DNA of 64,000 nucleotides, from assembly GCF_002850255.1 (NCBI RefSeq), contig NZ_CP022523.1:692486-756485 (forward strand). The letters are read 5' to 3'. The notes beneath the pieces are model-generated. The model saw nothing but the letters and a program-made list of their open reading frames with translations, did no database searches and was not told where the DNA came from. The stretch comes from Pseudoalteromonas sp. NC201. Lineage in GTDB: Bacteria; Pseudomonadota; Gammaproteobacteria; Enterobacterales; Alteromonadaceae. Of the stretch, positions 1 to 64,000 are shown piece by piece; the stretch's first letter is position 1, and each line of letters opens with the position of its first letter. The position numbers were made by a program, and so were the translations under genes.

Positions 1-90
1 ATTGGCCATGTCGATATGTGGCATTACGTGTTCGTCTAACCCCATTTTCCAAGCGCCAAAGCTTTCACCCAAGTCGCAATTTAATAACAT
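1..90 (-). CDS. pxpA: 5-oxoprolinase subunit A (LamB/YcsF family), N-terminal 30 residues only
   Basis: The first 30 codons run off the window edge. They encode [12 protein letters not shown] followed by a W-x-MG and MPHIDMAN pattern, which is the diagnostic N-terminus of the LamB/YcsF family. PxpA is one subunit of the ATP-dependent 5-oxoprolinase that opens pyroglutamate to glutamate. The start is the ATG at 88-90. A GGAAA ribosome site overlaps the TAG stop of the upstream DUF1445 gene, and the genes are 9 bp apart, so they are very likely co-transcribed. The rest of the gene lies outside the window. Confidence 0.88.
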
Positions 91-99
91 GCTTATTTC

Positions 100-900
100 C
101 TACTTCGTTACTGCAAGCTCTAAATCTTGTCTATCTGTCACCAATAAATGGTGTGGACTATTCATAATACAAAACTCAGGTGCCGCTTTTGCTATGGCTA
201 ACTGAGCTGTCAGGCTAGAACCCCAAAAAACCGGAAGCTGCCCCTCTTTACAAATCAATGGCTCGCCAAAATTAGGCTTGCTCAGATCTTTGATCCCGAC
301 CTCATTAGGTTCACCAAAATGAAGTGGCAACGCATAGGGAAGTCGGCTCAGCGTTGCCGCTTGAATGGTACTAATAAGATTTTGCTTGGTTAATGGGCGC
401 ATCGCCAATATTTGATTCGCCTCGTACTTATCCACAGAGTTGCAAGGCAGATTACTGATGTAGAGTGGTAAAGGCGTGGTTGGATTCGCCGATGGCGGGT
501 TTATTCCATACTGCGCGAGTAAGTTATCAAAAGAAAGATAACTGGCAAAAGCAAAGGTAACTAAATCGTCGCGCCAGTGCTCTTCTATATTATGGCATTC
601 TTGGGCGAGCTGGCCATGCTCTAAAATCTGATACTTGGGGAGGTGGTAGCGAATGTCTATATCTTTCCCCAAAGTGTCAAAGTTAAAATTACCCGGCTCG
701 CTGGGCGGAATAATTAGCTTGCAAACAGATTGATTACTCTCACAAAAGCGAAAGAATGAATATGCTTCGCTTTGTGGCAAAATAATCACATTACATTGTG
801 TGAACCCAGGCACGAACCCTTTAGTAGGGCCCGTATAATCACCATCCTTGATCAATTTTCTTATTGCATGTGGTGCACTTAAAGAAGCACTGGGATCCAT
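100..900 (-). CDS. DUF1445 family protein (putative hydro-lyase / D-glutamate cyclase-like)
   Basis: This is a 266-residue cytoplasmic protein. The N-terminus has a G-FVPGFTQCNVIILP segment followed by F-FRFC, and the C-terminus has a VFWGSSL-T and PHHLLVTD segment. Both are characteristic of DUF1445. Members often sit beside LamB/YcsF genes, and mammalian relatives are D-glutamate cyclases that make 5-oxo-D-proline, which fits the downstream pxpA. I chose the ATG at 898-900 because it has a strong GGAGGA site 7 bp upstream; a TTG 12 bp further upstream overlaps that site. The gene lies 12 bp after the GH3 gene, so the three minus-strand genes may share a transcript. The substrate cannot be read from sequence. 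Confidence 0.82.
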   Translation of the reverse strand: MDPSASLSAPHAIRKLIKDGDYTGPTKGFVPGFTQCNVIILPQSEAYSFFRFCESNQSVCKLIIPPSEPGNFNFDTLGKDIDIRYHLPKYQILEHGQLAQECHNIEEHWRDDLVTFAFASYLSFDNLLAQYGINPPSANPTTPLPLYISNLPCNSVDKYEANQILAMRPLTKQNLISTIQAATLSRLPYALPLHFGEPNEVGIKDLSKPNFGEPLICKEGQLPVFWGSSLTAQLAIAKAAPEFCIMNSPHHLLVTDRQDLELAVTK

Positions 901-912
901 AGATTCCTCCAA

Positions 913-2760
913 TTAGTGGTTTACTGTAACAGGCAGTGAACCTTCCGCATTCGCTATTCCTAAAATCACTTTGGCCAGCGCCGTGTAGGCAGGCCCAGCT
1001 ACTTTTTTATCATGATTTACGTCTACATTATAAGCATAACTTGCTAATACTGCGTTACTAAGAGGGCCAAAGGTACTAATTTCGTATGGTGCTCTTAGGC
1101 TGATAAATAGCTGCTTTTTACCCAGTTTCTGACCGTATTGCAGTAATGCTTTCAGCGCCTCAGGTTGTACATTACGCGCCACCCCATGCTCTCGTAACTT
1201 TTTTACATCGTCCATGCCGCCAATTTCTACCGCACTTTGCGGTGGTGATGCATGTGCGGCGATTATCACGTCGGCCTGTTTAATTGCATCATGTGCAATG
1301 TTTGGGTCGTAGGCTTGTAGGCTTGTACAAGAAAGTGTGAGCGAGTTTTTGCTGTATGTTTGTAACGCTTGCTCCAGTGCAAAACATTTTTGTCTGTCAG
1401 GCATGATAAGGTGAACAACTTGTGCGTTATCTCTGAGCGGCAATACACCATCATTTTTTACTTCGGTGATAGCCGCTAGTGCAAGCTCTGCTTCTAAGCG
1501 ACGATGGCTTGGATTACCCAGTGTTGAATTGGCAATGGCCAAAGAAGCGCTCGATTGCGGCAGCTTTGTCTTGAGCTTAGCGATACGGGCCATAGAACTG
1601 CTAAGTTGTGCTTGGTTTAGTTTATTGGTATCCAGTGCTTCGCCTAGCTGAGCCATATATTGCTCAAAGCGTTTGATGTCTGCACGATTGCGAATAGCAA
1701 TAGGCATTAGCGCGATATCCACGCCGGCATTAAACGTTTCAATTGTCGCATCGACTGGGTTAAAAAAGTCGCTGATCCCAGCCATATCTAGCGCATCGGT
1801 GACGGTCACGCCTTGGTATCCCAACTCGTGTCTCAGTAGTTGTGTCATGATCTGATAAGACATAGTCGCAGGCCTTATCATGCTCTCACCTTGAGAGTTA
1901 ACAACTTTACTGTTGTCGAGCGCCGGATATTGAATATGGGCAGTCATTATCATGCCAGGAGGCGATGCTTTGATTATCTCGGCAAAGGGCAATAAATCTT
2001 GCTGGTTAATTTTGTCGCGGTCGTGATCAACACGAGGTAGTCCCGTGTGGCTATCAACATGTGTATCACCGTGGCCAGGAAAATGCTTTAGCGCAGAGAG
2101 AACGCCTGCGGCCTCAAATGCTTTTACCTGAGCAAGACCTAATTTGGCGACCACTTTTGGATTTTCCGAGAATGAACGCACATTGATCACCGGGTTGTTC
2201 GGGTTGCTGTTCACATCTACCGTTGGGGCGAAGTTTACGTTGATCCCTAAGCTATTTAGCTCCTTTCCAATTGCGCTTGCCACTTTGGTTGCGTAAGTAT
2301 CACCCTGTTTTGGATAGGTTGCTCCAATACTCATATTGCCGGTAAACGACGTTGCTTGTTCACGATTTATTCGCGCAACACGGCCACCTTCTTGATCTAT
2401 GGCAATAAATAAAGGAAGTTGACTTTTACTTTGTTGTGCCGCACTTTGCAAAGCATTGGTTAGACTGACGATTTGCGCGGTGTTTTGCACATTTTCGGCG
2501 AACAAAATAGCGCCACCGATGTCATATTTACTAATTAATTCGGACAGCTCAGGCGGTAAAGTTGTCATCGCTGCTCTACAATCTCCACTTGGCCTTTTGC
2601 TTTCACCGCAGTAATAGCGGAAATCGAGCATAAGCTTTTGTCCAAGCATTTGCGAAGTGGTCAGTGGCACTTGTGCTGCTGTTGCGTGAGCTGAAGTGAT
2701 GAAACTCATGAATGTGATAGTTCCTAAAGTAGTGAGCAGAGATAATAATCGCACAATCAA
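913..2760 (-). CDS. Secreted GH3 beta-N-acetylhexosaminidase
   Basis: The product is a 615-residue exported glycoside hydrolase family 3 enzyme. A hydrophobic signal segment occupies roughly residues 4-27, ending in SAHA. The catalytic barrel shows IDQEGGRVAR, the KHFPGHGDTHVDSHTGLP loop (Asp-His general acid/base typical of NagZ-type GH3) and TVTDALDM with the nucleophile Asp. A second GH3-C-like domain follows, so it is longer than cytosolic NagZ (about 340 residues). It probably releases GlcNAc from chitin oligomers outside the cytoplasm, in keeping with the GH20/TonB locus at 7.6-19.9 kb. The start is uncertain: only TTG (2760) or GTG (2754) precede the signal peptide, and neither has a clear ribosome site. 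Confidence 0.9.
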   Translation of the reverse strand: MIVRLLSLLTTLGTITFMSFITSAHATAAQVPLTTSQMLGQKLMLDFRYYCGESKRPSGDCRAAMTTLPPELSELISKYDIGGAILFAENVQNTAQIVSLTNALQSAAQQSKSQLPLFIAIDQEGGRVARINREQATSFTGNMSIGATYPKQGDTYATKVASAIGKELNSLGINVNFAPTVDVNSNPNNPVINVRSFSENPKVVAKLGLAQVKAFEAAGVLSALKHFPGHGDTHVDSHTGLPRVDHDRDKINQQDLLPFAEIIKASPPGMIMTAHIQYPALDNSKVVNSQGESMIRPATMSYQIMTQLLRHELGYQGVTVTDALDMAGISDFFNPVDATIETFNAGVDIALMPIAIRNRADIKRFEQYMAQLGEALDTNKLNQAQLSSSMARIAKLKTKLPQSSASLAIANSTLGNPSHRRLEAELALAAITEVKNDGVLPLRDNAQVVHLIMPDRQKCFALEQALQTYSKNSLTLSCTSLQAYDPNIAHDAIKQADVIIAAHASPPQSAVEIGGMDDVKKLREHGVARNVQPEALKALLQYGQKLGKKQLFISLRAPYEISTFGPLSNAVLASYAYNVDVNHDKKVAGPAYTALAKVILGIANAEGSLPVTVNH

Positions 2761-2829
2761 TAATAAACGCTGAATAAAATTGCCTACACTTTAACATTGA
2801 TTTAGAAGCGACTACAAAATGCTTTCTAT

Positions 2830-3145
2830 TAGGGCCTGTTGCTCTTTCAAGTTTGTTTTTGCAGCAGTTTGATTGGAATTTGTACAAGGTAGAGCCTGCG
2901 TAGCATAGTTATTCTATGTGAGTCAGGCGATAAAGACTTTGTGCTCCTGCAAAGTCACCTTACCCCACATCCTTGTGGGGCAACACAGAAGAAATGCTAA
3001 TCAAGCGCTGCCCTTTGGGTTCACCTGAGTGCGCTTTGTTCATTGTTGCTCAACTTTTGCCTAGATTACTAGGCAAAAGTCGAGCGTCGCGACCAAAACA
3101 CACTCAGGAGAACAAAAATCAAACAGCAAAGGTCAACAGGCCCTA
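2830..3145. repeat. MITE-like element, copy 1 (316 bp)
   Basis: The element is non-coding and bounded by perfect inverted termini, TAGGGCCTGTTG at the left and CAACAGGCCCTA at the right. A second copy at 41522-41788 is present in the opposite orientation with the same termini. Copy 1 carries about 47 extra bases near its middle, including the hairpin CCCCACA...TGTGGGG. There is no open reading frame of note. TIR plus TA ends suggest a non-autonomous element mobilised by a transposase that is not in this window. Confidence 0.75.
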
Positions 3146-3191
3146 GGCGATAACAGCATAAATGAAGCACAGATTTTAAAAGGAATAAAAA

Positions 3192-3536
3192 ATGAACAAC
3201 CATATAAACTATGTAGAATTAGCAGCAAAAGACTTAGTAGCAACACAAGCTTTCTTCGAGCAGGTGTTTGATTGGCAATTTGAATCTTACGGGCCAGATT
3301 ATATTGCGTTTGCAAATTCAGGCCTTGATGGCGGCTTTTTCCGAGCCGATGTGTCTTCTAAACAAGCGCAAGGTGGAGCGCTCGTAGTGTTGTACAGCGA
3401 TGAATTGGAAGCCGTGCAAAGCAAAGTAGAGCAAGCGGGCGGAGAGATAAGCAAGGCTATATTTGAATTTCCTGGCGGTCGTCGCTTTCACTTTATTGAG
3501 CCGAGCGGCAATGAATTTGCGGTGTGGTCTAAATAA
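3192..3536 (+). CDS. VOC family protein (glyoxalase/bleomycin-resistance fold)
   Basis: A 114-residue small cytoplasmic protein. It starts with the VOC pattern (NYVELAAKDLVATQAFFEQVFDW), continues with a central GG-F-F strand, and ends with PGGRRFHFIEPSGNEFAVW, where the Glu of the EPSGNE segment is the usual metal ligand. VOC proteins of this length are single betaalphabetabetabeta pairs that dimerise. The substrate is unknown. The ATG has an AAGGA site 6-7 bp upstream. The gene stands alone between a MITE-like element and the GGDEF gene. Confidence 0.85.
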   Translation: MNNHINYVELAAKDLVATQAFFEQVFDWQFESYGPDYIAFANSGLDGGFFRADVSSKQAQGGALVVLYSDELEAVQSKVEQAGGEISKAIFEFPGGRRFHFIEPSGNEFAVWSK

Positions 3537-3884
3537 TCTGAGCTTAAAAATAATTAGTTAACACATACCTTATTCAAACCTCAGCTTAAATAACCAGCCG
3601 AAGTGCTGTAAAGCCCCTTTACAGCACACGTAGATACTGAGGTTTTACTGCAATAATCTTTCGTTTTCAGAACAGATAAAAACTTGAATTCATTGCTATT
3701 GTGAACAATAGTTATTAAACACTGATGCAAGCATCTTTTTGTGTTTGATACCTACTTACTGCGTAATCAGCCGATAGACTTATCTAACGAGTTTAGATTC
3801 AGCGTAGAAGTGCCGATAGTAAGGGCAATAATTGTACAAAACACCGCTAAACGCATCATCACCATACTTAGGTTTGATTAGGCA
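3537..3884. other. Intergenic stretch with one strong hairpin
   Basis: No gene was found. The notable element is a perfect 11-bp inverted repeat, GTGCTGTAAAG / CTTTACAGCAC, with a 3-base loop at 3603-3627, about 65 bp after the VOC stop codon. It is not followed directly by a T-run, so it is either a weak terminator or a REP-like element. The remainder presumably holds the promoter of the GGDEF gene, but I cannot fix the -10/-35 boxes. Confidence 0.45.
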
Positions 3885-6110
3885 ATGAGACGGATATTCT
3901 TAGTTGTTGGTATTTTACTCTCCTTAACCATGCTTATGGCCGATAAATTGGGCTTATTCTTACTGTCACCAGTGACTTTTATCATCATCATCGCTTTAGT
4001 TTTTTTGTTTGTAGCACTGCTTTGGTGGCAAGCTCAAGATACTAAAAAAATTATGGTTGATGATGACTCTACCGTGCCACAAGCGGTGTTAGACAGCGAT
4101 GGCGTTATTCTACAAGCCAATGACCAAATGCAATCCATACTGGGTGTTGGCAGCACAGTAATAGGGTTAAAACTTGAAAATTTAATCGCTGTGAGCGGTA
4201 ACATCCATAGTGAGGGGAAGAGTGGTGCAACAAGCATGTTCGAAGCGCTTGTTATGCAAAGTTATGGTAATTGCACGACTAAACACAGTGGCAAAGTTAT
4301 TAGTCCTGTTACTTTACCAATTAAAGTCGCGGATACCGTTACAGGGTATCTCTGTTATTTTAATACTAGCAACAGAGAAAACCGCCTCGCTCAAGCACTA
4401 GAAGAAGAAAAGGAATTGCTCGAAGTGACGCTGAGCTCTATTGGTGATGGCGTGATCTGTACAGACGTAAATGGCGTGATCACTTATATTAACCCTGTCA
4501 CAGAAGCCATTCTCGCGATGTTAAATGAAGAAGTGGTCGGGCGGCGATTTGATGATGTGATGTCTATGTATCACGAAGAAACCAAAGCTTCAGTCAATAA
4601 ATTCCCTGAACTTTGCCTAAAGCAAGGCCATACCATTTGTTTACCTGAACTCACTTCCATCACCAATCATCTTGGTCTTACCTTTGCTATCCAAGATTCC
4701 TTCTCTCCTATTATAGCTAAAGATGGCAGCTACCTTGGCACTGTAATGGTCTTTCAAGATGTGACAGAGTCGAGATTGATGGCGAAAAAAATGAATCACC
4801 TTGCTCATCACGATGCATTAACTGGGCTACCCAATCGCTTATTGCTGCATGACCGTTTAGTGCAGGCTTGTAAACGAGCCAAGCGCATGAGTCACCAATT
4901 TGCTTTGGTATTTATTGACGTCAACAAATTCAAAAAAATCAACGACTCACTGGGGCATGATTATGGCGACTTATTACTCAAAGAAATTGCGAGCCGATTA
5001 ACTCAGCAAATTCGAGGATGTGACACCGTTGCCAGAATGGGGGGCGATGAATTTGTGTTACTCATTGACGGGATCCAAGATAAAAAATATGTACGTAAGG
5101 TGGTGAGTAAAGTATTGAGTAGCGTTAATGGACAATATTGTTTGCGCCAAGTTAGTCTAAAAGCCACGGTGAGTGCTGGCGTTGCAATTTACCCTGATGA
5201 TGGTGACAACACGGAAGCTTTGTTAAAGCATGCTGATACCGCAATGTATCGAGCTAAAAAAGCCACACAAACGGAGTTTCAATTTTATAACGCACGCCTA
5301 GATCACGAGTCGGAGCAGCGCTTAGTGCAAGAAAGTCGGATCATTCAGGGGTTAGATAATCGAGAGTTTATTCCTTATTACCAGCCTATTGTCGATGCGC
5401 ATACCCGCAAGATTAAAAAACTTGAAGTGCTCGCAAGGTGGCAGCAAGATGAACAATTGTTGGTACCTGAAGACTTTTTTGAAGCGGCATGTGATGGCGA
5501 TCTGATGGTAGAAATTGGGCAACAGCTCAGAACACAAGCTTTCAAGGCGATGAAAACATGGTTTTACGAGTACGATAATCTCGTGGTTAGCTTTAATTTT
5601 TCGCTTGCTGAACTCACCAATAAAACTGTAATAAAAAACTTTATGGAGCAGGCTGCGCAACATCAGTTGCCATCTCGGCAAATTGAAATAGAAATCAAAG
5701 AAGTTGACCTGATAGAGCTACTTGATAAAGCACCGGAAGTGATGGCGGAATTAGAGCAAACTGGTATGCGGATCTCAATTGATCATTTTGGTGTTGGGCA
5801 TACCAGCATGCTGTACTTGCAAAAACTTACGTTTGAAACCATTAAAATTCCACCGGCTTTCCTTGCGACCCCTCAATCGGTTGCCTCACAAAATGATATT
5901 GCAAAATTGATTGTACAGATGGCAAAGAGCTTGGATGTAGAATGTGTAGCGGTAGGTGTTGAGACCGCGTTGCAAGCTAAGTCTCTTAATCTCAATGGCT
6001 GTCACCTTATTCAAGGCAACCACCTTTTTGCTCCTGCCCCAGAGTCAGAGATCACCCCGATTCTCAGTACCCATATGAGTATAGAACGGCGCAGATTAGG
6101 TCAAAACTAA
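3885..6110 (+). CDS. Membrane PAS-GGDEF-EAL protein; diguanylate cyclase with degenerate EAL domain
   Basis: A 741-residue signalling protein. Two N-terminal membrane segments (about residues 4-50) precede a PAS region (about 165-300). The GGDEF domain (about 305-460) has an intact RMGGDEF active site near residue 386 and an RxxD inhibitory site (RGCD) five residues before it. The C-terminal EAL domain (about 480-720) is altered at catalytic positions: EAL is EVL, DDFGTG is DHFGVG, the KID strand is KIP, and the usual VAEGVET is VAVGVET. I infer that it makes cyclic di-GMP and that the EAL part is a sensor or scaffold rather than a phosphodiesterase. It has no operon partners. Confidence 0.9.
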   Translation: MRRIFLVVGILLSLTMLMADKLGLFLLSPVTFIIIIALVFLFVALLWWQAQDTKKIMVDDDSTVPQAVLDSDGVILQANDQMQSILGVGSTVIGLKLENLIAVSGNIHSEGKSGATSMFEALVMQSYGNCTTKHSGKVISPVTLPIKVADTVTGYLCYFNTSNRENRLAQALEEEKELLEVTLSSIGDGVICTDVNGVITYINPVTEAILAMLNEEVVGRRFDDVMSMYHEETKASVNKFPELCLKQGHTICLPELTSITNHLGLTFAIQDSFSPIIAKDGSYLGTVMVFQDVTESRLMAKKMNHLAHHDALTGLPNRLLLHDRLVQACKRAKRMSHQFALVFIDVNKFKKINDSLGHDYGDLLLKEIASRLTQQIRGCDTVARMGGDEFVLLIDGIQDKKYVRKVVSKVLSSVNGQYCLRQVSLKATVSAGVAIYPDDGDNTEALLKHADTAMYRAKKATQTEFQFYNARLDHESEQRLVQESRIIQGLDNREFIPYYQPIVDAHTRKIKKLEVLARWQQDEQLLVPEDFFEAACDGDLMVEIGQQLRTQAFKAMKTWFYEYDNLVVSFNFSLAELTNKTVIKNFMEQAAQHQLPSRQIEIEIKEVDLIELLDKAPEVMAELEQTGMRISIDHFGVGHTSMLYLQKLTFETIKIPPAFLATPQSVASQNDIAKLIVQMAKSLDVECVAVGVETALQAKSLNLNGCHLIQGNHLFAPAPESEITPILSTHMSIERRRLGQN

Positions 6111-6231
6111 ATTTAACGGTTTCTTTAATGGTACGCAAATTCAAGCCCCGAGTGCATCATCTGCTAAATGCATAACACCGCTTAATTTCTGGATTGGAAC
6201 ATGTAGATTCTGATGCGAAGACAAAGTAGGT

Positions 6232-6813
6232 TTAATTGTCTGTCTCACTAGCAGGGCCTCTTGCAGGGGATTTTTTCGGTGCTGTTAAATTATCTGGAAG
6301 CATGGTGTGAAATGGATTTGATTGGTTATATATAACTGTATTTTCAGATGGATAATAATCATTTCTATTTTCTTTTTCTTGAGCAATGATTCTTTCTAAC
6401 CTTGCTTTCTCAACTAATCTAATTTCATATAACTCTGCTATCTGACTTGTATTATAACCAAGTGCTGAGAGCTTCTTAGCTGTTATTATCCAGTCGAGCG
6501 CTTCATATGTATTAGAAGGAGCCTGTCTTCCCTCCCATGGAACTATTTTCTGTTTTATTGGTGTTTCATAGTTTCTATATTTTTCCCCAATGATTGCGCC
6601 GATGAGTAATGATGTTGAAAATATTGAAATTAATATGCCCAGCAAGTTAAGTTTTTTCTGATTAGGTGAATTAACCTCAATCTTAATAACTCCAAAAATA
6701 GTCCCTAATAAAGCTGCGGCAATAGCAAAGAAGGAAGCAACGACTGGGGTATTTGAAGCTCCAATAAAATACCCCAGTACTAGAGCAAATATACCATATC
6801 CTATATAGATCAT
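6232..6813 (-). CDS. Small membrane protein of unknown function
   Basis: I do not recognise this 193-residue protein. The first 85 residues hold three hydrophobic segments (MIYIGYGIFALVLGYFIG, a TPVV-FFAIAAALLG stretch, and NLLGILISIFSTSLLIGAIIG). A charged Lys/Glu-rich helix and a Pro-rich tail follow (KKSPARGP). I preferred the ATG at 6811-6813, which has a GGAA site and lies 16 bp after the upstream stop. An alternative start at 6870 would overlap the Cys-rich gene by 41 bp. It is probably co-transcribed with the Cys-rich gene. Confidence 0.6.
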   Translation of the reverse strand: MIYIGYGIFALVLGYFIGASNTPVVASFFAIAAALLGTIFGVIKIEVNSPNQKKLNLLGILISIFSTSLLIGAIIGEKYRNYETPIKQKIVPWEGRQAPSNTYEALDWIITAKKLSALGYNTSQIAELYEIRLVEKARLERIIAQEKENRNDYYPSENTVIYNQSNPFHTMLPDNLTAPKKSPARGPASETDN

Positions 6814-6829
6814 TTTATAATTCCAGCCC

Positions 6830-7129
6830 CTATTTACAGCGCTTGTTACAGCGTTTTTTACAACGCTCATAAATAGGACCGCAATTAGAAGAATTGCTAC
6901 CTTTTAGGCAATCTTTTCGGGCTTCATCACAATTATCAACACACTCACTCCAGTCACATGAAGGAGGAGTTCTGCTAGATGACAACAAGTTTAAACTAGC
7001 TGGTTGGTTATTTTTAATTAGTAAACTATCTAGTTCAGCTTTAGCTTGAACGGAGGGCTCGTTTGTAGTGTGAGTTGCCAATGCACAGGCACTGAATACT
7101 AATATAGTTAAGGTGAATAATACTTTCAT
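6830..7129 (-). CDS. Small exported cysteine-rich protein
   Basis: A 99-residue protein with a clean signal peptide (MKVLFTLTILVFSACALA). After a linker of about 30 residues, the last 45 residues are dense in cysteine: C-x3-EC-x3-C-x3-R-x2-C, then NCG-x4-RC-x2-RC-x2-RCK. There are eight to nine cysteines with a basic C-terminus, suggesting a disulfide-stabilised helical hairpin or a metal-binding peptide. If the Cys in FSACALA is a lipobox it could instead be a lipoprotein. The start has an AAGGA site 8 bp upstream. No family was recognised. Confidence 0.65.
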   Translation of the reverse strand: MKVLFTLTILVFSACALATHTTNEPSVQAKAELDSLLIKNNQPASLNLLSSSRTPPSCDWSECVDNCDEARKDCLKGSNSSNCGPIYERCKKRCNKRCK

Positions 7130-7598
7130 AAAAGAATTCCTTATCGTAAATTGTACAAAATTTCGGGTTAAACCCCCACTGAAATCTGCATGTTATGGAA
7201 AATCTTTTACCTTGCTTATATGCACGCGTGGGACAGCTCATCAAGGAGTTTTTCTATCCTTATGAGTTTATCGGGTATAGTTCTATAAATTGCAATTGTC
7301 AAATGGTAGGCTACAGTAATTTTTTAGAGTGAAGCAATAATTTTTGGCGATATCATTTTTTATCTATTAGTATCAAAAGGTTACTTCACTAATTTTATAT
7401 TTTTAAAAATATTTAAATAGACTAAGCGCCAAACCTTAAACCAAAAATAATTTGGGTACAGAAATGTTTAAGTACGCACTAACATTTGGTAAATCAATTT
7501 AGCTAAAAAAATATTCCTAAAACTTTCCCTTCGTTCGTTTATAGATTTACAGAGCTTCACTCACTTGCTCTGCCAACAACAAGAATGAAGGGAATACC
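7130..7598. other. AT-rich divergent intergenic region
   Basis: No gene was seen in this 469-bp stretch. It separates the minus-strand Cys-rich gene from the plus-strand TonB receptor and must hold both promoters. The AT-rich tract around 7370-7520 is typical of promoter DNA. I could not pick out a convincing ECF-type -35/-10 pair by eye. Translation of the receptor is served by AAGGGAA immediately upstream of its ATG. Confidence 0.4.
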
Positions 7599-10121
7599 AT
7601 GAGCAATAATACATCTCGTTATAACAAACATCTTATTGCGCTTGCTATCAGTGGCGCGTTATTGGGTTCGCACACTGCGGTTGCACAAGCGAAAGAGACG
7701 CAAGAAACTACAGAAAAAAAGAAACTACTCGACCTTGAGCGAATTGTCGTGACTGGCAGCGGTGGGCGCGGCCAGACTAAATTGGAATCATCGGTCTCAG
7801 TGACCACATTAAACGCTGAGCAGTTGGCGCGAGAAGCACCGCTAGGTACGGCGGATCTACTGGAAAGCGTGCCAGGCTTTTGGGTTGAAGATTCAGGTGG
7901 TGAAACCAACAATAATGTTGCGCCTAGAGGACTACGTGGCGGTGAAGGCTTCCGTTACATCGGCGTTGAAGAAGACGGGCTACCTGTGGTGTACGACGGC
8001 GTTTGGGTTGATTTTTATCAGCGTCAAGATATTACGATTGAACATATGGAAGCGGTTCGTGGGGGCACCTCAGGTCTACTAACCACCAATGGCCCTGCGG
8101 CGTTAGTAAACTTTATTACCCGTAAACCGGATGACATTGAAGAAGCAACGATCCGCTTAACCGCTGCCGATTACGGCATGTATCGCGGCGAGTTCTTTTA
8201 TGGTACGCCCATTAGTGACAACTGGAAAATGTCGATAGGTGGCTCTTATCGTCGTTCTGATGGCGTGAGAGACACAGAGTTTACCGCAGATCACGGCGGC
8301 CAACTTCGACTCAATTTAGTACGTGAGTTTGACAAAGGCCAACTCACGCTGTCTGCCAAACACCTCAATGACCATACCACTTTCTTTGTGCCTATTCCGC
8401 TTAGAGATCAAAGTGACCCTAAAGGCATTGCTGGTGTCGACCCACAGTATGGCACCTTAATTGGTAATGGTCAGCGCTTTTTACACTATTTACAGCCTGA
8501 TGGCAGCTATAAAACACGAGACCTTAAAGATGGGCAGCATACCAAGTTTAGTACCATAGGCTATCACTTAGATTGGGAGTTAAGCGACCGTTGGCTACTC
8601 AATACAGCTGGCCGTTACTCACAGTTTGAAAACGACATGTATATTTTGCTTAACTTCGATAACTCGACGCTCGTCAATGCCAATACCCGACTTGGGCAGC
8701 AAGATGTGCAAAATATGCTGGACCAGTTTGCCAGTGATGGCGCCGTTGCCGCACGGTACCGATACGTCGATAGTGGTGAAATACTGACAGATGTTAGCAA
8801 TTTAAACGGAAACGGCTTAGTCACCACAAGCTACCCGCTTTATTCGCGCTACGATGCTGAGCAGTTTGTTAATAAGCTCAATTTCACCTATGAAGGTGAT
8901 CAGCACACGCTGACCATCGGGTGGTTATTTGCCTATGTAGATGCGGATTCCTTGCCAGTTGATAAATGGGAATCGCAGTTTTTAACGGAAGTAAAAGACA
9001 ATGCTCGATTACTCGATATTGTTGCGGTTAACAGCAATCAGCAAGTGGTTGGTCAACTAACCGACCATGGCTCAACAGGTTATGCTCCTGGTTGGGGTCA
9101 GGCAACCGCTTTTGGTACCAGTACTTCCAACTCTTTATTTATTAATGAACAATATCAAGCAACCGATAACCTTCGTATTGACGGTGGTGTACGGATTGAG
9201 TGGTTGGAGCTAGATAGCACCGCCTCCGCAACCACATTTGCACAGCCTGTTGCGGGCGCTTTTGACAGCGCTGGTAATGACATAGATAACAATCTTGCCA
9301 ACAATTACGTCGATATGCCGTCAAACAAATTCCTGTCAAAAACTCGTAGCGAAACCGAAACCGCATGGACGGTGGGATTCAATTATACCTTCTCGGATGA
9401 TGTGTCAGTATTTGGTCGTTATGCCGACGCCTTCGAAATGCCAAGGTTAATGAGCTTCGGTCAGAATATTCACTCAGGGGTTGATGCCGACTTTAATGAC
9501 AGCGTTAATCTAACCTTTAGCGAGTTGGGTGCTCGCTATGCTGGTGATTCAATTGGTGCATCACTGACCTTGTTTAGAACTAAATTTAATGACTTAGTGG
9601 AACGTAATTTTACCGGCAGCGATGGTGAAGTGGCGAATCAAACGATAGACACTGTCACCGATGGTCTTGAGTTTGAAACAGTGTGGCAGGCGCATGACAA
9701 TTTACAGCTTGAGCTGACTGGCGTGTTGCAAGACCCAAAAATGGAAGGATTTACCGGAGCATTTGCACATTGGGAAGGCAAGCAAGTGAAGCGCACACCC
9801 AAAGTGCAGCTTAGGTTAACGCCAACCTACTACTTTGACGATGGTGATATCTATTTAACTATTCACCATTTAGGGGAGCGTTACTCAGATGGGGAGAATA
9901 AGTTTGAGCTCCCTGCCTACACCACAATCGATATGGGGGTGAATTATCGGTTTACCGACGCGGTTGCGCTGCATGTGAAAGCGACAAATATTAGTGATGA
10001 GCTCGGGTTAACCGAAGGAAACCCGCGGGCCATTAACGATGTTCAAGCAGGATACGACTATTACTATGCTCGGCCGATCTTAGGGCGCACCATCAGCGCC
10101 TCGCTGACGCTTAATTTCTAG
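7599..10121 (+). CDS. TonB-dependent outer-membrane receptor (no STN domain)
   Basis: An 840-residue receptor with a signal peptide ending near AVAQA. Next come a TonB-box-like stretch (LERIVVTG), a plug domain (about 60-180), and a 22-strand barrel ending in a C-terminal aromatic (LTLNF). It is a close paralogue of the receptor at 17185: both share the plug segments GFWVEDSGGETNNN and APRGLRGGEGF and the barrel segment DAFEMPRL. It lacks the N-terminal STN domain of its paralogue, so it is a transporter rather than a signal initiator. Given two GH20 genes directly downstream, uptake of chitobiose or GlcNAc oligomers is the likely role. A terminator at 10171-10191 follows. Confidence 0.92.
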   Translation: MSNNTSRYNKHLIALAISGALLGSHTAVAQAKETQETTEKKKLLDLERIVVTGSGGRGQTKLESSVSVTTLNAEQLAREAPLGTADLLESVPGFWVEDSGGETNNNVAPRGLRGGEGFRYIGVEEDGLPVVYDGVWVDFYQRQDITIEHMEAVRGGTSGLLTTNGPAALVNFITRKPDDIEEATIRLTAADYGMYRGEFFYGTPISDNWKMSIGGSYRRSDGVRDTEFTADHGGQLRLNLVREFDKGQLTLSAKHLNDHTTFFVPIPLRDQSDPKGIAGVDPQYGTLIGNGQRFLHYLQPDGSYKTRDLKDGQHTKFSTIGYHLDWELSDRWLLNTAGRYSQFENDMYILLNFDNSTLVNANTRLGQQDVQNMLDQFASDGAVAARYRYVDSGEILTDVSNLNGNGLVTTSYPLYSRYDAEQFVNKLNFTYEGDQHTLTIGWLFAYVDADSLPVDKWESQFLTEVKDNARLLDIVAVNSNQQVVGQLTDHGSTGYAPGWGQATAFGTSTSNSLFINEQYQATDNLRIDGGVRIEWLELDSTASATTFAQPVAGAFDSAGNDIDNNLANNYVDMPSNKFLSKTRSETETAWTVGFNYTFSDDVSVFGRYADAFEMPRLMSFGQNIHSGVDADFNDSVNLTFSELGARYAGDSIGASLTLFRTKFNDLVERNFTGSDGEVANQTIDTVTDGLEFETVWQAHDNLQLELTGVLQDPKMEGFTGAFAHWEGKQVKRTPKVQLRLTPTYYFDDGDIYLTIHHLGERYSDGENKFELPAYTTIDMGVNYRFTDAVALHVKATNISDELGLTEGNPRAINDVQAGYDYYYARPILGRTISASLTLNF

Positions 10122-10169
10122 TATTTCCCTTGCTAATTTGCACACTGCCCAGTGCTCATTAGTTCACTC

Positions 10170-10195
10170 AAGCCCGCTAAAAGCGGGCTTTTCTC
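10170..10195 (+). terminator. Rho-independent terminator after the TonB receptor
   Basis: A perfect 7-bp stem AGCCCGC / GCGGGCT with a TAAAA loop is followed by TTTTCT. It sits only about 12 bp before the GH20 start, with the GH20 ribosome site (CAGGAAG) right after it. This suggests partial readthrough or attenuation between receptor and enzyme. Confidence 0.8.
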
Positions 10196-10207
10196 AGGAA
10201 GTTATTT

Positions 10208-12493
10208 ATGAACCAGAGTGTCTTTTATACATTTTTGCAAAGCAGTTTATTACTGTTTTCTTTGTTGCTCACACCACTTTGTGCAGCGCTACAAATCACC
10301 CCAAAACCACTGAGTGCTAGTGTTGGTAATGGTCACTTTAACCTTACCCATGACAGTAAAATTACCTTTAACCAGCAGCAAGCTCAAAGCGTTGCGCAGC
10401 AATTAGCGACCTTTTTGCGCTCGCCTACGGGCTATCAGTTGCCAGTGTCTCAGGCTGATAGCACAACTAAAAATAGTATTGCCTTTAAGATTGTCGATGC
10501 ACCGCTATCTCAAGAGGGATATGCGCTGAGCGTTACACCTGAAGGGGTTGAAATACAAGCGAATACTGCGACCGGATTATTTTGGGGGATGCAGTCACTG
10601 CGACAATTACTCCCTGCTGAGATAGAGTCGCGTATGCCCATCAATCAGGCAAATTGGGCAATACCTGCGGTAGAAATAAAAGATCAGCCCAGATTCTCAT
10701 ACCGTGGCATGCATTTAGATGTAAGTCGGCACTTTTTCGATGTGGCGTTCGTGAAGCGTTATATCGATTGGCTGGCGATGCATAAATTCAATGTCTTCCA
10801 GTGGCACCTAACCGATGATCAAGGCTGGCGAATTGCCATTGAGGCGTACCCTAAACTAACCGAGATTGGGGCAACACGGCCTCATACAGTGGTTGGCCAT
10901 ACCTATGATTATCAATCATTGTTTGATAATAAAACGGTATCGGGCTTTTATACCAAGGCGCAAATTAAGGAAGTGGTTGAGTACGCGCAGGCGCGACATA
11001 TTGAAGTGATCCCTGAAATCGATATTCCGGGGCATAGCAGTGCGATGCTTGCCGCATATCCCGAGTTATCTTGCCACCAGCGCACAGTAAAGGTGCAGCC
11101 GCAGTTTGGGATTTTTGAAGATGTGCTATGTCCCCGTGAAGACGTGTTTGCGTTTCTTGCTGTTGTATACAAAGAGGTTGCCGAGCTATTTCCGAGCCAA
11201 TATATCCACATTGGTGGTGATGAGGTGATAAAAAAGCAGTGGTTAGAAAGCCCCGAGGTGAAAAAGTTGATGCAACAGCATCAGTTAACCACACCTGAGC
11301 AGGTGCAAAGCTATTTTATTAAACGGGTCGCTAAAATCGTCCAAAATCTTGGTAAAACGGTGATTGGTTGGGATGAAATATTAGAAGGAGGGGTGGCGGA
11401 TGACGCCGTGATCATGTCTTGGCGGGGCACGGAAGGAGGTATTCAAGCTGCAAAAATGGGCCATCAGGTGATCATGAGTCCTTATCAATATATTTATTTT
11501 GATGCCTATCAATCGCGCAATCTTGACGAGCCCAAAGCCATCCACGGGCTTTCAAGTCTAAAAAACGTTTATCAATATGAGCCACAGCCCAGCCACTTAA
11601 CTGCTGAGCAACAAGCCTTTATTATTGGTGCGCAAGGGGCACTTTGGACTGAATATATAAAAACACCTCGTCATGCCGAGTATATGCTGTTTCCGCGCTT
11701 GAGTGCGCTGGCCGAAACATTGTGGTCGGATAAAACACAAAAGTCGTGGTCTGATTACAGCCAATATCGGTTACCCGCGCTTTTAAAACGCTACCAGCAG
11801 ATGCACCTCAATACCGCTTATAGTAGCCATAAGCCTATTATTTCAAGCGAGATTAATGGGCAGCAGCTCGTCGCCACCATTACCTCTGAAATTGCCGACA
11901 CGGCTATTTACTATACCTTAGACGGCAGCGAGCCAACGCTGCAATCGCAGCAATATCAAAAGCCACTAGTGATAACTGACGAAACGCAGCTTCGTGCCCG
12001 CAGTTATGTAAGCGATTTGGGGCAATTGGTAGGCGATGCGCGTTTAACGCTTTCACCTCATTTAGCACTTGGAAAAGAAATAACGCTTGCCTCGTTAGCT
12101 GCCGAAGGCTCTGCGACTAAGCTGCAGGATGGTCAATTTGCTTATGATCAATTTTACAGCGTTGATGATTATGCGATTTTTTACGATACCGATCTTGAGG
12201 CGGTTATTGACTTAGATGCGTCAACGCAAGTGCAGCAGGTTAAGCTGGGCTTTGACAGCGGGCGACATAGACAACTGCACCCGCCAACACATATTCAAGT
12301 GTTGGGTTCAAGTGATAAACAGCAGTGGCAAACGTTAGCTGAGGTTAATAATCCGCGTGGGCCCATGTCGGTGTTGTCGTTTGCTCCTGTAAGTGTGCGC
12401 TTTTTAAAGGTGGTGGCCATTAATAGTAAGCAATCTGACGATATTCAAATCCCCAAACTTCCCCTGTATATCGATGAAATAGCGGTATATTAA
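10208..12493 (+). CDS. Exported GH20 beta-N-acetylhexosaminidase with C-terminal accessory domains
   Basis: A 761-residue enzyme with a signal peptide ending at SLLLTPLCAA. Domains: an N-terminal GH20b alpha/beta domain (about 25-150), and a GH20 TIM barrel (about 160-510) with FQWHLTDDQGWR and the catalytic Asp-Glu pair in HIGGDEV. A chitobiase C-terminal module (YYTLDGSEPT, about 560-610) and a beta-sandwich of F5/8-type appearance at the end follow. The reaction is removal of terminal GlcNAc from chitooligosaccharides by substrate-assisted catalysis, probably in the periplasm or on the outer surface. The ATG has an AGGAAG site. Its own promoter is not obvious, and it follows the receptor terminator at 12 bp. 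Confidence 0.93.
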   Translation: MNQSVFYTFLQSSLLLFSLLLTPLCAALQITPKPLSASVGNGHFNLTHDSKITFNQQQAQSVAQQLATFLRSPTGYQLPVSQADSTTKNSIAFKIVDAPLSQEGYALSVTPEGVEIQANTATGLFWGMQSLRQLLPAEIESRMPINQANWAIPAVEIKDQPRFSYRGMHLDVSRHFFDVAFVKRYIDWLAMHKFNVFQWHLTDDQGWRIAIEAYPKLTEIGATRPHTVVGHTYDYQSLFDNKTVSGFYTKAQIKEVVEYAQARHIEVIPEIDIPGHSSAMLAAYPELSCHQRTVKVQPQFGIFEDVLCPREDVFAFLAVVYKEVAELFPSQYIHIGGDEVIKKQWLESPEVKKLMQQHQLTTPEQVQSYFIKRVAKIVQNLGKTVIGWDEILEGGVADDAVIMSWRGTEGGIQAAKMGHQVIMSPYQYIYFDAYQSRNLDEPKAIHGLSSLKNVYQYEPQPSHLTAEQQAFIIGAQGALWTEYIKTPRHAEYMLFPRLSALAETLWSDKTQKSWSDYSQYRLPALLKRYQQMHLNTAYSSHKPIISSEINGQQLVATITSEIADTAIYYTLDGSEPTLQSQQYQKPLVITDETQLRARSYVSDLGQLVGDARLTLSPHLALGKEITLASLAAEGSATKLQDGQFAYDQFYSVDDYAIFYDTDLEAVIDLDASTQVQQVKLGFDSGRHRQLHPPTHIQVLGSSDKQQWQTLAEVNNPRGPMSVLSFAPVSVRFLKVVAINSKQSDDIQIPKLPLYIDEIAVY

Positions 12494-12501
12494 TCACACC
12501 A

Positions 12502-12529
12502 GCCCTAATACTAAATACGTAATTAGGGC
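12502..12529 (+). terminator. Possible terminator hairpin between the two GH20 genes
   Basis: An 8-bp perfect stem GCCCTAAT / ATTAGGGC with a 12-base loop, followed by ATTATTTAT. It lies 9 bp after the first GH20 stop codon. The U-tract is interrupted, so termination is probably partial. Confidence 0.5.
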
Positions 12530-12635
12530 ATTATTTATGATTCCATTCCCAACTTCCTCGGCTCAAACGTTTACATAGATAGAGTGGCAGCAGTACGCGC
12601 TCTATCCGAACAATAACAATATTTTAGGAGCCAAC

Positions 12636-15380
12636 ATGTTTGCAAAAAAACAGATAATTACTGCCTCACTGTCAGGCTTAGCCTTGTTGACTGCGAGCCA
12701 CTATAGCGTCGCACATCCTCATCCTGATAACTTAGCATTACGCTGGCAAGTCGTGGATCATGGCATTGGAGAGAATATCTTTCTTGGCAGTCTGACGATT
12801 ACTAATAATGGTTTTGAGCCATTGGGTGAGTCTGGCTGGGCGCTTTATTTTAGCTCGGTAAGGCCGCCTGCAAGCGTACTACCAGACTCAGATCCAAATG
12901 GTCAGTATGCGCGCCAGCATATCGCCGCACAGAATCTAAGTTTAGAAAATGCCGATGACGCAAAAAGTGGTGATTACTTTGTACTTAAGCCCACAGCGGG
13001 TTTTGCCCCCATTCAACCGGGTGAATCTCGTACTATTGAAATCGTTGCACAGTATTGGCAAATGCTGAAAAACGACTCACCGTCGGGTTTTCACATTAGC
13101 TACAATAATCAAGCGCCTCAAGCTGTGCTGGTGGACGTGATGATGAACCCAAGCGATCCAAAACAAACAAAGCAAGCGGTTAACGATAATATGCCGGTGC
13201 AAACGTCCGCCATCCGATTCGCCGAAAACAGCGCGACGCACATGACATTGCCGCTAAAAAATCGCTTGGTTCCTCAGCCCCATTCAGTGGTCACACCGAA
13301 TGATGAATTCTTAACTTTGATGAGCCAATTAACCAGTATTTCAGCGCCAGCTTCATTGGCGAAAGAAGCCACTTTCTTACAAACTGCGCTACGCGATATT
13401 CTGAGCGGCACATTTGCGATTAATAGCACTGTGCAAAATAGCCCAAACCTTATCAAGTTGCAGCTAGACCCAAATCTCGATACCAATCAAGACAATCAGC
13501 CGGACTCAAGTGGTTATAAGCTTGAGGTCGATGCATTCTCGGGGATCACCATTACCGGAAGTGACGCCCAAGGGGTGTTTTATGGTATTCAAACACTTCG
13601 TCAGATGATCCCCACCGCTGTGTATAAAACGGCTAAAAACTCAGCCACTTTGTCCGACAATGCCGTACTACCCGCGAGCACCATTTTGGATGCACCACGG
13701 TTTGAATATCGAGGCATGATGCTGGATGTGTCGCGTAATTTCCAAAGCAAAGAAGCGGTATTTAAGTTGTTGGACTTGATGGCATTTTACAAGTTAAACA
13801 AATTTGAAATTAACCTTGCCAACGATGAAGGTTGGCGACTAGAAATACCGGGTATTCCTGAACTCACCGAGTTTGGGGCAAAGCGGGGATATGACCTGAG
13901 CGAAAGCACGATGCTGCATACTTTTATGGGAGCTGCCAATGGTTTTGCACCAGGAGATGGGATTGAAAATAAGCCCACGGATGAAACCGCAGCAAACTTA
14001 GGCACCGCGCCTAGTTATCAGGGCTTTGAAATTGCTCAGCAAAACTTTCTCGGTAAAGGCTGGGGCTACTACACGGTGAATGATTTTAAAGAAATTCTTC
14101 AGTATGCCGCTGACCGTCATATTGATGTGATCATCGAATATGACTTTCCAGCCCATGCGCGCGCGGCAATCAAAGCGATGGAATATCGCTACAACAAATA
14201 CAAAGATAGCGACCCAGTTGAAGCAAACCGTTTTAGATTGATTGATCCGCTCGACCAGTCGCAGTATTACACCCCACAATTTTATACCGACAACTTTGTG
14301 AACCCAGCACTTGAGAGCACCTTTACTTTCCTCAACCATGTGGTGAAAGAAACACGCGCCATTTATGATGCCGTGCCCGATGCAACATTGACTCGGCTGC
14401 ATGGCGGTGGTGACGAGCTGCCACATTTAGGTCCGAATGAATGGTGGGCGCAATCTCCAGCGGTCGATCAAAACCCAGCTACGGCGGGCAAAACCGATGC
14501 AGAGTTGTTTGACTACTTCTTTTTACGCTGGAAACAGATAGTCAATCAGCATGGTTTTGATATGGCAACTTGGGGCGATGTGTTATCGCACAATGGTACG
14601 GGTAATGTAAGTTACGGTGAGATATTCCCCGTGTTTTGGAATAACGTGTGGGGTTGGGGCAATGAACATCAGGCCTACAAGTTTGCGAACCAAGGTCATA
14701 AAGTCGTGCTGGCCCATGCGACAAACTTGTATCTTGACCTTGCGTATAACAAACATCCTGATGAAATTGGCTATCACTGGGCAGGTTACACAGATACCAA
14801 AAAGGCGTTTGAATATCGTCCGTTTAATATCTACGCTAACGCCGAGCATGACAAGCTGGGCAACCCAGTACCGTGGGACCCGAAATGGGTGTTACTGAGC
14901 GAAGCGGGTAAACAAAATGTTCAAGGTATTCAGGCGCAACTTTTTGGCGAAAACCAAAAGTCACCAGAAATTCTTGATTATATGACTTTCCCGAAATTAC
15001 TGGGGGCCGCTGAGCGTGCATGGGTGCAAGATATGCCAGAGCAAGGCACAGCGACTACCGAGGCTTGGCACACCTTTACCAACACTTTAGGACAATACGC
15101 TCTACCACTATTGGACTATTACCAAGTGGTCGATATTAATGCTCAAATACCACAGCAGGTCGGGGTAAATTATCGTATTCCATTACCTGGAGGCGCGATT
15201 GAAGGTGGTAAGTTAATCGTCAATACCCGGTTTGTTGGCATGGCTACGGAGTATTCGATTGACCAAGGCGTAACATGGCATCGCTATGAAGGGCCTGTGA
15301 CATTGACCGCGTCATCTAAAGTACAACTCAGAACGGTGAGTGATTCGGGCAAGGTAAGCCGAGTCGCAACGGTTAATTAA
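12636..15380 (+). CDS. GH20 chitobiase with N-terminal CHB_HEX domain
   Basis: A 914-residue exported enzyme of the Serratia/Vibrio chitobiase type. After the signal peptide (to about residue 27, SVAH) comes a carbohydrate-binding CHB_HEX domain (LRWQVVDHG...GWALYF). Next are a GH20b domain (about 215-330) and a GH20 barrel (about 345-790) with catalytic Asp-Glu in HGGGDELPHLGPNEWW. A C-terminal chitobiase module closes it (YSIDQGVTWHRYEGP). It differs in architecture from the GH20 upstream, so the two are not a simple duplication and may attack different oligomer lengths or linkages. An AGGAG ribosome site precedes the ATG. Confidence 0.93.
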   Translation: MFAKKQIITASLSGLALLTASHYSVAHPHPDNLALRWQVVDHGIGENIFLGSLTITNNGFEPLGESGWALYFSSVRPPASVLPDSDPNGQYARQHIAAQNLSLENADDAKSGDYFVLKPTAGFAPIQPGESRTIEIVAQYWQMLKNDSPSGFHISYNNQAPQAVLVDVMMNPSDPKQTKQAVNDNMPVQTSAIRFAENSATHMTLPLKNRLVPQPHSVVTPNDEFLTLMSQLTSISAPASLAKEATFLQTALRDILSGTFAINSTVQNSPNLIKLQLDPNLDTNQDNQPDSSGYKLEVDAFSGITITGSDAQGVFYGIQTLRQMIPTAVYKTAKNSATLSDNAVLPASTILDAPRFEYRGMMLDVSRNFQSKEAVFKLLDLMAFYKLNKFEINLANDEGWRLEIPGIPELTEFGAKRGYDLSESTMLHTFMGAANGFAPGDGIENKPTDETAANLGTAPSYQGFEIAQQNFLGKGWGYYTVNDFKEILQYAADRHIDVIIEYDFPAHARAAIKAMEYRYNKYKDSDPVEANRFRLIDPLDQSQYYTPQFYTDNFVNPALESTFTFLNHVVKETRAIYDAVPDATLTRLHGGGDELPHLGPNEWWAQSPAVDQNPATAGKTDAELFDYFFLRWKQIVNQHGFDMATWGDVLSHNGTGNVSYGEIFPVFWNNVWGWGNEHQAYKFANQGHKVVLAHATNLYLDLAYNKHPDEIGYHWAGYTDTKKAFEYRPFNIYANAEHDKLGNPVPWDPKWVLLSEAGKQNVQGIQAQLFGENQKSPEILDYMTFPKLLGAAERAWVQDMPEQGTATTEAWHTFTNTLGQYALPLLDYYQVVDINAQIPQQVGVNYRIPLPGGAIEGGKLIVNTRFVGMATEYSIDQGVTWHRYEGPVTLTASSKVQLRTVSDSGKVSRVATVN

Positions 15381-15402
15381 GCAAATTGGTTTAAGCAACG
15401 CC

Positions 15403-15430
15403 AGCGAACCTATTAATTTATGGGTTCGCT
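15403..15430 (+). terminator. Hairpin between chitobiase and ECF sigma gene
   Basis: AGCGAACC / GGTTCGCT forms an 8-bp perfect stem. The ATG at 15420 falls in its loop region, which argues against that ATG as the sigma-factor start. It could terminate or process the GH20 transcript before the regulatory genes. Confidence 0.5.
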
Positions 15431-15467
15431 GCACGCTAACACAAATGGAAGAGTAGGATGCGTATTC

Positions 15468-16043
15468 ATGCCACCGTTATTATCTTTTAAGCGTAAAGCA
15501 GTCGATACCACTACGGTAGCTGCAAACGACGACCTTGCACGTCGTCAACAGGTAGAGGAGTTGTTTTTAAAACAACAGCAAAAGCTGATCCGCCACATTA
15601 TGGGCAAAGGGTTAGACAAACGTGAGGCGGAAGACGTTGCCCAAGAGGCGTTTGTAAAATTGCTTGGACTTGAGCAGGATAATGTCAGCAACTATATCGC
15701 CGCGTACTTGTATAAAATTGCAACCAATTTGGCCATTGATAAGCTGCGGCGTAAAGCGCGTAGCCCGTTTGATGACCGTGAGCACGATAGCGATCAAATG
15801 CCACAACCTTACGCAAGTGCTAACCCTGAACAAAACCACCACAACCAAGAGCTACTTAAAGAAATGGAAAAGTCTCTCGCAAGCTTACCCGACAAATGTA
15901 GGCTGGCTTTTTTATTGTATAAAATACGAGGTCAAAGCTATGAGGAGATAGCTTTGACCTTACAGATATCCCCAAGTATGGTAAGAAAATATGTATTACG
16001 TGCAGTTCGTCATTGCTACCAGCAGTTACAGCATGAGCTTTGA
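15468..16043 (+). CDS. ECF sigma factor, FecI-like
   Basis: A sigma-70 family protein of about 191 residues with region 2 (IRHIMGKGLDKREAEDVAQEAFVKL, YLYKIATNLAIDKLRR) and region 4 (LPDKCRLAFLLYKIRGQSYEEIALTLQISPSMVRKYV). Regions 1 and 3 are absent, as in ECF factors. The order sigma, FecR-type anti-sigma, STN-containing TonB receptor is the classical cell-surface signalling trio (FecIRA type). The start at 15468 is preferred because AGGA lies 9 bp upstream and the earlier in-frame ATG is buried in a hairpin. The stop overlaps the start region of the next ORF. Its targets are probably the two TonB receptors and the GH20 genes, which is inference. Confidence 0.9.
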   Translation: MPPLLSFKRKAVDTTTVAANDDLARRQQVEELFLKQQQKLIRHIMGKGLDKREAEDVAQEAFVKLLGLEQDNVSNYIAAYLYKIATNLAIDKLRRKARSPFDDREHDSDQMPQPYASANPEQNHHNQELLKEMEKSLASLPDKCRLAFLLYKIRGQSYEEIALTLQISPSMVRKYVLRAVRHCYQQLQHEL

Positions 16044-16066
16044 TCATGAGTGTTAAGGATATAAAC

Positions 16067-17110
16067 ATGACTCCATTATCTGACGATTTAGCAATAATTG
16101 AAGAACAAGCCGCTGATTGGTTATTAGTCTTAGACGAGCAGCAGATCTCACCTCATGACAGCACTCACTATCCACAGCCGCTAAACGCTTGGCTAGCTGA
16201 AAATCCGCTACACAGTGATGTGTTCAACAACATGTTGGAGCTTTGGACGCTTTCAGCCCAACTTGACGATGACTATGTTACTCAGCAGCTTGCACAGCTG
16301 GATGCACAAAACGCCACGGCTGCAACTGACATTAAGCCACAGTCCAAACGCCGCGCTCAGCCTTGGTATCTTGCGATTGCCGCGACTTTGCTGCTGGTTA
16401 GTTTGGTGACTTTTATGGCACCAGAGCAGCCACTACAGCAAGCACCTGTTGCCAGTGCGAAGCCAGCCCCTGTCGATACAGTGTACAGCGAGTTCTTTCA
16501 AACTAAGGTCAATGAGCATCGCACCATTACCCTTGATGATAATAGTCAGGTTGATTTAGGGGCCAATAGCCAATTAGCTGTTCGCTACAGCAACACTTCA
16601 AGAGAACTGCTGTTGTATCAAGGTGAGGCGCTGTTTAGCGTGAGTAAAGACAAGCAGAGACCGTTTATCGTGCGCTACCAAAACAACCAAGTTGAGGCGC
16701 TAGGCACAGTGTTTAATGTTCGCGCCAATCCGGCTTCAATTAGAGTCGATGTGCTTGAGGGCCGTGTGGCTGTGACTCAGCAACAAGCGATCAAATTGAC
16801 CCAAGGGCAAGCGGTAGAAGTCACACAGCAAGGCGAAGTTACCCGCAGTAAAGCCCAGGGTGAAGCGTTGACCATGGCGTGGCAAAAAGGCTACTTAGTG
16901 TATCAAAACGCAGAATTAGGCAATGTGCTTAATGATGTGTCGCGATATAGCGAAATCAAAGTGAAGTTAAGCGATCAACGCCTAGCAAAACTGACCTACA
17001 ACGGCACCTTTTTAACCACTGAAATAGGCGATTGGATCAACAGTTTAGAAAAAATTTATCCGATCACCGTGATGCAAAAAGGCGAGGAATACACCCTAAT
17101 CGCAAATTAG
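16067..17110 (+). CDS. FecR-type anti-sigma/sigma regulator
   Basis: A protein of about 347 residues with a cytoplasmic N-terminal segment (EEQAADWLLVLDE, FecR N-domain). One membrane helix lies near residue 115 (WYLAIAATLLLVSLVTFM). The periplasmic FecR domain has TKVNEHRTITLDDNSQVDLGANS and LLLYQGEALFSVSKD. The C-terminal part (LGNVLNDVSRYSEIKVKLSD) resembles the STN-interacting region of FecR proteins. It would receive the signal from the STN receptor and release or activate the ECF sigma factor. The ATG at 16067 has an AAGGAT site at good spacing; upstream in-frame ATGs at 16040-16046 overlap the sigma gene. Confidence 0.9.
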   Translation: MTPLSDDLAIIEEQAADWLLVLDEQQISPHDSTHYPQPLNAWLAENPLHSDVFNNMLELWTLSAQLDDDYVTQQLAQLDAQNATAATDIKPQSKRRAQPWYLAIAATLLLVSLVTFMAPEQPLQQAPVASAKPAPVDTVYSEFFQTKVNEHRTITLDDNSQVDLGANSQLAVRYSNTSRELLLYQGEALFSVSKDKQRPFIVRYQNNQVEALGTVFNVRANPASIRVDVLEGRVAVTQQQAIKLTQGQAVEVTQQGEVTRSKAQGEALTMAWQKGYLVYQNAELGNVLNDVSRYSEIKVKLSDQRLAKLTYNGTFLTTEIGDWINSLEKIYPITVMQKGEEYTLIAN

Positions 17111-17184
17111 CTAAAAGTGTCATAGCAAAGTCACAACATAAGTGGTACAAAGTTTATACAATAATAAATACATTGATTTAAACT

Positions 17185-19857
17185 ATGTTATTCAAGCTAT
17201 TAATCCCGCTGTTAGCGTGGTTAATATGGTTTGGTGGCGTTGCATTTGCTACCACGGATCATCAATTTAACTTGCCTAAAGCGACTTTGCAGCAGCGTTT
17301 ACTCGATATTGCTGCGCAAAGTGGTTGGCAGTTAAGTGCAGCCGAAATTCCAGATAACATTAGCGTTGAGCAGATAACTGGCCGCTACACCCTCGAACAA
17401 GTCTTGCTCACCAGTTTTCAACAAGCCGCCTACGACTTTTCCCTAGACCCAGAGCAGCAGCGTATTTTTGTGACTCCTAAAAAACTTGAGTCTGCACAAC
17501 ACTTTGAGCGCATTATCGTAACGGGTGTAAGCGGCAAAAACCGTAGCATTTTAAACTCGTCTATTTCAATCACTCAGCTCGCAAGCCTACAACTTGAAAA
17601 ACAAACACCGTATTCCAGTGCAGAAGCGCTTAAAAATATCACCGGCTTTTGGGTTGAAGACTCGGGTGGCGAAACTAACAATAATGTTGCGCCAAGGGGA
17701 CTTAGAGGCGGCGAAGGGTTTAGATTTATTAGCCTGATGGAAGATGGTTTACCCGTGACCTATGACGGTATTTGGGGGGACTTTTTTTTACGTCCAGACT
17801 TAACCCATCAAGCCATTGAAGCGGTGCGGGGCGGCAGTAGCGGTATTTTTACCGTGAACGGGCCTGCGGCAATGGTGAACTATATCGGCAGGCGAGGCTC
17901 AGAAAATCCTTTTAATTTAGTGAAAGTGAGTCAGGGATTGAGCTATGACTACACTCGTTTTGATGGCGTATTTAGCGGAGCGTTGAATGATGAATGGTTT
18001 TATACGGTAGGCGGGTTTTATCGTACTTCCGATGGTATTCGGGAGCCGGGTTATCAAAGCGACTTAGGCGGCCAAGTGAGTGCGCGCATGAGCTGGTTAA
18101 CCGATGCATTTGAGCTTGATTTTAGCTATAAACATTTAAACGATAAAACCAGTTTTTACGCGCCTTTAGTGATGCAAAATAGCGGCGAAATTCGAGAGCT
18201 GGCGAGCCTGCCTTATGACGATGGAACCCTACTGAGCGACGATCTCAGGTCGCTCACCTTCTTCACTCCAGAAGGACGCGTGCAGCGTGACCTAGAAGAC
18301 GCTCAGCAAACACGCCTAAATAGCTACACTTTACTATTTAATACGCCGCTTTTTGAACACGTTAACCTGAGCAATCGTACGCGATTTTCAAGCCTAAACA
18401 ATGATTTGTATACCTTAATGAATTTGGGCAACCAAACCATAGTCGACGCCACAAGCCGATTACAACACGCTGATATCACCGAATTTAAACGCCACTTTGC
18501 AAATAGCGCATTGCGCCCTCGATACTTACGTTATTCAGATAACACTTTAGTTGCCAACCCTGCAACGCTTAATGGTAATGGTCTCGTGACCGCTAGTTAT
18601 CCTTTATATTCACGTTACAGGCAACAGCAGCTGGTAAATCATTTTAGTGTGGACTATCTCGACGCGCAGTGGTCACTGACCCTCGGCCATATTTACGCTC
18701 GAAGTGATTTCGACGAGTTACCACTAGATAAATGGCTTGGCGCGTTACTAACGGATGTAAAGCATCAACCAGAACGGCTGGACATCGTACTGGTTGATGG
18801 GCAAGAAAATGTGATTGCCAATTTTACCGAGCAAGGTTTTTTATCTTACGCCGGTCCCGTTTATTTAAGCGGTAGCGGCTTGTCTCAATCACATTCGCTG
18901 TATGCCAATATTGACTGGCAGCTCACTGAAAACCTTAGAGTTGATTTGGCACTTCGTAATGAACATCTGAATCTCACCAGCACGCTACTTGAAGGGGTAA
19001 AGTCGTACACCGACTCATCAAAAGCCACTTATTCTCACTACCTCCCGGCTACCACTTTACGTGATTCCTTTACGCAAAATGCGCTCAGTATTGGCGCAAA
19101 TTACCAAATCGGCGACGCTATGGCGATATTTGCACGTTATTCCGACGCCTTTGAAATGCCACGGCTCATTAATTACGGCAATGGCCGCGGGTGGGCTAAA
19201 AGTGAAGAGGAGCGCGTACAACAAGACTTTGGCCAACCTATTCGCTTGGCGTTAGGTGAAGTTGGACTACGTTATCAAACCGCTGATTGGCAGTTTAGTG
19301 GCGCGTTATTTGAGACCAAATTTGATCCGCTCCCGCTCACGGTGTATCGCGGTGCGGCTACGACTCAACAAGCCGTTTCAATCAATACCCAAACACGAGG
19401 GTTGGAGTTCGAATTTGACTATCAATATAGTCCGGCCTTGCAGTTTAGAGCGATAGGTGTGTGGCAAGACGCTGGGTTTTACGGCATTCCTAAGCAATTG
19501 CCACAAAGCGAATTTAATGGCAATCAAATAACGCGAACGCCGGAGTTACAACTACGACTGACGCCGGAATACAAAGCTGGACCTATTACCGCGGCTATCA
19601 CCTGGTCGTATGTTGGTAAGCGCTATTCGGATATCGCCAATCGGTTTGCCTTACCGGCCTATCAAACATGGGACTTATTTACCGAGTTGGCAATTAATGA
19701 ACAGCTCAGCGCACAGCTTGAGGTTAAAAACCTCACCAATGCTTTGGGGCTAACTGAGGGCAATCCTAGGGATGATTTAAGCCACCAAGAGGCCATCTTT
19801 TACGCTAGACCCATTTTTGGTCGCACCATCAAACTTTCGTTAAGTTATCAGTTTTAA
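17185..19857 (+). CDS. TonB-dependent transducer with STN signalling domain
   Basis: An 890-residue outer-membrane receptor. The signal peptide (about 1-22) is followed by an STN domain (about 25-105; FNLPKATLQQRLLDIAAQSGW). It continues with a TonB box (FERIIVTG), a plug containing GFWVEDSGGETNNN and APRGLRGGEGF, and a barrel ending in LSLSYQF. STN domains transmit ligand occupancy to FecR-type regulators, and both partner genes lie immediately upstream. It is a paralogue of the STN-less receptor at 7599. The family resembles receptors near chitin genes in Alteromonadales, so the ligand is probably a chitooligosaccharide, though iron chelates cannot be excluded. Confidence 0.92.
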   Translation: MLFKLLIPLLAWLIWFGGVAFATTDHQFNLPKATLQQRLLDIAAQSGWQLSAAEIPDNISVEQITGRYTLEQVLLTSFQQAAYDFSLDPEQQRIFVTPKKLESAQHFERIIVTGVSGKNRSILNSSISITQLASLQLEKQTPYSSAEALKNITGFWVEDSGGETNNNVAPRGLRGGEGFRFISLMEDGLPVTYDGIWGDFFLRPDLTHQAIEAVRGGSSGIFTVNGPAAMVNYIGRRGSENPFNLVKVSQGLSYDYTRFDGVFSGALNDEWFYTVGGFYRTSDGIREPGYQSDLGGQVSARMSWLTDAFELDFSYKHLNDKTSFYAPLVMQNSGEIRELASLPYDDGTLLSDDLRSLTFFTPEGRVQRDLEDAQQTRLNSYTLLFNTPLFEHVNLSNRTRFSSLNNDLYTLMNLGNQTIVDATSRLQHADITEFKRHFANSALRPRYLRYSDNTLVANPATLNGNGLVTASYPLYSRYRQQQLVNHFSVDYLDAQWSLTLGHIYARSDFDELPLDKWLGALLTDVKHQPERLDIVLVDGQENVIANFTEQGFLSYAGPVYLSGSGLSQSHSLYANIDWQLTENLRVDLALRNEHLNLTSTLLEGVKSYTDSSKATYSHYLPATTLRDSFTQNALSIGANYQIGDAMAIFARYSDAFEMPRLINYGNGRGWAKSEEERVQQDFGQPIRLALGEVGLRYQTADWQFSGALFETKFDPLPLTVYRGAATTQQAVSINTQTRGLEFEFDYQYSPALQFRAIGVWQDAGFYGIPKQLPQSEFNGNQITRTPELQLRLTPEYKAGPITAAITWSYVGKRYSDIANRFALPAYQTWDLFTELAINEQLSAQLEVKNLTNALGLTEGNPRDDLSHQEAIFYARPIFGRTIKLSLSYQF

Positions 19858-19966
19858 GCGACACCGCTATTATTCGAGCAATTCTATTCCTTGACTTAAA
19901 GTGAACTTGAAGTTGTATGCTCCTCTTAACCGAATGACAGTGACCAAACGATAAGAGGCAGAGGCA

Positions 19967-20482
19967 ATGCAAAATAGCTTAGATAAAATCGTCAATGACA
20001 TTAAAGCCAGCTGGAGCGGGCTAAATTCAAGCACCACAGTAACTGTACGTGAATTGTTAAGCGAACTTACTCAGTCTCCACCGCACGAGCCTTGGCTTGC
20101 GAGCATTATGCGTGAAAGACTGGCATCAAAAACACTCTACCAAGACCCTGAATATGGTTTTATGCTGCTAGTCCATGCCGAAGAAAAGGGCACGTACCGC
20201 CCGCCCCATGATCACGGCGCAGGTTGGGTATTTTATGCCGTGCAATCTGGCGAAATGGAAATGACAACTTACAAACCCATCACCACCGCAAGCGGTGAAA
20301 CCCACCTTGTATCTCGAGGAACAGACACGCTCAAAGCCGGCGATTGCCGAGTGTTTCTACCCGGCGATATCCACGACACCCGCTGCTTAACAGATAACTT
20401 CGTTCAATATCGTTTAACCAGTTGTGACTTTAAAGAAGAGAAACGCTCAGGACGGATGATCCAGTATTTGAGTGAGGTGTAG
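19967..20482 (+). CDS. Cupin protein, thiol-dioxygenase-like
   Basis: A 171-residue single-domain cupin. The first cupin motif is visible as PPHDHGAGWVFYAVQSGEMEM and the second as GDCRVFLPGDIHDTRC. The HDH pair, a Glu and the later His are plausible Fe(II) ligands, as in cysteine or 3-mercaptopropionate dioxygenase relatives. The substrate is unknown. It follows the TonB transducer by 109 bp on the same strand. The last 121 bp (from 20362 to the stop) recur with about 93% identity at 26665-26785, beside an IS1111-type element. Confidence 0.8.
   Translation: MQNSLDKIVNDIKASWSGLNSSTTVTVRELLSELTQSPPHEPWLASIMRERLASKTLYQDPEYGFMLLVHAEEKGTYRPPHDHGAGWVFYAVQSGEMEMTTYKPITTASGETHLVSRGTDTLKAGDCRVFLPGDIHDTRCLTDNFVQYRLTSCDFKEEKRSGRMIQYLSEV
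20362..20482 (+). repeat. 121-bp direct repeat, copy A (3' end of cupin gene)
   Basis: By manual alignment this segment matches 26665-26785 with nine mismatches in 121 bp. Similarity starts at CGGCGATATCCACGACACC and stops at the TAG in both copies. The two copies bracket 6.2 kb of accessory DNA. Confidence 0.85.
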
Positions 20483-20638
20483 TGGTTTGCAATAACTCAA
20501 GGCGATAGTGGGTTTAATTTTAATAATGTTGAAAAGAGTTTAGCCCAAATCTAGGCTGACAGTCACCGATTGAAAAACGGATAACCGTCAGGTCAAGTCT
20601 GAGCTAGTACACACTATTTTACCGAAAACTAAAAAAAC

Positions 20639-20665
20639 GCCTCAGAAGCCCTCTGAGGCATTTTT
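20639..20665. terminator. Bidirectional terminator after the cupin gene
   Basis: The stem GCCTCAGA / TCTGAGGC (8 bp, AGCCC loop) is followed by ATTTTTG and preceded by AAAAAAAC. It can therefore stop transcription from the cupin side and, in reverse, from the minus-strand gene ending at 20758. Confidence 0.8.
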
Positions 20666-20757
20666 GCATGTTCAAGTGCTAGCCATTGGGTGTTGTTGTA
20701 GGTGATATGAGCATTAAAGGCGTTTCGAAACGTTTCTAAGTCACCTGCGTCTATCAA

Positions 20758-21678
20758 TTAGTTTAGTTTAAGCATCTTTTTCATCGCAGCAATAACAGCA
20801 TTCATTTTTTCATCCTTATCTTCTTTCCGTGATACTTCATATTTACTGAACTTATCCTTGTAATCAAAGTCGTGCAGGTTTGCATGTATTATCTCGCGAA
20901 CTGGTATGCTGATTAAAAACTTGTTTAAGTTCACAGGCTCATAATCATTATCTAATTTATCCTCTAGCTCGCCCTCTAATTCCCCCTCTAGTTCATCAAA
21001 CTCTTCTGTGAATTCATTCTCTAATTCCGTGAACTCGTGTTCTAGTTCGTCCCATACAGGTTCGTAGTTTGTGACGATTTCAAGTCGGTTCTCTTCTTTA
21101 CTTCTGTAACCACTACGAAATGGTAGAACCATAATATCGTTTAAGTGCGTACCTCCTGTGAAAGCGTAACCTATGTATACTTTGCCATTTGATAACGTAA
21201 AGGCAATTGGTAGGCCAAAGTCCCAACTCTGGTAAAAAATAGAAGTAAACTCTGGAGAGTCGTCTGTGTGAGCTATTTTTCTGAAAGCCAAGGCACGAAC
21301 ATATTGACGAGACTCTCCTGTTAATCTGGTTGCACAAAACATGAGTAAAGATGGAATGAAAAAAGACAAAACTAATGCTACTAAAGCAATTTGCGCTAAA
21401 TTGACACCATAGAGTGGAAAATAGACTTGGGGGAAAGCTTCTCTAACAATGCTCATAATCCCATGTGTAAGTAGTCCACCTTGATTCTGAAAGCAATCCA
21501 AAAAGTATAAAATGATAGTTGCCGATATCATAAAAATAGCCCCCCATACAGCGGAGTTCAAAAATGTATGATAACCATCAGATTTACAGAACTTTGGGTT
21601 CGTTAAATGACAGCGGATGCAAAATACGTAGCCGATAATGGTAACTAGTAGTACTAATAAAATAGTGGGTTTTATCAT
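20758..21678 (-). CDS. Hypothetical membrane protein with acidic coiled region
   Basis: A 306-residue protein that I do not recognise. It has three hydrophobic segments: residues 5-22, about 38-60 (VWGAIFMISATIILYFL) and about 92-115 (LAQIALVALVLSFFIPSLLMF). A soluble domain (YQSWDFGLPIAFTLSNGKVYIGY) resembles domains in proteins of mobile islands, and a strongly acidic repeat (ELEHEFTELENEFTEEFDEL) follows at about 205-245. The last 60 residues are charged. AAGGAT lies upstream of the ATG. It is separated from the upstream gene by a terminator-like hairpin. Its place in the accessory segment suggests island cargo. Confidence 0.6.
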   Translation of the reverse strand: MIKPTILLVLLVTIIGYVFCIRCHLTNPKFCKSDGYHTFLNSAVWGAIFMISATIILYFLDCFQNQGGLLTHGIMSIVREAFPQVYFPLYGVNLAQIALVALVLSFFIPSLLMFCATRLTGESRQYVRALAFRKIAHTDDSPEFTSIFYQSWDFGLPIAFTLSNGKVYIGYAFTGGTHLNDIMVLPFRSGYRSKEENRLEIVTNYEPVWDELEHEFTELENEFTEEFDELEGELEGELEDKLDNDYEPVNLNKFLISIPVREIIHANLHDFDYKDKFSKYEVSRKEDKDEKMNAVIAAMKKMLKLN

Positions 21679-21699
21679 AGAAATCCTTGCACTTTAAGA

Positions 21700-21732
21700 A
21701 CCAAAAAGGGAGCTTCATGCTCCCTTTTTGGT
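21700..21732. terminator. Strong bidirectional terminator
   Basis: A perfect 14-bp stem (ACCAAAAAGGGAGC / GCTCCCTTTTTGGT) with a 5-base loop lies between two minus-strand genes, so the downstream membrane gene probably has its own promoter or depends on readthrough. Confidence 0.8.
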
Positions 21733-21752
21733 CAATATCAAGAACGAGCTAA

Positions 21753-22049
21753 TTAAGCCCGCTCTTTTTCAGCCTTTCTTAGCGATCTTATTTGCTGCTT
21801 AACAACATCACTCTCTCGGAACGATTTTTCATCAACGTGAAAAGACCCATCTCTTCGTGAAAGGACGTGTATTTCAGCGTTCTTACTCTCATCAATCCCT
21901 GGTGCTAGAAACTGCTTAATGGATTGTATAATCTCACCCATACCCAACCTCCTATAACCAGTTAAAATCAACTGGGTGGCGCATTTTAACGCCTCTCCAT
22001 CTATAGTCAAGGTCACAATTGACCTGCTGTCAACTATCCTCGACTCCAT
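21753..22049 (-). CDS. Small hypothetical protein, start codon within a palindrome
   Basis: A 98-residue predicted cytoplasmic protein (MESRIVDSRSIVTLTIDGEAL...), rich in charged residues with an Arg/Lys/Glu C-terminal helix (SDVVKQQIRSLRKAEKERA). No family was recognised. The ATG at 22047-22049 lies in the arm of a perfect 20-bp inverted repeat (22045-22087), and the only plausible ribosome site (AGGAAA) is at its loop side. A GTG at 22094 gives a longer frame but would translate through the palindrome. The arrangement suggests autoregulation by DNA binding or by RNA hairpin occlusion. Confidence 0.55.
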   Translation of the reverse strand: MESRIVDSRSIVTLTIDGEALKCATQLILTGYRRLGMGEIIQSIKQFLAPGIDESKNAEIHVLSRRDGSFHVDEKSFRESDVVKQQIRSLRKAEKERA

Positions 22050-22087
22050 TGTAATATAGTTTCCTATGGAAACTATATTACAATGGA
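22045..22087. promoter_or_regulatory. Perfect 20-bp palindrome over a start codon
   Basis: TCCATTGTAATATAGTTTCC is followed by TAT and its exact reverse complement. The right part of the minus-strand transcript would fold with the ribosome site and start codon in the stem. It could be a dimeric repressor operator or a translational switch. Confidence 0.75.
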
Positions 22088-22187
22088 TACCCACCCATAT
22101 CTATGGGCAATGTCTTACATACAACGTAAGACCGTGTCATTTATTAATCCAGTTTAAAATACACTTTTAGCCCTAATCCATAAGCAG

Positions 22188-22242
22188 GAAAATAAGTGAT
22201 ACCCATCACTATAATAATTAGTGGTGGGTGTCAGCGATTTGC
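22188..22242 (+). repeat. 55-bp direct repeat, copy 1, with internal hairpin
   Basis: It contains CCCATCACTA ... TAGTGGTGGG, a 10-bp inverted repeat with one G-U type mismatch, and ends in GTCAGCGATTTGC. It differs from the copy at 22809 in three positions. Confidence 0.8.
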
Positions 22243-22808
22243 CCAAGTTTTTTCTCAACAGCAGCAAATTTGCTTGAGGAGTCAGTGTGATGTCGGGAGT
22301 GCCCTTTCTTTTGCATACTTGTTCTTTGGGCATCAAAGAAAAGTATGTCGTAGCCCATGGATGGGCGTCGAAACCAGTCAGGAGGACGGGCTGACTTAAC
22401 TCATCGTCTCGAGTCTTTTGGAAAAATCACCTTCCATGGTACGTATCAAAGCGCATCCATGCGCTCCTCGTTCATTCTTTTTAAACGACGAAAAAGAACG
22501 AACCAAGAAAACGTAGCCCCAGCATCACACTTAATCCTCAAATCCTAAGCCGATATAGTGCAACCGTCTTGTAAGGCACGTCCATGATGCCAGACAAGAC
22601 TTGGCCGACATCCTGTCGGCACATTGCATATCAGCTTATGCTTTTCGGGTGTGATGGAGGGGGAATAAGTTGCTTGTAAGATCTTCTACGATTTTTACGA
22701 TGAAGCTGTTTGCAAGGGTTACAAAAACTATCAGCATAGCCTCCTAATTAGCTGTGCGGATAGCTTTGTGGGAGATGTATGGACTCCTCCCCCTTATCGG
22801 GAGCAAGA

Positions 22809-22863
22809 GAAAATAAGTGACCCCCATCACTATAGTAATTAGTGGTGGGTGTCAGCGATTTGC
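22809..22863 (+). repeat. 55-bp direct repeat, copy 2, with internal hairpin
   Basis: Same orientation and length as the copy at 22188. The internal palindrome is conserved (CCCATCACTA / TAGTGGTGGG), suggesting that the structure matters. Confidence 0.8.
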
Positions 22864-22946
22864 TTTTAAGCGACCATAGCCAATTACACGCTAAGGACAA
22901 ACCACATCAGAAACGATATCAATGTTGATTTGTGTCTTTGACATGA

Positions 22947-23309
22947 TTATTTCTTCTCCACGATAATTGCGGTGATTGTTGTATCACCAACATTTTTAAC
23001 TTGATGTTCCCATTGGTCATGCCACATCACGTAGCCATCCGGGATCTCCAAGGTTATGTCTTTTTCATTCGTTGTTATCGTCGCCTTGCCACCTTTTTCG
23101 AAGTAAACAGTCTCAGCATTGTGTTTATGCCAGTTATCCTGTTCCCCTGGTTTGAGTGTCATTTTAAGTACAGTAACCTCTTCGTTCTCTAGCAGTAGTT
23201 GATATTGGTTTGGAGATGCAATGTGTGCAGCCTCGACCTTCGTGTCTTGTGCAAACGCATTTCCAAACAATAGGACTGAAGTAACAGCAGTAAATACAAC
23301 CTTTTTCAT
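22947..23309 (-). CDS. Periplasmic single-domain cupin
   Basis: A 120-residue exported protein with a signal peptide MKKVVFTAVTSVLLFGNAFA. The cupin core follows: MTLKPGEQDNWHKHNAETVYFEKGG (metal-ligand pattern H-x-H ... E) and PDGYVMWHDQWEHQV. It is the last gene of a three-gene minus-strand operon (mdaB-like, redoxin, cupin) with gaps of only 8-9 bp. Its role in that operon may be binding or oxidation of the same toxic organic that induces it, which is inference. An AGGAA site precedes the ATG. Confidence 0.82.
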   Translation of the reverse strand: MKKVVFTAVTSVLLFGNAFAQDTKVEAAHIASPNQYQLLLENEEVTVLKMTLKPGEQDNWHKHNAETVYFEKGGKATITTNEKDITLEIPDGYVMWHDQWEHQVKNVGDTTITAIIVEKK

Positions 23310-23317
23310 AGGAATTC

Positions 23318-23860
23318 CTATTTATGCATACCACGAATAGGGTAGTTGTTTGCAGGATTTCGTATCCAACCTAAGCCACTAATCAATGACTGAAGTTCAG
23401 GTCTTACAAACGGGTTGTTTGAAATATCTACTACGTGAACTTTTCCTTCATTATTGACAACAAATAGCCCCGGCTCAGCAAATGGATGATCAGTTTCTTC
23501 AGGCGATCTTGGAGCTGATATAAACAACCCAAGTTCTTGCATTTGTTCAACAGTAAGACCGTATGCGATAGGGAAAGTCACATTAAGTCTTTCCATATGA
23601 CTTTCGAGTTGTTCTTTACTGTCACCAGAAACGGCTATCAAATCTACGCCTGTTTGAGCGAGTTGGTCTTTCGCACTTTCTAACTGGTTTAAGTAGCGAG
23701 TACAAAGTGGGCAATGCTGCCCTCGGTAAACAACAACCATCTTCCAATCCAAACCATTTTCAAGCGTAGACAACTTTTTAATATCACCACTTAGAAGTTT
23801 GGTTTCAATTGCAGGAAAGTCTGAACCTGCATGAAGCTTATTGGTATAATCAATGCTCAT
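23318..23860 (-). CDS. Peroxiredoxin-like (AhpC/TSA superfamily) protein
   Basis: A 180-residue thioredoxin-fold protein without a signal peptide. The active-site segment is VVVYRGQHCPLCTRYLNQLE, a CPLC pair rather than the typical peroxiredoxin PxxxTxxC. The body (LIAVSGDSKEQLESHMERLNVTFPIAYGL) matches the redoxin family, and the C-terminal P-x-R-G-M-HK tail is conserved among relatives. It probably reduces peroxides or disulfides in the cytoplasm. It is the middle gene of the HxlR-linked operon. Confidence 0.85.
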   Translation of the reverse strand: MSIDYTNKLHAGSDFPAIETKLLSGDIKKLSTLENGLDWKMVVVYRGQHCPLCTRYLNQLESAKDQLAQTGVDLIAVSGDSKEQLESHMERLNVTFPIAYGLTVEQMQELGLFISAPRSPEETDHPFAEPGLFVVNNEGKVHVVDISNNPFVRPELQSLISGLGWIRNPANNYPIRGMHK

Positions 23861-23869
23861 GACTGTTCC

Positions 23870-24466
23870 TTAAAAATGCTTGTTAATGTGCGTTTCGAAA
23901 CGTTTGAAGTCGTTTTCAACATCTGCGTTTTTCATCACATCAAAGCACGCAAATGTTTCCATTGGCTTCATTCCAAAGAACTTGAAGTTCATGTGCATAG
24001 GGAACATTAAATCGTCGATTGATTTCCCATCGAAGAATTCTTCTGGATCATTAAAGGCTTCTTCCGGCGCATTAAAGGTGAGAGACATCATGTATTTGGT
24101 GTTGGTTAACGTGCCGCCCTTACCATAGTTTTTCTTTGGTGATTCTGCTGTGCGACCGTCGCCAACACATAAAGCTCCTCCCATGCCTGCTGTGTATACT
24201 TCATCCATATACTTTTTGAATGACCAAGACACGCCCATCCAATTGCTTGGTGTTTGCAAAAATACAATGTCTGCCCATTGATGAAGTGCTAATTGCTCCT
24301 CCACATCGTACCCGTCACTCATTGTTACTACGCGCGTGTTATAACCTTTATCTTCCAGCATGGTTATTGCCTTATCAATCAAGGCTGCATTTAGCTTACC
24401 TTCAGAGAATGGGTAATATTGGTGGGCATTAATAATTAATACGTTTTTAAGATCAGTAGTGCTCAT
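23870..24466 (-). CDS. mdaB: NAD(P)H quinone oxidoreductase, MdaB family
   Basis: A 198-residue flavodoxin-fold protein. It opens with [25 protein letters not shown], has the flavin-contact segment [28 protein letters not shown], and ends in the typical [21 protein letters not shown] region of MdaB. It performs two-electron reduction of quinones, avoiding semiquinone stress. It is first gene of the operon and is divergent from the hxlR regulator at 24610, with paired repeats in the shared promoter region. This is a common arrangement for quinone- or electrophile-sensing regulators. Confidence 0.88.
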
Positions 24467-24609
24467 AAAACAACTCCAAACTAAATTTCAGCAAAAATAA
24501 GTAAGAGAGACACTCTCCTACTCAATCAATGTGTGGTATATTTTAGTAACCTGATTTAAGTTATCAATTAGTATACTTTTAGTAACCTAGTTGTTTTTTA
24601 GGAAAACTG
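24467..24609. promoter_or_regulatory. Divergent promoter region with paired TTTTAGTAACCT repeats
   Basis: Two identical 12-mers, TTTTAGTAACCT, occur at 24541 and 24577, 36 bp apart, between the mdaB operon and hxlR. Spaced direct repeats upstream of an HxlR regulator are plausible operator half-sites for two dimers. Confidence 0.55.
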
Positions 24610-24966
24610 ATGGAAAGTGTCGTAAAAACAGACAGTAAAGGTAGAAAAAAAGTTTTAAATGCATGCACTGAACCCTGTGCTATCGAAAAAGGCATGCGTT
24701 TAATTGGCGGAAAGTGGAAAGGTTCCATTATTTATCACCTTAAAGATGAACCTGTAAGGTTTAATGACTTAACCCGTATGCTTGGCGGTGCCAGCAAAAA
24801 AATGGTCGACCAACGCCTAAAGGAACTAGAAAGTGAAGGGATGGTTCGTAGAAAAGTGATAAGTGACAGACCTGTCGCTGTAACTTATGAATTAACCGAT
24901 TTTGGCAAAACCGCACTGAGTATTTTAGATGAACTCAGGATCTGGTCAGAGTCCCATCAAATTTAA
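24610..24966 (+). CDS. HxlR family winged-helix regulator
   Basis: A 118-residue protein with the HxlR signature. C-x3-CAIEKGMRLIGGKWKGSIIYHL carries the N-terminal Cys, followed by RFNDLTRMLGGASKKMVDQRLKELESEGMVRRKV and VTYELTDFGKTAL. Members often sense quinones, aldehydes or thiol-reactive compounds through this Cys. It is divergent from the mdaB-redoxin-cupin operon, which it probably represses. There are two additional N-terminal cysteines (NACTEPCAIE). The stop is followed by an acpH remnant and then a terminator at 25181. Confidence 0.9.
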   Translation: MESVVKTDSKGRKKVLNACTEPCAIEKGMRLIGGKWKGSIIYHLKDEPVRFNDLTRMLGGASKKMVDQRLKELESEGMVRRKVISDRPVAVTYELTDFGKTALSILDELRIWSESHQI

Positions 24967-24977
24967 CAGTAGCTACT

Positions 24978-25172
24978 TTGAATTATTTAGCACAGCCCAA
25001 TGCAGATTCTTATTTTGGAAATCTGCTTGGCGATTTTGGCGGAACAAGGCATGTAAAAAACTTGCCACTCACAGTGAAAAAGGCATTGGATAATCATTAT
25101 CTAGTCGATAAATTTATAGATAACCATACAAAAATAACTGACATATATGGACGCTCAGCTGCTGTCAAGTAA
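24978..25172 (+). pseudogene. acpH: Truncated ACP phosphodiesterase (AcpH) remnant
   Basis: The 64-residue frame starts MNYLAQPNADSYFGNLLGDFGG and continues to YLVDKFIDNHTKITD. This matches the N-terminus of acyl-carrier-protein phosphodiesterase (MNYLAH...LLGNLLGDF...VDxFTDxH), normally about 190 residues. It stops shortly after the first helix bundle. A TTG start lacks a clear ribosome site, and the expected His after MNYLA is Gln. It is most likely a decayed fragment left by rearrangement in this accessory segment. Confidence 0.6.
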
Positions 25173-25180
25173 TACTCATC

Positions 25181-25220
25181 CAACAAGGTTGTTTTAACAG
25201 CCTTGTTGCTTCTTTTATTT
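25181..25220 (+). terminator. Terminator downstream of hxlR
   Basis: A 13-bp stem CAACAAGGTTGTT / AACAGCCTTGTTG (one G-U pair) with a 2-base loop is followed by a T-rich run (CTTCTTTTATTT). Confidence 0.8.
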
Positions 25221-25454
25221 ATCTCTCATTTACTATTTGTATGTATTGATAAACAGTCACTTTGAGTCACCCTAAATAAGGTGCTGCTCTGACATATATT
25301 CGGGCTTAACTGACTTTCAGCGCCCCTAATGAGTTTCGAACCTAGCCACCCAAAAAGTAGAATACACCCACGCGGCATTGAATGCCTTGCCTATAACGGG
25401 TTTAACTAGGTAGGTTTGACCTTTTGTTCATCGTTATGTTTACAGCAATGAGAA

Positions 25455-25528
25455 TATGGCTATCAAGGGCTCATAAACACCCACTCGGGCTCGAGGCCCT
25501 TGTCACGACCGGGCTCCTTAATAGCCAT
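25455..25528 (-). ncRNA. Candidate seekRNA/bridge RNA of the IS1111-type element
   Basis: Directly downstream of the transposase (minus orientation) is a 74-base structured segment. The outer stem ATGGCTATcAAGG / CCTTaATAGCCAT encloses further GC-rich complementarity (GGGCTC, GGCTCGAGGCC). IS1111-type elements are known to carry a structured guide RNA in the non-coding region downstream of the transposase gene. The match here is positional and structural only; exact RNA ends and guide loops were not determined. Confidence 0.45.
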
Positions 25529-25536
25529 AATTTGAG

Positions 25537-26568
25537 TCATGATTGCGCCTCACTTTGTGTATATTGGGCTTTATAAGGTTCATTTCTTTGTAGCAATATC
25601 CACATTAAGCGAGCCAATCGGTGGGCCGTGGCCACCACCGCTTTATTTTTACCGCGACGTTCTACCAATGCGTTGATCCATTTGTTTAAATCATCCTGCT
25701 TTTTGTGCGCATGATTGACCACTGTACGGGCACCATGAATGAGTTGTTTTCTTAGATAACGATCACCTCGTTTGGTGATCCCTCCCATCTTATTGGTTTC
25801 ACCCGAAGCATATTGACGTGGTGTGATCCCAAGCCACACAGCCAACTCCTTTTTATTAGAAAATGCTTGCCCTTTATCTATTGTGGCACTCAATGCCGAT
25901 GCGTTGATAATCCCAATTCCGGGGATGGATTGGATAATTTGAGCAGCTTGGCTCTGTTCATTAAACTGCTTAAATTGTGCCTCTACATTTTTAATATTGG
26001 CGTCTAACTTTTGCATTTCTTCATAAACGTCTCTGAGGAGTAGATTTAAAGCTCCATGTAAATTACGGTTGAGCAGATCAGCAATGGTTGCACGAAAAGA
26101 CTTTAAGCTCTTCTTGATGACGATGCCAAATTCAAGTAACAAACCACATGTTTGGTTGATGCAGGCGGTTCGATTATGTATGAGCCGCTCCCGATAGCGA
26201 TGTAGTGCTAGGATTGCTTGTTGATGCTCTGTTTTTACAGGAACAAAGCGAATGTTAGGTCGAAGGCTCGCTTCATAAATCGCCATACAATCATTTTTAT
26301 CGTTTTTATTGCCACGGACAAAAGGGGTAACATGTTGCGCAGGGATAAGCTGAACTTGGTGCCCAGCTTGTAAGCAGTACCGCCCCCAATAATGAGACGT
26401 TGAGCATGATTCCATAACAACATTACAAGCAGGTAATTGGGTCAATGTTTGCAAGAGCTTTGCTCTATCTAACCTTCTGGAAAAACATTTATTACCTTGC
26501 TTATCAAACGATAAAAGTTGGAATACATTTTTTGCTAGATCAATTGAAAGCGTGCTAACGTTATTCAT
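25537..26568 (-). mobile_element. IS110 family (IS1111 group) DEDD transposase
   Basis: A 343-residue transposase. The N-terminal RuvC-like DEDD domain has LSIDLAKNVFQLLSFD, then VMESCSTSHYWGRYC and VRGNKNDKNDCMAIYEA. The C-terminal transposase_20 domain shows SIPGIGIINASALSATI and LAVWLGITPRQYASGE. The segment HYWGR and the RFVPVKTEHQQAI region are typical of the IS1111 group. The start at 26568 has AGGAG 8 bp upstream; an in-frame TTG at 26598 is less likely. The element appears intact. Its non-coding part (about 25320-25536) and a partial cupin copy (26665-26785) flank it. Exact element ends were not identified. Confidence 0.93.
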
Positions 26569-26664
26569 GATGGACTCTCCTAATAACTGTGTTTGCAACT
26601 ATCAGTTTGGCGCATTGACGCCGATTTGGGAGCGTCCATCTCATCATCCATCACGATTAGCAAG

Positions 26665-26785
26665 CGGCGATATCCACGACACCCGCTGCTTAACAGATAA
26701 TTTTTTTCAGAATCGTTTAATCAGTTGTGACTTTAAAGAAGAGAAACACTCAGGACGGATGATCCAATATTTGGGTGAGGTGTAG
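26665..26785 (+). pseudogene. Cupin gene fragment (3' 121 bp), direct-repeat copy B
   Basis: The frame encodes GDIHDTRCLTDNF, then SCDFKEEKHSGRMIQYLGEV and the stop, matching the C-terminal 40 residues of the cupin at 19967-20482. Nine mismatches in 121 bp change several residues, such as FVQYR to FFQNR. The 5' part is missing, apparently replaced at the border of the IS1111-type element. It is either the remnant of a tandem paralogue or a duplicated insertion boundary. Confidence 0.8.
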
Positions 26786-27042
26786 TAAGCATCTATAGTC
26801 GAGGGTGTAATGCTAAAGGTTTTGCTGTTGATTTTGTTGAATAAATAAAATAAAAAAGAAACTTATATCTATTAGTCATATTTCGTGTATAGTGGGTGAC
26901 TCAATAAGTTACCTATTAATGTAACATTTAGTTCAAGTTCTTCTCAGTTTCCTTTCGAACCAGTTCGTCATATATGCTCTGCGATATCTTTTCCTTTATT
27001 ACATACTTAGTAACTAATATTTTTTAATATATCGAGGTATAT

Positions 27043-27255
27043 ATGTCTAGCAAGATTTTAGGTTCAGTAAAATGGTTTAATGAGTTAAAAGGTTTTGGCT
27101 TTATTACACCAGAAAATGGTAGTCCAGATGTTTTTGTTCACTTTAAATCAATTGTAAGCGAAGGCTTTAAAACACTGAATGAAGGTCAAAAAGTGGCCTT
27201 TGATGTTGAGCAGGGGGCTAAAGGTCCAAATGCTGCTAACGTTACTTTAGTATAA
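27043..27255 (+). CDS. CspA family cold-shock protein (copy 1)
   Basis: A 70-residue OB-fold protein carrying RNP1 (KGFGFI) and RNP2 (VFVHF) nucleic-acid binding motifs: [25 protein letters not shown]. It differs from the copy at 53488 (ELKG versus ESKG, VHF versus AHF). A leader of at least 100-200 bp precedes it, as is usual for cold-shock genes. Two tiny genes follow on the same strand. Role: RNA chaperone or transcription antiterminator. Confidence 0.93.
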
Positions 27256-27338
27256 GTGGCGAATAGACTGGAGAGGACTTCCAGTCAATATCCATCTCTC
27301 AAAGTAAAAGTCCATTTCAATATTAACACCATAATTTC

Positions 27339-27395
27339 ATAAAACTCCATTTAATCGATGTGCGTTTTTTAACTCACATAGAAAGGGAGTTTTAT
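27339..27395 (+). other. Nested hairpin upstream of a tiny gene
   Basis: ATAAAACTCC pairs with GGAGTTTTAT as the outer stem, and ATGTG / CACAT forms an inner stem around a T6 loop. It lies between the csp stop codon and the TTG-started gene at 27441. It could be a 3' terminator of csp or a leader element of the tiny gene. Confidence 0.4.
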
Positions 27396-27440
27396 GCGTT
27401 TTCGTTCATATTATTTTGTTTTGAGAGGTAGGATTTTAAA

Positions 27441-27578
27441 TTGAAAAAGCAGTCGAAAAAAAAGAGTGGCGAAGACGCGGCTCTTGATAAAATTAAGTCA
27501 AATAATATTCACGTTGTAAGAAGAAAAATCGAAGATATTCTGTCTGAACGAGAGCGAAAGAAATTATTGGGGCTTTGA
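27441..27578 (+). CDS. Tiny basic protein (45 aa), PA3496-like
   Basis: The reading frame TTG AAA AAG CAG TCG... encodes a 45-residue Lys/Arg-rich protein ending VVRRKIEDILSERERKKLLGL. The C-terminal R-RKIED-L-E-K-L pattern recalls the small PA3496-type proteins found in many gammaproteobacteria. TTG is the only upstream start and has AGGA 8 bp before it. It is 18 bp ahead of the next small gene, so the two are probably co-translated. Confidence 0.55.
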   Translation: MKKQSKKKSGEDAALDKIKSNNIHVVRRKIEDILSERERKKLLGL

Positions 27579-27596
27579 TTTAAAGAGAAGTGAGTT

Positions 27597-27800
27597 ATGG
27601 CTAGACCAAGAAGACAAAGTAGTAAAAAAACACGGAAAGAGGATTTTGAAGGTAAACTTGAACAAGTGGTAGGTGAATATCGTCAAGCAAAAGAAGTGCT
27701 TGATGCTCTTGCGGAAGATACGGTTGAGTATAGCGAGCAGAAAGATAAGTGTGACAAGCTCTTTGCGCGTGCTGAACGTTTCATCAATAGGCAGTCTTAA
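27597..27800 (+). CDS. Small basic/coiled protein of unknown function (67 aa)
   Basis: It starts MARPRRQSSKKTRKEDFEG with a basic tail and continues as a single charged helix (KLEQVVGEYRQAKEVLDALAED...QKDKCDKLFARAERFI). The GAGAAGTGAG stretch before the ATG gives a fair ribosome site. It forms a mini-operon with the 45-residue gene, downstream of a cold-shock gene. I do not recognise the family. A nucleic-acid or ribosome-associated role is possible from charge alone. Confidence 0.6.
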   Translation: MARPRRQSSKKTRKEDFEGKLEQVVGEYRQAKEVLDALAEDTVEYSEQKDKCDKLFARAERFINRQS

Positions 27801-28032
27801 GACTCATAAACTTCAACATTAAAGAAAATGACAAGGCATGTATCTGCCTTTAATCCCGCTTTAAATTTGCTTATCTTAGTTGCAAAGTTCAAGGAATGAA
27901 CCAAAAGCTAATATAGAAAAGTTAGCGTTTATCTTAACCAACTCATCTGAACAAACCCTACATTAGTTCGTTCATCTAAACCACTTCTTTGTTTGTATAA
28001 ATAAGGGTAGTGGATCATGCTTACACTAGTTT

Positions 28033-28260
28033 TTATACACTTCCCTCTGATTCTATGACCAAAATTCTCGGCGCTCCACGAGGATGAGCAACATGCTCAG
28101 TGCCAATTGATGCATAAAAAATATCACCAATTTGCAACAGGGCTGATTGCTCAATACCATTCTCTTTATAAAACATGTCAACAACACCATCTAACACGAC
28201 AAAGACTTCTTCACCGTCATTAACATGCCACCTTATAAGGCTGATCAGAACGTTAGTTTA
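28033..28260 (-). pseudogene. Remnant of a cupin-domain gene
   Basis: On the minus strand, a frame lacking a start codon reads ISLIRWHVNDGEEVFVVLDG ... GDIFYASIGTEHVAHPRGAPR ... VIESEGSV before the stop at 28033. This is the C-terminal two thirds of a cupin (WH-x-DGEEVFVVL; HPRG). A stop in the same frame near 28261 and the missing N-terminus mark it as truncated. The rest of 27801-28385 shows no other coding signal. Confidence 0.65.
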
Positions 28261-28385
28261 TAAGTCGAGTGTACTCACAAACTAGGTTGGGTTTTGGCGA
28301 AGCTTATCTTGGAGCGGGGTAATTCGGAGGCGTTTACCTTTGATACACGTCGAAAAAGGTGCCTTTTATCGCATCAAAATGGAAG

Positions 28386-28422
28386 TCTAGGGATTTTCCC
28401 TTCTAAAGTAACATCGAACCCC
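28386..28422 (+). repeat. 37-bp inverted repeat, left copy
   Basis: It begins TCTAGGGATTTTCCC and ends AACATCGAACCCC. It is the reverse complement of 32618-32654 at 34 of 37 positions. Together the two copies bracket the cytochrome / glutamate-synthase-like operon. Confidence 0.75.
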
Positions 28423-28660
28423 ATCTAGCTATATATCGATATTCAAGTTTGGAAGTCCTGATATAACTAAAATGGGGGGTTATCTTCTGCAAAGTCAATC
28501 AAGCAAAACAAGATAATTGCGGCTCTCCCAACGAATTTCAAGTCAGCTTGAATGTAATACTATGTAATATCATCATGAACGGCCTTGTGTTAATTTTTTT
28601 ATATATTTGTTAGTCATTGCGGTCAACAGTACGTTGGCAGTTAATCAGGGGCGGTTTGTT

Positions 28661-30400
28661 ATGGTAAATGTAGTCCAAGTTATTTTATTTCTCTCATGTC
28701 TTAGCTCTTTCGTCGTTGCAAAAGAGGCTAACAGTACTCAACAATTACCTGATGGGTATATATATTCTGGGCAGGGTGACCCTATAACCAAAAGGCGACC
28801 AGAACCAACCACTATCGAAGTTTTGATTAATAAAAAATACTTTGAAATTTGTGAAGAAGAGCTTGGTCAAATCCCTGTTGAACAGGTTGACTGCACGTTG
28901 GCTCAGCCGATCCCTATGACCAGGACTATGGCAGACGGTTCAGTTGTTTCTCTGAACCGCCACAACATACCAGCAAGTATTCCAAGGTTTGGTAGTGGAA
29001 GTGAGCAAGTCAGTTTTAATAGTAGTGGTTTTGCTGATGTTACAACTTGTGATAAGCCCAGTGCTATATTTCGCGATATGAAAAATGTTGGCTGTGTTCC
29101 TGGTGACAGAATCAAATACATTAATAATGTATTGGCTAATGGTAATAAAGTTGATTGGGTTTATATATGTAGAAAAAACAACAAAATAATGGATGACCCA
29201 CATCTTTATAATGAGCTTGGCATGATAGGTTACAACAGAGATACTGGGAAAACCTGTTTTTTTGCTGGTCAGCCAACATTAGAAGCGGAAGTTAAGGGGA
29301 AATGGATCTTAACTTCTGTGAATGAACAAACGGAGGAAAGCAGTACAAAAATTGAAAATATAGCGGCTATTCCTCTGGTTACTGGTAAGGAAATTCCACC
29401 GCCAAACTTTACCGACTTTGATCCCGAGTCGGTCAAACATTGGTCATTACCTGTTGGTGGTTGTGTCGGCTGTCATTCTCAGGGACCATTTGTACGTTTT
29501 CCTTTTACAGAGCCCGTTGCTTGTGCTGTCGATCCTAAAACTCAATCCTGCTCTCAGCATTACAACAGCATAAAGGAATGTGAAGTGGCTAGGGAAAATA
29601 TGCCTCGTCGCGAGCGCCTAAATACCAAGTGTGAAAGTGTTATCCCAAAGCGTCGACCCGGTATGTTGTACGATCCTATATCACCGTTTGATCAGAAAGG
29701 AGAGCTTGCAGCTTATATAAATGAGTTAGCTCAATCTGAAGGTTTTGACATCGGAGATAAGTATTATAACAACTTGATGGCGGCTAAATGGAATCACCCG
29801 ATGCGATTAATGGACGAGGAAGCCAAGCCTTGTACCGTTTGTCATGCCATCGGTAACGCTGACTACGGTGATCGATTTGTGCACGCAGGCTTTGTACTTG
29901 GGCAGCTAAACCCTGATGATGTTAAAAAGTATCACATTCGCTCAAAACTTTACTTAAGTAATGTTTCCAAGTCATTGAGAAACGAAGGCTTTCACGACAA
30001 GAAAGTACTAACCGATGGGTTACTGCCGCTTAGGCTTGGGTACGATTCAGTGGCTGAACGAAACGCCGAGCGCGAGAAACAAAGCATCGCTCGTTATATC
30101 AAGGCGATAAAACACATCAAAGGTTGTTCTGCGAAAGACAATAACTGTTCATGGGACGAACACTGGACTATGACCAGGGTAAAAGAACAACCGCTTAAAT
30201 ATCTCCAGGACCATTGTAGCTTCTGCCATACCAGCGATATGGCTTCACCTAGATTGGTCACGGAAACCGACTTTAAGCGGCTCGAAAATCGTGATCGGAT
30301 CATTAACCGTTTATATGAAACCGTCAACCCTATGCCGCCAAGTGGGCAGTTTCCCGATGATGTAAAAGCCGTTCTAACAGAATACTTGCGTGCAAAATAA
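28661..30400 (+). CDS. Exported triheme cytochrome c-type protein
   Basis: A 579-residue protein with a signal peptide (MVNVVQVILFLSCLSSFVVA). It carries three heme c motifs: CVGCH at about residue 268, CTVCH at about 391, and CSFCH at about 519. The C-terminal part has the mono-heme look of a cytochrome c cap (PMPPSGQFPDDVKAVLTEYL). The N-terminal 250 residues match nothing I recognise and hold several non-heme cysteines. The ATG at 28661 is preferred to an upstream start at 28607, which would spoil the signal peptide. The next gene begins 12 bp downstream, so the two products are likely functional partners, possibly a periplasmic electron carrier for the downstream protein's product. Confidence 0.75.
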   Translation: MVNVVQVILFLSCLSSFVVAKEANSTQQLPDGYIYSGQGDPITKRRPEPTTIEVLINKKYFEICEEELGQIPVEQVDCTLAQPIPMTRTMADGSVVSLNRHNIPASIPRFGSGSEQVSFNSSGFADVTTCDKPSAIFRDMKNVGCVPGDRIKYINNVLANGNKVDWVYICRKNNKIMDDPHLYNELGMIGYNRDTGKTCFFAGQPTLEAEVKGKWILTSVNEQTEESSTKIENIAAIPLVTGKEIPPPNFTDFDPESVKHWSLPVGGCVGCHSQGPFVRFPFTEPVACAVDPKTQSCSQHYNSIKECEVARENMPRRERLNTKCESVIPKRRPGMLYDPISPFDQKGELAAYINELAQSEGFDIGDKYYNNLMAAKWNHPMRLMDEEAKPCTVCHAIGNADYGDRFVHAGFVLGQLNPDDVKKYHIRSKLYLSNVSKSLRNEGFHDKKVLTDGLLPLRLGYDSVAERNAEREKQSIARYIKAIKHIKGCSAKDNNCSWDEHWTMTRVKEQPLKYLQDHCSFCHTSDMASPRLVTETDFKRLENRDRIINRLYETVNPMPPSGQFPDDVKAVLTEYLRAK

Positions 30401-30412
30401 AGGGGTAAAGAT

Positions 30413-32554
30413 ATGGATACCGAATTAAAAAGACAGATCAAAAACAGTATTGAAGATAAACGAGCTGACATAATAGAACTGATTGAACTCGGTCGAGATC
30501 TTGCGACAGATGAGCCAGAACATATTAATCATGGCCCCAATACTTCAATGGGAGTGCCCAAAAATACCTTACCTAAGTGGGACGATATTCAGTTGTTAAC
30601 TGCCCAACTCGCAAAAAAACCGCTATTTGACGGAGAAACCGTCGATACTCAGCTGGTTATTGGTCCCAGAGCTAAAAGCCCTTTAGTGTTGGATATACCC
30701 ATGTTTGTTTCAGACATGAGTTATGGTGCCTTATCAAAAAACGCTAAAATAGCGTTAGCTAAAGGAGCAAACTACGCAGGAACTGGCATTTGCTCTGGCG
30801 AAGGAGGAATACTGCCAGAGGAACTGGCCGCCAATAATCGTTACCTGTTTGAAATGGGGACTGCTCGAAACGGTATTAAGCCAGGTAAAGAAGCAGAGTT
30901 TTTTGAAAAATATAACGGCAAAGTTAAAGCCTTCCACTTTAAAGGCGGGCAAGCCGCAAAAACGGGTACTGGCGGTCATTTGCCAGGCGCTAAAGTTACG
31001 AAGGAGATTGCTGAGGTGCGTCATATTACGGAAGGCCAAACAGCAATCTCTCCTCCTACCTACGAGGACTTTACAAGTCCGGGTGAATTCAAAGACTTTG
31101 CTGACCTGATAAGGGAAGGGCTGGGCGGCGTACCCATTGGTTTTAAAATCAGCGCAAACCATATTGAACGTGATATTCAGTTTGCTTTGGATGCCACTGC
31201 TGATTACATCATCCTTGATGGTCGAGGCGGCAGTACAGGTTCTGCACCCAATATATTTAGAGATCATATTTCTGTTCCAACTATTCCTGCGCTAGCCCGA
31301 GCAAGAAATTATCTTGATGCTCAGGGGATGAAAAAGGGAGCCTCAGATTCAGTAACCCTAATCATCACAGGTGGGCTAAGGGTCCCGGCTGATTTTATCA
31401 AAGCGATGGCGCTAGGAGCGGATGGTATTGCTTTATCAAACAGTGTGCTGCAGGCAATCGGTTGTGTTGGCGCAAGAATTTGTAATTCAGGTAACTGCCC
31501 GGCAGGAATTGCTACTCAGGATCAAAACCTGGTTAATAAACTGAACATAGCTGATAGAGCGGATGATCTGGATAGTTTCTTTTATGCCAGTACACACCTT
31601 ATGCAAATTATGGCAAGAGCCTGTGGTCACAATTCATTAAGTCAGTTTTCCATGGACGACTTAACCACTTGGCATAAAGAAATATCGGAATTAACCGGTA
31701 TTGCTTATGCCGGAATTACAAACGATTTTACTCCGGTTGAATTACCCGATAGTGCGGGTAAGCTGGCTTTACATAACCTAATCAGTCAGAGCAAAATAAA
31801 AATATCTGCTGTCAAACAGTTGGAAAGCTTTGAGCAACTGTGTAAAGGTGTGACATTAGCGAGCGGCAGTGCACAGGCCTATTTAACACAAAAACAGTAT
31901 GTTGATGCAGGTTACCCATTAGAAATAGTCCTGAATACCTTAGGTGTTAGAGCATTGATGCGGTTGGTGCCACCTTTAATGAGTGGAAGTGAGCACCGTC
32001 CTCACTTGGAACCTTATTACGTAGGGAAATTTCAGATTAGTCAAATAGAATGGCAGCGAGTGACAGGTTCGACACCAAGTGAGTTTAAACTTGATGATAA
32101 CCCAGTGAATAAAGTAACTCGTCAAGAGTGTGTTGACTTCGCTGCAAAATTGAATAGTGATCTGGTGGGCACTGGTTGGGAAGTTTCTTTGCCAAGTGTA
32201 GAAGAATGGATCCATGCTTGCCGTGCAGGTACTACAACACAATATTATTCCGGCTCTCTGCCATTGGACAAACAAGGCAAGGAGTTATCTGGTATGTCCC
32301 CAGCACAAGCCCATAGCAATGATATGCTTAGAGTTGGCACAATAGCGCCACCTAATGCTTATGGTTTGTACGATCTTTATAGCTATATTTACGACTTTAC
32401 CATGACCAACGACTTTTCTGGTCAAGATATCTATTTGCGGGGTGGATACTATGGCGGTTTCTTTGGAAGCGAACAACACAGTGGTTCAGATCCGAATGGA
32501 CCCGCAGCCAACTTTAAAAGCTTTAGATTGGCCCTAAGATATGTTGGAAAGTAA
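30413..32554 (+). CDS. Glutamate-synthase-like FMN/Fe-S protein fused to FGE-sulfatase-like domain
   Basis: A 713-residue cytoplasmic protein. Residues about 1-480 are the GltS FMN-binding barrel: PMFVSDMSYGALSKNAK, GTGICSGEGG, HFKGGQAAKTGTGG, DGRGGSTGSAP and IITGGLR. The 3Fe-4S motif C-x5-C-x4-C in GCVGARICNSGNCPAGIATQD is intact. No amidotransferase domain is present. Residues about 531-713 are an FGE/SUMF1-type domain (PSVEEWIHACRAGTTTQYYSG, NAYGLYDLYS, LRGGYYGG, SFRLALR), but the usual GN-WEW segment is YSYIYDF. I know of no characterised protein with this fusion. It follows the triheme gene at 12 bp. Ligand and reaction are unknown; amination of a keto acid or a redox modification are options. 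Confidence 0.8.
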   Translation: MDTELKRQIKNSIEDKRADIIELIELGRDLATDEPEHINHGPNTSMGVPKNTLPKWDDIQLLTAQLAKKPLFDGETVDTQLVIGPRAKSPLVLDIPMFVSDMSYGALSKNAKIALAKGANYAGTGICSGEGGILPEELAANNRYLFEMGTARNGIKPGKEAEFFEKYNGKVKAFHFKGGQAAKTGTGGHLPGAKVTKEIAEVRHITEGQTAISPPTYEDFTSPGEFKDFADLIREGLGGVPIGFKISANHIERDIQFALDATADYIILDGRGGSTGSAPNIFRDHISVPTIPALARARNYLDAQGMKKGASDSVTLIITGGLRVPADFIKAMALGADGIALSNSVLQAIGCVGARICNSGNCPAGIATQDQNLVNKLNIADRADDLDSFFYASTHLMQIMARACGHNSLSQFSMDDLTTWHKEISELTGIAYAGITNDFTPVELPDSAGKLALHNLISQSKIKISAVKQLESFEQLCKGVTLASGSAQAYLTQKQYVDAGYPLEIVLNTLGVRALMRLVPPLMSGSEHRPHLEPYYVGKFQISQIEWQRVTGSTPSEFKLDDNPVNKVTRQECVDFAAKLNSDLVGTGWEVSLPSVEEWIHACRAGTTTQYYSGSLPLDKQGKELSGMSPAQAHSNDMLRVGTIAPPNAYGLYDLYSYIYDFTMTNDFSGQDIYLRGGYYGGFFGSEQHSGSDPNGPAANFKSFRLALRYVGK

Positions 32555-32617
32555 TAACTTTTTGTTGGCATATGTATATGTTTTAACAGGTAATGCCACC
32601 AGCTAATTAGTATTAGA

Positions 32618-32659
32618 GGGGTTCTATGTTACTTTCGAGGGGAAAATCCCTAGAACCCC
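32618..32659. repeat. 37-bp inverted repeat (right copy) with internal palindrome
   Basis: GGGGTTCTA ... TAGAACCCC forms a 9-bp inverted repeat at 32618-32659, and positions 32618-32654 mirror 28386-28422. AAAATCCC within it can also pair with GGGATTTTTT at 32678-32687 as a terminator for the upstream operon. Confidence 0.7.
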
Positions 32660-32695
32660 AAACTGTGGGATTTTTTGCAATATGGGGGTTAGCTT

Positions 32696-32854
32696 ATGAA
32701 AAGTTCAAATGTTATCGGGTTTGTTTTAGCTACTTTATTGTTTTTTATTGCTAGCTTTATTGACGGAGAGTTTAATGAACTCTTTTTTAGTATTGCTATT
32801 TTGTTGGTTATCTTATCTTTGTTTTACTTTTATAAATCAAAAAATGAATTCTAA
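32696..32854 (+). CDS. Small two-helix membrane protein (52 aa)
   Basis: The short frame MKSSNVIGFVLATLLFFIAS is followed by a charged turn (FIDGEFNE) and a second helix (LFFSIAILLVILSLFYFY), ending KSKNEF. GGGGGTT lies 8 bp before the ATG. It sits just outside the right 37-bp repeat. The family is unknown. The helix-turn-helix membrane topology and a proper ribosome site support a real gene, but its size leaves doubt. Confidence 0.5.
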   Translation: MKSSNVIGFVLATLLFFIASFIDGEFNELFFSIAILLVILSLFYFYKSKNEF

Positions 32855-33020
32855 TGATTAAGTGTTATTCTGGCGAGATTTATAAAGCTTTTTAGGTTTT
32901 AGGGCATCGAAGGTGTTAAGCTGACATCCTCCGATACCTCTAGTTGTTCTATGATTTGGTTTGTAGTTTCAATAGTTATAAATTGAATGCGTCAGTAATG
33001 CGTAAACGTTTTCCTTTCCA

Positions 33021-34271
33021 TTATTCAGCTGAATAGCCTTCACCAGCAGTAGACAACACGCCCTTTGGAACTTCTCCATATACAGAGTTAATAAGTGTGG
33101 TCACAGTTGTATTTGTCGTCTTTGGGTTCGCGTGCAACCAAATTATCTGTGCAGAAGCCGTAATTGGATCAACTGTGTTTCCTTCTTCTCGATTGCGGCA
33201 GTTTGAATCAAAACTGGGCCACTTGTCCGACTTCGTATGAATTTGTGTGTTCTGATCCTTGTAACTCCGAAAAGCCTTTACTGGATCACATTTAACAGAA
33301 GGTGAAACTCCAGGGGCTCCTCTATCAGTGTGGCTTTTTGAATATGAATCTTGAATCAAATGTAAGACTGACCCTAATGCAGCCATCCGAACCTCATCTT
33401 CGTTTTCAATAACCGTACAGCTAGCGGAAATAAACATTCCGTCACACGCTAAGTTGAACGTCGTTGCAACACTGAATCCCTTGAAAGTCTTTTGTTTGCC
33501 ATTCCAAAGCTCAGTGTTAAATAAACGAGACCAAAAACTAATAGGTCTTTCCTCACACCAGCCTTTTGCTCTTACATTGTCTACCCCAAGCGCTGGTTCA
33601 ATATTTGGGTATTCACCACTAGACCAGTGGTCGCAATACGGTTGACTAAGGTCGCTTGAACCAAGAGATAGATTGAAAGCAAAATTTGACCATTCGATAA
33701 CCTTATTCAGAGTCTTCTCGCTTGGTATGCCGTTAGCTGATGCCATGGAGTGTAAAAATTGTAATTCCCCTAAATGACTGGCACAAAGTAATCCGTCATC
33801 TGTAATATCAATCTTGTTATCAGGGTCATCATCCAGTCTGCGGTTACAAACACGCTTTATGGTAGCTGCAAATTTGGCTGCGGTTCTATCCTTATTCTGC
33901 ACTTGCCGTGTCGGATCATCAGACCATCTAATCGACTTTACCAGTTGGTAGTAATCTCTAATCGCCTCCGGATACTTATTGGGCGATGAATATATGTCAA
34001 TGTTGTTATTCTCTGAAATCTGTGAATTGCATTCGTTCGGCATATTGGTGATTTCAGTTTCATTGATATTTGCTTCGGCCAAACACTGTAAAGCTAATAC
34101 AGTCATTTTTTCGTGGTTCCGCTCCCATTCGATGCCGACGATTCCTAATTTATCCGTATCAAAGGTGGGGGCGGACTCGTTCTTTACTGCTTTTTTCCCT
34201 ATTTCATAAGAAAGTGCGGATGTGGTAATAGCAAACAGAACAGCTGAAAACAATGAACAGATGACTTTCAT
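33021..34271 (-). CDS. Exported protein, possible phospholipase C/S1-P1 nuclease-like fold
   Basis: A 416-residue protein with a signal peptide (MKVICSLFSAVLFAITTSALS). It has about ten cysteines, consistent with disulfides. The segment ALGSVLHLIQDSYSKSHTDR resembles the zinc-ligand helix of zinc-dependent phospholipase C and related S1/P1 enzymes (LHxxxDxxxxxH). An early WERNHEKMTVLAL may supply a further His. I infer a secreted hydrolase, but the assignment is weak. The start at 34271 has GGGGA 7 bp upstream and is better than a start at 34295. Confidence 0.55.
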   Translation of the reverse strand: MKVICSLFSAVLFAITTSALSYEIGKKAVKNESAPTFDTDKLGIVGIEWERNHEKMTVLALQCLAEANINETEITNMPNECNSQISENNNIDIYSSPNKYPEAIRDYYQLVKSIRWSDDPTRQVQNKDRTAAKFAATIKRVCNRRLDDDPDNKIDITDDGLLCASHLGELQFLHSMASANGIPSEKTLNKVIEWSNFAFNLSLGSSDLSQPYCDHWSSGEYPNIEPALGVDNVRAKGWCEERPISFWSRLFNTELWNGKQKTFKGFSVATTFNLACDGMFISASCTVIENEDEVRMAALGSVLHLIQDSYSKSHTDRGAPGVSPSVKCDPVKAFRSYKDQNTQIHTKSDKWPSFDSNCRNREEGNTVDPITASAQIIWLHANPKTTNTTVTTLINSVYGEVPKGVLSTAGEGYSAE

Positions 34272-34295
34272 ATTTGGTCCCCTAAAAATTAACAA

Positions 34296-34829
34296 ATTTA
34301 TGATCCTTAAAGTGTCGAAATGAAGGCCGACAAAATGGAGCTCGCTACAGTATAGTAGATTTCGCCATGATTTCAGGCTGTAAATATCTGGTTGTGCAAA
34401 GCGAAAATAGCAACATATTTATATTGGCGAATGCAGACCTCAGCGATTGCCTTCTGCATCTAAAAATAACGCGAAGAAACTGCTGTCGTTATCGAAAAAA
34501 TTTCGAGAATTTAACTCTTATGAATGCTTTAAAGTCCTTATTAAAGTGAAATTGTTATAGCAATTACTTTTGTACGCGATGTTAGTGAGGCTGTCTTTAC
34601 GATTAGTGTTAAAGTGCTTTGCAAGCGTACAAGTTTACTTAAATGCTTTGGACTAATACCAACAAAATCTAAAAACTTCCGCTCCAGTAGGCGCTTTTTA
34701 TTGGGATTTGATGATTGTATTAACCGATATATCGTTATCTAGTGCAAAGTAAATATAAAAGTTCACTTATTATTTATCCAACCTCTATATTTTCATTCAG
34801 CGCAAAAGCGCTTGTTTGACCTGCACTTC
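34296..34829. other. Intergenic stretch, nothing recognised
   Basis: I see no gene or convincing repeat in 530 bp. The short plus-strand frame near 34367-34549 has no ribosome site and low-complexity content. The region adjoins a decayed IS982-type transposase. Confidence 0.4.
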
Positions 34830-35150
34830 TCACATTGTTTCCCCTATGAGTTCTCCTGACAGTGCTGTGTTTATGTAACTTCTGTAACCGCAGAGTTTGC
34901 GAAAGAGCGTGTAGGCCATTTCTGTCACCAGCTTTCGATCATCTACGTTTGTTAGCTTCAACGCCACAATTTCACCTATGTGATTGACGATCAAATGCAG
35001 TGTAAATCTAAACGATCAGACCATGGTGCCTTTGCTATCCTGAGCAATGCTTTCAAATACCTTATTTCTCTTGGCGCGAATGACGTGACAGACCCTCGCA
35101 ATAGGTTTCAACTAACTTATTCACGCTCGTTTCTTTTGGTCGAATGAACT
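34830..35150 (-). pseudogene. Decayed IS982-family transposase fragment
   Basis: In the minus strand, one frame reads KVFESIAQDSKGTMV, stop, SFRFTLHLIVNHIGEIVALKLTNVDDRKLVTEMAYTLF before a stop at 34830. The HKVFKGIAKRGK...GFKLHLIVN-GE...NVDDRK-V pattern is specific for IS982 DDE transposases. Internal stops and missing ends show that it is inactive. It borders the RiPP-like cluster and hints at past transposition there. Confidence 0.7.
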
Positions 35151-35233
35151 GGTCAGGAAGTGAGCTATTCGTTCCTTTGATTTTTTAAATTCTTATCCGA
35201 AGTCAAGATTAAGTTAAATTGGCTAGGCTTAAC

Positions 35234-36388
35234 TTATGACTCTATTGCTGGATAGTACTTATTAAGCCAGTCTAATTCTGCTAACTCTGAGTAATCTTGT
35301 TGCAACGTTTGCTCTCTAGTTTGATGTCTAAAGTTTCTTTTTAGACTTATTAAGTAGCTTGAATACATTTTTGCAACGCGTTCCATTGAGTAGTTGTTTT
35401 CAGCCCATTCTCTACAATGTTTTGAAGAAATTTTATCTATATTTTTGGTTGCCCAGTAAAACTGCTCTTCGTTACGACACCTAAATCCTGTGAGGCCATG
35501 TAGATTATTTTCTGGAATGCCGCCCCAATCACTAGAAATTACAGGTGTACCACTCAACATGGCTTCGATCATAACGCCCCCAAACACTTCAAGAACAATA
35601 GTTGGCAGAAAGAGAGCTTTGGCCTTTTTAAGTAAATGCTTTCTTTTATTTAAATCAGCATAACCCACAAACTCAACATGGCTTGGAATTGTTTTATAAC
35701 TTAGGTGATTGATATCTCCCGGACCTGCGACAATAAGCTTAGCGTTGGCTTTTCTCGTTGCTTCAACAGCTATTACTAAACCTTTATTGGGATCCATCCT
35801 ACCAAGATATAAAAAATAGTTATCTTTAGCTTCACAGTATTCGAAATCATCACAATCAAAATAGTTTGGTATTACTGCGTCGTAACGTTTGGGATGTGTT
35901 ATCCCCAATTGACCGTAAACATAGCTCATATGAGCATATGACTCGAATATTTTAAAAGGAGCAAAACATCCCTTGCCATCGTAGCCGATGCCTGGTTCTA
36001 TGATGAAACATTTTTCCTCGAACATGGATACCGCTTCTTCCATACTATTACCCCAAAAGCATAAAATAGCGTCTCCAGCTTCAACTCTAATTTCTAGTTC
36101 TCGTTGAACATTTTGTTTAAATTTATGATGAGCGATGTCCAATGTGCTGTGATTGCAATAACTATCTTGCCAACTTTTACCGCCGTATGCTTTAGTTAAA
36201 ATGTCGTCGGTCGTCACAGTTACATGTTCATGGCAGTCAACCTCTGATCGTTCATGACCATAATGAATGATCTTAAAAAAAGGTTTCATCATTTTGCAGA
36301 ATTTGACGACTTTTTGCGTGAAGGCGCAAAACAGATAGTCCTGATTTGTTGTTACGGTATGAGGGGGGGCTAGTACATGCAATATCAT
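35234..36388 (-). CDS. GT4-type glycosyltransferase in RiPP-like cluster
   Basis: A 384-residue GT-B enzyme without a signal peptide. The C-terminal half shows NYFLYLGRMDPNKGLVIAVEA, IVAGPGD, VEFVGYADLNKRKHLLKKAKALFLPTIV, and the nucleotide-sugar motif EVFGGVMIEAMLSGTPVISSDWGG. The N-terminal half holds HYGHERS and CFWGNS. It probably transfers a sugar from a nucleotide donor; the acceptor is unknown. It is the last gene of a four-gene minus-strand run: precursor peptide, radical SAM, peptidase, glycosyltransferase. The 27-bp gap to the peptidase makes it part of that operon. Confidence 0.85.
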   Translation of the reverse strand: MILHVLAPPHTVTTNQDYLFCAFTQKVVKFCKMMKPFFKIIHYGHERSEVDCHEHVTVTTDDILTKAYGGKSWQDSYCNHSTLDIAHHKFKQNVQRELEIRVEAGDAILCFWGNSMEEAVSMFEEKCFIIEPGIGYDGKGCFAPFKIFESYAHMSYVYGQLGITHPKRYDAVIPNYFDCDDFEYCEAKDNYFLYLGRMDPNKGLVIAVEATRKANAKLIVAGPGDINHLSYKTIPSHVEFVGYADLNKRKHLLKKAKALFLPTIVLEVFGGVMIEAMLSGTPVISSDWGGIPENNLHGLTGFRCRNEEQFYWATKNIDKISSKHCREWAENNYSMERVAKMYSSYLISLKRNFRHQTREQTLQQDYSELAELDWLNKYYPAIES

Positions 36389-36415
36389 TTGTGTTCTTCC
36401 ATTATTTTGTTGTTT

Positions 36416-37990
36416 TTATTGGATTCGAAAGTTCTTAAAGATAGAAGGTGAAAATTTGCATGGTAAATCTGCAGAAAATTCTTTCCCTTCAACAGTTAGG
36501 ACACCTCTCGTAGAGCATGACTTATTATAGCTATCTAAAAGCAAATATCCGTCGCTTCGAATATCCAGCGAATTTATCTTTTCGATATATCCGTTTGCTT
36601 TTTCGAAACTCGATGGACAACTGGAATGTTGGTATATTCTTACTCGCTCTTCGCGAGTTTCGAATGAAAAAAAGCCATCACATGCCGACGTCATAAAATG
36701 TCTAAAAATTGCTTTTTTTAATATGTGGTTAGGAGTGGATTTATTAATTATTATTTCACCGATTAGCTGCTGATAGCTTTTTATTATCGCTTCTTCGGGT
36801 GGGGGAGTTGAGTTGCCAGAAGTGAGCGCACCTAACGCCGTTTTACTTTCAGGAGATATATTACTCACGAAGTGATTGAGACTATTTTCTCGAGTGTTAA
36901 GAAGTTTTTGTCGCCAGTAGTGAAAAAATTGTTTTTCCCCAATTAAGTGATGTAAAAATGCATGTCCGCAGCTATAGCGGCCTGGCCAATACTGCGTTCC
37001 CGGTATTACCTTATAGCTATGCTCAAGCGAACAGGTGAGCTTTTGAAGATTATTTTGTGTGTCAAACTGCTCCCTATCGATGAGCTTTAAATTGAGCTTG
37101 GCTATATTAGCTGCGAATTCAGCACCACCTTCGCTAAGCCAGTGAGGTTCATGACTGTCATTACTTGTCCAAATATGGAATACTTCGTGAGCGATAAATT
37201 GTTCTAGGTGTTGAGCAATAGCAGGGCTAAAATTGAGGTAACGTTTACCACCAAACCTTAAGACAAAAGTGTTACCATTATGCACTCCGCCATCATAAAA
37301 ATCAGACTCTGGACTCTCGAAGCTTGCAACAATGGTTAACTTTTTATCATTTGATAGTGCTAATTCTTTACTGTAATAACTGTGAAACTTTTTGAAATTT
37401 TCAGTTATCAGATCACTTAGCCATTGTGGTAGATTATCATTGAAGATGAAGTTGAATTTACTTTTCTTACTGACGAGCACTGATTCTTCGTTAAAGTTAA
37501 ATATTAAAAAGTTATTTTTCTTCTCTACACTTACCAGTTTTTTGTCTTTTTCTGCGAAAAAAGTGATGCAATTTTCTTCTAAACTTTCCCATTCGTCATC
37601 TGGCTTTATTTTCATTGCAATTGGAGTGATTGCGGTCATGAATACGCCATGAGAGTCTCCTAAATTCACGTATGGCGCGTATGTTGCGTTAATATACTTA
37701 TTTAAGGGGGATAGAAGGAATGAGGTAGTTAAGCCTTTCTCATTCATTAGAACTATGTTACTACTATGATGAGCTATATTTTCCCTCTGGTTAATATTTA
37801 AAAATGCAGATTCTGTTTCTTTCGATGCGTTGAGTTTCAATGCAGTGTAAGGTTTGCTAGCTCGATATTCGACCTGCAATCCTTTTGGGCTTTGTTTAAG
37901 TATTAATTTTACAGGAAAAGTACAGCTCTCTTTTGCGAAACTAGAGAATGAAAGTATCATCGAACTAAAAAATATAAAAATCTTAATCAT
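36416..37990 (-). CDS. Exported gluzincin (M1-type) metallopeptidase-like protein
   Basis: A 524-residue protein with a signal peptide (MIKIFIFFSSMILSFSSFA). It carries HEVFH at residues 268-272 and WLSEGGAEF with Glu291, which is exactly HExxH-x18-E, the zinc site of M1/gluzincin peptidases. No GAMEN exopeptidase motif was seen. The N-terminal 180 residues are beta-rich. The gene starts 1 bp after the radical SAM stop codon, indicating translational coupling, so it may process the modified peptide or act on its target outside the cytoplasm. Nothing similar is known to me as a RiPP leader peptidase, so this role is inference. Confidence 0.75.
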   Translation of the reverse strand: MIKIFIFFSSMILSFSSFAKESCTFPVKLILKQSPKGLQVEYRASKPYTALKLNASKETESAFLNINQRENIAHHSSNIVLMNEKGLTTSFLLSPLNKYINATYAPYVNLGDSHGVFMTAITPIAMKIKPDDEWESLEENCITFFAEKDKKLVSVEKKNNFLIFNFNEESVLVSKKSKFNFIFNDNLPQWLSDLITENFKKFHSYYSKELALSNDKKLTIVASFESPESDFYDGGVHNGNTFVLRFGGKRYLNFSPAIAQHLEQFIAHEVFHIWTSNDSHEPHWLSEGGAEFAANIAKLNLKLIDREQFDTQNNLQKLTCSLEHSYKVIPGTQYWPGRYSCGHAFLHHLIGEKQFFHYWRQKLLNTRENSLNHFVSNISPESKTALGALTSGNSTPPPEEAIIKSYQQLIGEIIINKSTPNHILKKAIFRHFMTSACDGFFSFETREERVRIYQHSSCPSSFEKANGYIEKINSLDIRSDGYLLLDSYNKSCSTRGVLTVEGKEFSADLPCKFSPSIFKNFRIQ

Positions 37991-37991
37991 T

Positions 37992-39170
37992 TTACTTCCC
38001 TTCTATAATTTTAAGGATTTCATCTTTAGGATAGCCATTGGAGACTAAATGCTGAGTAATTTCAAAATATAATGCACTTATTGCCTCGCAAAACACGGAT
38101 GGGTTATTAAACCCGTTGTTTTTACTGTATCTATTTTCTAAGTCTCCGCCTCTGCAGAGCTTCTCCCATACACAGTCTTTACAGCCTTCAGGTGTTTCTT
38201 TGTAAATTTTATCTATCTCTTTAAAAATTTCGTGTTCCAAAAATGATCTTAATGTGGTTTCTTTTACGTTGCTTGTTGGCGCCATTTTTCGCCATTCACT
38301 CGTTGGAATGAATGAATCATCAATGGTTATCGTTCCATCTGATTGAATACAAATTATTTGATTGTTTATTATTTCTTTTCGATCATATGGTCTATTGTCT
38401 CCTCCTTCCCTCTTTTGAAATATTCTAAATTTGTCTTCAATTTGACGTGTTGAAAAATTATTAGTTTCTCTCCAAAGATTAAAAATATCGAGCACTGCTT
38501 TTTTATAATCATTGATTGTTGTATTGTTAGGGAATGGGTCGTCATGACTTATATCTGGGAACAAGAAGCTTAAATTTTTTATATTTAAATCTTCAACTAA
38601 GTGCTCAGTGATTTTTTTATAGTCAAAGGTGCCATTTAATACGCTAATGACACCAGGCTGAGTAAGTCGTCCTTCGGAGGCCGCCTTGGTTATAAGTTCA
38701 GTGCCCGCCTTTATTTTGTCATAAGAGCCTTTACCATTGTGGTCGATTCTGAATTTATCATTGAAGCTCTTTGGGCCATCAATACTTAAGCCTGGACTCA
38801 CCTGATATTTCTCGAAGAGCGTAATCCACTCTTCAGTAACTAGAGTTACATTAGTTTGTACTGATAACTTCAACTGGGTATGCTCAGACAGCCCTTTACT
38901 TAGTTTTTCACATAAATCTGAAAACTTTTTAAGCGGGAGCATCAAAGGCTCCCCACCATGTAAAGCTATCTCGATAACAGAAATCTTTATTTCTTTTAAT
39001 GAACGAAGGAGGAAGTCAATTAAGTCATCAACGGTTTTGCCTGAAATTAATGCAGGTCTATCTTTGTAAGAATCATCGCCACCAAAAAAATAATAGCAAT
39101 ATGTACATGCTAAATTACATCTTTCAGATACTTTTAATATAACCTGCAATCTATCTATAGACTTTAGCAT
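37992..39170 (-). CDS. Radical SAM/SPASM peptide maturase
   Basis: A 392-residue enzyme. The [4Fe-4S] motif C18-x3-C22-x2-C25 (CNLACTYC) is followed by EIALHGGEPLM and the SPASM-maturase segment GLSIDGPKSFNDKFRIDHNGKGSYDKI. A C-terminal cysteine-rich region (EGCKDCVWEKLCRGGD...VFC) can bind auxiliary clusters. This layout is shared with sulfatase maturases and with RiPP enzymes that install C-C or C-X crosslinks, including three-residue cyclophane formers. The small Gly-rich gene just upstream is the obvious substrate. A hairpin at 39203-39227 lies in the 69-bp gap between them. Confidence 0.88.
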   Translation of the reverse strand: MLKSIDRLQVILKVSERCNLACTYCYYFFGGDDSYKDRPALISGKTVDDLIDFLLRSLKEIKISVIEIALHGGEPLMLPLKKFSDLCEKLSKGLSEHTQLKLSVQTNVTLVTEEWITLFEKYQVSPGLSIDGPKSFNDKFRIDHNGKGSYDKIKAGTELITKAASEGRLTQPGVISVLNGTFDYKKITEHLVEDLNIKNLSFLFPDISHDDPFPNNTTINDYKKAVLDIFNLWRETNNFSTRQIEDKFRIFQKREGGDNRPYDRKEIINNQIICIQSDGTITIDDSFIPTSEWRKMAPTSNVKETTLRSFLEHEIFKEIDKIYKETPEGCKDCVWEKLCRGGDLENRYSKNNGFNNPSVFCEAISALYFEITQHLVSNGYPKDEILKIIEGK

Positions 39171-39202
39171 TATTATCTCTTTCTATTTTTAGGCTAAAAG
39201 TA

Positions 39203-39227
39203 GCCCATGCTTTTGCATTACATGGGC
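39203..39227 (-). terminator. Intercistronic hairpin between precursor and maturase
   Basis: GCCCATG / CATGGGC (7 bp) with an 11-base loop lies 12 bp after the precursor stop codon. TACTTTTAG follows in the transcript. It probably attenuates or protects the RNA so that precursor mRNA exceeds maturase mRNA. Confidence 0.5.
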
Positions 39228-39239
39228 ATAGATTTATAC

Positions 39240-39479
39240 TTATGAACAGCGCTGGCTGTAACTTCCAGAACCTTGAGTGTAACCACTCCCATCATTTCTC
39301 TGGTCGTAACTTCCTCCATTTTGTCCATAGCCAGGATTTGAGCCACCACACTGGGCGTAGTTTCCACCTGAAATGGAAGGTAATACTTCAGGCTCTAGTA
39401 GCTTAGTCACTAGTGGGCTTTCTGTTACCTTTCCCTCGTGTTGTTGTAGTTGGTTGAATAAATTACTTTTTTCTATCAT
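39240..39479 (-). CDS. Putative RiPP precursor peptide with five Tyr-x-Gln motifs
   Basis: A 79-residue peptide. Residues 1-39 look like a leader (MIEKSNLFNQLQQHEGK...VLPSISGG) ending in Gly-Gly. The core (40-79) is Gly/Ser/Asn-rich and carries Y41-A-Q, Y51-G-Q, Y58-D-Q, Y67-T-Q and Y74-S-Q, each preceded by G, N or S. Cysteines at 44 and 78 flank the series. The regular three-residue motifs fit substrates of cyclophane-forming radical SAM enzymes, where an aromatic residue is joined to the residue two places on. It is the first gene of the operon. No known RiPP family was matched by eye. Confidence 0.78.
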   Translation of the reverse strand: MIEKSNLFNQLQQHEGKVTESPLVTKLLEPEVLPSISGGNYAQCGGSNPGYGQNGGSYDQRNDGSGYTQGSGSYSQRCS

Positions 39480-39843
39480 GAGCTTTCCTTGTAAAAGATT
39501 GTTATTAATATCTCGAATTACAGAAGTCTATGTCTGGAGGCATTACTTCGTAATTCACTCGTAGTGACGTTGTCATATCAATCAGCTCTTATTGGCCTTA
39601 AAAGTTAATAATGTTTACTTTTGTACCTTAATGCTGAACTTTTAATTTATCAGTACGTAAGTTAAATGAAACTATCTAAGTAGGTAGTTTTGAGGCGACC
39701 AACTTTTGCCAAATGGTTATAGCTGCTGAGGAGTTGCGAGTGATGCTGTTGCGCCGAAAATTGTTTGATGTATACCGCTTCAGATAACAGCTGCTATCAA
39801 TATGAAAGTAAATGAAGGATTGTTTTTATTGAGGTGAAAGCAT
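39480..39843. promoter_or_regulatory. Divergent promoter region with GerE-type dyad
   Basis: A gene-free 364-bp stretch separates the precursor (minus) and the GerE regulator (plus). At 39669-39690 an imperfect 22-bp dyad, AAACTATCTA ... GTAGGTAGTTT, lies between the two starts. GerE-type regulators bind such dyads, so it is a candidate operator for one or both genes. Confidence 0.45.
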
Positions 39844-40164
39844 TTGAATGTTAATGTTGAGTTTAAAGGTAATTTTTATGTGATCAAGGAGGTGGGTGTG
39901 TCTTGCTGTTTTTCTAAATTATCAAGCCGAGAGCGTGATGTATTACTACTTTTATTATCAGGGAAGTCCTATAAAGACATTGCATTTGAGCTGCATGTTT
40001 CATCAAATACCGTGAAGTTTCATTGTGGAAACATTTACGACAAGCTGGGTGTTGCCAATAGAAAAGTGCTGTCGGCTAGGTACTTTAGACATGATGTATT
40101 GGAGCAGAATGAGGCTGTAAATGATAAACTACAATACAATGACGCCAAAGAGCCTATCATTTAG
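39844..40164 (+). CDS. GerE/LuxR-type HTH regulator lacking a receiver domain
   Basis: A 106-residue protein whose only domain is the LuxR C-terminal helix-turn-helix (KLSSRERDVLLLLLSGKSYKDIAFELHVSSNTVKFHCGNIYDKLGVANR). There is no receiver or autoinducer-binding domain, so activity must be set by expression level or a partner. The likely start is TTG with GAGGTGAAAG upstream. It is divergent from the RiPP-like operon and is its probable regulator. A second frame overlapping its end (40121-40375) is not supported. Confidence 0.8.
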   Translation: MNVNVEFKGNFYVIKEVGVSCCFSKLSSRERDVLLLLLSGKSYKDIAFELHVSSNTVKFHCGNIYDKLGVANRKVLSARYFRHDVLEQNEAVNDKLQYNDAKEPII

Positions 40165-40358
40165 CTTGCTATTGTTTATTAAAGCTCAAAGGGAAGCAGA
40201 GACAAGCTTAAATTTAACAAAGACTTGTCACTACTTGGCAAACCATTCCTGTAAGCTTTTAGTCGCAGTGGCTGTTTTATCACAACGATCAACATACCTT
40301 ATTACCTTCGTAAATTTAGCAACCGTCTTATGGTTTGCTTTTAGACGCGCTTTACCTG

Positions 40359-41234
40359 CTACTGGCCTTTATTGATATGCTTATTTATCCAATCTTGGTA
40401 ATAAGATACACGCGTTAATACTGCGGTTGAACCGTATTTTCCTAAAGTATAATTTTCCAAATCGCCTTCAATTTCTCTCCATGCAGCTAATCCAACCAAT
40501 ACCGGAGTTGAGCCTTGATAAATGATTGCTGCGCCGCCGCTATCTCCTGAGCCTATAGTGCCTTCTAACGGTAGCGCATCGGCTCCTTGTTCGAAGGTAA
40601 ATCTGAGCCAGTGTGCTTTTGCTTCTGTGATCACGTTGTTGTAAACATGCATTTGATAGTCGTCTTGAGTGAAAGCCCAATCTGAGAAAAATTTGGTGAC
40701 TTGGTACCATGCATAGGTAGTTAAGCTTGGTCCCTCAGAGTCGTGCTCTTCACCCGTTATTCCCGTTCCGATAGCGCCGCGACCAAACCCGGTTATTTCC
40801 ATGCCTAACTCTTCATTTCCCTCATATATAGCGATGGGTTGAATGTGTGTCACAGGCTTACTTAAGCGAATTAACGCAATGTCTTTGGCGTTATTTAGCT
40901 GCTCCATAAGCGGTGCCGGGTCGCCTTCACTCCAGTCACCTTCTACCTTTTTGTAATCCGGGTGAATAATGATTTGTGCGATTTGATTTTCAACGCCATG
41001 TACCATGATAGGTTTGTCTTGGTAGTCATACATAAACGTATAAATGACGTGGGCTGGTGCCAATAACCAATGCTTATCGATTAACACCGAACCGCCTTGG
41101 AATGGCATATCAACATAAAACTGCGGGATGCTATTAACCTTATACAAGTCAGGGTCAACATCATGTCTTTTGACAACCGCATGGTTCTGAAAAGAGGCAA
41201 ACATGAGCAAAAAAATGGCAAGGTATTTCATCAT
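40359..41234 (-). CDS. Exported trypsin-like (S1) serine protease
   Basis: A 291-residue protein with a signal peptide (MMKYLAIFLLMFASFQNHAVV). Catalytic residues: His in VLIDKHWLLAPAHVIY, Asp in NAKDIALIRLSKPV, Ser in GTIGSGDSGGAA. The segment VLVGLAAWRE and the final YYQDWINKHI helix are usual for the family. It is likely periplasmic or secreted. It converges with the GerE gene and may be unrelated to the RiPP cluster, although a protease near such a cluster deserves note. Confidence 0.88.
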   Translation of the reverse strand: MMKYLAIFLLMFASFQNHAVVKRHDVDPDLYKVNSIPQFYVDMPFQGGSVLIDKHWLLAPAHVIYTFMYDYQDKPIMVHGVENQIAQIIIHPDYKKVEGDWSEGDPAPLMEQLNNAKDIALIRLSKPVTHIQPIAIYEGNEELGMEITGFGRGAIGTGITGEEHDSEGPSLTTYAWYQVTKFFSDWAFTQDDYQMHVYNNVITEAKAHWLRFTFEQGADALPLEGTIGSGDSGGAAIIYQGSTPVLVGLAAWREIEGDLENYTLGKYGSTAVLTRVSYYQDWINKHINKGQ

Positions 41235-41521
41235 TATTCCTTATTTATTATATTGTTATTATTTCCAAAGTGGCCAATAAATCATCATACTGAAACTTTC
41301 TTTTCAATGCATCAATAAATGTACCTATTTTCATACGACGATCCCTCTCAAAAATATCTGCACGCTCACCAGATTAAAATAAATAAAAACAAATGGTTAT
41401 TTTCATGCTATGACGCCAAAAATAGTGCAAATTAGTTGGGAAACATGATTGATAAGAAATGTGACTGGTGCAATCAAGTTTGTGAGGTAACAGCATTAAG
41501 GTAAAGTTAATTTATGTGCTG
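41235..41521. other. Intergenic stretch before MITE copy 2
   Basis: No gene or strong hairpin was seen. It presumably contains the promoter of the minus-strand protease near its left end. Confidence 0.35.
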
Positions 41522-41788
41522 TAGGGCCTGTTGACCTTTGCTGTTTGACTTTTGTTCTCCTGAGTGTGTTTTGGTTGCGACGCTCGACTTGCCGCCTAGT
41601 AATCTAGGCAAAAGTTGAGCAACAATGAGCAAAGCGCACTCAAGTGAACCCAAAGGGCAGCGCTTGATTGGCATTTCTACTGTGTTATCACCTGACTCAC
41701 ATAGAATAACTATGCGACGCAGGCTCTGCCTTGTATAAATACCAATCAAACTGCTGCAAAAACAAACTTGAAAGATAAACAGGCCCTA
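41522..41788. repeat. MITE-like element, copy 2 (267 bp), inverted relative to copy 1
   Basis: Its ends are TAGGGCCTGTT and AACAGGCCCTA. Internal blocks match copy 1 in reverse complement, including CCCAAAGGGCAGCGCTTGATT and the CTAGGCAAAAGT stretch. It lacks the roughly 47-bp segment of copy 1. The element lies 107 bp upstream of the exported-protein gene at 41895 and could supply regulatory sequence. Confidence 0.75.
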
Positions 41789-41894
41789 GGCTATTTGCCG
41801 TTTATGCAATCAAAAGCGAGTTGCTTGCAAGGAGATGTCTGAAAGCTAAACTGCTTTGCGGCAATCACATAAAATAAATTGAAAGGAACAACGC

Positions 41895-42389
41895 ATGATA
41901 AGGATGATATTTGCAACTTTTCTATTGCTTTGGGGCATGCAGGTTAGCGCTCAAGAGCTTACCTTATCGAAGGTCGTCAAGTTAAAGGTTGACTCACCTA
42001 TCGCTATTTCGCATGTGTCTGAAACGTTAGTGTTAGCGTTTAAAGACAGTAAATTACTTCACGAAACTTTAGATCCGCAAAAGTTTGTACCTGCTGTTGA
42101 TTTATCTGGGCATGAACATCAATTTATACGGAGTTTATTTGAGGTCGATTCAAGAATGAAATTGCCTGCTTGGCTCAAGATACTTTCAGAAGAGGTCGCA
42201 AGCACCTATCAAATACAGAATGTCAAACAAAAATCTATTCAAGAAATTACGATATTTAGTAGTTACAACAAAGAGGAAACACACGGGATAGCGTTTGTTC
42301 TTGAAGCGCAAGTAATTCATAAAATAGAGGTTTTTGGACAACAATTACAGTTTCAAAATGTGATAAATAACATAGCGACAAGGTTTTAG
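41895..42389 (+). CDS. Exported protein of unknown function
   Basis: A 164-residue protein with a signal peptide (MIRMIFATFLLLWGMQVSAQE). The mature part is a mixed alpha/beta domain with no motif I recognise (HVSETLVLAFKDSKLLHETL; SYNKEETHGIAFVLEAQVIHKIEVF). AAGGAAC lies before the ATG. No operon partner is evident, and the tandem 9-bp repeat follows about 100 bp downstream. Confidence 0.7.
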   Translation: MIRMIFATFLLLWGMQVSAQELTLSKVVKLKVDSPIAISHVSETLVLAFKDSKLLHETLDPQKFVPAVDLSGHEHQFIRSLFEVDSRMKLPAWLKILSEEVASTYQIQNVKQKSIQEITIFSSYNKEETHGIAFVLEAQVIHKIEVFGQQLQFQNVINNIATRF

Positions 42390-42490
42390 GAACTTAATAA
42401 TCAAAGTGCTGTGCCGTAGAGCCAATCACTGCTGCTCAGCACATTAAGTTACTGGCTTTTCGATGCGCTAAAACTATCTAAGGCTTTGCT

Positions 42491-42562
42491 GTTGATCCAG
42501 TTGATCCAGTTGATCCAGTTGATCCAGTTGATCCAGTTGATCCAGTTAATCCAGTTAAGCCA
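42491..42562 (+). repeat. Tandem 9-bp repeat (GTTGATCCA)
   Basis: Six perfect copies of GTTGATCCA are followed by two degenerate ones (GTTAATCCA, GTTAAGCCA). It lies in an intergenic region before the MFS gene. No frame through it has a start codon with a ribosome site. Copy number is likely to vary among strains. Confidence 0.9.
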
Positions 42563-42660
42563 ATCAAGCTTCAAACCCAACCACACTCTTGACCTCAAGT
42601 TCACTTGAAGTAGTACAGTCACCACTTATTAGCATGGCGCAATGGTAGGAGTGGTAACGC

Positions 42661-44079
42661 ATGTTAGAAGATACGGTAAATACAGAGGATAAAATTGCTC
42701 TGGGGGCCGGACAAAAGCGGGTGTTGTTCAGCTTGGCTGTGGTACTCATTTTGCCTACGCTTGGCATGAGTAGTATCAATGTCTTGTTGCCAACACTTGC
42801 TGAGGAGTTTGGCGTGGGGCAGGCATTGGTGAATTGGGTCGTTGTGGCATATTTGCTTTCGCTTACCGCGTTTATTCTTGGTGCTGGCGCTGTTGGAGAT
42901 AGTGTTGGCCGAAAAAGGGCACTTCGCATTGGGATCAGCGTCTTTTGTGTGGGCTCCATTGTCGCTGGGCTGAGCGTAAATCTTTGGATGTTGATTGCTG
43001 CTAGGCTGTTCCAAGGCATTGGCGCTGCGCTGTTATTATCTCAAATATTTGCACTGGCAAGCGTTGCGATGCCAAAGCGTAAAGTTGGACTTGCAATGGG
43101 GTTACTCGGTACTACCGCTGCGATTGGCACGGCACTGGGGCCATTGCTAAGTGGCGCAATGCTAGAGTGGTTATCATGGCAGTTCACTTTTTGGTTGATG
43201 ATATTGCTTGGTGGTGCAGCTTACTTTTTAATAGCAAGATTTCTGCCTGATGATGTCGCAAGTCCACCTGAGCTACAGCGTTTTGATGTTATTGGAAGTG
43301 TGTGGCTGTCAGTGTCATGCCTATTTTATGTGTTGGCTATGCCATCGAGTAGTTCGTTTAGCCTTGTCTTGCATAGCGTATTTTTCTTCTTTTCTGTGGC
43401 TTTTATCTACTGTTTTGTACAAAGCCAAAAGCATGCTCAATTTCCACTTGTGAGTTTGGCTTTTCTGAAACACAAGCTACGCAACACCTCGTTAATCGTG
43501 AGCTTTATAGTTGACGCCATCGCGATGTCGACATTAGTTGTCGGGCCTTTTTATCTCACTTATGCGTTAGGGCTGAGCCCGGTCACGGTTGGTCTTATTG
43601 TGTCTATTGGACCTTGTATTGCTGCTGTCGCTGGTTATCCGTCAGGCGAGGTGGTTGATCATTTTGGCATCGCGTTTGCCATGTTTTTGGGCTTGCTGAT
43701 GATCCTCATCGGGACAATTAGTTTTGCAATCCTACCTTCATTATTTGGACTTTATGGCTATGTTGTCGCGTTATTTGTGTTAACTCCCGGAAGGCAGTTG
43801 TTTCTAGCGGCTCACCATACCTTTGTGATGACGACAGTAGCCGAAAAAGAAAAGGGCATGGGATCAGGGCTCATTAATTTATGTAAAAACTTAGGGTTAA
43901 TGACCGGAGCCTCATTACTTGGTGGTGTATTTAGCCTGTTGTTGCAGGTCAAGAGTGCGACCTTGGCAAGCTCTGCACAGCTGAATATGGCATTTTCAAT
44001 GACCTTTTTACTCGCCGCACTGTTTATTTTGGTCTCGCTCGTTGCCGTATTTGTGATTAGCCGAAAGCAAGCGTTTTAA
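42661..44079 (+). CDS. MFS transporter, EmrB/QacA-type (14 TM)
   Basis: A 472-residue membrane protein with about 14 hydrophobic helices. Family markers are the motif-A-like GAVGDSVGRKRALRIG between TM2 and TM3 and RLFQGIGAALLLSQIFALA in TM4. Motif C appears as LGTTAAIGTALGPLLSGAMLEWLSWQFTFW. It is probably a proton-driven exporter of a hydrophobic or amphipathic compound. It lies 102 bp ahead of the thermostable-hemolysin operon on the same strand, so it may export that operon's product, which is inference. AGGAG lies about 10 bp before the ATG. Confidence 0.9.
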   Translation: MLEDTVNTEDKIALGAGQKRVLFSLAVVLILPTLGMSSINVLLPTLAEEFGVGQALVNWVVVAYLLSLTAFILGAGAVGDSVGRKRALRIGISVFCVGSIVAGLSVNLWMLIAARLFQGIGAALLLSQIFALASVAMPKRKVGLAMGLLGTTAAIGTALGPLLSGAMLEWLSWQFTFWLMILLGGAAYFLIARFLPDDVASPPELQRFDVIGSVWLSVSCLFYVLAMPSSSSFSLVLHSVFFFFSVAFIYCFVQSQKHAQFPLVSLAFLKHKLRNTSLIVSFIVDAIAMSTLVVGPFYLTYALGLSPVTVGLIVSIGPCIAAVAGYPSGEVVDHFGIAFAMFLGLLMILIGTISFAILPSLFGLYGYVVALFVLTPGRQLFLAAHHTFVMTTVAEKEKGMGSGLINLCKNLGLMTGASLLGGVFSLLLQVKSATLASSAQLNMAFSMTFLLAALFILVSLVAVFVISRKQAF

Positions 44080-44180
44080 AACAGGAATGCGTATTTCGAA
44101 AAATTTTTTCCGCCTTTTTTCAAACTTAAGGTTTTCTTAATTTTCGCTTTTTAAAGTTTTTACATCAGAACAGGAAAGGT

Positions 44181-44828
44181 GTGAAAACGATGGGTGAAGC
44201 ACTACAAGCAACAAACTCACAAAGTCGCCTTAGATGGGCAAACAAGACTTGCGGTGCGCGCGCTGAATTGGAGCACGCTATCCACAGTGGTTTTGCCCAT
44301 GCTTTTGGCGCTGACATTCATGAGTATTATCCCCTTTTAAGCCATTTAAACTACCGCCAAAGCGATTGCTTTTTAGGTCTTAGATTTGCAGCCAAAGACG
44401 CATTATTTGTGGAGCAGTATCTTAATCGTGCGGTAGAGCAGTGCCTCTCAACGGTTTCAGATCGTAATCATATCGCAGAACTTGGCAATTTGTTCTCAAC
44501 AGGCCGAATGGCAACGTTAAGCCACTTTATTGTACTGGCTCAAGCACTGCTTGAGAGTGATATCCGCTATTTGGTGTTTACGGCAACCAAACAAGTGCGT
44601 GCATTGATGAAGTTATGCCAAGTCGAGGTTAACAAGATTTCTTTGGCACACGGCACTATCGCCTCAGCCAAAGATTATGGCAGCTATTACCAATGTGCTC
44701 CCATGGTTTGTTCGGTCGATTTACATCAAGCCCTGCAGGTGATCACAAACACTGAAATGTATCAACACTTACTACAAGGACTCGAGGTCGAAATCGCGAG
44801 CTTAAAAGAGGCATTTTTATATGTGTGA
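44181..44828 (+). CDS. Thermostable hemolysin family protein
   Basis: A 215-residue protein matching the T_hemolysin family first named from Vibrio delta-VPH. Features are HAFGADIHEYYPLLSHL, a Cys-containing DCFLGLRFA strand, LFVEQYLNRAVEQ, and the AELGNLFSTGRMATLSHFIVLAQALL core. The fold of this family resembles acyltransferase (GNAT/LuxI-like) domains, so an enzymatic role in a biosynthetic pathway is more plausible than membrane lysis. A GTG start follows AGGAAAGG closely. It overlaps the next gene by 8 bp and opens a ten-gene coupled operon. Confidence 0.85.
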   Translation: MKTMGEALQATNSQSRLRWANKTCGARAELEHAIHSGFAHAFGADIHEYYPLLSHLNYRQSDCFLGLRFAAKDALFVEQYLNRAVEQCLSTVSDRNHIAELGNLFSTGRMATLSHFIVLAQALLESDIRYLVFTATKQVRALMKLCQVEVNKISLAHGTIASAKDYGSYYQCAPMVCSVDLHQALQVITNTEMYQHLLQGLEVEIASLKEAFLYV

Positions 44829-46296
44829 TTTCTTAAAAAAACTGCCACATCAAGACAGTGATGTGCTTTTACAACAAGGGCAAACTCGTCTCACTTTTGC
44901 TGAGGTAAAGTCTTACACGCAAGCATTGGCTGAGCGCTTTATTGTGATGAGTGGCGAGAGTGTTGCGGTCTCTCTAGACAACTCTATCGCTTGGTTATTG
45001 GTAGATTTTGCACTATTACAAGCGAATAAAGTGTCTATTCCAGTACCTCATTTCTTTACCACAGCGCAAGTTGAACACACCCTTGAGCAGTCAAAAGCAA
45101 ACTGGTTGATCAGCGATACCAAGCTTGAAAATAGCGCTGAATATTCGGTGTTAGATGTCTATGGTCAAGCAATCTATGTATATCAAACTAGGTGTGAAAG
45201 CACGGGAGCCTATTTTCCTAAAACGCAAAAGATCACTTATACCTCAGGTTCAACAGGCGCACCAAAAGGCGTATGTCTGTCGGTTGAAAACCAGCTTGTC
45301 GTGGCGAGTAGTTTATGCGAAACCATCGCACTTAATCGGCCTAAGCACTTATGTTTATTGCCGCTACCGGTGTTGCTAGAAAACATCGCGGGTGTGTATG
45401 CGCCGCTACTCAGTGGTGGCATGGTTGAGGTAACCGAACTTGCGTCGCTAGGCTTTTCGGGCAGCCAGTTGCTATATCCACAAAAGTTGCTGCAAAAGAT
45501 AAGTGAAGTACAACCAAATAGCTTAATTTTAGTGCCTGAGCTGCTGCGTTGCCTGATAAGCGCTGCACAGCAAGGGTGGCAACCCCCCGCAAGTTTACGC
45601 TTTATTGCGGTCGGTGGCGCTAAAGTTGACACTGAACTGCTACAGCAAGCTAAACGGCTGGGCTTACCTGTGTTTCAAGGGTATGGGCTTTCCGAGTCGG
45701 GGTCTGTTGTTGCATTGAATACTGGTGAGCAAGATGGCAGCGTTGGTAAGTTACTGCCTCATATTCAGGCACGTATTGTGGCAGATGAGTTAGAGATCAA
45801 AGGTAATAACTTTTTAGGTTACTTAGGCGGCGAAGCGATAGCCCAAGATGCGTGGTTAAAAACTGGCGACAGAGTGTCCAAGCGTGAGCAGCATTTTGTC
45901 ATCGAAGGTCGGCTAAAAAATCTTCTGATCAATAGCTTTGGACGCAATATTTCTCCCGAGTGGCCGGAGTCCGTTTTGCTTGCTTATGTACCTTTACTGC
46001 AATGCGTGGTGGTGGGTGATGGCAAGCCATTTTTAACGGCGCTTATTTACACCCCGACACAACTAACAGCTGCTGTGATTGATAACGCCATTGAGCTTGC
46101 CAACCAGCAACTCCCTGATTACGCCCAAATAAAATGTTATGTGCGCGTAGAGGAAGCCTTTTCGGTAGGTAACGGCATGCTTACCGCGAACGGGAGACCT
46201 AAACGCGACGTGATTTTAGCTAATTTCGCGCAGCAAATTTCAGCGCTTTACTCCCAGAATCAATACGAAGCGGCAGAGCAAGTAGCTTCGGTTTAA
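44821..46296 (+). CDS. AMP-binding (acyl/aryl-CoA ligase-like) enzyme
   Basis: A 491-residue adenylate-forming enzyme. The phosphate loop ITYTSGSTGAPKGVCLS, the GYGLSESGSVVALN segment and the KTGDRV aspartate motif are present. The C-terminus has LTANGRPKRDVIL, whose Lys could serve as the adenylation lysine. It activates a carboxylic acid (fatty or aryl) as an acyl-AMP and then transfers it to CoA or a partner. Coupling to the hemolysin-like gene upstream and the diiron protein downstream suggests a small biosynthetic pathway on a fatty or amino acid substrate. Confidence 0.88.
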   Translation: MCDFLKKLPHQDSDVLLQQGQTRLTFAEVKSYTQALAERFIVMSGESVAVSLDNSIAWLLVDFALLQANKVSIPVPHFFTTAQVEHTLEQSKANWLISDTKLENSAEYSVLDVYGQAIYVYQTRCESTGAYFPKTQKITYTSGSTGAPKGVCLSVENQLVVASSLCETIALNRPKHLCLLPLPVLLENIAGVYAPLLSGGMVEVTELASLGFSGSQLLYPQKLLQKISEVQPNSLILVPELLRCLISAAQQGWQPPASLRFIAVGGAKVDTELLQQAKRLGLPVFQGYGLSESGSVVALNTGEQDGSVGKLLPHIQARIVADELEIKGNNFLGYLGGEAIAQDAWLKTGDRVSKREQHFVIEGRLKNLLINSFGRNISPEWPESVLLAYVPLLQCVVVGDGKPFLTALIYTPTQLTAAVIDNAIELANQQLPDYAQIKCYVRVEEAFSVGNGMLTANGRPKRDVILANFAQQISALYSQNQYEAAEQVASV

Positions 46297-46309
46297 AAGG
46301 AAAACGACA

Positions 46310-46993
46310 ATGAGTAACTTTTACCAAACCCTACAATCCGAAACGGAACAAGCGCGCCAATATCTACTAAGCGCACCCATTATTCATGATGTTTTTCATG
46401 GTCAGATCACCAAAGGTCAATACGTTTCATTTTTACAGCAGGCGTTTCATCACGTAAAGCACACAGTACCACTCCTTATGGCGTGTGGCGCAAGACTAGA
46501 TGACAGTAAAGAATGGTTGCGAGAAGCGATAGGGCATTACATCGAAGAAGAAATGGGACACCAAGAGTGGATCCTTAATGATATTGCCGCCTGTGGTGTG
46601 GATAAAGAAGTAATACGTCATAGCATGCCAAGCTTCGCAACTGAAATGATGGTGTCTTATGCGTACGACAGTATCGCTCGTAAACATCCATTGAGCTTTT
46701 TTGGCATGGTTAATGTGCTTGAGGGCACTTCCATCGCACTTGCCGATGATGCAGCTCGTCAAATTGCGAAGAAACTTGGTCTGCCTCGTAGCGCATTTTC
46801 CTATTTAACATCTCATGGCGCGTTAGATGTTGAGCATATTGACTTTTTTGCAGGGCTGATGAACAAGATCAGCTGTGAAAAAGAGCAAGCGATCATTATT
46901 CACAGCGCTAAACAGTTTTATCGCTTGTACGGCGACATATTCCGCAATATTGAAGCGGTGCCTGCAGGTGTTGAATTTGCGGAGGTAGGTTGA
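46310..46993 (+). CDS. Heme-oxygenase-like diiron (TenA/PqqC-type) oxidase
   Basis: A 227-residue all-helical protein. The metal-ligand pattern of HDO enzymes is visible: HYIEEEMGHQEWILNDI supplies Glu and His, VLEGTSIAL gives a Glu, and HGALDVEHIDFF gives Asp and His. Relatives include UndA-type and other iron-dependent oxidases annotated as iron-containing redox enzymes. It could oxidise or decarboxylate the acid activated by the upstream ligase. It lies 14 bp after that ligase and overlaps the SDR gene by 4 bp. Confidence 0.82.
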   Translation: MSNFYQTLQSETEQARQYLLSAPIIHDVFHGQITKGQYVSFLQQAFHHVKHTVPLLMACGARLDDSKEWLREAIGHYIEEEMGHQEWILNDIAACGVDKEVIRHSMPSFATEMMVSYAYDSIARKHPLSFFGMVNVLEGTSIALADDAARQIAKKLGLPRSAFSYLTSHGALDVEHIDFFAGLMNKISCEKEQAIIIHSAKQFYRLYGDIFRNIEAVPAGVEFAEVG

Positions 46994-47784
46994 TGAAAGC
47001 AACAAAACTTGCCGTTATCACCGGGGGATCTCGGGGGATCGGTCGGGCCATTAGTAAACAGTTGGCCATGCATAATTGGCGTTGTTTGCTGATTGGTCGA
47101 GACAGCGAAAAATTAAAGCAGGTGATAGCGGGGTTATCCGGAGAACACGATTATCTTGCTTTGGATATCACCGCTGAGGACGCTGCGACACAAATCGCGA
47201 GAAAAGCGGCGACTATGGGTGGGGTTGACTTACTCGTCAACAACGCGGGCATTAACACCATGGCTGGGTTTGCTGAAATTTTACCAACTGACTTAAAAAA
47301 GCAGATGGAGACGAATTTATTGGCGCCCATGCTAGTTAGTCAAGCCTGTTTACCACAACTGATCTCAAGTCATGGCACCATAGTTAACCTAGGTTCAGCG
47401 TTTGGCTCTATCGGCTTTCCATATCAAAGCAGTTATTGCGCAAGCAAGTTCGGTTTGCGTGGTTTTACAGAGGCACTGACGCGGGAGCTCGATAACCAAG
47501 TAGCGGTTAAATATCTCGCGCCACGCGCAACCACAACTGAAATGAATGACGACCGCGCGACAGCTGTAAACCATGCACTCGGCAATCAGATGGACTCGCC
47601 AGAGGTCGTCGCACAAGCCTTTATGAAATTGCTCCATAGCAACACCAAACGTGCTGCCATTGGTTTTCCTGAACGATTTTTTGCGAGACTCAATGGCTTG
47701 CTACCAGAGCTTGTTGATAACGCATTAATCAAAAAAGTGAAAACCATCCAAACCATTTTTTCCACTAAGGAGTCATTACGATGA
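46990..47784 (+). CDS. Short-chain dehydrogenase/reductase
   Basis: A 264-residue NAD(P)-dependent oxidoreductase. It shows the Rossmann motif ITGGSRGIGRAIS, NNAG, and a Ser upstream of the YCASK active site; the Tyr and Lys are intact. The C-terminal tail is extended by a basic amphipathic helix (ALIKKVKTIQTIF), possibly membrane-associated. The gene overlaps both neighbours (ATGA type at 47781). The reaction is probably reduction of a keto or aldehyde intermediate of the pathway encoded by this operon. Confidence 0.92.
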   Translation: MMKATKLAVITGGSRGIGRAISKQLAMHNWRCLLIGRDSEKLKQVIAGLSGEHDYLALDITAEDAATQIARKAATMGGVDLLVNNAGINTMAGFAEILPTDLKKQMETNLLAPMLVSQACLPQLISSHGTIVNLGSAFGSIGFPYQSSYCASKFGLRGFTEALTRELDNQVAVKYLAPRATTTEMNDDRATAVNHALGNQMDSPEVVAQAFMKLLHSNTKRAAIGFPERFFARLNGLLPELVDNALIKKVKTIQTIFSTKESLR

Positions 47785-48437
47785 ACGCACTAAAAACCTT
47801 GTTAGCTTCAGCAACATTACTGGTATTCAGTCAAGGTGCTTGGGCAGCATTTGACGATGATCTTAGCCAAGTCCAAACTAAATGGGCAACGGTAAATTAT
47901 GAAACCGAAGGCGATGCCCAAGAAAAAGCATTTGAAGAGCTGGTTAAGCAGTGCGTGGCATTTGTTGAACAATATCCAGATCGCGCTGAAGCTTACATCT
48001 GGCGTGGTATTGTGCAGTCGAGCTTTGCAGGAGCGAAAGGTGGCTTGGGGGCGCTTGGTCTTGCCAAAGATGCAAAAGCCTCATTCGAAAAAGCCATTGA
48101 ACTTGATAAAAACGCACTGTCTGGTTCTGCATTAACGAGTTTAGGCACGCTCTATGCTCAGGTCCCAGGCTGGCCAATTGGGTTTGGCAGCGATAAAAAG
48201 GCGAAAAAGCTGTTCCAAGAATCATTAGCGATCAATCCGGCAGGAATTGATGTAAACTATTTCTATGCACAGTTTTTATATGACGAACGTGATTATAGTG
48301 CCGCACTTGCGCACTTAAAAAAAGCGCAGAATGCGCCAAGCCGTCCGGGTAGAGAAAAAGCCGATGAATACCGTCAAGAAGAAGTGGCACAGCTACTGGC
48401 TAAAGTCGAAAAAAAGCTAAAAAGAAGGAATAAATGA
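47781..48437 (+). CDS. Exported TPR-like protein
   Basis: A 218-residue protein with a signal peptide (MNALKTLLASATLLVFSQGAWA). TPR-like helical repeats follow (AEAYIWRGIVQSSFAGAKGG..., AKASFEKAIELDKNALSGSALTSLGTLYAQVPG, YSAALAHLKKAQNAP). The tail is basic. It may serve as a scaffold or assembly factor in the periplasm. Start and stop overlap the flanking genes (ATGA at 47781; 4 bp at 48434), so it is an integral part of the operon. Confidence 0.8.
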   Translation: MNALKTLLASATLLVFSQGAWAAFDDDLSQVQTKWATVNYETEGDAQEKAFEELVKQCVAFVEQYPDRAEAYIWRGIVQSSFAGAKGGLGALGLAKDAKASFEKAIELDKNALSGSALTSLGTLYAQVPGWPIGFGSDKKAKKLFQESLAINPAGIDVNYFYAQFLYDERDYSAALAHLKKAQNAPSRPGREKADEYRQEEVAQLLAKVEKKLKRRNK

Positions 48438-49096
48438 GGCTATTACTTGTAGAGGACGATGAGCTACTGGCACAGGGGCTCATCGCATCACTCAAAAAAG
48501 AAGGGTATGCCATTGAGCATGCGTCGACGCAAAGACAAGCAATCAGTTTTGTTGAATCTGGTGAATTTGAGCTGGTGGTGCTTGACCTAGGTCTACCCGA
48601 CGGAGATGGTTTGGCGGTACTCAAGGCGCTGAAAAAAACCAAATCGCAAACCGCTGTGCTCATTCTAACAGCGAGAAATAGTCTTGATGATAAAATTGCA
48701 GGGCTGGATTTAGGGGCTGATGACTATTTGGCTAAGCCGTTTGAGCCTAAAGAACTGTTTGCGCGTTTACGGGTGATTGGTCGACGCTTCACCAAACAAG
48801 TGAGCAGCACGTTGAGCTGCAACGATGTCGTGTTAGATCTCGCCAGTCACGAGGTGCTTGTCAGTGGTAGCGCTCAAGAATTACCTCGTAAAGAATATAT
48901 GTTACTCAAAGCGTTGATGGAAAACAGCGGCCGTGTGCTGTCTAAAACTCAATTAGAATCTAAGCTCTATGATTGGGGAGAAGCTTTAGGCTCTAATGCT
49001 ATTGAGGTACATATTCATCACCTCCGCAAGAAAATGCCCGATGGATTTATCAAAACGCTGCGTGGCATTGGCTATGTGGTTGGCAAGGGGGCTTAG
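48434..49096 (+). CDS. OmpR/PhoB-family response regulator
   Basis: A 220-residue regulator. The receiver domain has VEDDELLAQGL, phospho-acceptor Asp in LVVLDLGLPDGDGL, LILTARNSLDDK and YLAKPFEPKELFARLR (Lys). The winged-helix DNA-binding domain ends with NAIEVHIHHLRKKMPDGFIKTLRGIGYV. It is most like the QseB/PmrA group. It abuts the sensor kinase at 49096. It is unusual that the two-component pair is embedded mid-operon after the biosynthetic genes, implying autoregulation of the whole operon. Confidence 0.93.
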   Translation: MRLLLVEDDELLAQGLIASLKKEGYAIEHASTQRQAISFVESGEFELVVLDLGLPDGDGLAVLKALKKTKSQTAVLILTARNSLDDKIAGLDLGADDYLAKPFEPKELFARLRVIGRRFTKQVSSTLSCNDVVLDLASHEVLVSGSAQELPRKEYMLLKALMENSGRVLSKTQLESKLYDWGEALGSNAIEVHIHHLRKKMPDGFIKTLRGIGYVVGKGA

Positions 49097-50427
49097 TGGG
49101 CACGAAAAGCTCGCTTGGAGGTGCTTCAATAACGAGAAAGTTGACCCTAATTTTAGTGTCAGCTTTGGTGCTGACTGCATCCATGGCGCTGCTACGGGGC
49201 TATCACTCCAGCATGGCGATGGCACAAGCACAATTAGACAGCCATTTAGAGTCCATCGCAACACTCGTTAATGCTCAAGTTACTGCGACTACCTTGCCCA
49301 GTGGTGCGGGTAACAACGCATTTTACTTTTTAGTGCTTGAGCACAATCAAGTTGTTGCGGGTAGTGAGCTACTTGCTAAGTACAAGAACAAGCTTAAATA
49401 TCATGCTGGGTTTAGCACCCAAAATGTGGGGGCGACTAGACTCAGAACTTTCAGTGAAGCGTTTGGCGAAAGGCAAGTACTGGTGGCTGAGCCGGTACAA
49501 AAGCGTTTTGCCCTTGCTGAAGGTATGATTGTCTCAGCAATGACGCCATTGGTGGTGATTATGCCGTTTCTTGCGGTGTTTATCGCATGGATTATATATA
49601 CGGCGTTAAAGCCTTTACGAGATCTTTCTAACGAGCTTAGACGACGTAACCCCAAAGACTTTACACAGCTGGCAGTGCAAAGCGACAAAGCAGAGGTGGC
49701 AATCGTTATCGCGACGCTAAATGACCTCTTTCAAAAGGTTGAAGTCGCGTATCTCAAAGAGCGTTATTTTGCTTCCGATGCCGCTCATGAGTTAAAAACG
49801 CCGATCGCAAGCTTAAAAATTCATCTGCATAATTTAACGCACGATACTAAGCATCCCAGTGCCACTGCTATGTCAAAAGGGCTTGAGCAGTTAAACCATG
49901 TGGTTGAGCAAATGCTGACGTTAGCGCGTACAGAGCCAGAACTGTGGCATAAGCAATTTGCGCAGCAAGACTTAGTGGCATTAACTCAAGACTTGATTGC
50001 TAACTGTTACCCGAGAATTGAACAAAAATCACAAAATATCAGCTTAGAAGCGTCAGAAGCGACCTTAGAGGGCTGTGAGTTCACATTAACCACATTATTT
50101 TCTAATCTAATTGGTAATGCTATTAAATACACGCCAATTGAAGGTGACATAGAAGTAAAAATTCAGCAGCATGCGCAGCGGGTTGTATGGCAAATCGATG
50201 ATTCGGGTTGTGGTATGTCGGATGCGGAAATAGAACGAATTTTTGACAGATTTTATCGCGTTGGTGGAGATAAACACCCTTCAGGGGAAAAAGGGGCAGG
50301 TTTAGGAATGGCGATAGTCAATCATATAATTGCAATTTATCATGCAGATATCTCTTTTGCTCGCAGTCATTTAGGTGGGCTTAGAGTTTGTGTAAATTTA
50401 CCGAGGGGGCTGGATGCTAAGGACTAA
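49096..50427 (+). CDS. Sensor histidine kinase, QseC/PmrB-like
   Basis: A 443-residue inner-membrane kinase. TM1 is near residues 13-32, followed by a periplasmic domain of about 110 residues (HLESIATLVNAQVTATTL...) and TM2 near 148-172. HisKA has SDAAHELKTPIASLKIHL with the phospho-His. The ATPase domain shows NLIGNAIKYTP, DDSGCGMS and GEKGAGLGMAIVNHI. A GTG start abuts the response-regulator stop. The periplasmic domain may sense a metal, given the cupredoxin and FTR1-like genes that follow, but this is inference. Confidence 0.92.
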   Translation: MGTKSSLGGASITRKLTLILVSALVLTASMALLRGYHSSMAMAQAQLDSHLESIATLVNAQVTATTLPSGAGNNAFYFLVLEHNQVVAGSELLAKYKNKLKYHAGFSTQNVGATRLRTFSEAFGERQVLVAEPVQKRFALAEGMIVSAMTPLVVIMPFLAVFIAWIIYTALKPLRDLSNELRRRNPKDFTQLAVQSDKAEVAIVIATLNDLFQKVEVAYLKERYFASDAAHELKTPIASLKIHLHNLTHDTKHPSATAMSKGLEQLNHVVEQMLTLARTEPELWHKQFAQQDLVALTQDLIANCYPRIEQKSQNISLEASEATLEGCEFTLTTLFSNLIGNAIKYTPIEGDIEVKIQQHAQRVVWQIDDSGCGMSDAEIERIFDRFYRVGGDKHPSGEKGAGLGMAIVNHIIAIYHADISFARSHLGGLRVCVNLPRGLDAKD

Positions 50428-50773
50428 GGTCTCTTCGCTGTCTTTCGCGCTTGGTTTGCCTTTGGCGACCTGTAGTTTCGCCTTGTGGGCGGAAGAAAGT
50501 TATACCATTATTCTTAAAAATCATTTGTTTACACCTGCACAAGTTGAGGTTCCGGCAAATCGTAAAGTAAAGCTCATCATCGAAAATCAAGACCCTCAGG
50601 TTGAAGAGTTTGACAGTTTTGATCTTAATCGTGAAAAAGTGCTCTTTCCAAACCGTAAAAGTGTGATTTATATCGGCCCGCTAGCACCCGGTGAATATAG
50701 TTTTTTTGGTGAATTTTCACCAAATACAGCACAAGGTATCGTTATCGTGAAGGATCCAAACAATGCTTCTTAA
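50414..50773 (+). CDS. Exported cupredoxin-like protein
   Basis: A 119-residue protein with a signal peptide (to about residue 26, FALWA) and a cupredoxin_1 beta-sandwich (YTIILKNHLFTPAQVEVPANRKVKLIIENQDPQVEEFDSFDLNREKVL; GPLAPGEYSFFGEF). The usual C-x-H-x-M copper ligands are not visible. It matches the EfeO-N/FtrB-like cupredoxins that accompany FTR1 iron permeases. It overlaps both the kinase gene (14 bp) and the FTR1-like gene (11 bp). Confidence 0.8.
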   Translation: MLRTKVSSLSFALGLPLATCSFALWAEESYTIILKNHLFTPAQVEVPANRKVKLIIENQDPQVEEFDSFDLNREKVLFPNRKSVIYIGPLAPGEYSFFGEFSPNTAQGIVIVKDPNNAS

Positions 50774-51494
50774 TGCGGTGGTAGTGAGCGTGAACCAATT
50801 ATTACCAGTAACTGTACTTTGGGTACTATTAGCACAATGTACCAATGCTGCTTTACCACTTAAAACGACACTCATCGCGTTGAGTGCGGGGCTAGTCGGC
50901 TGTTTTGGCATATGGTTTTTGGGTGGAGAAATAGCCTCGAGTTTTGATTATCGCGGGTTCGAGTTATTGCAAATAGGACTGCTACTCAGTTTATTTTGCT
51001 TAATGATTGCAACAAAACGCACCGGACGTACGGCACTTGCTGCCTTGGCCTTTGGATTAGCCGTGGTACTGTATTTGCACCATTTGGCAAGCTTTGCGTT
51101 CTCTTACTCAAAGCCAGCGGATGGTCAAACCCTCGCTATTGGTACCTCGCTCGGTGTGGGGATCTGTTTGAGCTTTTCTATTCTACTCTTCTTTTTCCTT
51201 GATTGGTTGAAGAGTAAGCACTTACCTTGGTTGTTGCTATTGTTATTGGCTTTACACGGTGCGAGTAAGGTGTCGATTGCATTGGACTTGGCGCTTCAAG
51301 TGGACTTAATTAGTGCCGCCAGACTTGAAATTGACTTGCGACAAATTGTGGACGAACACAGTGTTGTTGGTCGAGTGCTAAGAGTATTAGTGGGGTATGA
51401 AGCAACACCAAATGCTGCGACGCTTGCAGGGTTTGGAGGCGCGTTGATTACGTTCTTGGGATGTACATATTGGAGAACAGCGCATGCGAAATAA
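50763..51494 (+). CDS. FTR1-like membrane protein lacking REXXE motifs
   Basis: A 243-residue protein with about seven membrane helices. The C-terminal segment (IVDEHSVVGRVLRVLVGYEATPN) is typical of the last loop of FTR1 permeases. However, the first helix reads VVVSVNQLLPVTVLWVLL where FTR1 has the iron-binding REGLE, and no second REXXE is present. It is therefore probably not a standard iron channel. Gene order cupredoxin then FTR1-like matches Ftr-type iron uptake. It may have been repurposed as a sensor or electron-transfer membrane partner. Confidence 0.7.
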   Translation: MLLNAVVVSVNQLLPVTVLWVLLAQCTNAALPLKTTLIALSAGLVGCFGIWFLGGEIASSFDYRGFELLQIGLLLSLFCLMIATKRTGRTALAALAFGLAVVLYLHHLASFAFSYSKPADGQTLAIGTSLGVGICLSFSILLFFFLDWLKSKHLPWLLLLLLALHGASKVSIALDLALQVDLISAARLEIDLRQIVDEHSVVGRVLRVLVGYEATPNAATLAGFGGALITFLGCTYWRTAHAK

Positions 51495-52191
51495 TGTTTT
51501 ACTCGCGCTGCTGGTGAGTTTCTTTGGGATTGTAGCGTTTAGTGCAAAAGCGGATGGTATGGTGGTGGACAAAGTTTATCATCCATACGTTTTACCGCTT
51601 GAACGTGAGTTGGAGTGGCGACTACTATCTCGCCAAACCGAGCAAGGGAATGTGTTGGCACAGCGTTTAGGACTTGGTTGGAGCCTCACCGAGACAATGA
51701 CCATCGAAGGTTACGCAATAGGTGAGCGTGACGATGAGGGCAATTTTGACTTGGCAGCTTACGAGCTAGAGTCGCGGTGGCAATTTGTAGAGCAAGGGCG
51801 CTACTGGGCGGATATAGGCATGTTGTTCGAGCTTGAAAAACGCCATAAAGTCGATGCCTATGAAGCAACCGCAGGGTTTTTATTTGAGAAGGAATTTGGC
51901 CGCACGAGCCTTACCATGAATGCATTTTTGGTGAGGGAGTGGGGTAAGGACATTGAGGATGAGTGGGAATCTGAGTTTAGAGCGCAACTGCGCTACCGCT
52001 TGTATAGTGCTTTTCAGCCTGCAATTGAAGTCTATGTCGGAGAAGACTTTTTTGGTGTTGGTCCGGGGTTTATCGGATTGCATCGATTCGAAGGTCAAAA
52101 ACAGCTGAAATGGGAAGCGGGTTTTATTTCGGAGATCAGCCAATCCGGCAAAGATCATAGCTTTAGACTCGCATTGGAATTTGAGTTTTAA
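51484..52191 (+). CDS. Predicted outer-membrane beta-barrel protein
   Basis: A 235-residue protein with a signal peptide (to about residue 24, SAKA) and alternating amphipathic beta strands (LEWRLLSRQ, LGLGWSLTETMTIEGYAIGE, YWADIGMLFELEK, KWEAGFISEIS). It ends in the barrel signature LALEFEF with terminal Phe. No family was recognised. It overlaps the FTR1-like gene by 11 bp and closes the ten-gene operon. It could be a channel or a surface component for the product or metal handled by this operon. Confidence 0.75.
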   Translation: MRNNVLLALLVSFFGIVAFSAKADGMVVDKVYHPYVLPLERELEWRLLSRQTEQGNVLAQRLGLGWSLTETMTIEGYAIGERDDEGNFDLAAYELESRWQFVEQGRYWADIGMLFELEKRHKVDAYEATAGFLFEKEFGRTSLTMNAFLVREWGKDIEDEWESEFRAQLRYRLYSAFQPAIEVYVGEDFFGVGPGFIGLHRFEGQKQLKWEAGFISEISQSGKDHSFRLALEFEF

Positions 52192-52305
52192 GCGCCGCTT
52201 TTACTTTGTTTAAATAAAGGGGGGAGATGCAGCAAAAATGTCATTAGCTTATGGTGCATCTAGCTGCTAACTTTAGAGTCGAACTATAGATATCAAGGAA
52301 ACGAT

Positions 52306-53136
52306 ATGTATCGCACGCTAACTTTATTGGGGTTGTTGTTCGTTAATAGTGCTTATGCACAGATTGCACTTGAACGCGATATTCAAGAGCACATCGTGGT
52401 TGCGAACAAAGTATCTTTGCAGGTTTATCATGTTGCGGGCAATGAACCTGCCGTTGTTTTTGAAAGTGGCTCTGCAGCGCCTGCCATTTATTGGACACCA
52501 GTAATGATGGGTCTCGCGCAGCAAGTACCCAATGCATTGGTGGCCTATAACCGTGAAGGTTATGGCAAAAGCGAGCTTAGCCGCAGAGCTTATAGTATTG
52601 ATACGGATAATCGTAATCTTCGTGAAGTGTTGAGAACGCTTGATATTCGGCCGCCATTTATTTATGTCGGTCATTCATACGCATACTATGTAATGCAAAA
52701 CTACATCACCTATTATCCAGATCAAGTTGCAGGCTTGTTATATGTTGACCCTGTGACCGTTTACTTCATCGATAAAACCCATGCCTTAGCGCAGGATAAG
52801 CTACTAAAACCCTTGAGTACTCTGCCAGAAAATACCTTCGGTGAAGCTCTGCGCCGGGAAACTCAAGCGCTAAGTGAAACCGTTGCGAGTGTTCGGGCGC
52901 ATCAAGCACCTGATCATATACCGTGTCGTGTTATCGTTGCCCAAAGACCATTTGATCCAACTCAGCGCGATGTTAAAGCATGGCGAGAAGGACAAGAAGC
53001 GTTGGCATCACATTGTGATTCTGAGCTAATTATAGCCAAGGGGAGTGACCACACGGTACCTATGAATGCCCCGCAAGTGGTTGTCGAGCAAGTGGTGCAA
53101 TTAATTCGGGAATTAGAGTCAAAAAAGCCTCTCTAG
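52306..53136 (+). CDS. Exported alpha/beta hydrolase
   Basis: A 276-residue protein with a short signal peptide (MYRTLTLLGLLFVNSAYAQ). Fold markers are VVFESGSAAPAIYW, LVAYNREGYGKSELS, nucleophile Ser in YVGHSYAYYVM (GHSYA rather than GHSxG), AGLLYVDPV, and catalytic His in AKGSDHTVPMNAP. It is an esterase or lipase-like periplasmic enzyme with unknown substrate. It sits 114 bp after the ten-gene operon with its own ribosome site (AAGGAAACG), so it may be independent. Confidence 0.85.
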   Translation: MYRTLTLLGLLFVNSAYAQIALERDIQEHIVVANKVSLQVYHVAGNEPAVVFESGSAAPAIYWTPVMMGLAQQVPNALVAYNREGYGKSELSRRAYSIDTDNRNLREVLRTLDIRPPFIYVGHSYAYYVMQNYITYYPDQVAGLLYVDPVTVYFIDKTHALAQDKLLKPLSTLPENTFGEALRRETQALSETVASVRAHQAPDHIPCRVIVAQRPFDPTQRDVKAWREGQEALASHCDSELIIAKGSDHTVPMNAPQVVVEQVVQLIRELESKKPL

Positions 53137-53487
53137 CTTTATGAATATTTTATTGCAATCTCTATTATTTACACAGGGTTAGGGGAATAATGTGTTTAAA
53201 AAATAGGGTGTTGAAAAAGCCGTGAAAAAAATATTGATATTTGTCATTAGCAAGTCATATTGATGATTAAAAATACATTGACTTAGGGCGGAATCCCTAT
53301 ATGATGTTCATAGACAGAATTTGAGTCAGTGTTTTAAAATCTCCATTACGTTGTTGTATAAGTGTTTGCTTGTAGTAGTACCGTCCTGAAGTTTTATCCA
53401 CTCTACAAATTTAGGTCTATGCGCCCACATGGGCATAGCTCATCAATGCGCAGCATTGGTTTTTGTTTTTATATCAGGATTAGTATT
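53137..53487 (+). promoter_or_regulatory. Leader/promoter region of cold-shock gene 2
   Basis: A gene-free 351-bp stretch. Near its end a hairpin CTATGCGCCC / GGGCATAG (one unpaired G) lies at 53417-53438, about 50 bp before the start codon. Cold-shock mRNAs commonly carry long structured leaders that act as thermosensors, so this hairpin is a candidate element. Confidence 0.5.
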
Positions 53488-53697
53488 ATGTCTAACACTC
53501 TTACAGGTACCGTTAAGTGGTTTAACGAGTCTAAAGGTTTTGGTTTCATCGCTCAAGAAAATGGCCCTGACGTGTTCGCACACTTCAGCGCAATCAAAGG
53601 TGACGGTTTCCGTACACTTGCTGAAGGCGAGAGAGTTGAATTCACAGTAACTGATGGCCAAAAAGGTCCTCAAGCTGAGAACATCGTTAAGCTTTAA
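53488..53697 (+). CDS. CspA family cold-shock protein (copy 2)
   Basis: A 69-residue OB-fold protein: [29 protein letters not shown] and [17 protein letters not shown] give RNP1 (KGFGFI) and RNP2 (VFAHF). I chose the ATG at 53488; the longer upstream frame lies in the untranslated leader. A terminator follows at 53715. Its function is as an RNA/ssDNA-binding chaperone. It is a paralogue of the gene at 27043. Confidence 0.95.
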
Positions 53698-53714
53698 TCG
53701 CTTAATAGATGAAG

Positions 53715-53741
53715 AAAAAGCAAGCTAAGGCTTGCTTTTTT
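53715..53741 (+). terminator. Terminator of cold-shock gene 2
   Basis: AAAAAGCAAG / CTTGCTTTTT (10-bp stem, 6-base loop) running into a T6 tract, 18 bp after the stop codon. Confidence 0.9.
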
Positions 53742-53944
53742 GTGTCTGTAATTTAATGGATATCAACTTATACTCATCCGCTTAATGAAGTGATCTATTT
53801 TGAGACGGGAAAATCTTGTCGATAATACCGCTACCATATTCTGCTACTGCCAAGGTATCCACGGTCATGTAGGCGATGCAAAAGTTTTGCTACTTATGCT
53901 CTAAATGAGAAATTTCTAATTCAGTTAGCATCAGATTTGCTCCC

Positions 53945-54388
53945 TCAAATTGGTATGTTATTTCTGTGTGTCTTGGCGAGATTTTCAAGCGTAGTGATCG
54001 CCGAAGCATAAATCTCTCGTGAGGTTTTATTGAGCCCGCCGCTAGCTGCTGAAATTTCAAATGTACGCTTCATATCTCCAAGTAAATCAGTCTTTTCATG
54101 TGGGTTTTCAGTCATTGATATCGGCGCGCCGATAGCCATCATCTGACCTGAACCAATAAACCCACCTTCGAATAGTTCTCGGGACATAGTTCGTGCTTCT
54201 GCCGCTGAAATATTGTGAACGTTGTATTTAGAGGCAATAGTTTGCCAATTATGTTTGGCATTGTTTGCGGTTTGGCTAATGGAGACTTGAGTGTCTTTCT
54301 GTACTGCTTCAGCCTCTTTTGGTTGATTCTGGCTCTGGCTGCTATAAATTGTTGGTGAGCCAAACCCTTGAGTTTGACTAACAAGCAT
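53945..54388 (-). CDS. Hypothetical protein, Gln/Ser-rich N-terminus
   Basis: A 147-residue protein. The first 45 residues are polar (SQTQGFGSP...SSQSQNQPKEAEAVQKD) and the rest is helical (NWQTIASKYNVHNISAAEARTMSRELFEGGFI...). No signal peptide. The start region resembles small gammaproteobacterial proteins of unknown function with flagellar/secretion-like N-termini, but I cannot name the family. AAAGGAT lies 7 bp before the ATG. It is divergent from the PhnA/YjdM gene. Confidence 0.65.
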   Translation of the reverse strand: MLVSQTQGFGSPTIYSSQSQNQPKEAEAVQKDTQVSISQTANNAKHNWQTIASKYNVHNISAAEARTMSRELFEGGFIGSGQMMAIGAPISMTENPHEKTDLLGDMKRTFEISAASGGLNKTSREIYASAITTLENLAKTHRNNIPI

Positions 54389-54566
54389 AGGTAATCCTTT
54401 ATATGATGAAATATAGATTAATAACTAAGCAATTGTCGTGCCGCAACATTTTGGGTAGCTATTCTTAATTCAATAGCGATTTAAAGAAGAATATAGAGGA
54501 GGCTCTACTCACTTTTACAGTATCATATGCCGATGATACACAGCCTTAAAAGTGATACGGTTAATT

Positions 54567-54908
54567 ATGTCTTTACCACCTTGCCCCAAGTGCAATTCTG
54601 AATATGTTTATCAAGATCAAAGTCAGCTAATATGCCCTGAATGTGCTTACGAATGGGATCCAAACGCGACTGCTACCGAGGACGACATTCAAGTAAAAGA
54701 TGCCAATGGCACACTATTAGTGGATGGCGATAAAGTCACTGTGATTAAAGATCTTAAGATTAAAGGCAGCTCACAAGTCATTAAGATTGGCACCAAGGCT
54801 TTGGTAAGGCGTGTGCTGGATAAAAAAGACCACGAACTTGACTGCAAGGTTGATGGCGTAGGTGAAATGATGGTTACGGCGAAATTTGTGAAAAAAGCAA
54901 ATACTTAA
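54567..54908 (+). CDS. yjdM: PhnA/YjdM family zinc-ribbon protein
   Basis: A 113-residue protein with an N-terminal zinc ribbon ([18 protein letters not shown]...ICPECAYEW, four Cys) and the PhnA beta domain ([36 protein letters not shown]). This matches E. coli YjdM almost residue for residue. The historic link to phosphonate metabolism is not established. The start at 54567 gives the conserved N-terminus; a GTG 15 bp upstream is in frame but not conserved. Confidence 0.92.
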
Positions 54909-54937
54909 GTGGATAAGTGATTGAAGGTTATGAAGTT

Positions 54938-55896
54938 TTAAAGTTGCTCCAGTGGGCTGAGGGTGGTGCCAAATCTTGTGCCAATAACATGAGTATATCT
55001 TTCAGTTGTACGAATATCAGTGTGGCCCAAAAGCTCCTGAACAGTTCTGATATCGGTTCCGTTGATTAATAGTTGTGTTGCAAACGTGTGTCGGAAAGTA
55101 TGAGCTTTAACTTGTTTTGGGATATTGCATTGCTTAACGGCGCTCCTTAGCTGTTTTCTAAAAGCGGTTTCGTGTATGTGATGCCGGCAAATATAGCCAT
55201 CATGGGGGTGCTGACAGCGAGTAGTGGAAGGAAAAAGGTACTGCCATGAAAGATCTTTAGCTGCATTTTTATATTTTTTGATAAGAGATACAGGCAAAGA
55301 TGTAAAACCAAAGCCCGCTTTTATATCTTGCTGATGTACCATGGTTGCATATTCGATTTGCGCCGTTAATTGCGAATGCAATGACTTGGGCAGCAGCGTA
55401 TATCGGTCTTTTTTGCCCTTTCCTCTAAATACAAATAGAGTGCTATTAGTAAAGTTGATATCTTTTATTCTCAGGTGTAAGGCTTCGTTTATTCTGAGCC
55501 CACAACCATAAAGAAGAGATGCGACTAATTGATACTTGCCATGTAGCTTAGAGATAATCATCATTGCCTCTTCATGAGTTAGTACACATGGGATTGCTTG
55601 CTCTTTTTTAGTTAGCGTGTATTTTAACCCTTGAATTTCCCGCTGTATCACATAGCGATATAAAAAATAAGGGCACACAACGCTTGGTTTTGCGTTGCGC
55701 TACTAACTTGCTTGTTGACCGCAAGGTGGTTTAAAAAACGCTCAACTTCTTGATTGCCCATTTGCTCAGGGTGCTTTTTATCATTAAACAAAATGTAGGA
55801 CTTAATCCAAAATAGGTAGGACTTCTCTGTTCTGATGCTATAGCGTTTTGTTCTAAGCTCTAGCCTAACAGACTCTAAAAATGGTGATCTAGGCAT
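54938..55896 (-). pseudogene. intI: Integron integrase IntI, disrupted by a one-base frameshift
   Basis: A tyrosine recombinase with the integron-specific insert region (HPHDGYICRHHIHETAFRKQLR). Catalytic residues are intact: Arg in LLYGCGLRINEAL, HTFRHTFATQ, LLGHTDIRTTERYTHV. The N-terminal frame (55896-55651) ends ...QALCALIF-YIAM-stop; the C-terminal frame resumes ...FLYRYVIQREI. The break lies in a run of six A on the plus strand near 55662-55667; one more base, or a -1 slip, restores LIFLYRY. It is either a true inactivating deletion, recoding, or a sequencing error. It is divergent from the cassette array, as expected. Confidence 0.9.
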
Positions 55897-55913
55897 TTTG
55901 AATCCTTTGTTCA

Positions 55914-55929
55914 CTGTTTATTTATACAG
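55914..55929. promoter_or_regulatory. LexA (SOS) box at the intI promoter
   Basis: CTGTTTATTTATACAG matches the gammaproteobacterial LexA consensus CTGT-N8-ACAG exactly and lies 18 bp upstream of the intI start codon. SOS control of integron integrases by LexA is established in Vibrio and class 1 integrons. Confidence 0.8.
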
Positions 55930-56286
55930 TTATAAGTGACAGGTAACAAAATTGCAAGGTAAGCTGCCTAATGTTTTAAGAAAAGATCAATAACGAGAAA
56001 TAAAAAGGCTCGGATATCTCGTAAGTGCCATTTAAAACTGAGTATTTTTAATATGTTAGCTATTTGCAACTTGTTCTTAGCGAGCCAATTTGTGGCTCGG
56101 ATAAGTCCCAACTCGTTTTTTCAGGTAATTTGCATGTTGAAATGACAAAGTTTGGCTGGTAACTTACTAAAAATATTAAATAAAGTTAGCTTGAATGTTG
56201 TATTCATTTCTCTTGTGGATAAGTGAGATATTCAGGAATTCATGCTAATAAGCTGTTATATTTTACGGAGAGTCTGAGTCAATAAA
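55930..56286. other. Probable attI/Pc region of the integron
   Basis: No gene was found. This segment between intI and the first cassette should contain attI and a cassette promoter. A candidate simple recombination core is GTTATAT at 56255-56261, 25 bp before the first cassette gene, but the flanking integrase-binding boxes were not resolved by eye. Confidence 0.45.
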
Positions 56287-56715
56287 ATGTTTGGAGCAGT
56301 AATTAAATACCTATATAGCCAAACTAGACAAGAGTTACATTCCGCTTTAACTGTTCTTGTTTTTGCAGCAGCTTACGGAATTGGATTCTTATTCCTATGG
56401 CTAATATTCCCACTTTTTGGTTGGCAATTTAATGTTAACTTTGAACTAAGCGGTTATTTTATAGGTTGTATTGGTTCTGGAGAGTTGGCTCGTGGAATTG
56501 CTAAGTTAACATTGCCTATTAAACACTCAAAAGGTTCGCATGTAACGAATGCTATTGCAGGAGCTACTACAGTTGGCTTATTTTGGCTTTGTGTAACTTT
56601 GAAGTGGAATAATGAATTATGGACAGTACCAATTGCGTTCATTGTCGGTGGCTTTTTCTATATTTCTTTAGAGTTTGCGCAGCGGTTTGATAATTGGTGT
56701 AATAGTAAAATATAA
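56287..56715 (+). CDS. Integron cassette gene 1: small membrane protein
   Basis: A 142-residue protein with four predicted membrane helices (LTVLVFAAAYGIGFLFLWLIFPLFGW, a GYFIGCIGSGELARGIAKL helix, ATTVGLFWLCVTL and PIAFIVGGFFYISLEF). No family was recognised. Its TAA stop is the first triplet of the following attC-like site, which is typical of a gene cassette. Most cassette genes are of unknown function and are transferred between strains. Confidence 0.7.
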   Translation: MFGAVIKYLYSQTRQELHSALTVLVFAAAYGIGFLFLWLIFPLFGWQFNVNFELSGYFIGCIGSGELARGIAKLTLPIKHSKGSHVTNAIAGATTVGLFWLCVTLKWNNELWTVPIAFIVGGFFYISLEFAQRFDNWCNSKI

Positions 56716-56810
56716 CAAACCAATAATGGTAAGGACGCAAAAAGCATGGCTGCGCTCGTACCTCGCTAATTATAGCCATGCATTTTGCGCCCCATATCGG
56801 GGCGTTAGTG
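56713..56810 (+). other. attC-like site 1
   Basis: The site starts TAACAAAC and ends GCGTTAG. Its arms, GGACGCAAAAAGCATGGCT and AGCCATGCATTTTGCGCC, are imperfectly complementary around a short centre, giving the extended hairpin expected of attC. Confidence 0.85.
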
Positions 56811-56817
56811 GTATTTC

Positions 56818-57399
56818 ATGGCTCAGGTTGATTTCTTTGCATCCGATGATGATTTCAGCAATTTTGTAGATTGGTTGCTAACCGAAACTGATTTTAAAAT
56901 TTTTGAAGCTTATTCACGCATAGATCACGATATTAGACAAATAGTGGCTACTAAAGACTTAGTGGATTTAGCTAATGAAAGAAAAAACTCATCTTTCCTA
57001 TTACGCTTTTGGTCACCGAGTGTGACTAACGAGCCTGTGTTTAAGAGTATTAAACTAAACCCAAATATCGGTAAATTCCGAACAAGTTTGGAAGGCGCTG
57101 GAGTTATACAGTTAGAGCATGGTCGGGTTGAAAACAATCGTATTTTCAATTCTACTTTAAGCCACTGGAATGAAGCAGGTGCAAAGGCGAAATGCATGTA
57201 CCCAACCGATGAAGTTGATTGGAAAAAATTAAGATCTATATCTGGTCAGTTAAATCGTCATATTAAAAATAAGTTGGCTCATGCAAAGGTGGGGAGCGCT
57301 CCTGTCTTAAAAGGGGCTATAAAACAAATTGATAGTGGTTTATCACTTTGGTACTGCGGTAAAGAAATAACAAAAGCAGATTTAGCTCTTGGGGCATAA
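56818..57399 (+). CDS. Integron cassette gene 2: hypothetical protein
   Basis: A 193-residue soluble protein beginning MAQVDFFASDDDFSNFVDWLL. It contains LRFWSPSVTNEPVFKSIKLNP and a basic C-terminal region (SGQLNRHIKNKLAHAK). No family was recognised and no catalytic motif seen. The gene starts 10 bp after the attC1 core and ends 7 bp before the next site, giving classic cassette packing. Confidence 0.75.
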   Translation: MAQVDFFASDDDFSNFVDWLLTETDFKIFEAYSRIDHDIRQIVATKDLVDLANERKNSSFLLRFWSPSVTNEPVFKSIKLNPNIGKFRTSLEGAGVIQLEHGRVENNRIFNSTLSHWNEAGAKAKCMYPTDEVDWKKLRSISGQLNRHIKNKLAHAKVGSAPVLKGAIKQIDSGLSLWYCGKEITKADLALGA

Positions 57400-57405
57400 T
57401 ACCAC

Positions 57406-57507
57406 TAACAAACGCTTTAACCATAAAGGACGCAAAACAGCAGGCTTGCGCTCCTTCGTCGCTAATTTTAGCCTGCTATTTTGCGCCGGTTAAGCGAGGC
57501 GTTAGTT
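57406..57507 (+). other. attC-like site 2
   Basis: Start TAACAAACGCTTTAACC, end GGTTAAGCGAGGCGTTAG. The outer arms and the inner GGACGCAAAACAGCAGGCT / AGCCTGCTATTTTGCGCC pair well. Confidence 0.85.
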
Positions 57508-57520
57508 GCTCAAGGAAGCT

Positions 57521-57997
57521 ATGACTCAATTTGAAACTATCCTGTTAGGTGTAGCAGCAGGCATTTTAACAACCATGACAATTTTTATTGCAAAAGGTAT
57601 CTGGTTAAAGATTATTCTTCCTAGTTATCAGAGTGCTCGTTATCAAGGGGCGGATATTTCTGGTTCTTGGGAAAAAGATTATGAAAATAAGCAAAAGGGA
57701 ACGTTATCTAGTTTTTCATTTGTTATAAAACAAAATGCACATGATGTTAGTGGCTCTTTATATTTTGTTCATAAGTCACCTGAGAAAAATTTTAGTGTAG
57801 ATTACGAGCTGATAGGAGAATATTGGGAAGGGTACTTAACATTGAGTTGTAGAAGTAAAGATCGGAGAGTGTTCTCTCAGGGAGCTATATTTTTAAAATT
57901 AACCAATAATGGTAAAGCTTTTAACGGTTATTTTAGTTTTAGAAATTCAAGTGATGACATTGTTTCAAGTAATAAACTTGAGTTAAAACGCAACTAA
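57521..57997 (+). CDS. Integron cassette gene 3: membrane-anchored beta-rich protein
   Basis: A 158-residue protein with one N-terminal membrane helix (TILLGVAAGILTTMTIFIAKGIWL). A beta-rich domain follows (ISGSWEKDYENKQKGTLSSFSFVIKQNAHDVSGSLYF, YWEGYLTLSCRSKD). No family was recognised. The ATG at 57521 with AAGGA 5 bp upstream is preferred over a TTG that overlaps the attC2 end. The stop is part of attC3. Confidence 0.7.
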   Translation: MTQFETILLGVAAGILTTMTIFIAKGIWLKIILPSYQSARYQGADISGSWEKDYENKQKGTLSSFSFVIKQNAHDVSGSLYFVHKSPEKNFSVDYELIGEYWEGYLTLSCRSKDRRVFSQGAIFLKLTNNGKAFNGYFSFRNSSDDIVSSNKLELKRN

Positions 57998-58088
57998 CAA
58001 ACAATTAAACAGGGATAAAAAACTTGCGGGATATTCGCTTCGCTCAATTTTAGCCCACAATTTTTTACCCGTTAATCGGGCGTTAAGT
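57995..58088 (+). other. attC-like site 3
   Basis: TAACAAACAATTAAACAGGG at the left pairs with CCCGTTAATCGGGCGTTAAG at the right. The inner arms (GATAAAAAACTTGCGGG / CCCACAATTTTTTACC) are also complementary. Confidence 0.8.
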
Positions 58089-58111
58089 TTCTACAGAGAG
58101 CTCGGAACCTC

Positions 58112-59092
58112 ATGGGTATTAGTTTAAAAACACAGAAAATGTTATGGGGGCGGGCTGCTAGTCGGTGTGCTTTTCCAGATTGTCGTAAAGAGCTCGTCTT
58201 TGACTCAACTCAGACAGATGATGAGTCTATAGTTGGGGAGGCTTGTCATATAGTTGCAAAAAGTGCTGATGGTCCAAGAGGTGAATCTCCTTTAACTTCC
58301 GAGCAAAGAGACAAATACAATAATTTATTATTGCTTTGCAATATTCATCACAAAGTTATCGATGATCAATATCTTCATTACACCATCGATCTTTTGCATG
58401 AAATAAAGCAGTCGCATGAGGTTTGGGTTAGTTCTCAGCTGCAAGGTTTTGATGCACATAAACAAAGGGATGATGAGATTTATGCTTCATATTTAGAGGA
58501 GTTTGAACAACAAATAGATATTGAAAACTGGAATGCTTGGACTAGCTGGTTATTTGGTGGCGGTCAACCACAGCTTTCCAAGGAAATGCGTTCTAAGCTG
58601 GAAGGCCTGAGAAGTTGGCTTTTTAGTAGAGTATGGCCGAATCGATACCAGAATTTAGAAATTGCATTCGAGAACTTTCGGAGAGTTCTGCAAGACCTTC
58701 TAAATACTTTTGATCAGCATTCAGTAGAGTGTGGGCCGCACGATCTGGTAACAGAGAAATTTTATAAAATTGATAGGTGGGATCCAGACGCATACGATCG
58801 TTTGGCTAAAGATTACGATTACCACTGTTATTTAGTTGAAGACTTGGCCTTGGAGCTAAATCGTGCGGCAAATTATATATTTGATTCAGTAAGGCAAAGT
58901 ATCCAGTATGGGTACAGACTAGATGTTGGCGTTCTATACGTAACATCTGGGCCTCATATGGATCTAACTTTCAAACACTACCGAGCTCAATATTTGCCTG
59001 AACAAAAGCAAAACATACCTTACCCAGGGTTGAAAGCTTTTGCTGAGACAGTGCGTTTTGAAAGAGACTTTTGGTTTGGTGATAAAACTTAA
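58112..59092 (+). CDS. Integron cassette gene 4: HNH endonuclease-like protein
   Basis: A 326-residue protein. The N-terminal 100 residues carry a Cys-x4-Cys zinc pair (RCAFPDCRKEL), GEACHIVA with the catalytic His, and NNLLLLCNIHHKVIDD as the Asn/His part of the HNH motif. The remaining 220 residues are helical and unrecognised (WNAWTSWLFGGGQPQLS; EDLALELNRAANYIFDSVRQS). Stand-alone HNH proteins with a long effector or sensor tail are frequent in anti-phage systems, and integron cassettes are enriched in such genes. A defence role is inference. Confidence 0.78.
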   Translation: MGISLKTQKMLWGRAASRCAFPDCRKELVFDSTQTDDESIVGEACHIVAKSADGPRGESPLTSEQRDKYNNLLLLCNIHHKVIDDQYLHYTIDLLHEIKQSHEVWVSSQLQGFDAHKQRDDEIYASYLEEFEQQIDIENWNAWTSWLFGGGQPQLSKEMRSKLEGLRSWLFSRVWPNRYQNLEIAFENFRRVLQDLLNTFDQHSVECGPHDLVTEKFYKIDRWDPDAYDRLAKDYDYHCYLVEDLALELNRAANYIFDSVRQSIQYGYRLDVGVLYVTSGPHMDLTFKHYRAQYLPEQKQNIPYPGLKAFAETVRFERDFWFGDKT

Positions 59093-59142
59093 CAAGTAAA
59101 GGCAGTGGACGCATAAATGCGCCGCTGCTTTAGGCGTTAGGT
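59090..59142 (+). other. attC-like site 4 (short)
   Basis: TAACAAGTAAAGGCAGTGGACGC is followed by GCGCCGCTGCTTTAGGCGTTAG. Only about 53 bp long, the shortest of the array, with a 7-8 bp perfect central stem. Its size is near the lower limit of known attC sites. Confidence 0.8.
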
Positions 59143-59147
59143 ATACA

Positions 59148-59648
59148 GTGAAGAAGTTCCTGCTCATTCGAAATGTTTTATTATCAGTTTTCTCTATTTT
59201 GGGAGGAGCTTACTTTTTAGTAAGTTATTTAATCGACCCATTGAATGGTTTTCCTGATAAAAATCAATTAACCGAAGTTACTGGCCATGTTGAGTGGATT
59301 GAACCACATAAATATGGGGTGAGGTTTAAATTTGAAAGCCAAAATGCTAAATACAATTATCCTTCAAAAACTAATGCAATGGGACTAGTTCAAAACTCAT
59401 TAGAAAACGCGAATGGTCTTGTTGTAGCAATTTTAACTAGATTGGATGAAACTAATACCAATCATATAACGGGTAAAAAATATCACACAGTTTATGCATT
59501 ATCAGTCGGAGGAAAAAATATCCGCACATATGAAGAAATGGCAGATGCATGGGCTAGTGACAATAAAGTTGGCTTATTTTTGGGGCCGTTCTTAATTTTT
59601 GCTGGTTTTTATATTGCTATTAAGGCGAAGCGTGGCGAGTATACCTAA
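59148..59648 (+). CDS. Integron cassette gene 5: membrane protein, DUF3592-like
   Basis: A 166-residue protein with two membrane helices (LSVFSILGGAYFLVSYLI near the N-terminus and VGLFLGPFLIFAGFYIAI at the C-terminus) around a beta domain (EVTGHVEWIEPHKYGVRFKF). The layout resembles DUF3592-type membrane proteins. It starts with GTG at 59148, 8 bp after the attC4 core. Confidence 0.65.
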   Translation: MKKFLLIRNVLLSVFSILGGAYFLVSYLIDPLNGFPDKNQLTEVTGHVEWIEPHKYGVRFKFESQNAKYNYPSKTNAMGLVQNSLENANGLVVAILTRLDETNTNHITGKKYHTVYALSVGGKNIRTYEEMADAWASDNKVGLFLGPFLIFAGFYIAIKAKRGEYT

Positions 59649-59755
59649 CAAGTTGCTGAAATTCGTTCGTAAACTCACTGGGACAATAACCAGTCGGCTT
59701 GGCGCTTCGCGCAAGTATAGCCAACTGGTAATTGCCCCTTAGCAAAGCGTTATGT
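59646..59755 (+). other. attC-like site 5
   Basis: TAACAAGTTGCTGAAATTC at the left and GCAAAGCGTTATG at the right. The inner arms GGGACAATAACCAGT / ACTGGTAATTGCCCC are well paired. The core is GTTATG rather than GTTAG. Confidence 0.75.
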
Positions 59756-59773
59756 ATTTTGAGGGATAATTGT

Positions 59774-60295
59774 ATGTTGCTGTTTTCAAAAGGAGATTGC
59801 CTTGATCTTAAAATCGCTGAACTGAGCGACTTATTAGCTTTACTCGATTCACGATTAGAACAGTTAATGGAACAAGCGGAATCAAGTATAAATGCTGACA
59901 GTTTGGGTATTTTTGACAGAGCAGAATACTTTATAGGTGTTGGTTTTGTTGCTATGCAGCAATACATAAGTGATACCATGTATAAAAGTGAAGTTAGCAA
60001 GCAAGACGCATTAAACCTTGGAACGGTAACATCACTAGGATCTACTCATATCTCAGTTATCAATTCTGCTGCAAATTGGTGGAAACATGAGTCAGAGTGG
60101 GACTGGTATAGTGAAAGCGGAATTAGCAATAAAACCTACCTTAGTATTTCCAATGTTGTAGACCCAGAAAACTACCCACTATCTAATGTGTTGGCTTTTC
60201 TTATAGGTGAACGAAAATTCTGCTTATTGTCTGCAATTCCATTACTTGAACAATGGCGCGATCAATTTTCTGCGCTATCTCAGGAACATACATAA
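59774..60295 (+). CDS. Integron cassette gene 6: hypothetical protein
   Basis: A 173-residue soluble protein (MLLFSKGDCLDLKIAELSDLLALLDSRLEQLMEQAESS...). It contains a WWKHESEWDWYSE segment and a C-terminal Cys-containing helix. No family recognised. The ATG at 59774 has GAGGG upstream; the longer upstream frame overlaps the attC core and is unlikely. The stop is shared with attC6. Confidence 0.7.
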   Translation: MLLFSKGDCLDLKIAELSDLLALLDSRLEQLMEQAESSINADSLGIFDRAEYFIGVGFVAMQQYISDTMYKSEVSKQDALNLGTVTSLGSTHISVINSAANWWKHESEWDWYSESGISNKTYLSISNVVDPENYPLSNVLAFLIGERKFCLLSAIPLLEQWRDQFSALSQEHT

Positions 60296-60415
60296 CAAAT
60301 TGTTCAAGAGTGATTCGGCACGCCTGGCATTTTTACTATGCGTTGATTTTAGTGGTAAAGGTGGTATGCGGAAGCTTCGGTATTGCGTGCCTCACACCTT
60401 AACAAGGCGTTATGG
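60293..60415 (+). other. attC-like site 6
   Basis: TAACAAATTGTTCAAGAGTG at the left and TTAACAAGGCGTTATG at the right. The inner arms (GGCACGCCTGGCA / GCGTGCCTCACACC) are partly paired. It is the longest site of the array at about 123 bp. Confidence 0.7.
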
Positions 60416-60445
60416 CACAGGGCAAAATTCAGCTAAGGGAATTAG

Positions 60446-60928
60446 ATGAGTAATAAAGTGAAAGTAGCCTTGAAATGGCTCAAAGAACTCTTGGATTCTG
60501 AGGGTGTTGAGTATCAAATTGTCGGTGGGCTAGCTGCAACGATTCATGGTGGCAGTCGTGAAATCGCTGATATAGACCTTTATATCCACAACTCCGACGC
60601 AAATAAGGTCTTAGCTCGCGTATCGCAGTTCATATCTAAACCGTTAAGTCATTATGCAGAGTACGGTTGGGATCTAGAGTATTTCCAGTTGGTTTACCAA
60701 AATCAGAAAATTGAAATCGGTTTATCTCAAAATACGAAGATACAGTCGGCTCTAGATGGCTCTTGGCATGAGCTTGAAATCCACTTTTCAGAGTCAGTGG
60801 TAAAATACTATCAAGACATCGAACTGCCAGTTATTCCAGTACATCATCTCGTAGAGTATAAGCGAATATTGGGTAGGGAAGTTGACCTAATTGACATACA
60901 AGAACTAGCTTTGAGTTCAGCGCCATAA
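60446..60928 (+). CDS. Integron cassette gene 7: nucleotidyltransferase-fold protein
   Basis: A 160-residue protein. The segment YQIVGGLAATIHGGSREIADIDLYIHN is the GG...DxD signature of the MNT/AbiEii nucleotidyltransferase fold. The closing ...HHLVEYKRILGREVDLIDIQEL motif is also usual for the family. Members act in toxin-antitoxin or small-molecule modification systems. Without a partner cassette here, the role is unknown. AAGGGA lies before the ATG. The attC after it (60926 on) seems truncated. Confidence 0.8.
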   Translation: MSNKVKVALKWLKELLDSEGVEYQIVGGLAATIHGGSREIADIDLYIHNSDANKVLARVSQFISKPLSHYAEYGWDLEYFQLVYQNQKIEIGLSQNTKIQSALDGSWHELEIHFSESVVKYYQDIELPVIPVHHLVEYKRILGREVDLIDIQELALSSAP

Positions 60929-61106
60929 CAATAAACCAAAGACACCCACTGTTGTGGTTCAATAAATCCGGACACTACTTTAGGTGGTATCATTACCACC
61001 TTACACTACTGCGTCAAATACGGCTGTCAAATTTGATCAATATCTAAAAATCAAATCTGACAGATTAACAGTAAGCCTTGTCTAAACTAGGCTTATATTT
61101 TTTAGA
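60926..61106. other. Array end with truncated attC and hairpins
   Basis: TAACAATAAACC begins an attC-like site but no closing GTTA core follows. Three inverted repeats then occur: AGGTGGTA / TACCACCT (60982-61001), CTGTCAAATTTGAT / ATCAAATCTGACAG (61024-61063), and TAAGCCT / AGGCTTA followed by TATTTTTT (61072-61101), a likely terminator. The GGTTCAATAAATCCGGACACT stretch recalls an IS terminus, but this is unproven. Confidence 0.5.
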
Positions 61107-61454
61107 CTAGATTTCTGCGGCAACCACCGAAATCTCAACAAGCAATGCATCACGGGCCATGCTCGCTTCTACGCAAGCGCGAGCTGGTGCATAACCTTCA
61201 GACACCCATGCATCCCATACCTCGTTCATTTCTGCAAAATATTTCATGTCTTTAATATAAATTGTCGCAGAAAGAATGTGTTTGCGGTCGCTGCCTGCTT
61301 GAATAAGTAGCTCATCAACTTTCTCAAGCATGGTTTCAGTTTGTTCCTTAATTCCTTGTTCTGCGTCTTTACACACTTGGCCACATAAATAAACAGTACC
61401 ATTGTGTTTTACAATACGGCTCATTCGTTGTTTGGTGTCAATTCGTTCAATCAC
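61107..61454 (-). CDS. RidA family (YjgF/Rid) protein
   Basis: A 115-residue protein. Family features are [44 protein letters not shown] with the conserved Arg, and LLVEISVVA. RidA proteins hydrolyse reactive enamine/imine intermediates from PLP enzymes. The start is GTG with AAAGGAA upstream. It is the first chromosomal gene past the integron array and reads towards it. Confidence 0.9.
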
Positions 61455-61630
61455 TGTTTTTCCTTTCTAATCGTTACTGTAATCGGCAGGTTTAGGCTGA
61501 AATGTTATCTCTTTTTTATAAGATGAGCTACTTGCTTGGTATTGGTTTTGTGAAAAGCATCGATGGTTAATTGCTACCTACACAAACCAAGATACGTGAG
61601 AGTATTTTGAACTAAAGCAATTGGGTTTAG

Positions 61631-62356
61631 CTACAGCTCTAAAACGCGTCGGTAAGCTTCTGTTTTACTTATCTTAGTAAATGCACTACGTAGTCTCTCA
61701 ACGATCGCTAACGGAAGCTGGTTGTTCGTTGCAAGGTAACCTTTTACCGAGAGTGCTTCCACATCGTATAAAAAGGTAAAGTGGTCGGCTGGAAGGTTAA
61801 GCTCCGAGGCCATGGTTTTGATATAACGCGGGTCATCAATCACTAAATCAACACGGTTTGTGACGAGTAATTCATATGACTTTTCGATGTCGCTGGTTTG
61901 AACAAAGTTAAACCCGAGTGCTTTAAGTGTGCCTTCTGCGATATCACCACGCTGAACCGCTATTTTGTATTGCCTGGCATCCTCAAGTGATTGAATTTTT
62001 ATGTCCTCGCGATAGCGATTGGTAACAAAACCTAAATGAAATACAGCAACAGGACCAATCCAATGAAAGCTGTCTTCTCTCGCGGGGGTCTTTGCGATGC
62101 TATAAATTAAGGTATGTTTGTCATGCTGCGCTAATTTAAAAGCTCTAGCCCAAGGGTAAATAGAAAACTGTCCCTCGAGTTCCGCTGCTTTTAAAATCGC
62201 TTTGACCAGATCGGTACTTGAACCTGCAACTTGGTGGTTTTCTATGGTTTGATTGGGTGGAGAAAGTTCCGTAACAACCTGCAATTTAGCCCATAAGGGC
62301 AACGGGCTATTCAGCAAAATAAAAAGTAGTAGACGTCCAACAACAGCATTCGTCAT
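61631..62356 (-). CDS. Periplasmic solute-binding protein (SBP_bac_3-like), copy 2
   Basis: A 241-residue protein with a signal peptide (MTNAVVGRLLLFILLNSPLPLWA). The family-3 solute-binding pattern is visible (GSSTDLVKAILKAAELEGQFSIYPWARAFKL, YKIAVQRGDIAEGTLKALGF, NRVDLVIDDP). No permease genes accompany it, so it may act as a sensor or an orphan binding protein. It lies 20 bp after its paralogue at 62376, with GGAG before the ATG. Confidence 0.82.
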   Translation of the reverse strand: MTNAVVGRLLLFILLNSPLPLWAKLQVVTELSPPNQTIENHQVAGSSTDLVKAILKAAELEGQFSIYPWARAFKLAQHDKHTLIYSIAKTPAREDSFHWIGPVAVFHLGFVTNRYREDIKIQSLEDARQYKIAVQRGDIAEGTLKALGFNFVQTSDIEKSYELLVTNRVDLVIDDPRYIKTMASELNLPADHFTFLYDVEALSVKGYLATNNQLPLAIVERLRSAFTKISKTEAYRRVLEL

Positions 62357-62375
62357 TACCAAACAACTCCACACG

Positions 62376-63116
62376 TTAACGCGTTAATCTATATTTAGCA
62401 TAGATGGATTTTATTTTTCCGTCATTAACCATTCGTCGCAAGGCGATATTTATTTCCGTTTGTAGCTCAGTTAGATGAGGCTGCAAGCGCATATGTACGG
62501 GTAATCGGCTTATTTCATAGCAAGACTGAAATTTGCGATACTTTGGTTGTTGTGAAATATAGTAGTCTGCTGTCACCGAACCAATCATGATGTAGTCTAA
62601 ACGCTCATGTTCAAGCTGTGCGAGCAGTTCTTTCTCCGATACATTTTCATAAACTATGATCTTGTCTTCGCCCAAGTGCGCTTCAAAATTATCGTAACGA
62701 TATCCTCTTACTTTGCCGACCAATGCGCCGTAAAACTGCTCAGGCCTATGCTTGCCTACACAGCGAGATTGATACCCAAGCAGTACTTCGGTTGAGAAGG
62801 CATAGTCGATGCTGTAAATCCCCGGAACGTCTGCTTCGGCCCGCCACACTTTATTGATCCCAGGTTCAATATCTATTTTACCTTGGTCGAAATAGCGCTG
62901 TCCTCTGGCGACAGAGAGCGGCATAAACTCAAATTGGTGTGAAGTCAGTTTTGCCAACTCTTGAAAAATGTCGACAAAAATACCTTTGGGTTTTCCCTGT
63001 TCTTCAAAATAGTAAGGAGGATTAGCACCGTGATAGACCAGTACGGTATAGGTGTTCGCCTGCGCTAAGCCGGTTATTAGCAACAGGGTAAGCATTACTA
63101 TTTGAAAACACCGCAT
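62376..63116 (-). CDS. Periplasmic solute-binding protein (SBP_bac_3-like), copy 1
   Basis: A 246-residue protein with a signal peptide (MRCFQIVMLTLLLITGLAQA). Family-3 features: YHGANPPYYFEEQGKPKGIFVDIFQELA, ERLDYIMIGSVTADYYI, and a C-terminal INIALRRMVNDGKIKSIYAKY helix. It has two cysteines that may form a disulfide. It leads the two-gene minus-strand unit with the SBP at 61631. The two proteins are only distantly similar. Confidence 0.85.
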   Translation of the reverse strand: MRCFQIVMLTLLLITGLAQANTYTVLVYHGANPPYYFEEQGKPKGIFVDIFQELAKLTSHQFEFMPLSVARGQRYFDQGKIDIEPGINKVWRAEADVPGIYSIDYAFSTEVLLGYQSRCVGKHRPEQFYGALVGKVRGYRYDNFEAHLGEDKIIVYENVSEKELLAQLEHERLDYIMIGSVTADYYISQQPKYRKFQSCYEISRLPVHMRLQPHLTELQTEINIALRRMVNDGKIKSIYAKYRLTR

Positions 63117-63359
63117 CGCAATCTTCAGGCTAAAGTAAAGGTATCTTCATAATATGCATGATTTTTAAGCGATGCAATTAATCCTTTCCTGATACCGTAT
63201 CGAGATAAATACATGAGAGTGATTATTTGTCACAAGCTATAAATATGGTGAATATTGCTTATATTGAAAATTGTCGACAATTTGCGGCGAGGCTGGTTGA
63301 CGTGCGCGTCAACCAGCACTATATTGTCTACAACTTAAATTACTAAGACTGGCTAACTA
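63117..63359. promoter_or_regulatory. Divergent promoter region with TTGTCGACAA-type palindromes and hairpin
   Basis: AAATTGTCGACAATTT is a perfect 16-bp palindrome at 63268-63283. TTGTCTACAA, one base different from its core, follows at 63325. Between them lies GCTGGTTGACG / CGTCAACCAGC, an 11-bp hairpin at 63292-63317. The palindromes fit a dimeric GntR-family operator ahead of the GntR gene. Confidence 0.6.
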
Positions 63360-64000
63360 ATGATGAGCTTTTTTGACGAGCAAGCGGTTACTTCTTCTGA
63401 TAAAGCATTCTTTCGTATGCGAAAGGAAATTGTAGAAGGTGAAATAGCGGCAGGTTCTAAGCTCAGCGAAATGGAATTGTCGACAAAGTATGAAGTCAGC
63501 AGAGCGGTTGTTCGCGAGGCAATTAATCGCTTGGAGTCATGTCACCTAGTTGAACGTAAAGCCAATGTAGGGGCGCGCGTTGTTACTCTCACACCGGAAG
63601 GGCTGATGGAGCTTTATCAGATCCGTGAAGCACTAGAAGGGATGGCGGCAAGGCTTGCAGCGCAGCACATGACTGACACTGAAATTCAAGACTTAGAAGG
63701 TTTGTTGTCGAGTCAATTCGATGAAGTCAAAAACCAACATTCTTATTATCAAGAAGCGGGCGATCTCGATTTTCATTACCGCATTATTCTTGGCAGTAAA
63801 AATGCGAGTCTTATCTCTATGCTAGTCAATGGACTGTACCACTTGGTACGTATGTATCGTGTGCAGTTAGGGATGGCCGGTCCCCGCGTCACCACGGCAT
63901 TTGACGAGCATAAACATATCGTTCGTGCGATCAGTAACCGCGATCCTGAACTGGCAGAAATACTGATGCGTCGACATATTCAATATTCTAAAAATAATAT
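63360..64000 (+). CDS. GntR family (FCD-type) regulator, C-terminus beyond window
   Basis: At least 213 residues are encoded before the window ends. The winged helix reads AAGSKLSEMELSTKYEVSRAVVREAINRLESCHLVERKANVGARVV. The FCD ligand-binding domain has LYQIREALEGMAARLAA, a metal-ligand pattern (DLDFHYRIILG) and FDEHKHIVRAI. FadR/VanR-type regulators of this class respond to organic acids, and the gene often precedes methylcitrate genes in related bacteria, though those would lie outside the window. A TTGTCGACAA copy also falls within the coding sequence near 63479. Confidence 0.85.
   Translation, partial: MMSFFDEQAVTSSDKAFFRMRKEIVEGEIAAGSKLSEMELSTKYEVSRAVVREAINRLESCHLVERKANVGARVVTLTPEGLMELYQIREALEGMAARLAAQHMTDTEIQDLEGLLSSQFDEVKNQHSYYQEAGDLDFHYRIILGSKNASLISMLVNGLYHLVRMYRVQLGMAGPRVTTAFDEHKHIVRAISNRDPELAEILMRRHIQYSKNN

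Follow-up and report, generated by a model that had tools for sequence, protein, structure and literature searches.

A probable triceptide-type RiPP cluster with Tyr-x-Gln motifs, a gluzincin peptidase and a GT4 glycosyltransferase in Pseudoalteromonas sp. NC201

Gene content and the inserted segment

The window analyzed, a stretch of 64,000 nucleotides from Pseudoalteromonas sp. NC201, harbors a run of four minus-strand genes that encode a precursor peptide (79 aa, 39240..39479), a radical SAM/SPASM maturase (392 aa, 37992..39170), a gluzincin peptidase (524 aa, 36416..37990) and a GT4 glycosyltransferase (384 aa, 35234..36388). A fifth gene (39844..40164, plus strand) is divergent and encodes a GerE-only regulator of 106 aa with a LuxR-type HTH; its TTG start, with AGGTG upstream, was chosen by eye. 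The coordinates of all five ORFs were checked, and both the gaps of 69, 1 and 27 bp within the run and the orientation of the regulator agreed with a preliminary description of the locus. The same holds for its radical SAM, GT4 and GerE assignments, which correspond to the Pfam models PF04055, PF00534 and PF00196, respectively. A possible attenuator hairpin between the precursor and maturase genes (39165..39245, minus strand) is weak, with a z-score of -1.43 and 19 of 200 shuffles folding equally well, and the terminator scan gave no minus-strand site at this position. Promoter and terminator scans found fewer sites than in shuffles, and no Rfam match above gathering scores was located in 34500-40500.

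The entire cluster lies inside a segment (34750..40309) that was identified as inserted by blastn against seven sister genomes. In six of these the left and right flanks are only 525-769 bp apart, and in the seventh (L113) the right flank is present and the left match absent. The right flank match begins at 40310. The left match is short, with about 80% identity, and ends at 34749 (34756 in one sister genome), so that this edge is approximate. The GC content is 0.369 in the insertion, compared with 0.404 on its left and 0.446 on its right. A remnant of a DDE transposase (34830..34994, minus strand; PF13612, 34.6 bits) is located near the left edge. Judged from these alignments, the five genes are carried together by a single insertion. 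Gene order and alignments thus show an operon-like array of precursor, cyclophane-type maturase, gluzincin and GT4 genes plus a divergent regulator, within a single inserted unit.

Precursor core and maturase family

The leader of the precursor contains LLEPEVLPSISGG and precedes the core GGNYAQCGGSNPGYGQNGGSYDQRNDGSGYTQGSGSYSQRCS, which harbors five Tyr-x-Gln motifs and two Cys. All five Tyr and all five Gln of the core belong to these motifs, an arrangement that did not arise once in 200,000 composition shuffles. Precursors that share the leader motif LLxPE(V/I)LPxI and have GGxYxQ repeats are also encoded in L038 and L083, two related genomes from a different family. Their core contains four Tyr-x-Gln motifs, a number attained in 4 of 200,000 shuffled versions of this core. 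Due to the shuffling result and to the recurrence with a common leader motif in two related genomes, the Tyr-x-Gln patterning of the core is more than chance. In strain 2515 the precursor and maturase proteins are identical to those described here. A 5-residue word search of the database found no precursor homologues, and plasmid records contained none outside the same species.

The maturase contains the cluster motif CNLACTYC (CxxxCxxC), and its C-terminal Cys 330, 333, 339 and 361 are invariant in all nine aligned sequences, this one included. The closest maturases found, P0010, P0011 and P0015, are 65, 52 and 45% identical, and the counterparts in L038 and L083 share 36%. The best NCBIfam model was XyeB (TIGR04496; 288.5 bits, cut-off 450, E 6e-86), followed by YhhB (NF041707; 240.3 bits, cut-off 445, E 2.9e-71) and FxsB (TIGR04269; 200.1 bits, cut-off 370, E 5.3e-59). 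All three represent cyclophane-forming families, and the maturase scored under the curated cut-off for these as for every NCBIfam family listed. Together with the Cys motifs, this ranking indicates that the maturase falls in the known cyclophane-forming XyeB/YhhB/FxsB group. Homology to anaerobic sulfatase maturases, which the preliminary description had named as evidence against a RiPP function, was detected at 139.7 bits (TIGR03942, E 1.3e-40), a score far under the cut-off of 349.45 and below the three cyclophane models. Sulfatase-maturase structures occur among the solved relatives, but the best of these is the radical SAM domain of ChlB, and the core of the adjoining ORF is patterned, with a similar ORF present in related genomes. 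That the locus encodes a sulfatase maturase with an unrelated small ORF next door is therefore extremely improbable.

A RiPP maturase could also install another change, such as a Tyr ether, an epimerization or a thioether involving the two Cys, in place of Tyr-Gln carbon-carbon rings. The scores below all family cut-offs leave room for this, and the weaker matches include the thioether models SCIFF and PapB. However, the three best models are all cyclophane-forming, every core Tyr and Gln is in register i, i+2, and this register is retained in the L038 core, which has no Cys. We therefore consider such a change improbable. Triceptides are recognized by a radical SAM/SPASM maturase of the cyclophane group and by aromatic-x-x motifs behind the leader, here the five Tyr-x-Gln. 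The maturase group, the Tyr-x-Gln core and the same leader motif with GGxYxQ repeats in L038 and L083 point to a cluster that directs synthesis of a triceptide-type RiPP, with proposed Tyr-Gln rings and with GT4 and gluzincin steps, an explanation that we hold with good confidence. The earlier proposal of a radical SAM RiPP cluster for a crosslinked peptide is thus well supported, and its class can be named as triceptide-type, related to XyeB/YhhB.

Known triceptide systems show likenesses and differences. In the XyeA/XyeB system of Xenorhabdus bovienii (L025), which yields xenorceptide-type triceptides, the maturase is 34% identical, and the precursor shares the double-Gly leader and aromatic-x-x motifs, but its core has a single WVN-FAR-WDK block compared with five Tyr-x-Gln motifs here. 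The maturase is followed there by a 'hypothetical' protein that resembles an aspartyl protease (judged by eye). The cluster encodes HlyD together with a peptidase-ABC exporter, and no glycosyltransferase is annotated in it. In the YhhA/YhhB system of Vibrio echinoideorum (L026; maturase 30% identical), the 2OG oxygenase YhhC follows the maturase, with no annotated peptidase or GT4 beside it. Another Pseudoalteromonas cluster (genome G055, L035) encodes an XyeB-like maturase with 36% identity and a precursor, GGNFGKGCVGTWSEGVSGFKQQCQP, with two Cys around aromatic-x-x motifs, as here. It also harbors an S41-type peptidase and an HlyD plus C39-ABC exporter, the C39-ABC being split across two frames. 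YhhB reportedly acts on Tyr and His, and related enzymes are said to crosslink Tyr to residue i+2, YxdB to Asp and YhhB to Arg (PMC11002830); no Tyr-Gln link is named in the available part of that source.

Peptidase, glycosyltransferase and export

The peptidase shows the features of a clan MA gluzincin, namely an M1/M61 fold, the HExxH motif (HEVFH) and a downstream Glu, and it has Y339xxG342 and eight invariant Cys. The preliminary description had given its motif as HExxH-x18-E, but the conserved form is HExxH-x14-E. All 8 aligned homologues retain the candidate zinc ligand E287 (WLSEG); three of the 8 have Asp in place of E291, the residue at x18. The N-terminus is signal-peptide-like (judged by eye), and the protein is probably exported. 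No Pfam or NCBIfam family matched above cut-off, and PF05299 (Peptidase M61) gave no match up to E 1. The family is small, with eight proteins found, and the one labelled M61 by UniRef (P0002, Pseudoalteromonas fenneropenaei) reaches 15.0 bits with PF05299 against a cut-off of 22. No relatives were found in viral contigs. When genome contigs were scanned with the peptidase alignment, the yield was limited to two remote gluzincins, at 24 and 26% identity. Remote gluzincins were seen in 13 other Pseudoalteromonas genomes, none of which is among the five genomes where the maturase had a match at E 1e-20. A RiPP-associated gluzincin is also described in PMC10885120, the M61 peptidase MfuP from a Myxococcus fulvus lanthipeptide cluster (7xyo). 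MfuP ranked third in Foldseek, at a TM-score of 0.34-0.36 and 9-11% sequence identity, and was absent among the 50 matches listed in another fold comparison. It differs in belonging to another RiPP class and in cleaving within the modified core.

In 18 other neighborhoods of maturase relatives, tblastn (E 1e-5) detected neither a gluzincin orthologue nor a comparable GT4; this set comprises relatives other than the closest maturases P0010, P0011 and P0015 and does not extend to the surroundings of the peptidase homologue P0002. Peptidases above the PF05299 cut-off, unlike the one described here, adjoin XyeB-like maturases in three other genomes (L040, L041 and L044), where a gluzincin lies next to a cyclophane-type maturase, as at this locus. 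Their precursors are of other types. They share with this locus the lack of a C39-ABC match within the stretch covered, but in L041 and L044 a contig end is close by, and an exporter may lie beyond the sequence covered. The co-occurrence proposed as a check in the preliminary description was thus found for the maturase with a like precursor (L038, L083) and, in the neighborhoods covered, not for the peptidase and GT4 orthologues.

The glycosyltransferase scored 74.5 bits with PF00534 (cut-off 26.4), in line with GT4, and belongs to the phage-type family phrog_3408. Its best cyanophage relative is from S-CAM7 (48.6% identity over 90% of the protein), where it adjoins hypothetical, 2OG-oxygenase and tail genes, and relatives in 22 viral contigs are 46-51% identical. 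In the 22 viral loci and L115 no maturase or peptidase relative was detected at phmmer E 1e-3. This relatedness suggests that glycosyltransferase genes move between phages and peptide pathways. Since the close relatives found are phage and viral-contig proteins and no such GT4 adjoins the 18 maturase relatives, the gene may be phage-type cargo outside the pathway that modifies a cell-surface sugar or other substrate and lies downstream by chance. The chance of this is a little under even, as the GT4 gene shares strand and insertion with the cluster at a gap of 27 bp and its frame is intact in strain 2515, with one residue changed. In addition, the NCBIfam search gave a weak match to TIGR04157 'glyco_rSAM_CFB' (31.7 bits, cut-off 400). 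Going by the family name, this match hints that GT4 enzymes occur in radical SAM peptide systems.

In accordance with the earlier remark that no export gene was seen, no C39-ABC or HlyD match was located at 28-48 kb of the window. An MFS gene (42661-44079) sits outside the insertion, and the genome has genes for two C39-peptidase proteins at other locations.

Proposed pathway and significance

For the triceptide-type pathway we infer crosslinks, glycosylation and export. The maturase would bind the leader motif LLxPEVLPxI and link each Tyr ring to the Gln two residues further on, at its beta carbon. The result would be up to five three-residue rings, with 2 H (2.016 Da) lost per Tyr-Gln crosslink; for five crosslinks the calculated mass of the core after the double Gly decreases from 4126.64 to 4116.56 Da. 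The GT4 might next add a sugar in the cytosol, perhaps to Ser or Thr within the Gly-rich core. The peptide would depart at the double-Gly site, possibly via either of the two C39-peptidase exporters whose genes lie outside the cluster. Once it is in the periplasm, the two core Cys may pair, and the gluzincin would trim a leader remnant or cleave the product. The complete scheme of a glycosylated triceptide, in which the phage-type GT4 sugars a peptide with up to five Tyr-Gln cyclophanes and the periplasmic M1/M61-like peptidase performs leader removal or product cutting, is tentative and rather unlikely as a whole. In many relatives leader removal or product cutting is done by the C39 exporter. 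By analogy with xenorceptides, the likely use of the product would be antagonism of other Gram-negative bacteria.

Among the literature matches listed (titles and abstract openings, with subscription journals mostly outside), none dealt with this cluster or with a glycosylated triceptide. The earlier label of an undescribed-looking cluster applies only in part. The maturase belongs to a known group, and a gluzincin beside such a maturase recurs in three genomes, whereas the GT4 in this position appears unusual. The cluster suggests that cyclophane peptides include a Tyr-x-Gln branch whose leader motif is common to distant bacteria, and it offers a ready test for triceptide glycosylation. Xenorceptides, the nearest characterized relatives, are reported to be antibacterials that target BamA (PMC12971899), and for this reason a new branch could be useful.

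Maturase and precursor

The cluster is located on the second replicon (C2) of the two-contig genome. The preliminary description had claimed five genes with intergenic gaps of 69, 1 and 27 bp, and ORF coordinates bear this out: glycosyltransferase GT4 (35234-36388), peptidase (36416-37990), maturase (37992-39170) and precursor (39240-39479) on the minus strand, and a GerE regulator (39844-40164) on the plus strand. Their proteins share 99.6-100% identity with those of Pseudoalteromonas piscicida strain 2515. The maturase stays below every curated NCBIfam cut-off listed, scoring 288.5 bits for XyeB, 240.3 for YhhB, 200.1 for FxsB and 139.7 for sulfatase maturases. By this ranking the predicted enzyme groups with the cyclophane-forming maturases. 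The enzyme has an undamaged CNLACTYC as its first cluster motif, and the C-terminal Cys 330, 333, 339 and 361 are invariant in all nine aligned sequences, including its own. A search of 5.8 billion proteins yielded 410 at E 1e-60; among the best 120 of these, identity falls from 99% (one) to 65%, 52% and 47%, with 35% the lowest. Among genomes, relatives are rare: counting its own genome each time, they occur in five of 108 genomes of the genus (E 1e-20) and, at 1e-60, in four of 369 of the class, five of 398 of the phylum and, by profile search, nine of 394 of the order.

Downstream of the double glycine, the precursor core contains five Tyr and five Gln, every one within a Tyr-x-Gln, a number reached in none of 200,000 shuffles of the core. 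Database search returned no precursor homologue; a counterpart was found by scanning the neighbourhoods of maturase relatives. In two genomes, L038 and L083, of a single genus from a different family (with a maturase 36% identical, present in 2/47 genomes of that family, starting genome counted), the peptide adjoining the maturase reads LLRPEVLPGI or LLRPEILPGI, followed by GGNYRQ-SGGGSYSQ-SGGGDYSQ-SGGGDYTQ. Because these repeats are probably internal duplications, their number is weaker evidence than the common leader and register. The precursor of a Pseudoalteromonas cluster (L035), GGNFGKGC...GFKQQC, resembles the window core in that two Cys bracket aromatic-x-x motifs, and a disulfide between the core Cys could possibly form after export.

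Neighbourhoods, peptidase and export

Eighteen stretches around XyeB-like maturases were compared; they are not all independent: L039 and L040 come from one genome and four pairs each from one genus, and the L037 maturase is, by eye, truncated. A C39-ABC match occurs in 10 of them; in L035 it is divided between two frames, and L038, with a short ABC match, is not counted. Peptidases above the M61 cut-off adjoin the maturase in three (L040, L041 and L044), which, like the window, show no C39-ABC match, L041 and L044 lying close to contig ends; the L044 maturase is narrowly above the XyeB cut-off (450.3). The window peptidase and GT4 each matched none of the 18 stretches (tblastn, E 1e-5), and the peptidase profile matched the M61 protein of L041 weakly (4.2e-5). 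In L041, two different M61 genes flank one maturase and its double-Gly peptide. L037, from another Pseudoalteromonas, is likely a decayed cluster: by eye, its XyeB-like maturase without the N-terminal part adjoins a transposase, and the protein next to it looks like the S41-type peptidase of L035.

At 28-48 kb of the window there is neither a C39-ABC nor a HlyD match, and the MFS gene (42661-44079) sits in a flank common to seven sister genomes. A 9-bp tandem repeat of 7.3 copies (42491-42556) precedes it, wholly or mostly uncovered in the alignments of three sisters (L109, L111 and L113). Both C39-peptidase proteins of the genome are encoded on C1, each gene by eye adjoining a HlyD-like gene, one of which matches the annotated HlyD of the Xenorhabdus bovienii XyeA/XyeB locus; we can only guess that the cluster uses them in trans. 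They lie in a second RiPP-like region (C1:4074000-4104000) with short double-Gly peptides and two radical SAM maturases, which come closest to the nif11-class family but stay below its cut-off of 725 (624.7 and 583.4 bits).

Glycosyltransferase and acquisition of the cluster

GT4 matches PF00534 and, over its full length, the phage family phrog_3408 (323.5 bits). The 50,697 phage records include 53 matches at E 1e-8; Synechococcus phages account for 51, and the best match has 48.6% identity over 90%. In addition, 22 viral contigs match at 46-51%. At 1e-40 its own genome is the sole match among 339 class genomes, and plasmid matches are below 36%. The searches covered phage, viral, class-genome and plasmid data, and cellular relatives may exist. 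Maturase or peptidase relatives are absent from the 22 viral loci and L115 (phmmer, E 1e-3). Among solved structures, the nearest are two chains labelled simply 'Glycosyl transferase' (E 1.2e-20 and 4.9e-20). A weak match to TIGR04157 'glyco_rSAM_CFB' (31.7 of 400 bits) is a hint that other radical-SAM peptide systems, too, include GT4 enzymes.

The trypsin-like gene to the right is present at 98-100% in eight of 107 genus genomes, its own counted. In six of the seven sisters, the right-flank match (from 40310) and a short left match of ~80% identity, ending at 34749 (34756 in one), are 525-769 bp apart; the seventh is without the left match. Strain 2515 carries a displaced copy of the end of the trypsin gene and an AraC-type gene beyond the cluster, which is followed by an IS110 element. 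The sisters' spacer matches this AraC stretch at 89-96% in the five checked. Of the AraC gene the window retains no more than a stretch that matches its 3' part; it also holds a DDE transposase remnant (34830-34994). These comparisons argue that all five genes, from the regulator to GT4, came in together, or were retained together, as a single unit of low GC (0.369). Elsewhere, a 1373-bp stretch (25131-26503), 98.6% alike to L024 19391-20763, takes in the greater part of the IS110 element that borders the cluster in strain 2515. A 424-aa protein (33021-34295), for which neither Pfam nor NCBIfam gives a match up to E 1, carries the motif HLIQDSYSKSHT, reminiscent of zinc phospholipase C or nuclease sites.

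Assignment of the cluster

The sequences argue strongly for a triceptide-type cluster, in whose product a Tyr-Gln bond is likely. A role of the peptidase in the pathway is plausible, and the product may be glycosylated. The enzyme group, the crosslink type and RiPP gluzincins are already known. Within the literature searched, the Tyr-x-Gln branch and its leader motif are new; new, too, are the small peptidase family and the phage-type GT4 in such a cluster.
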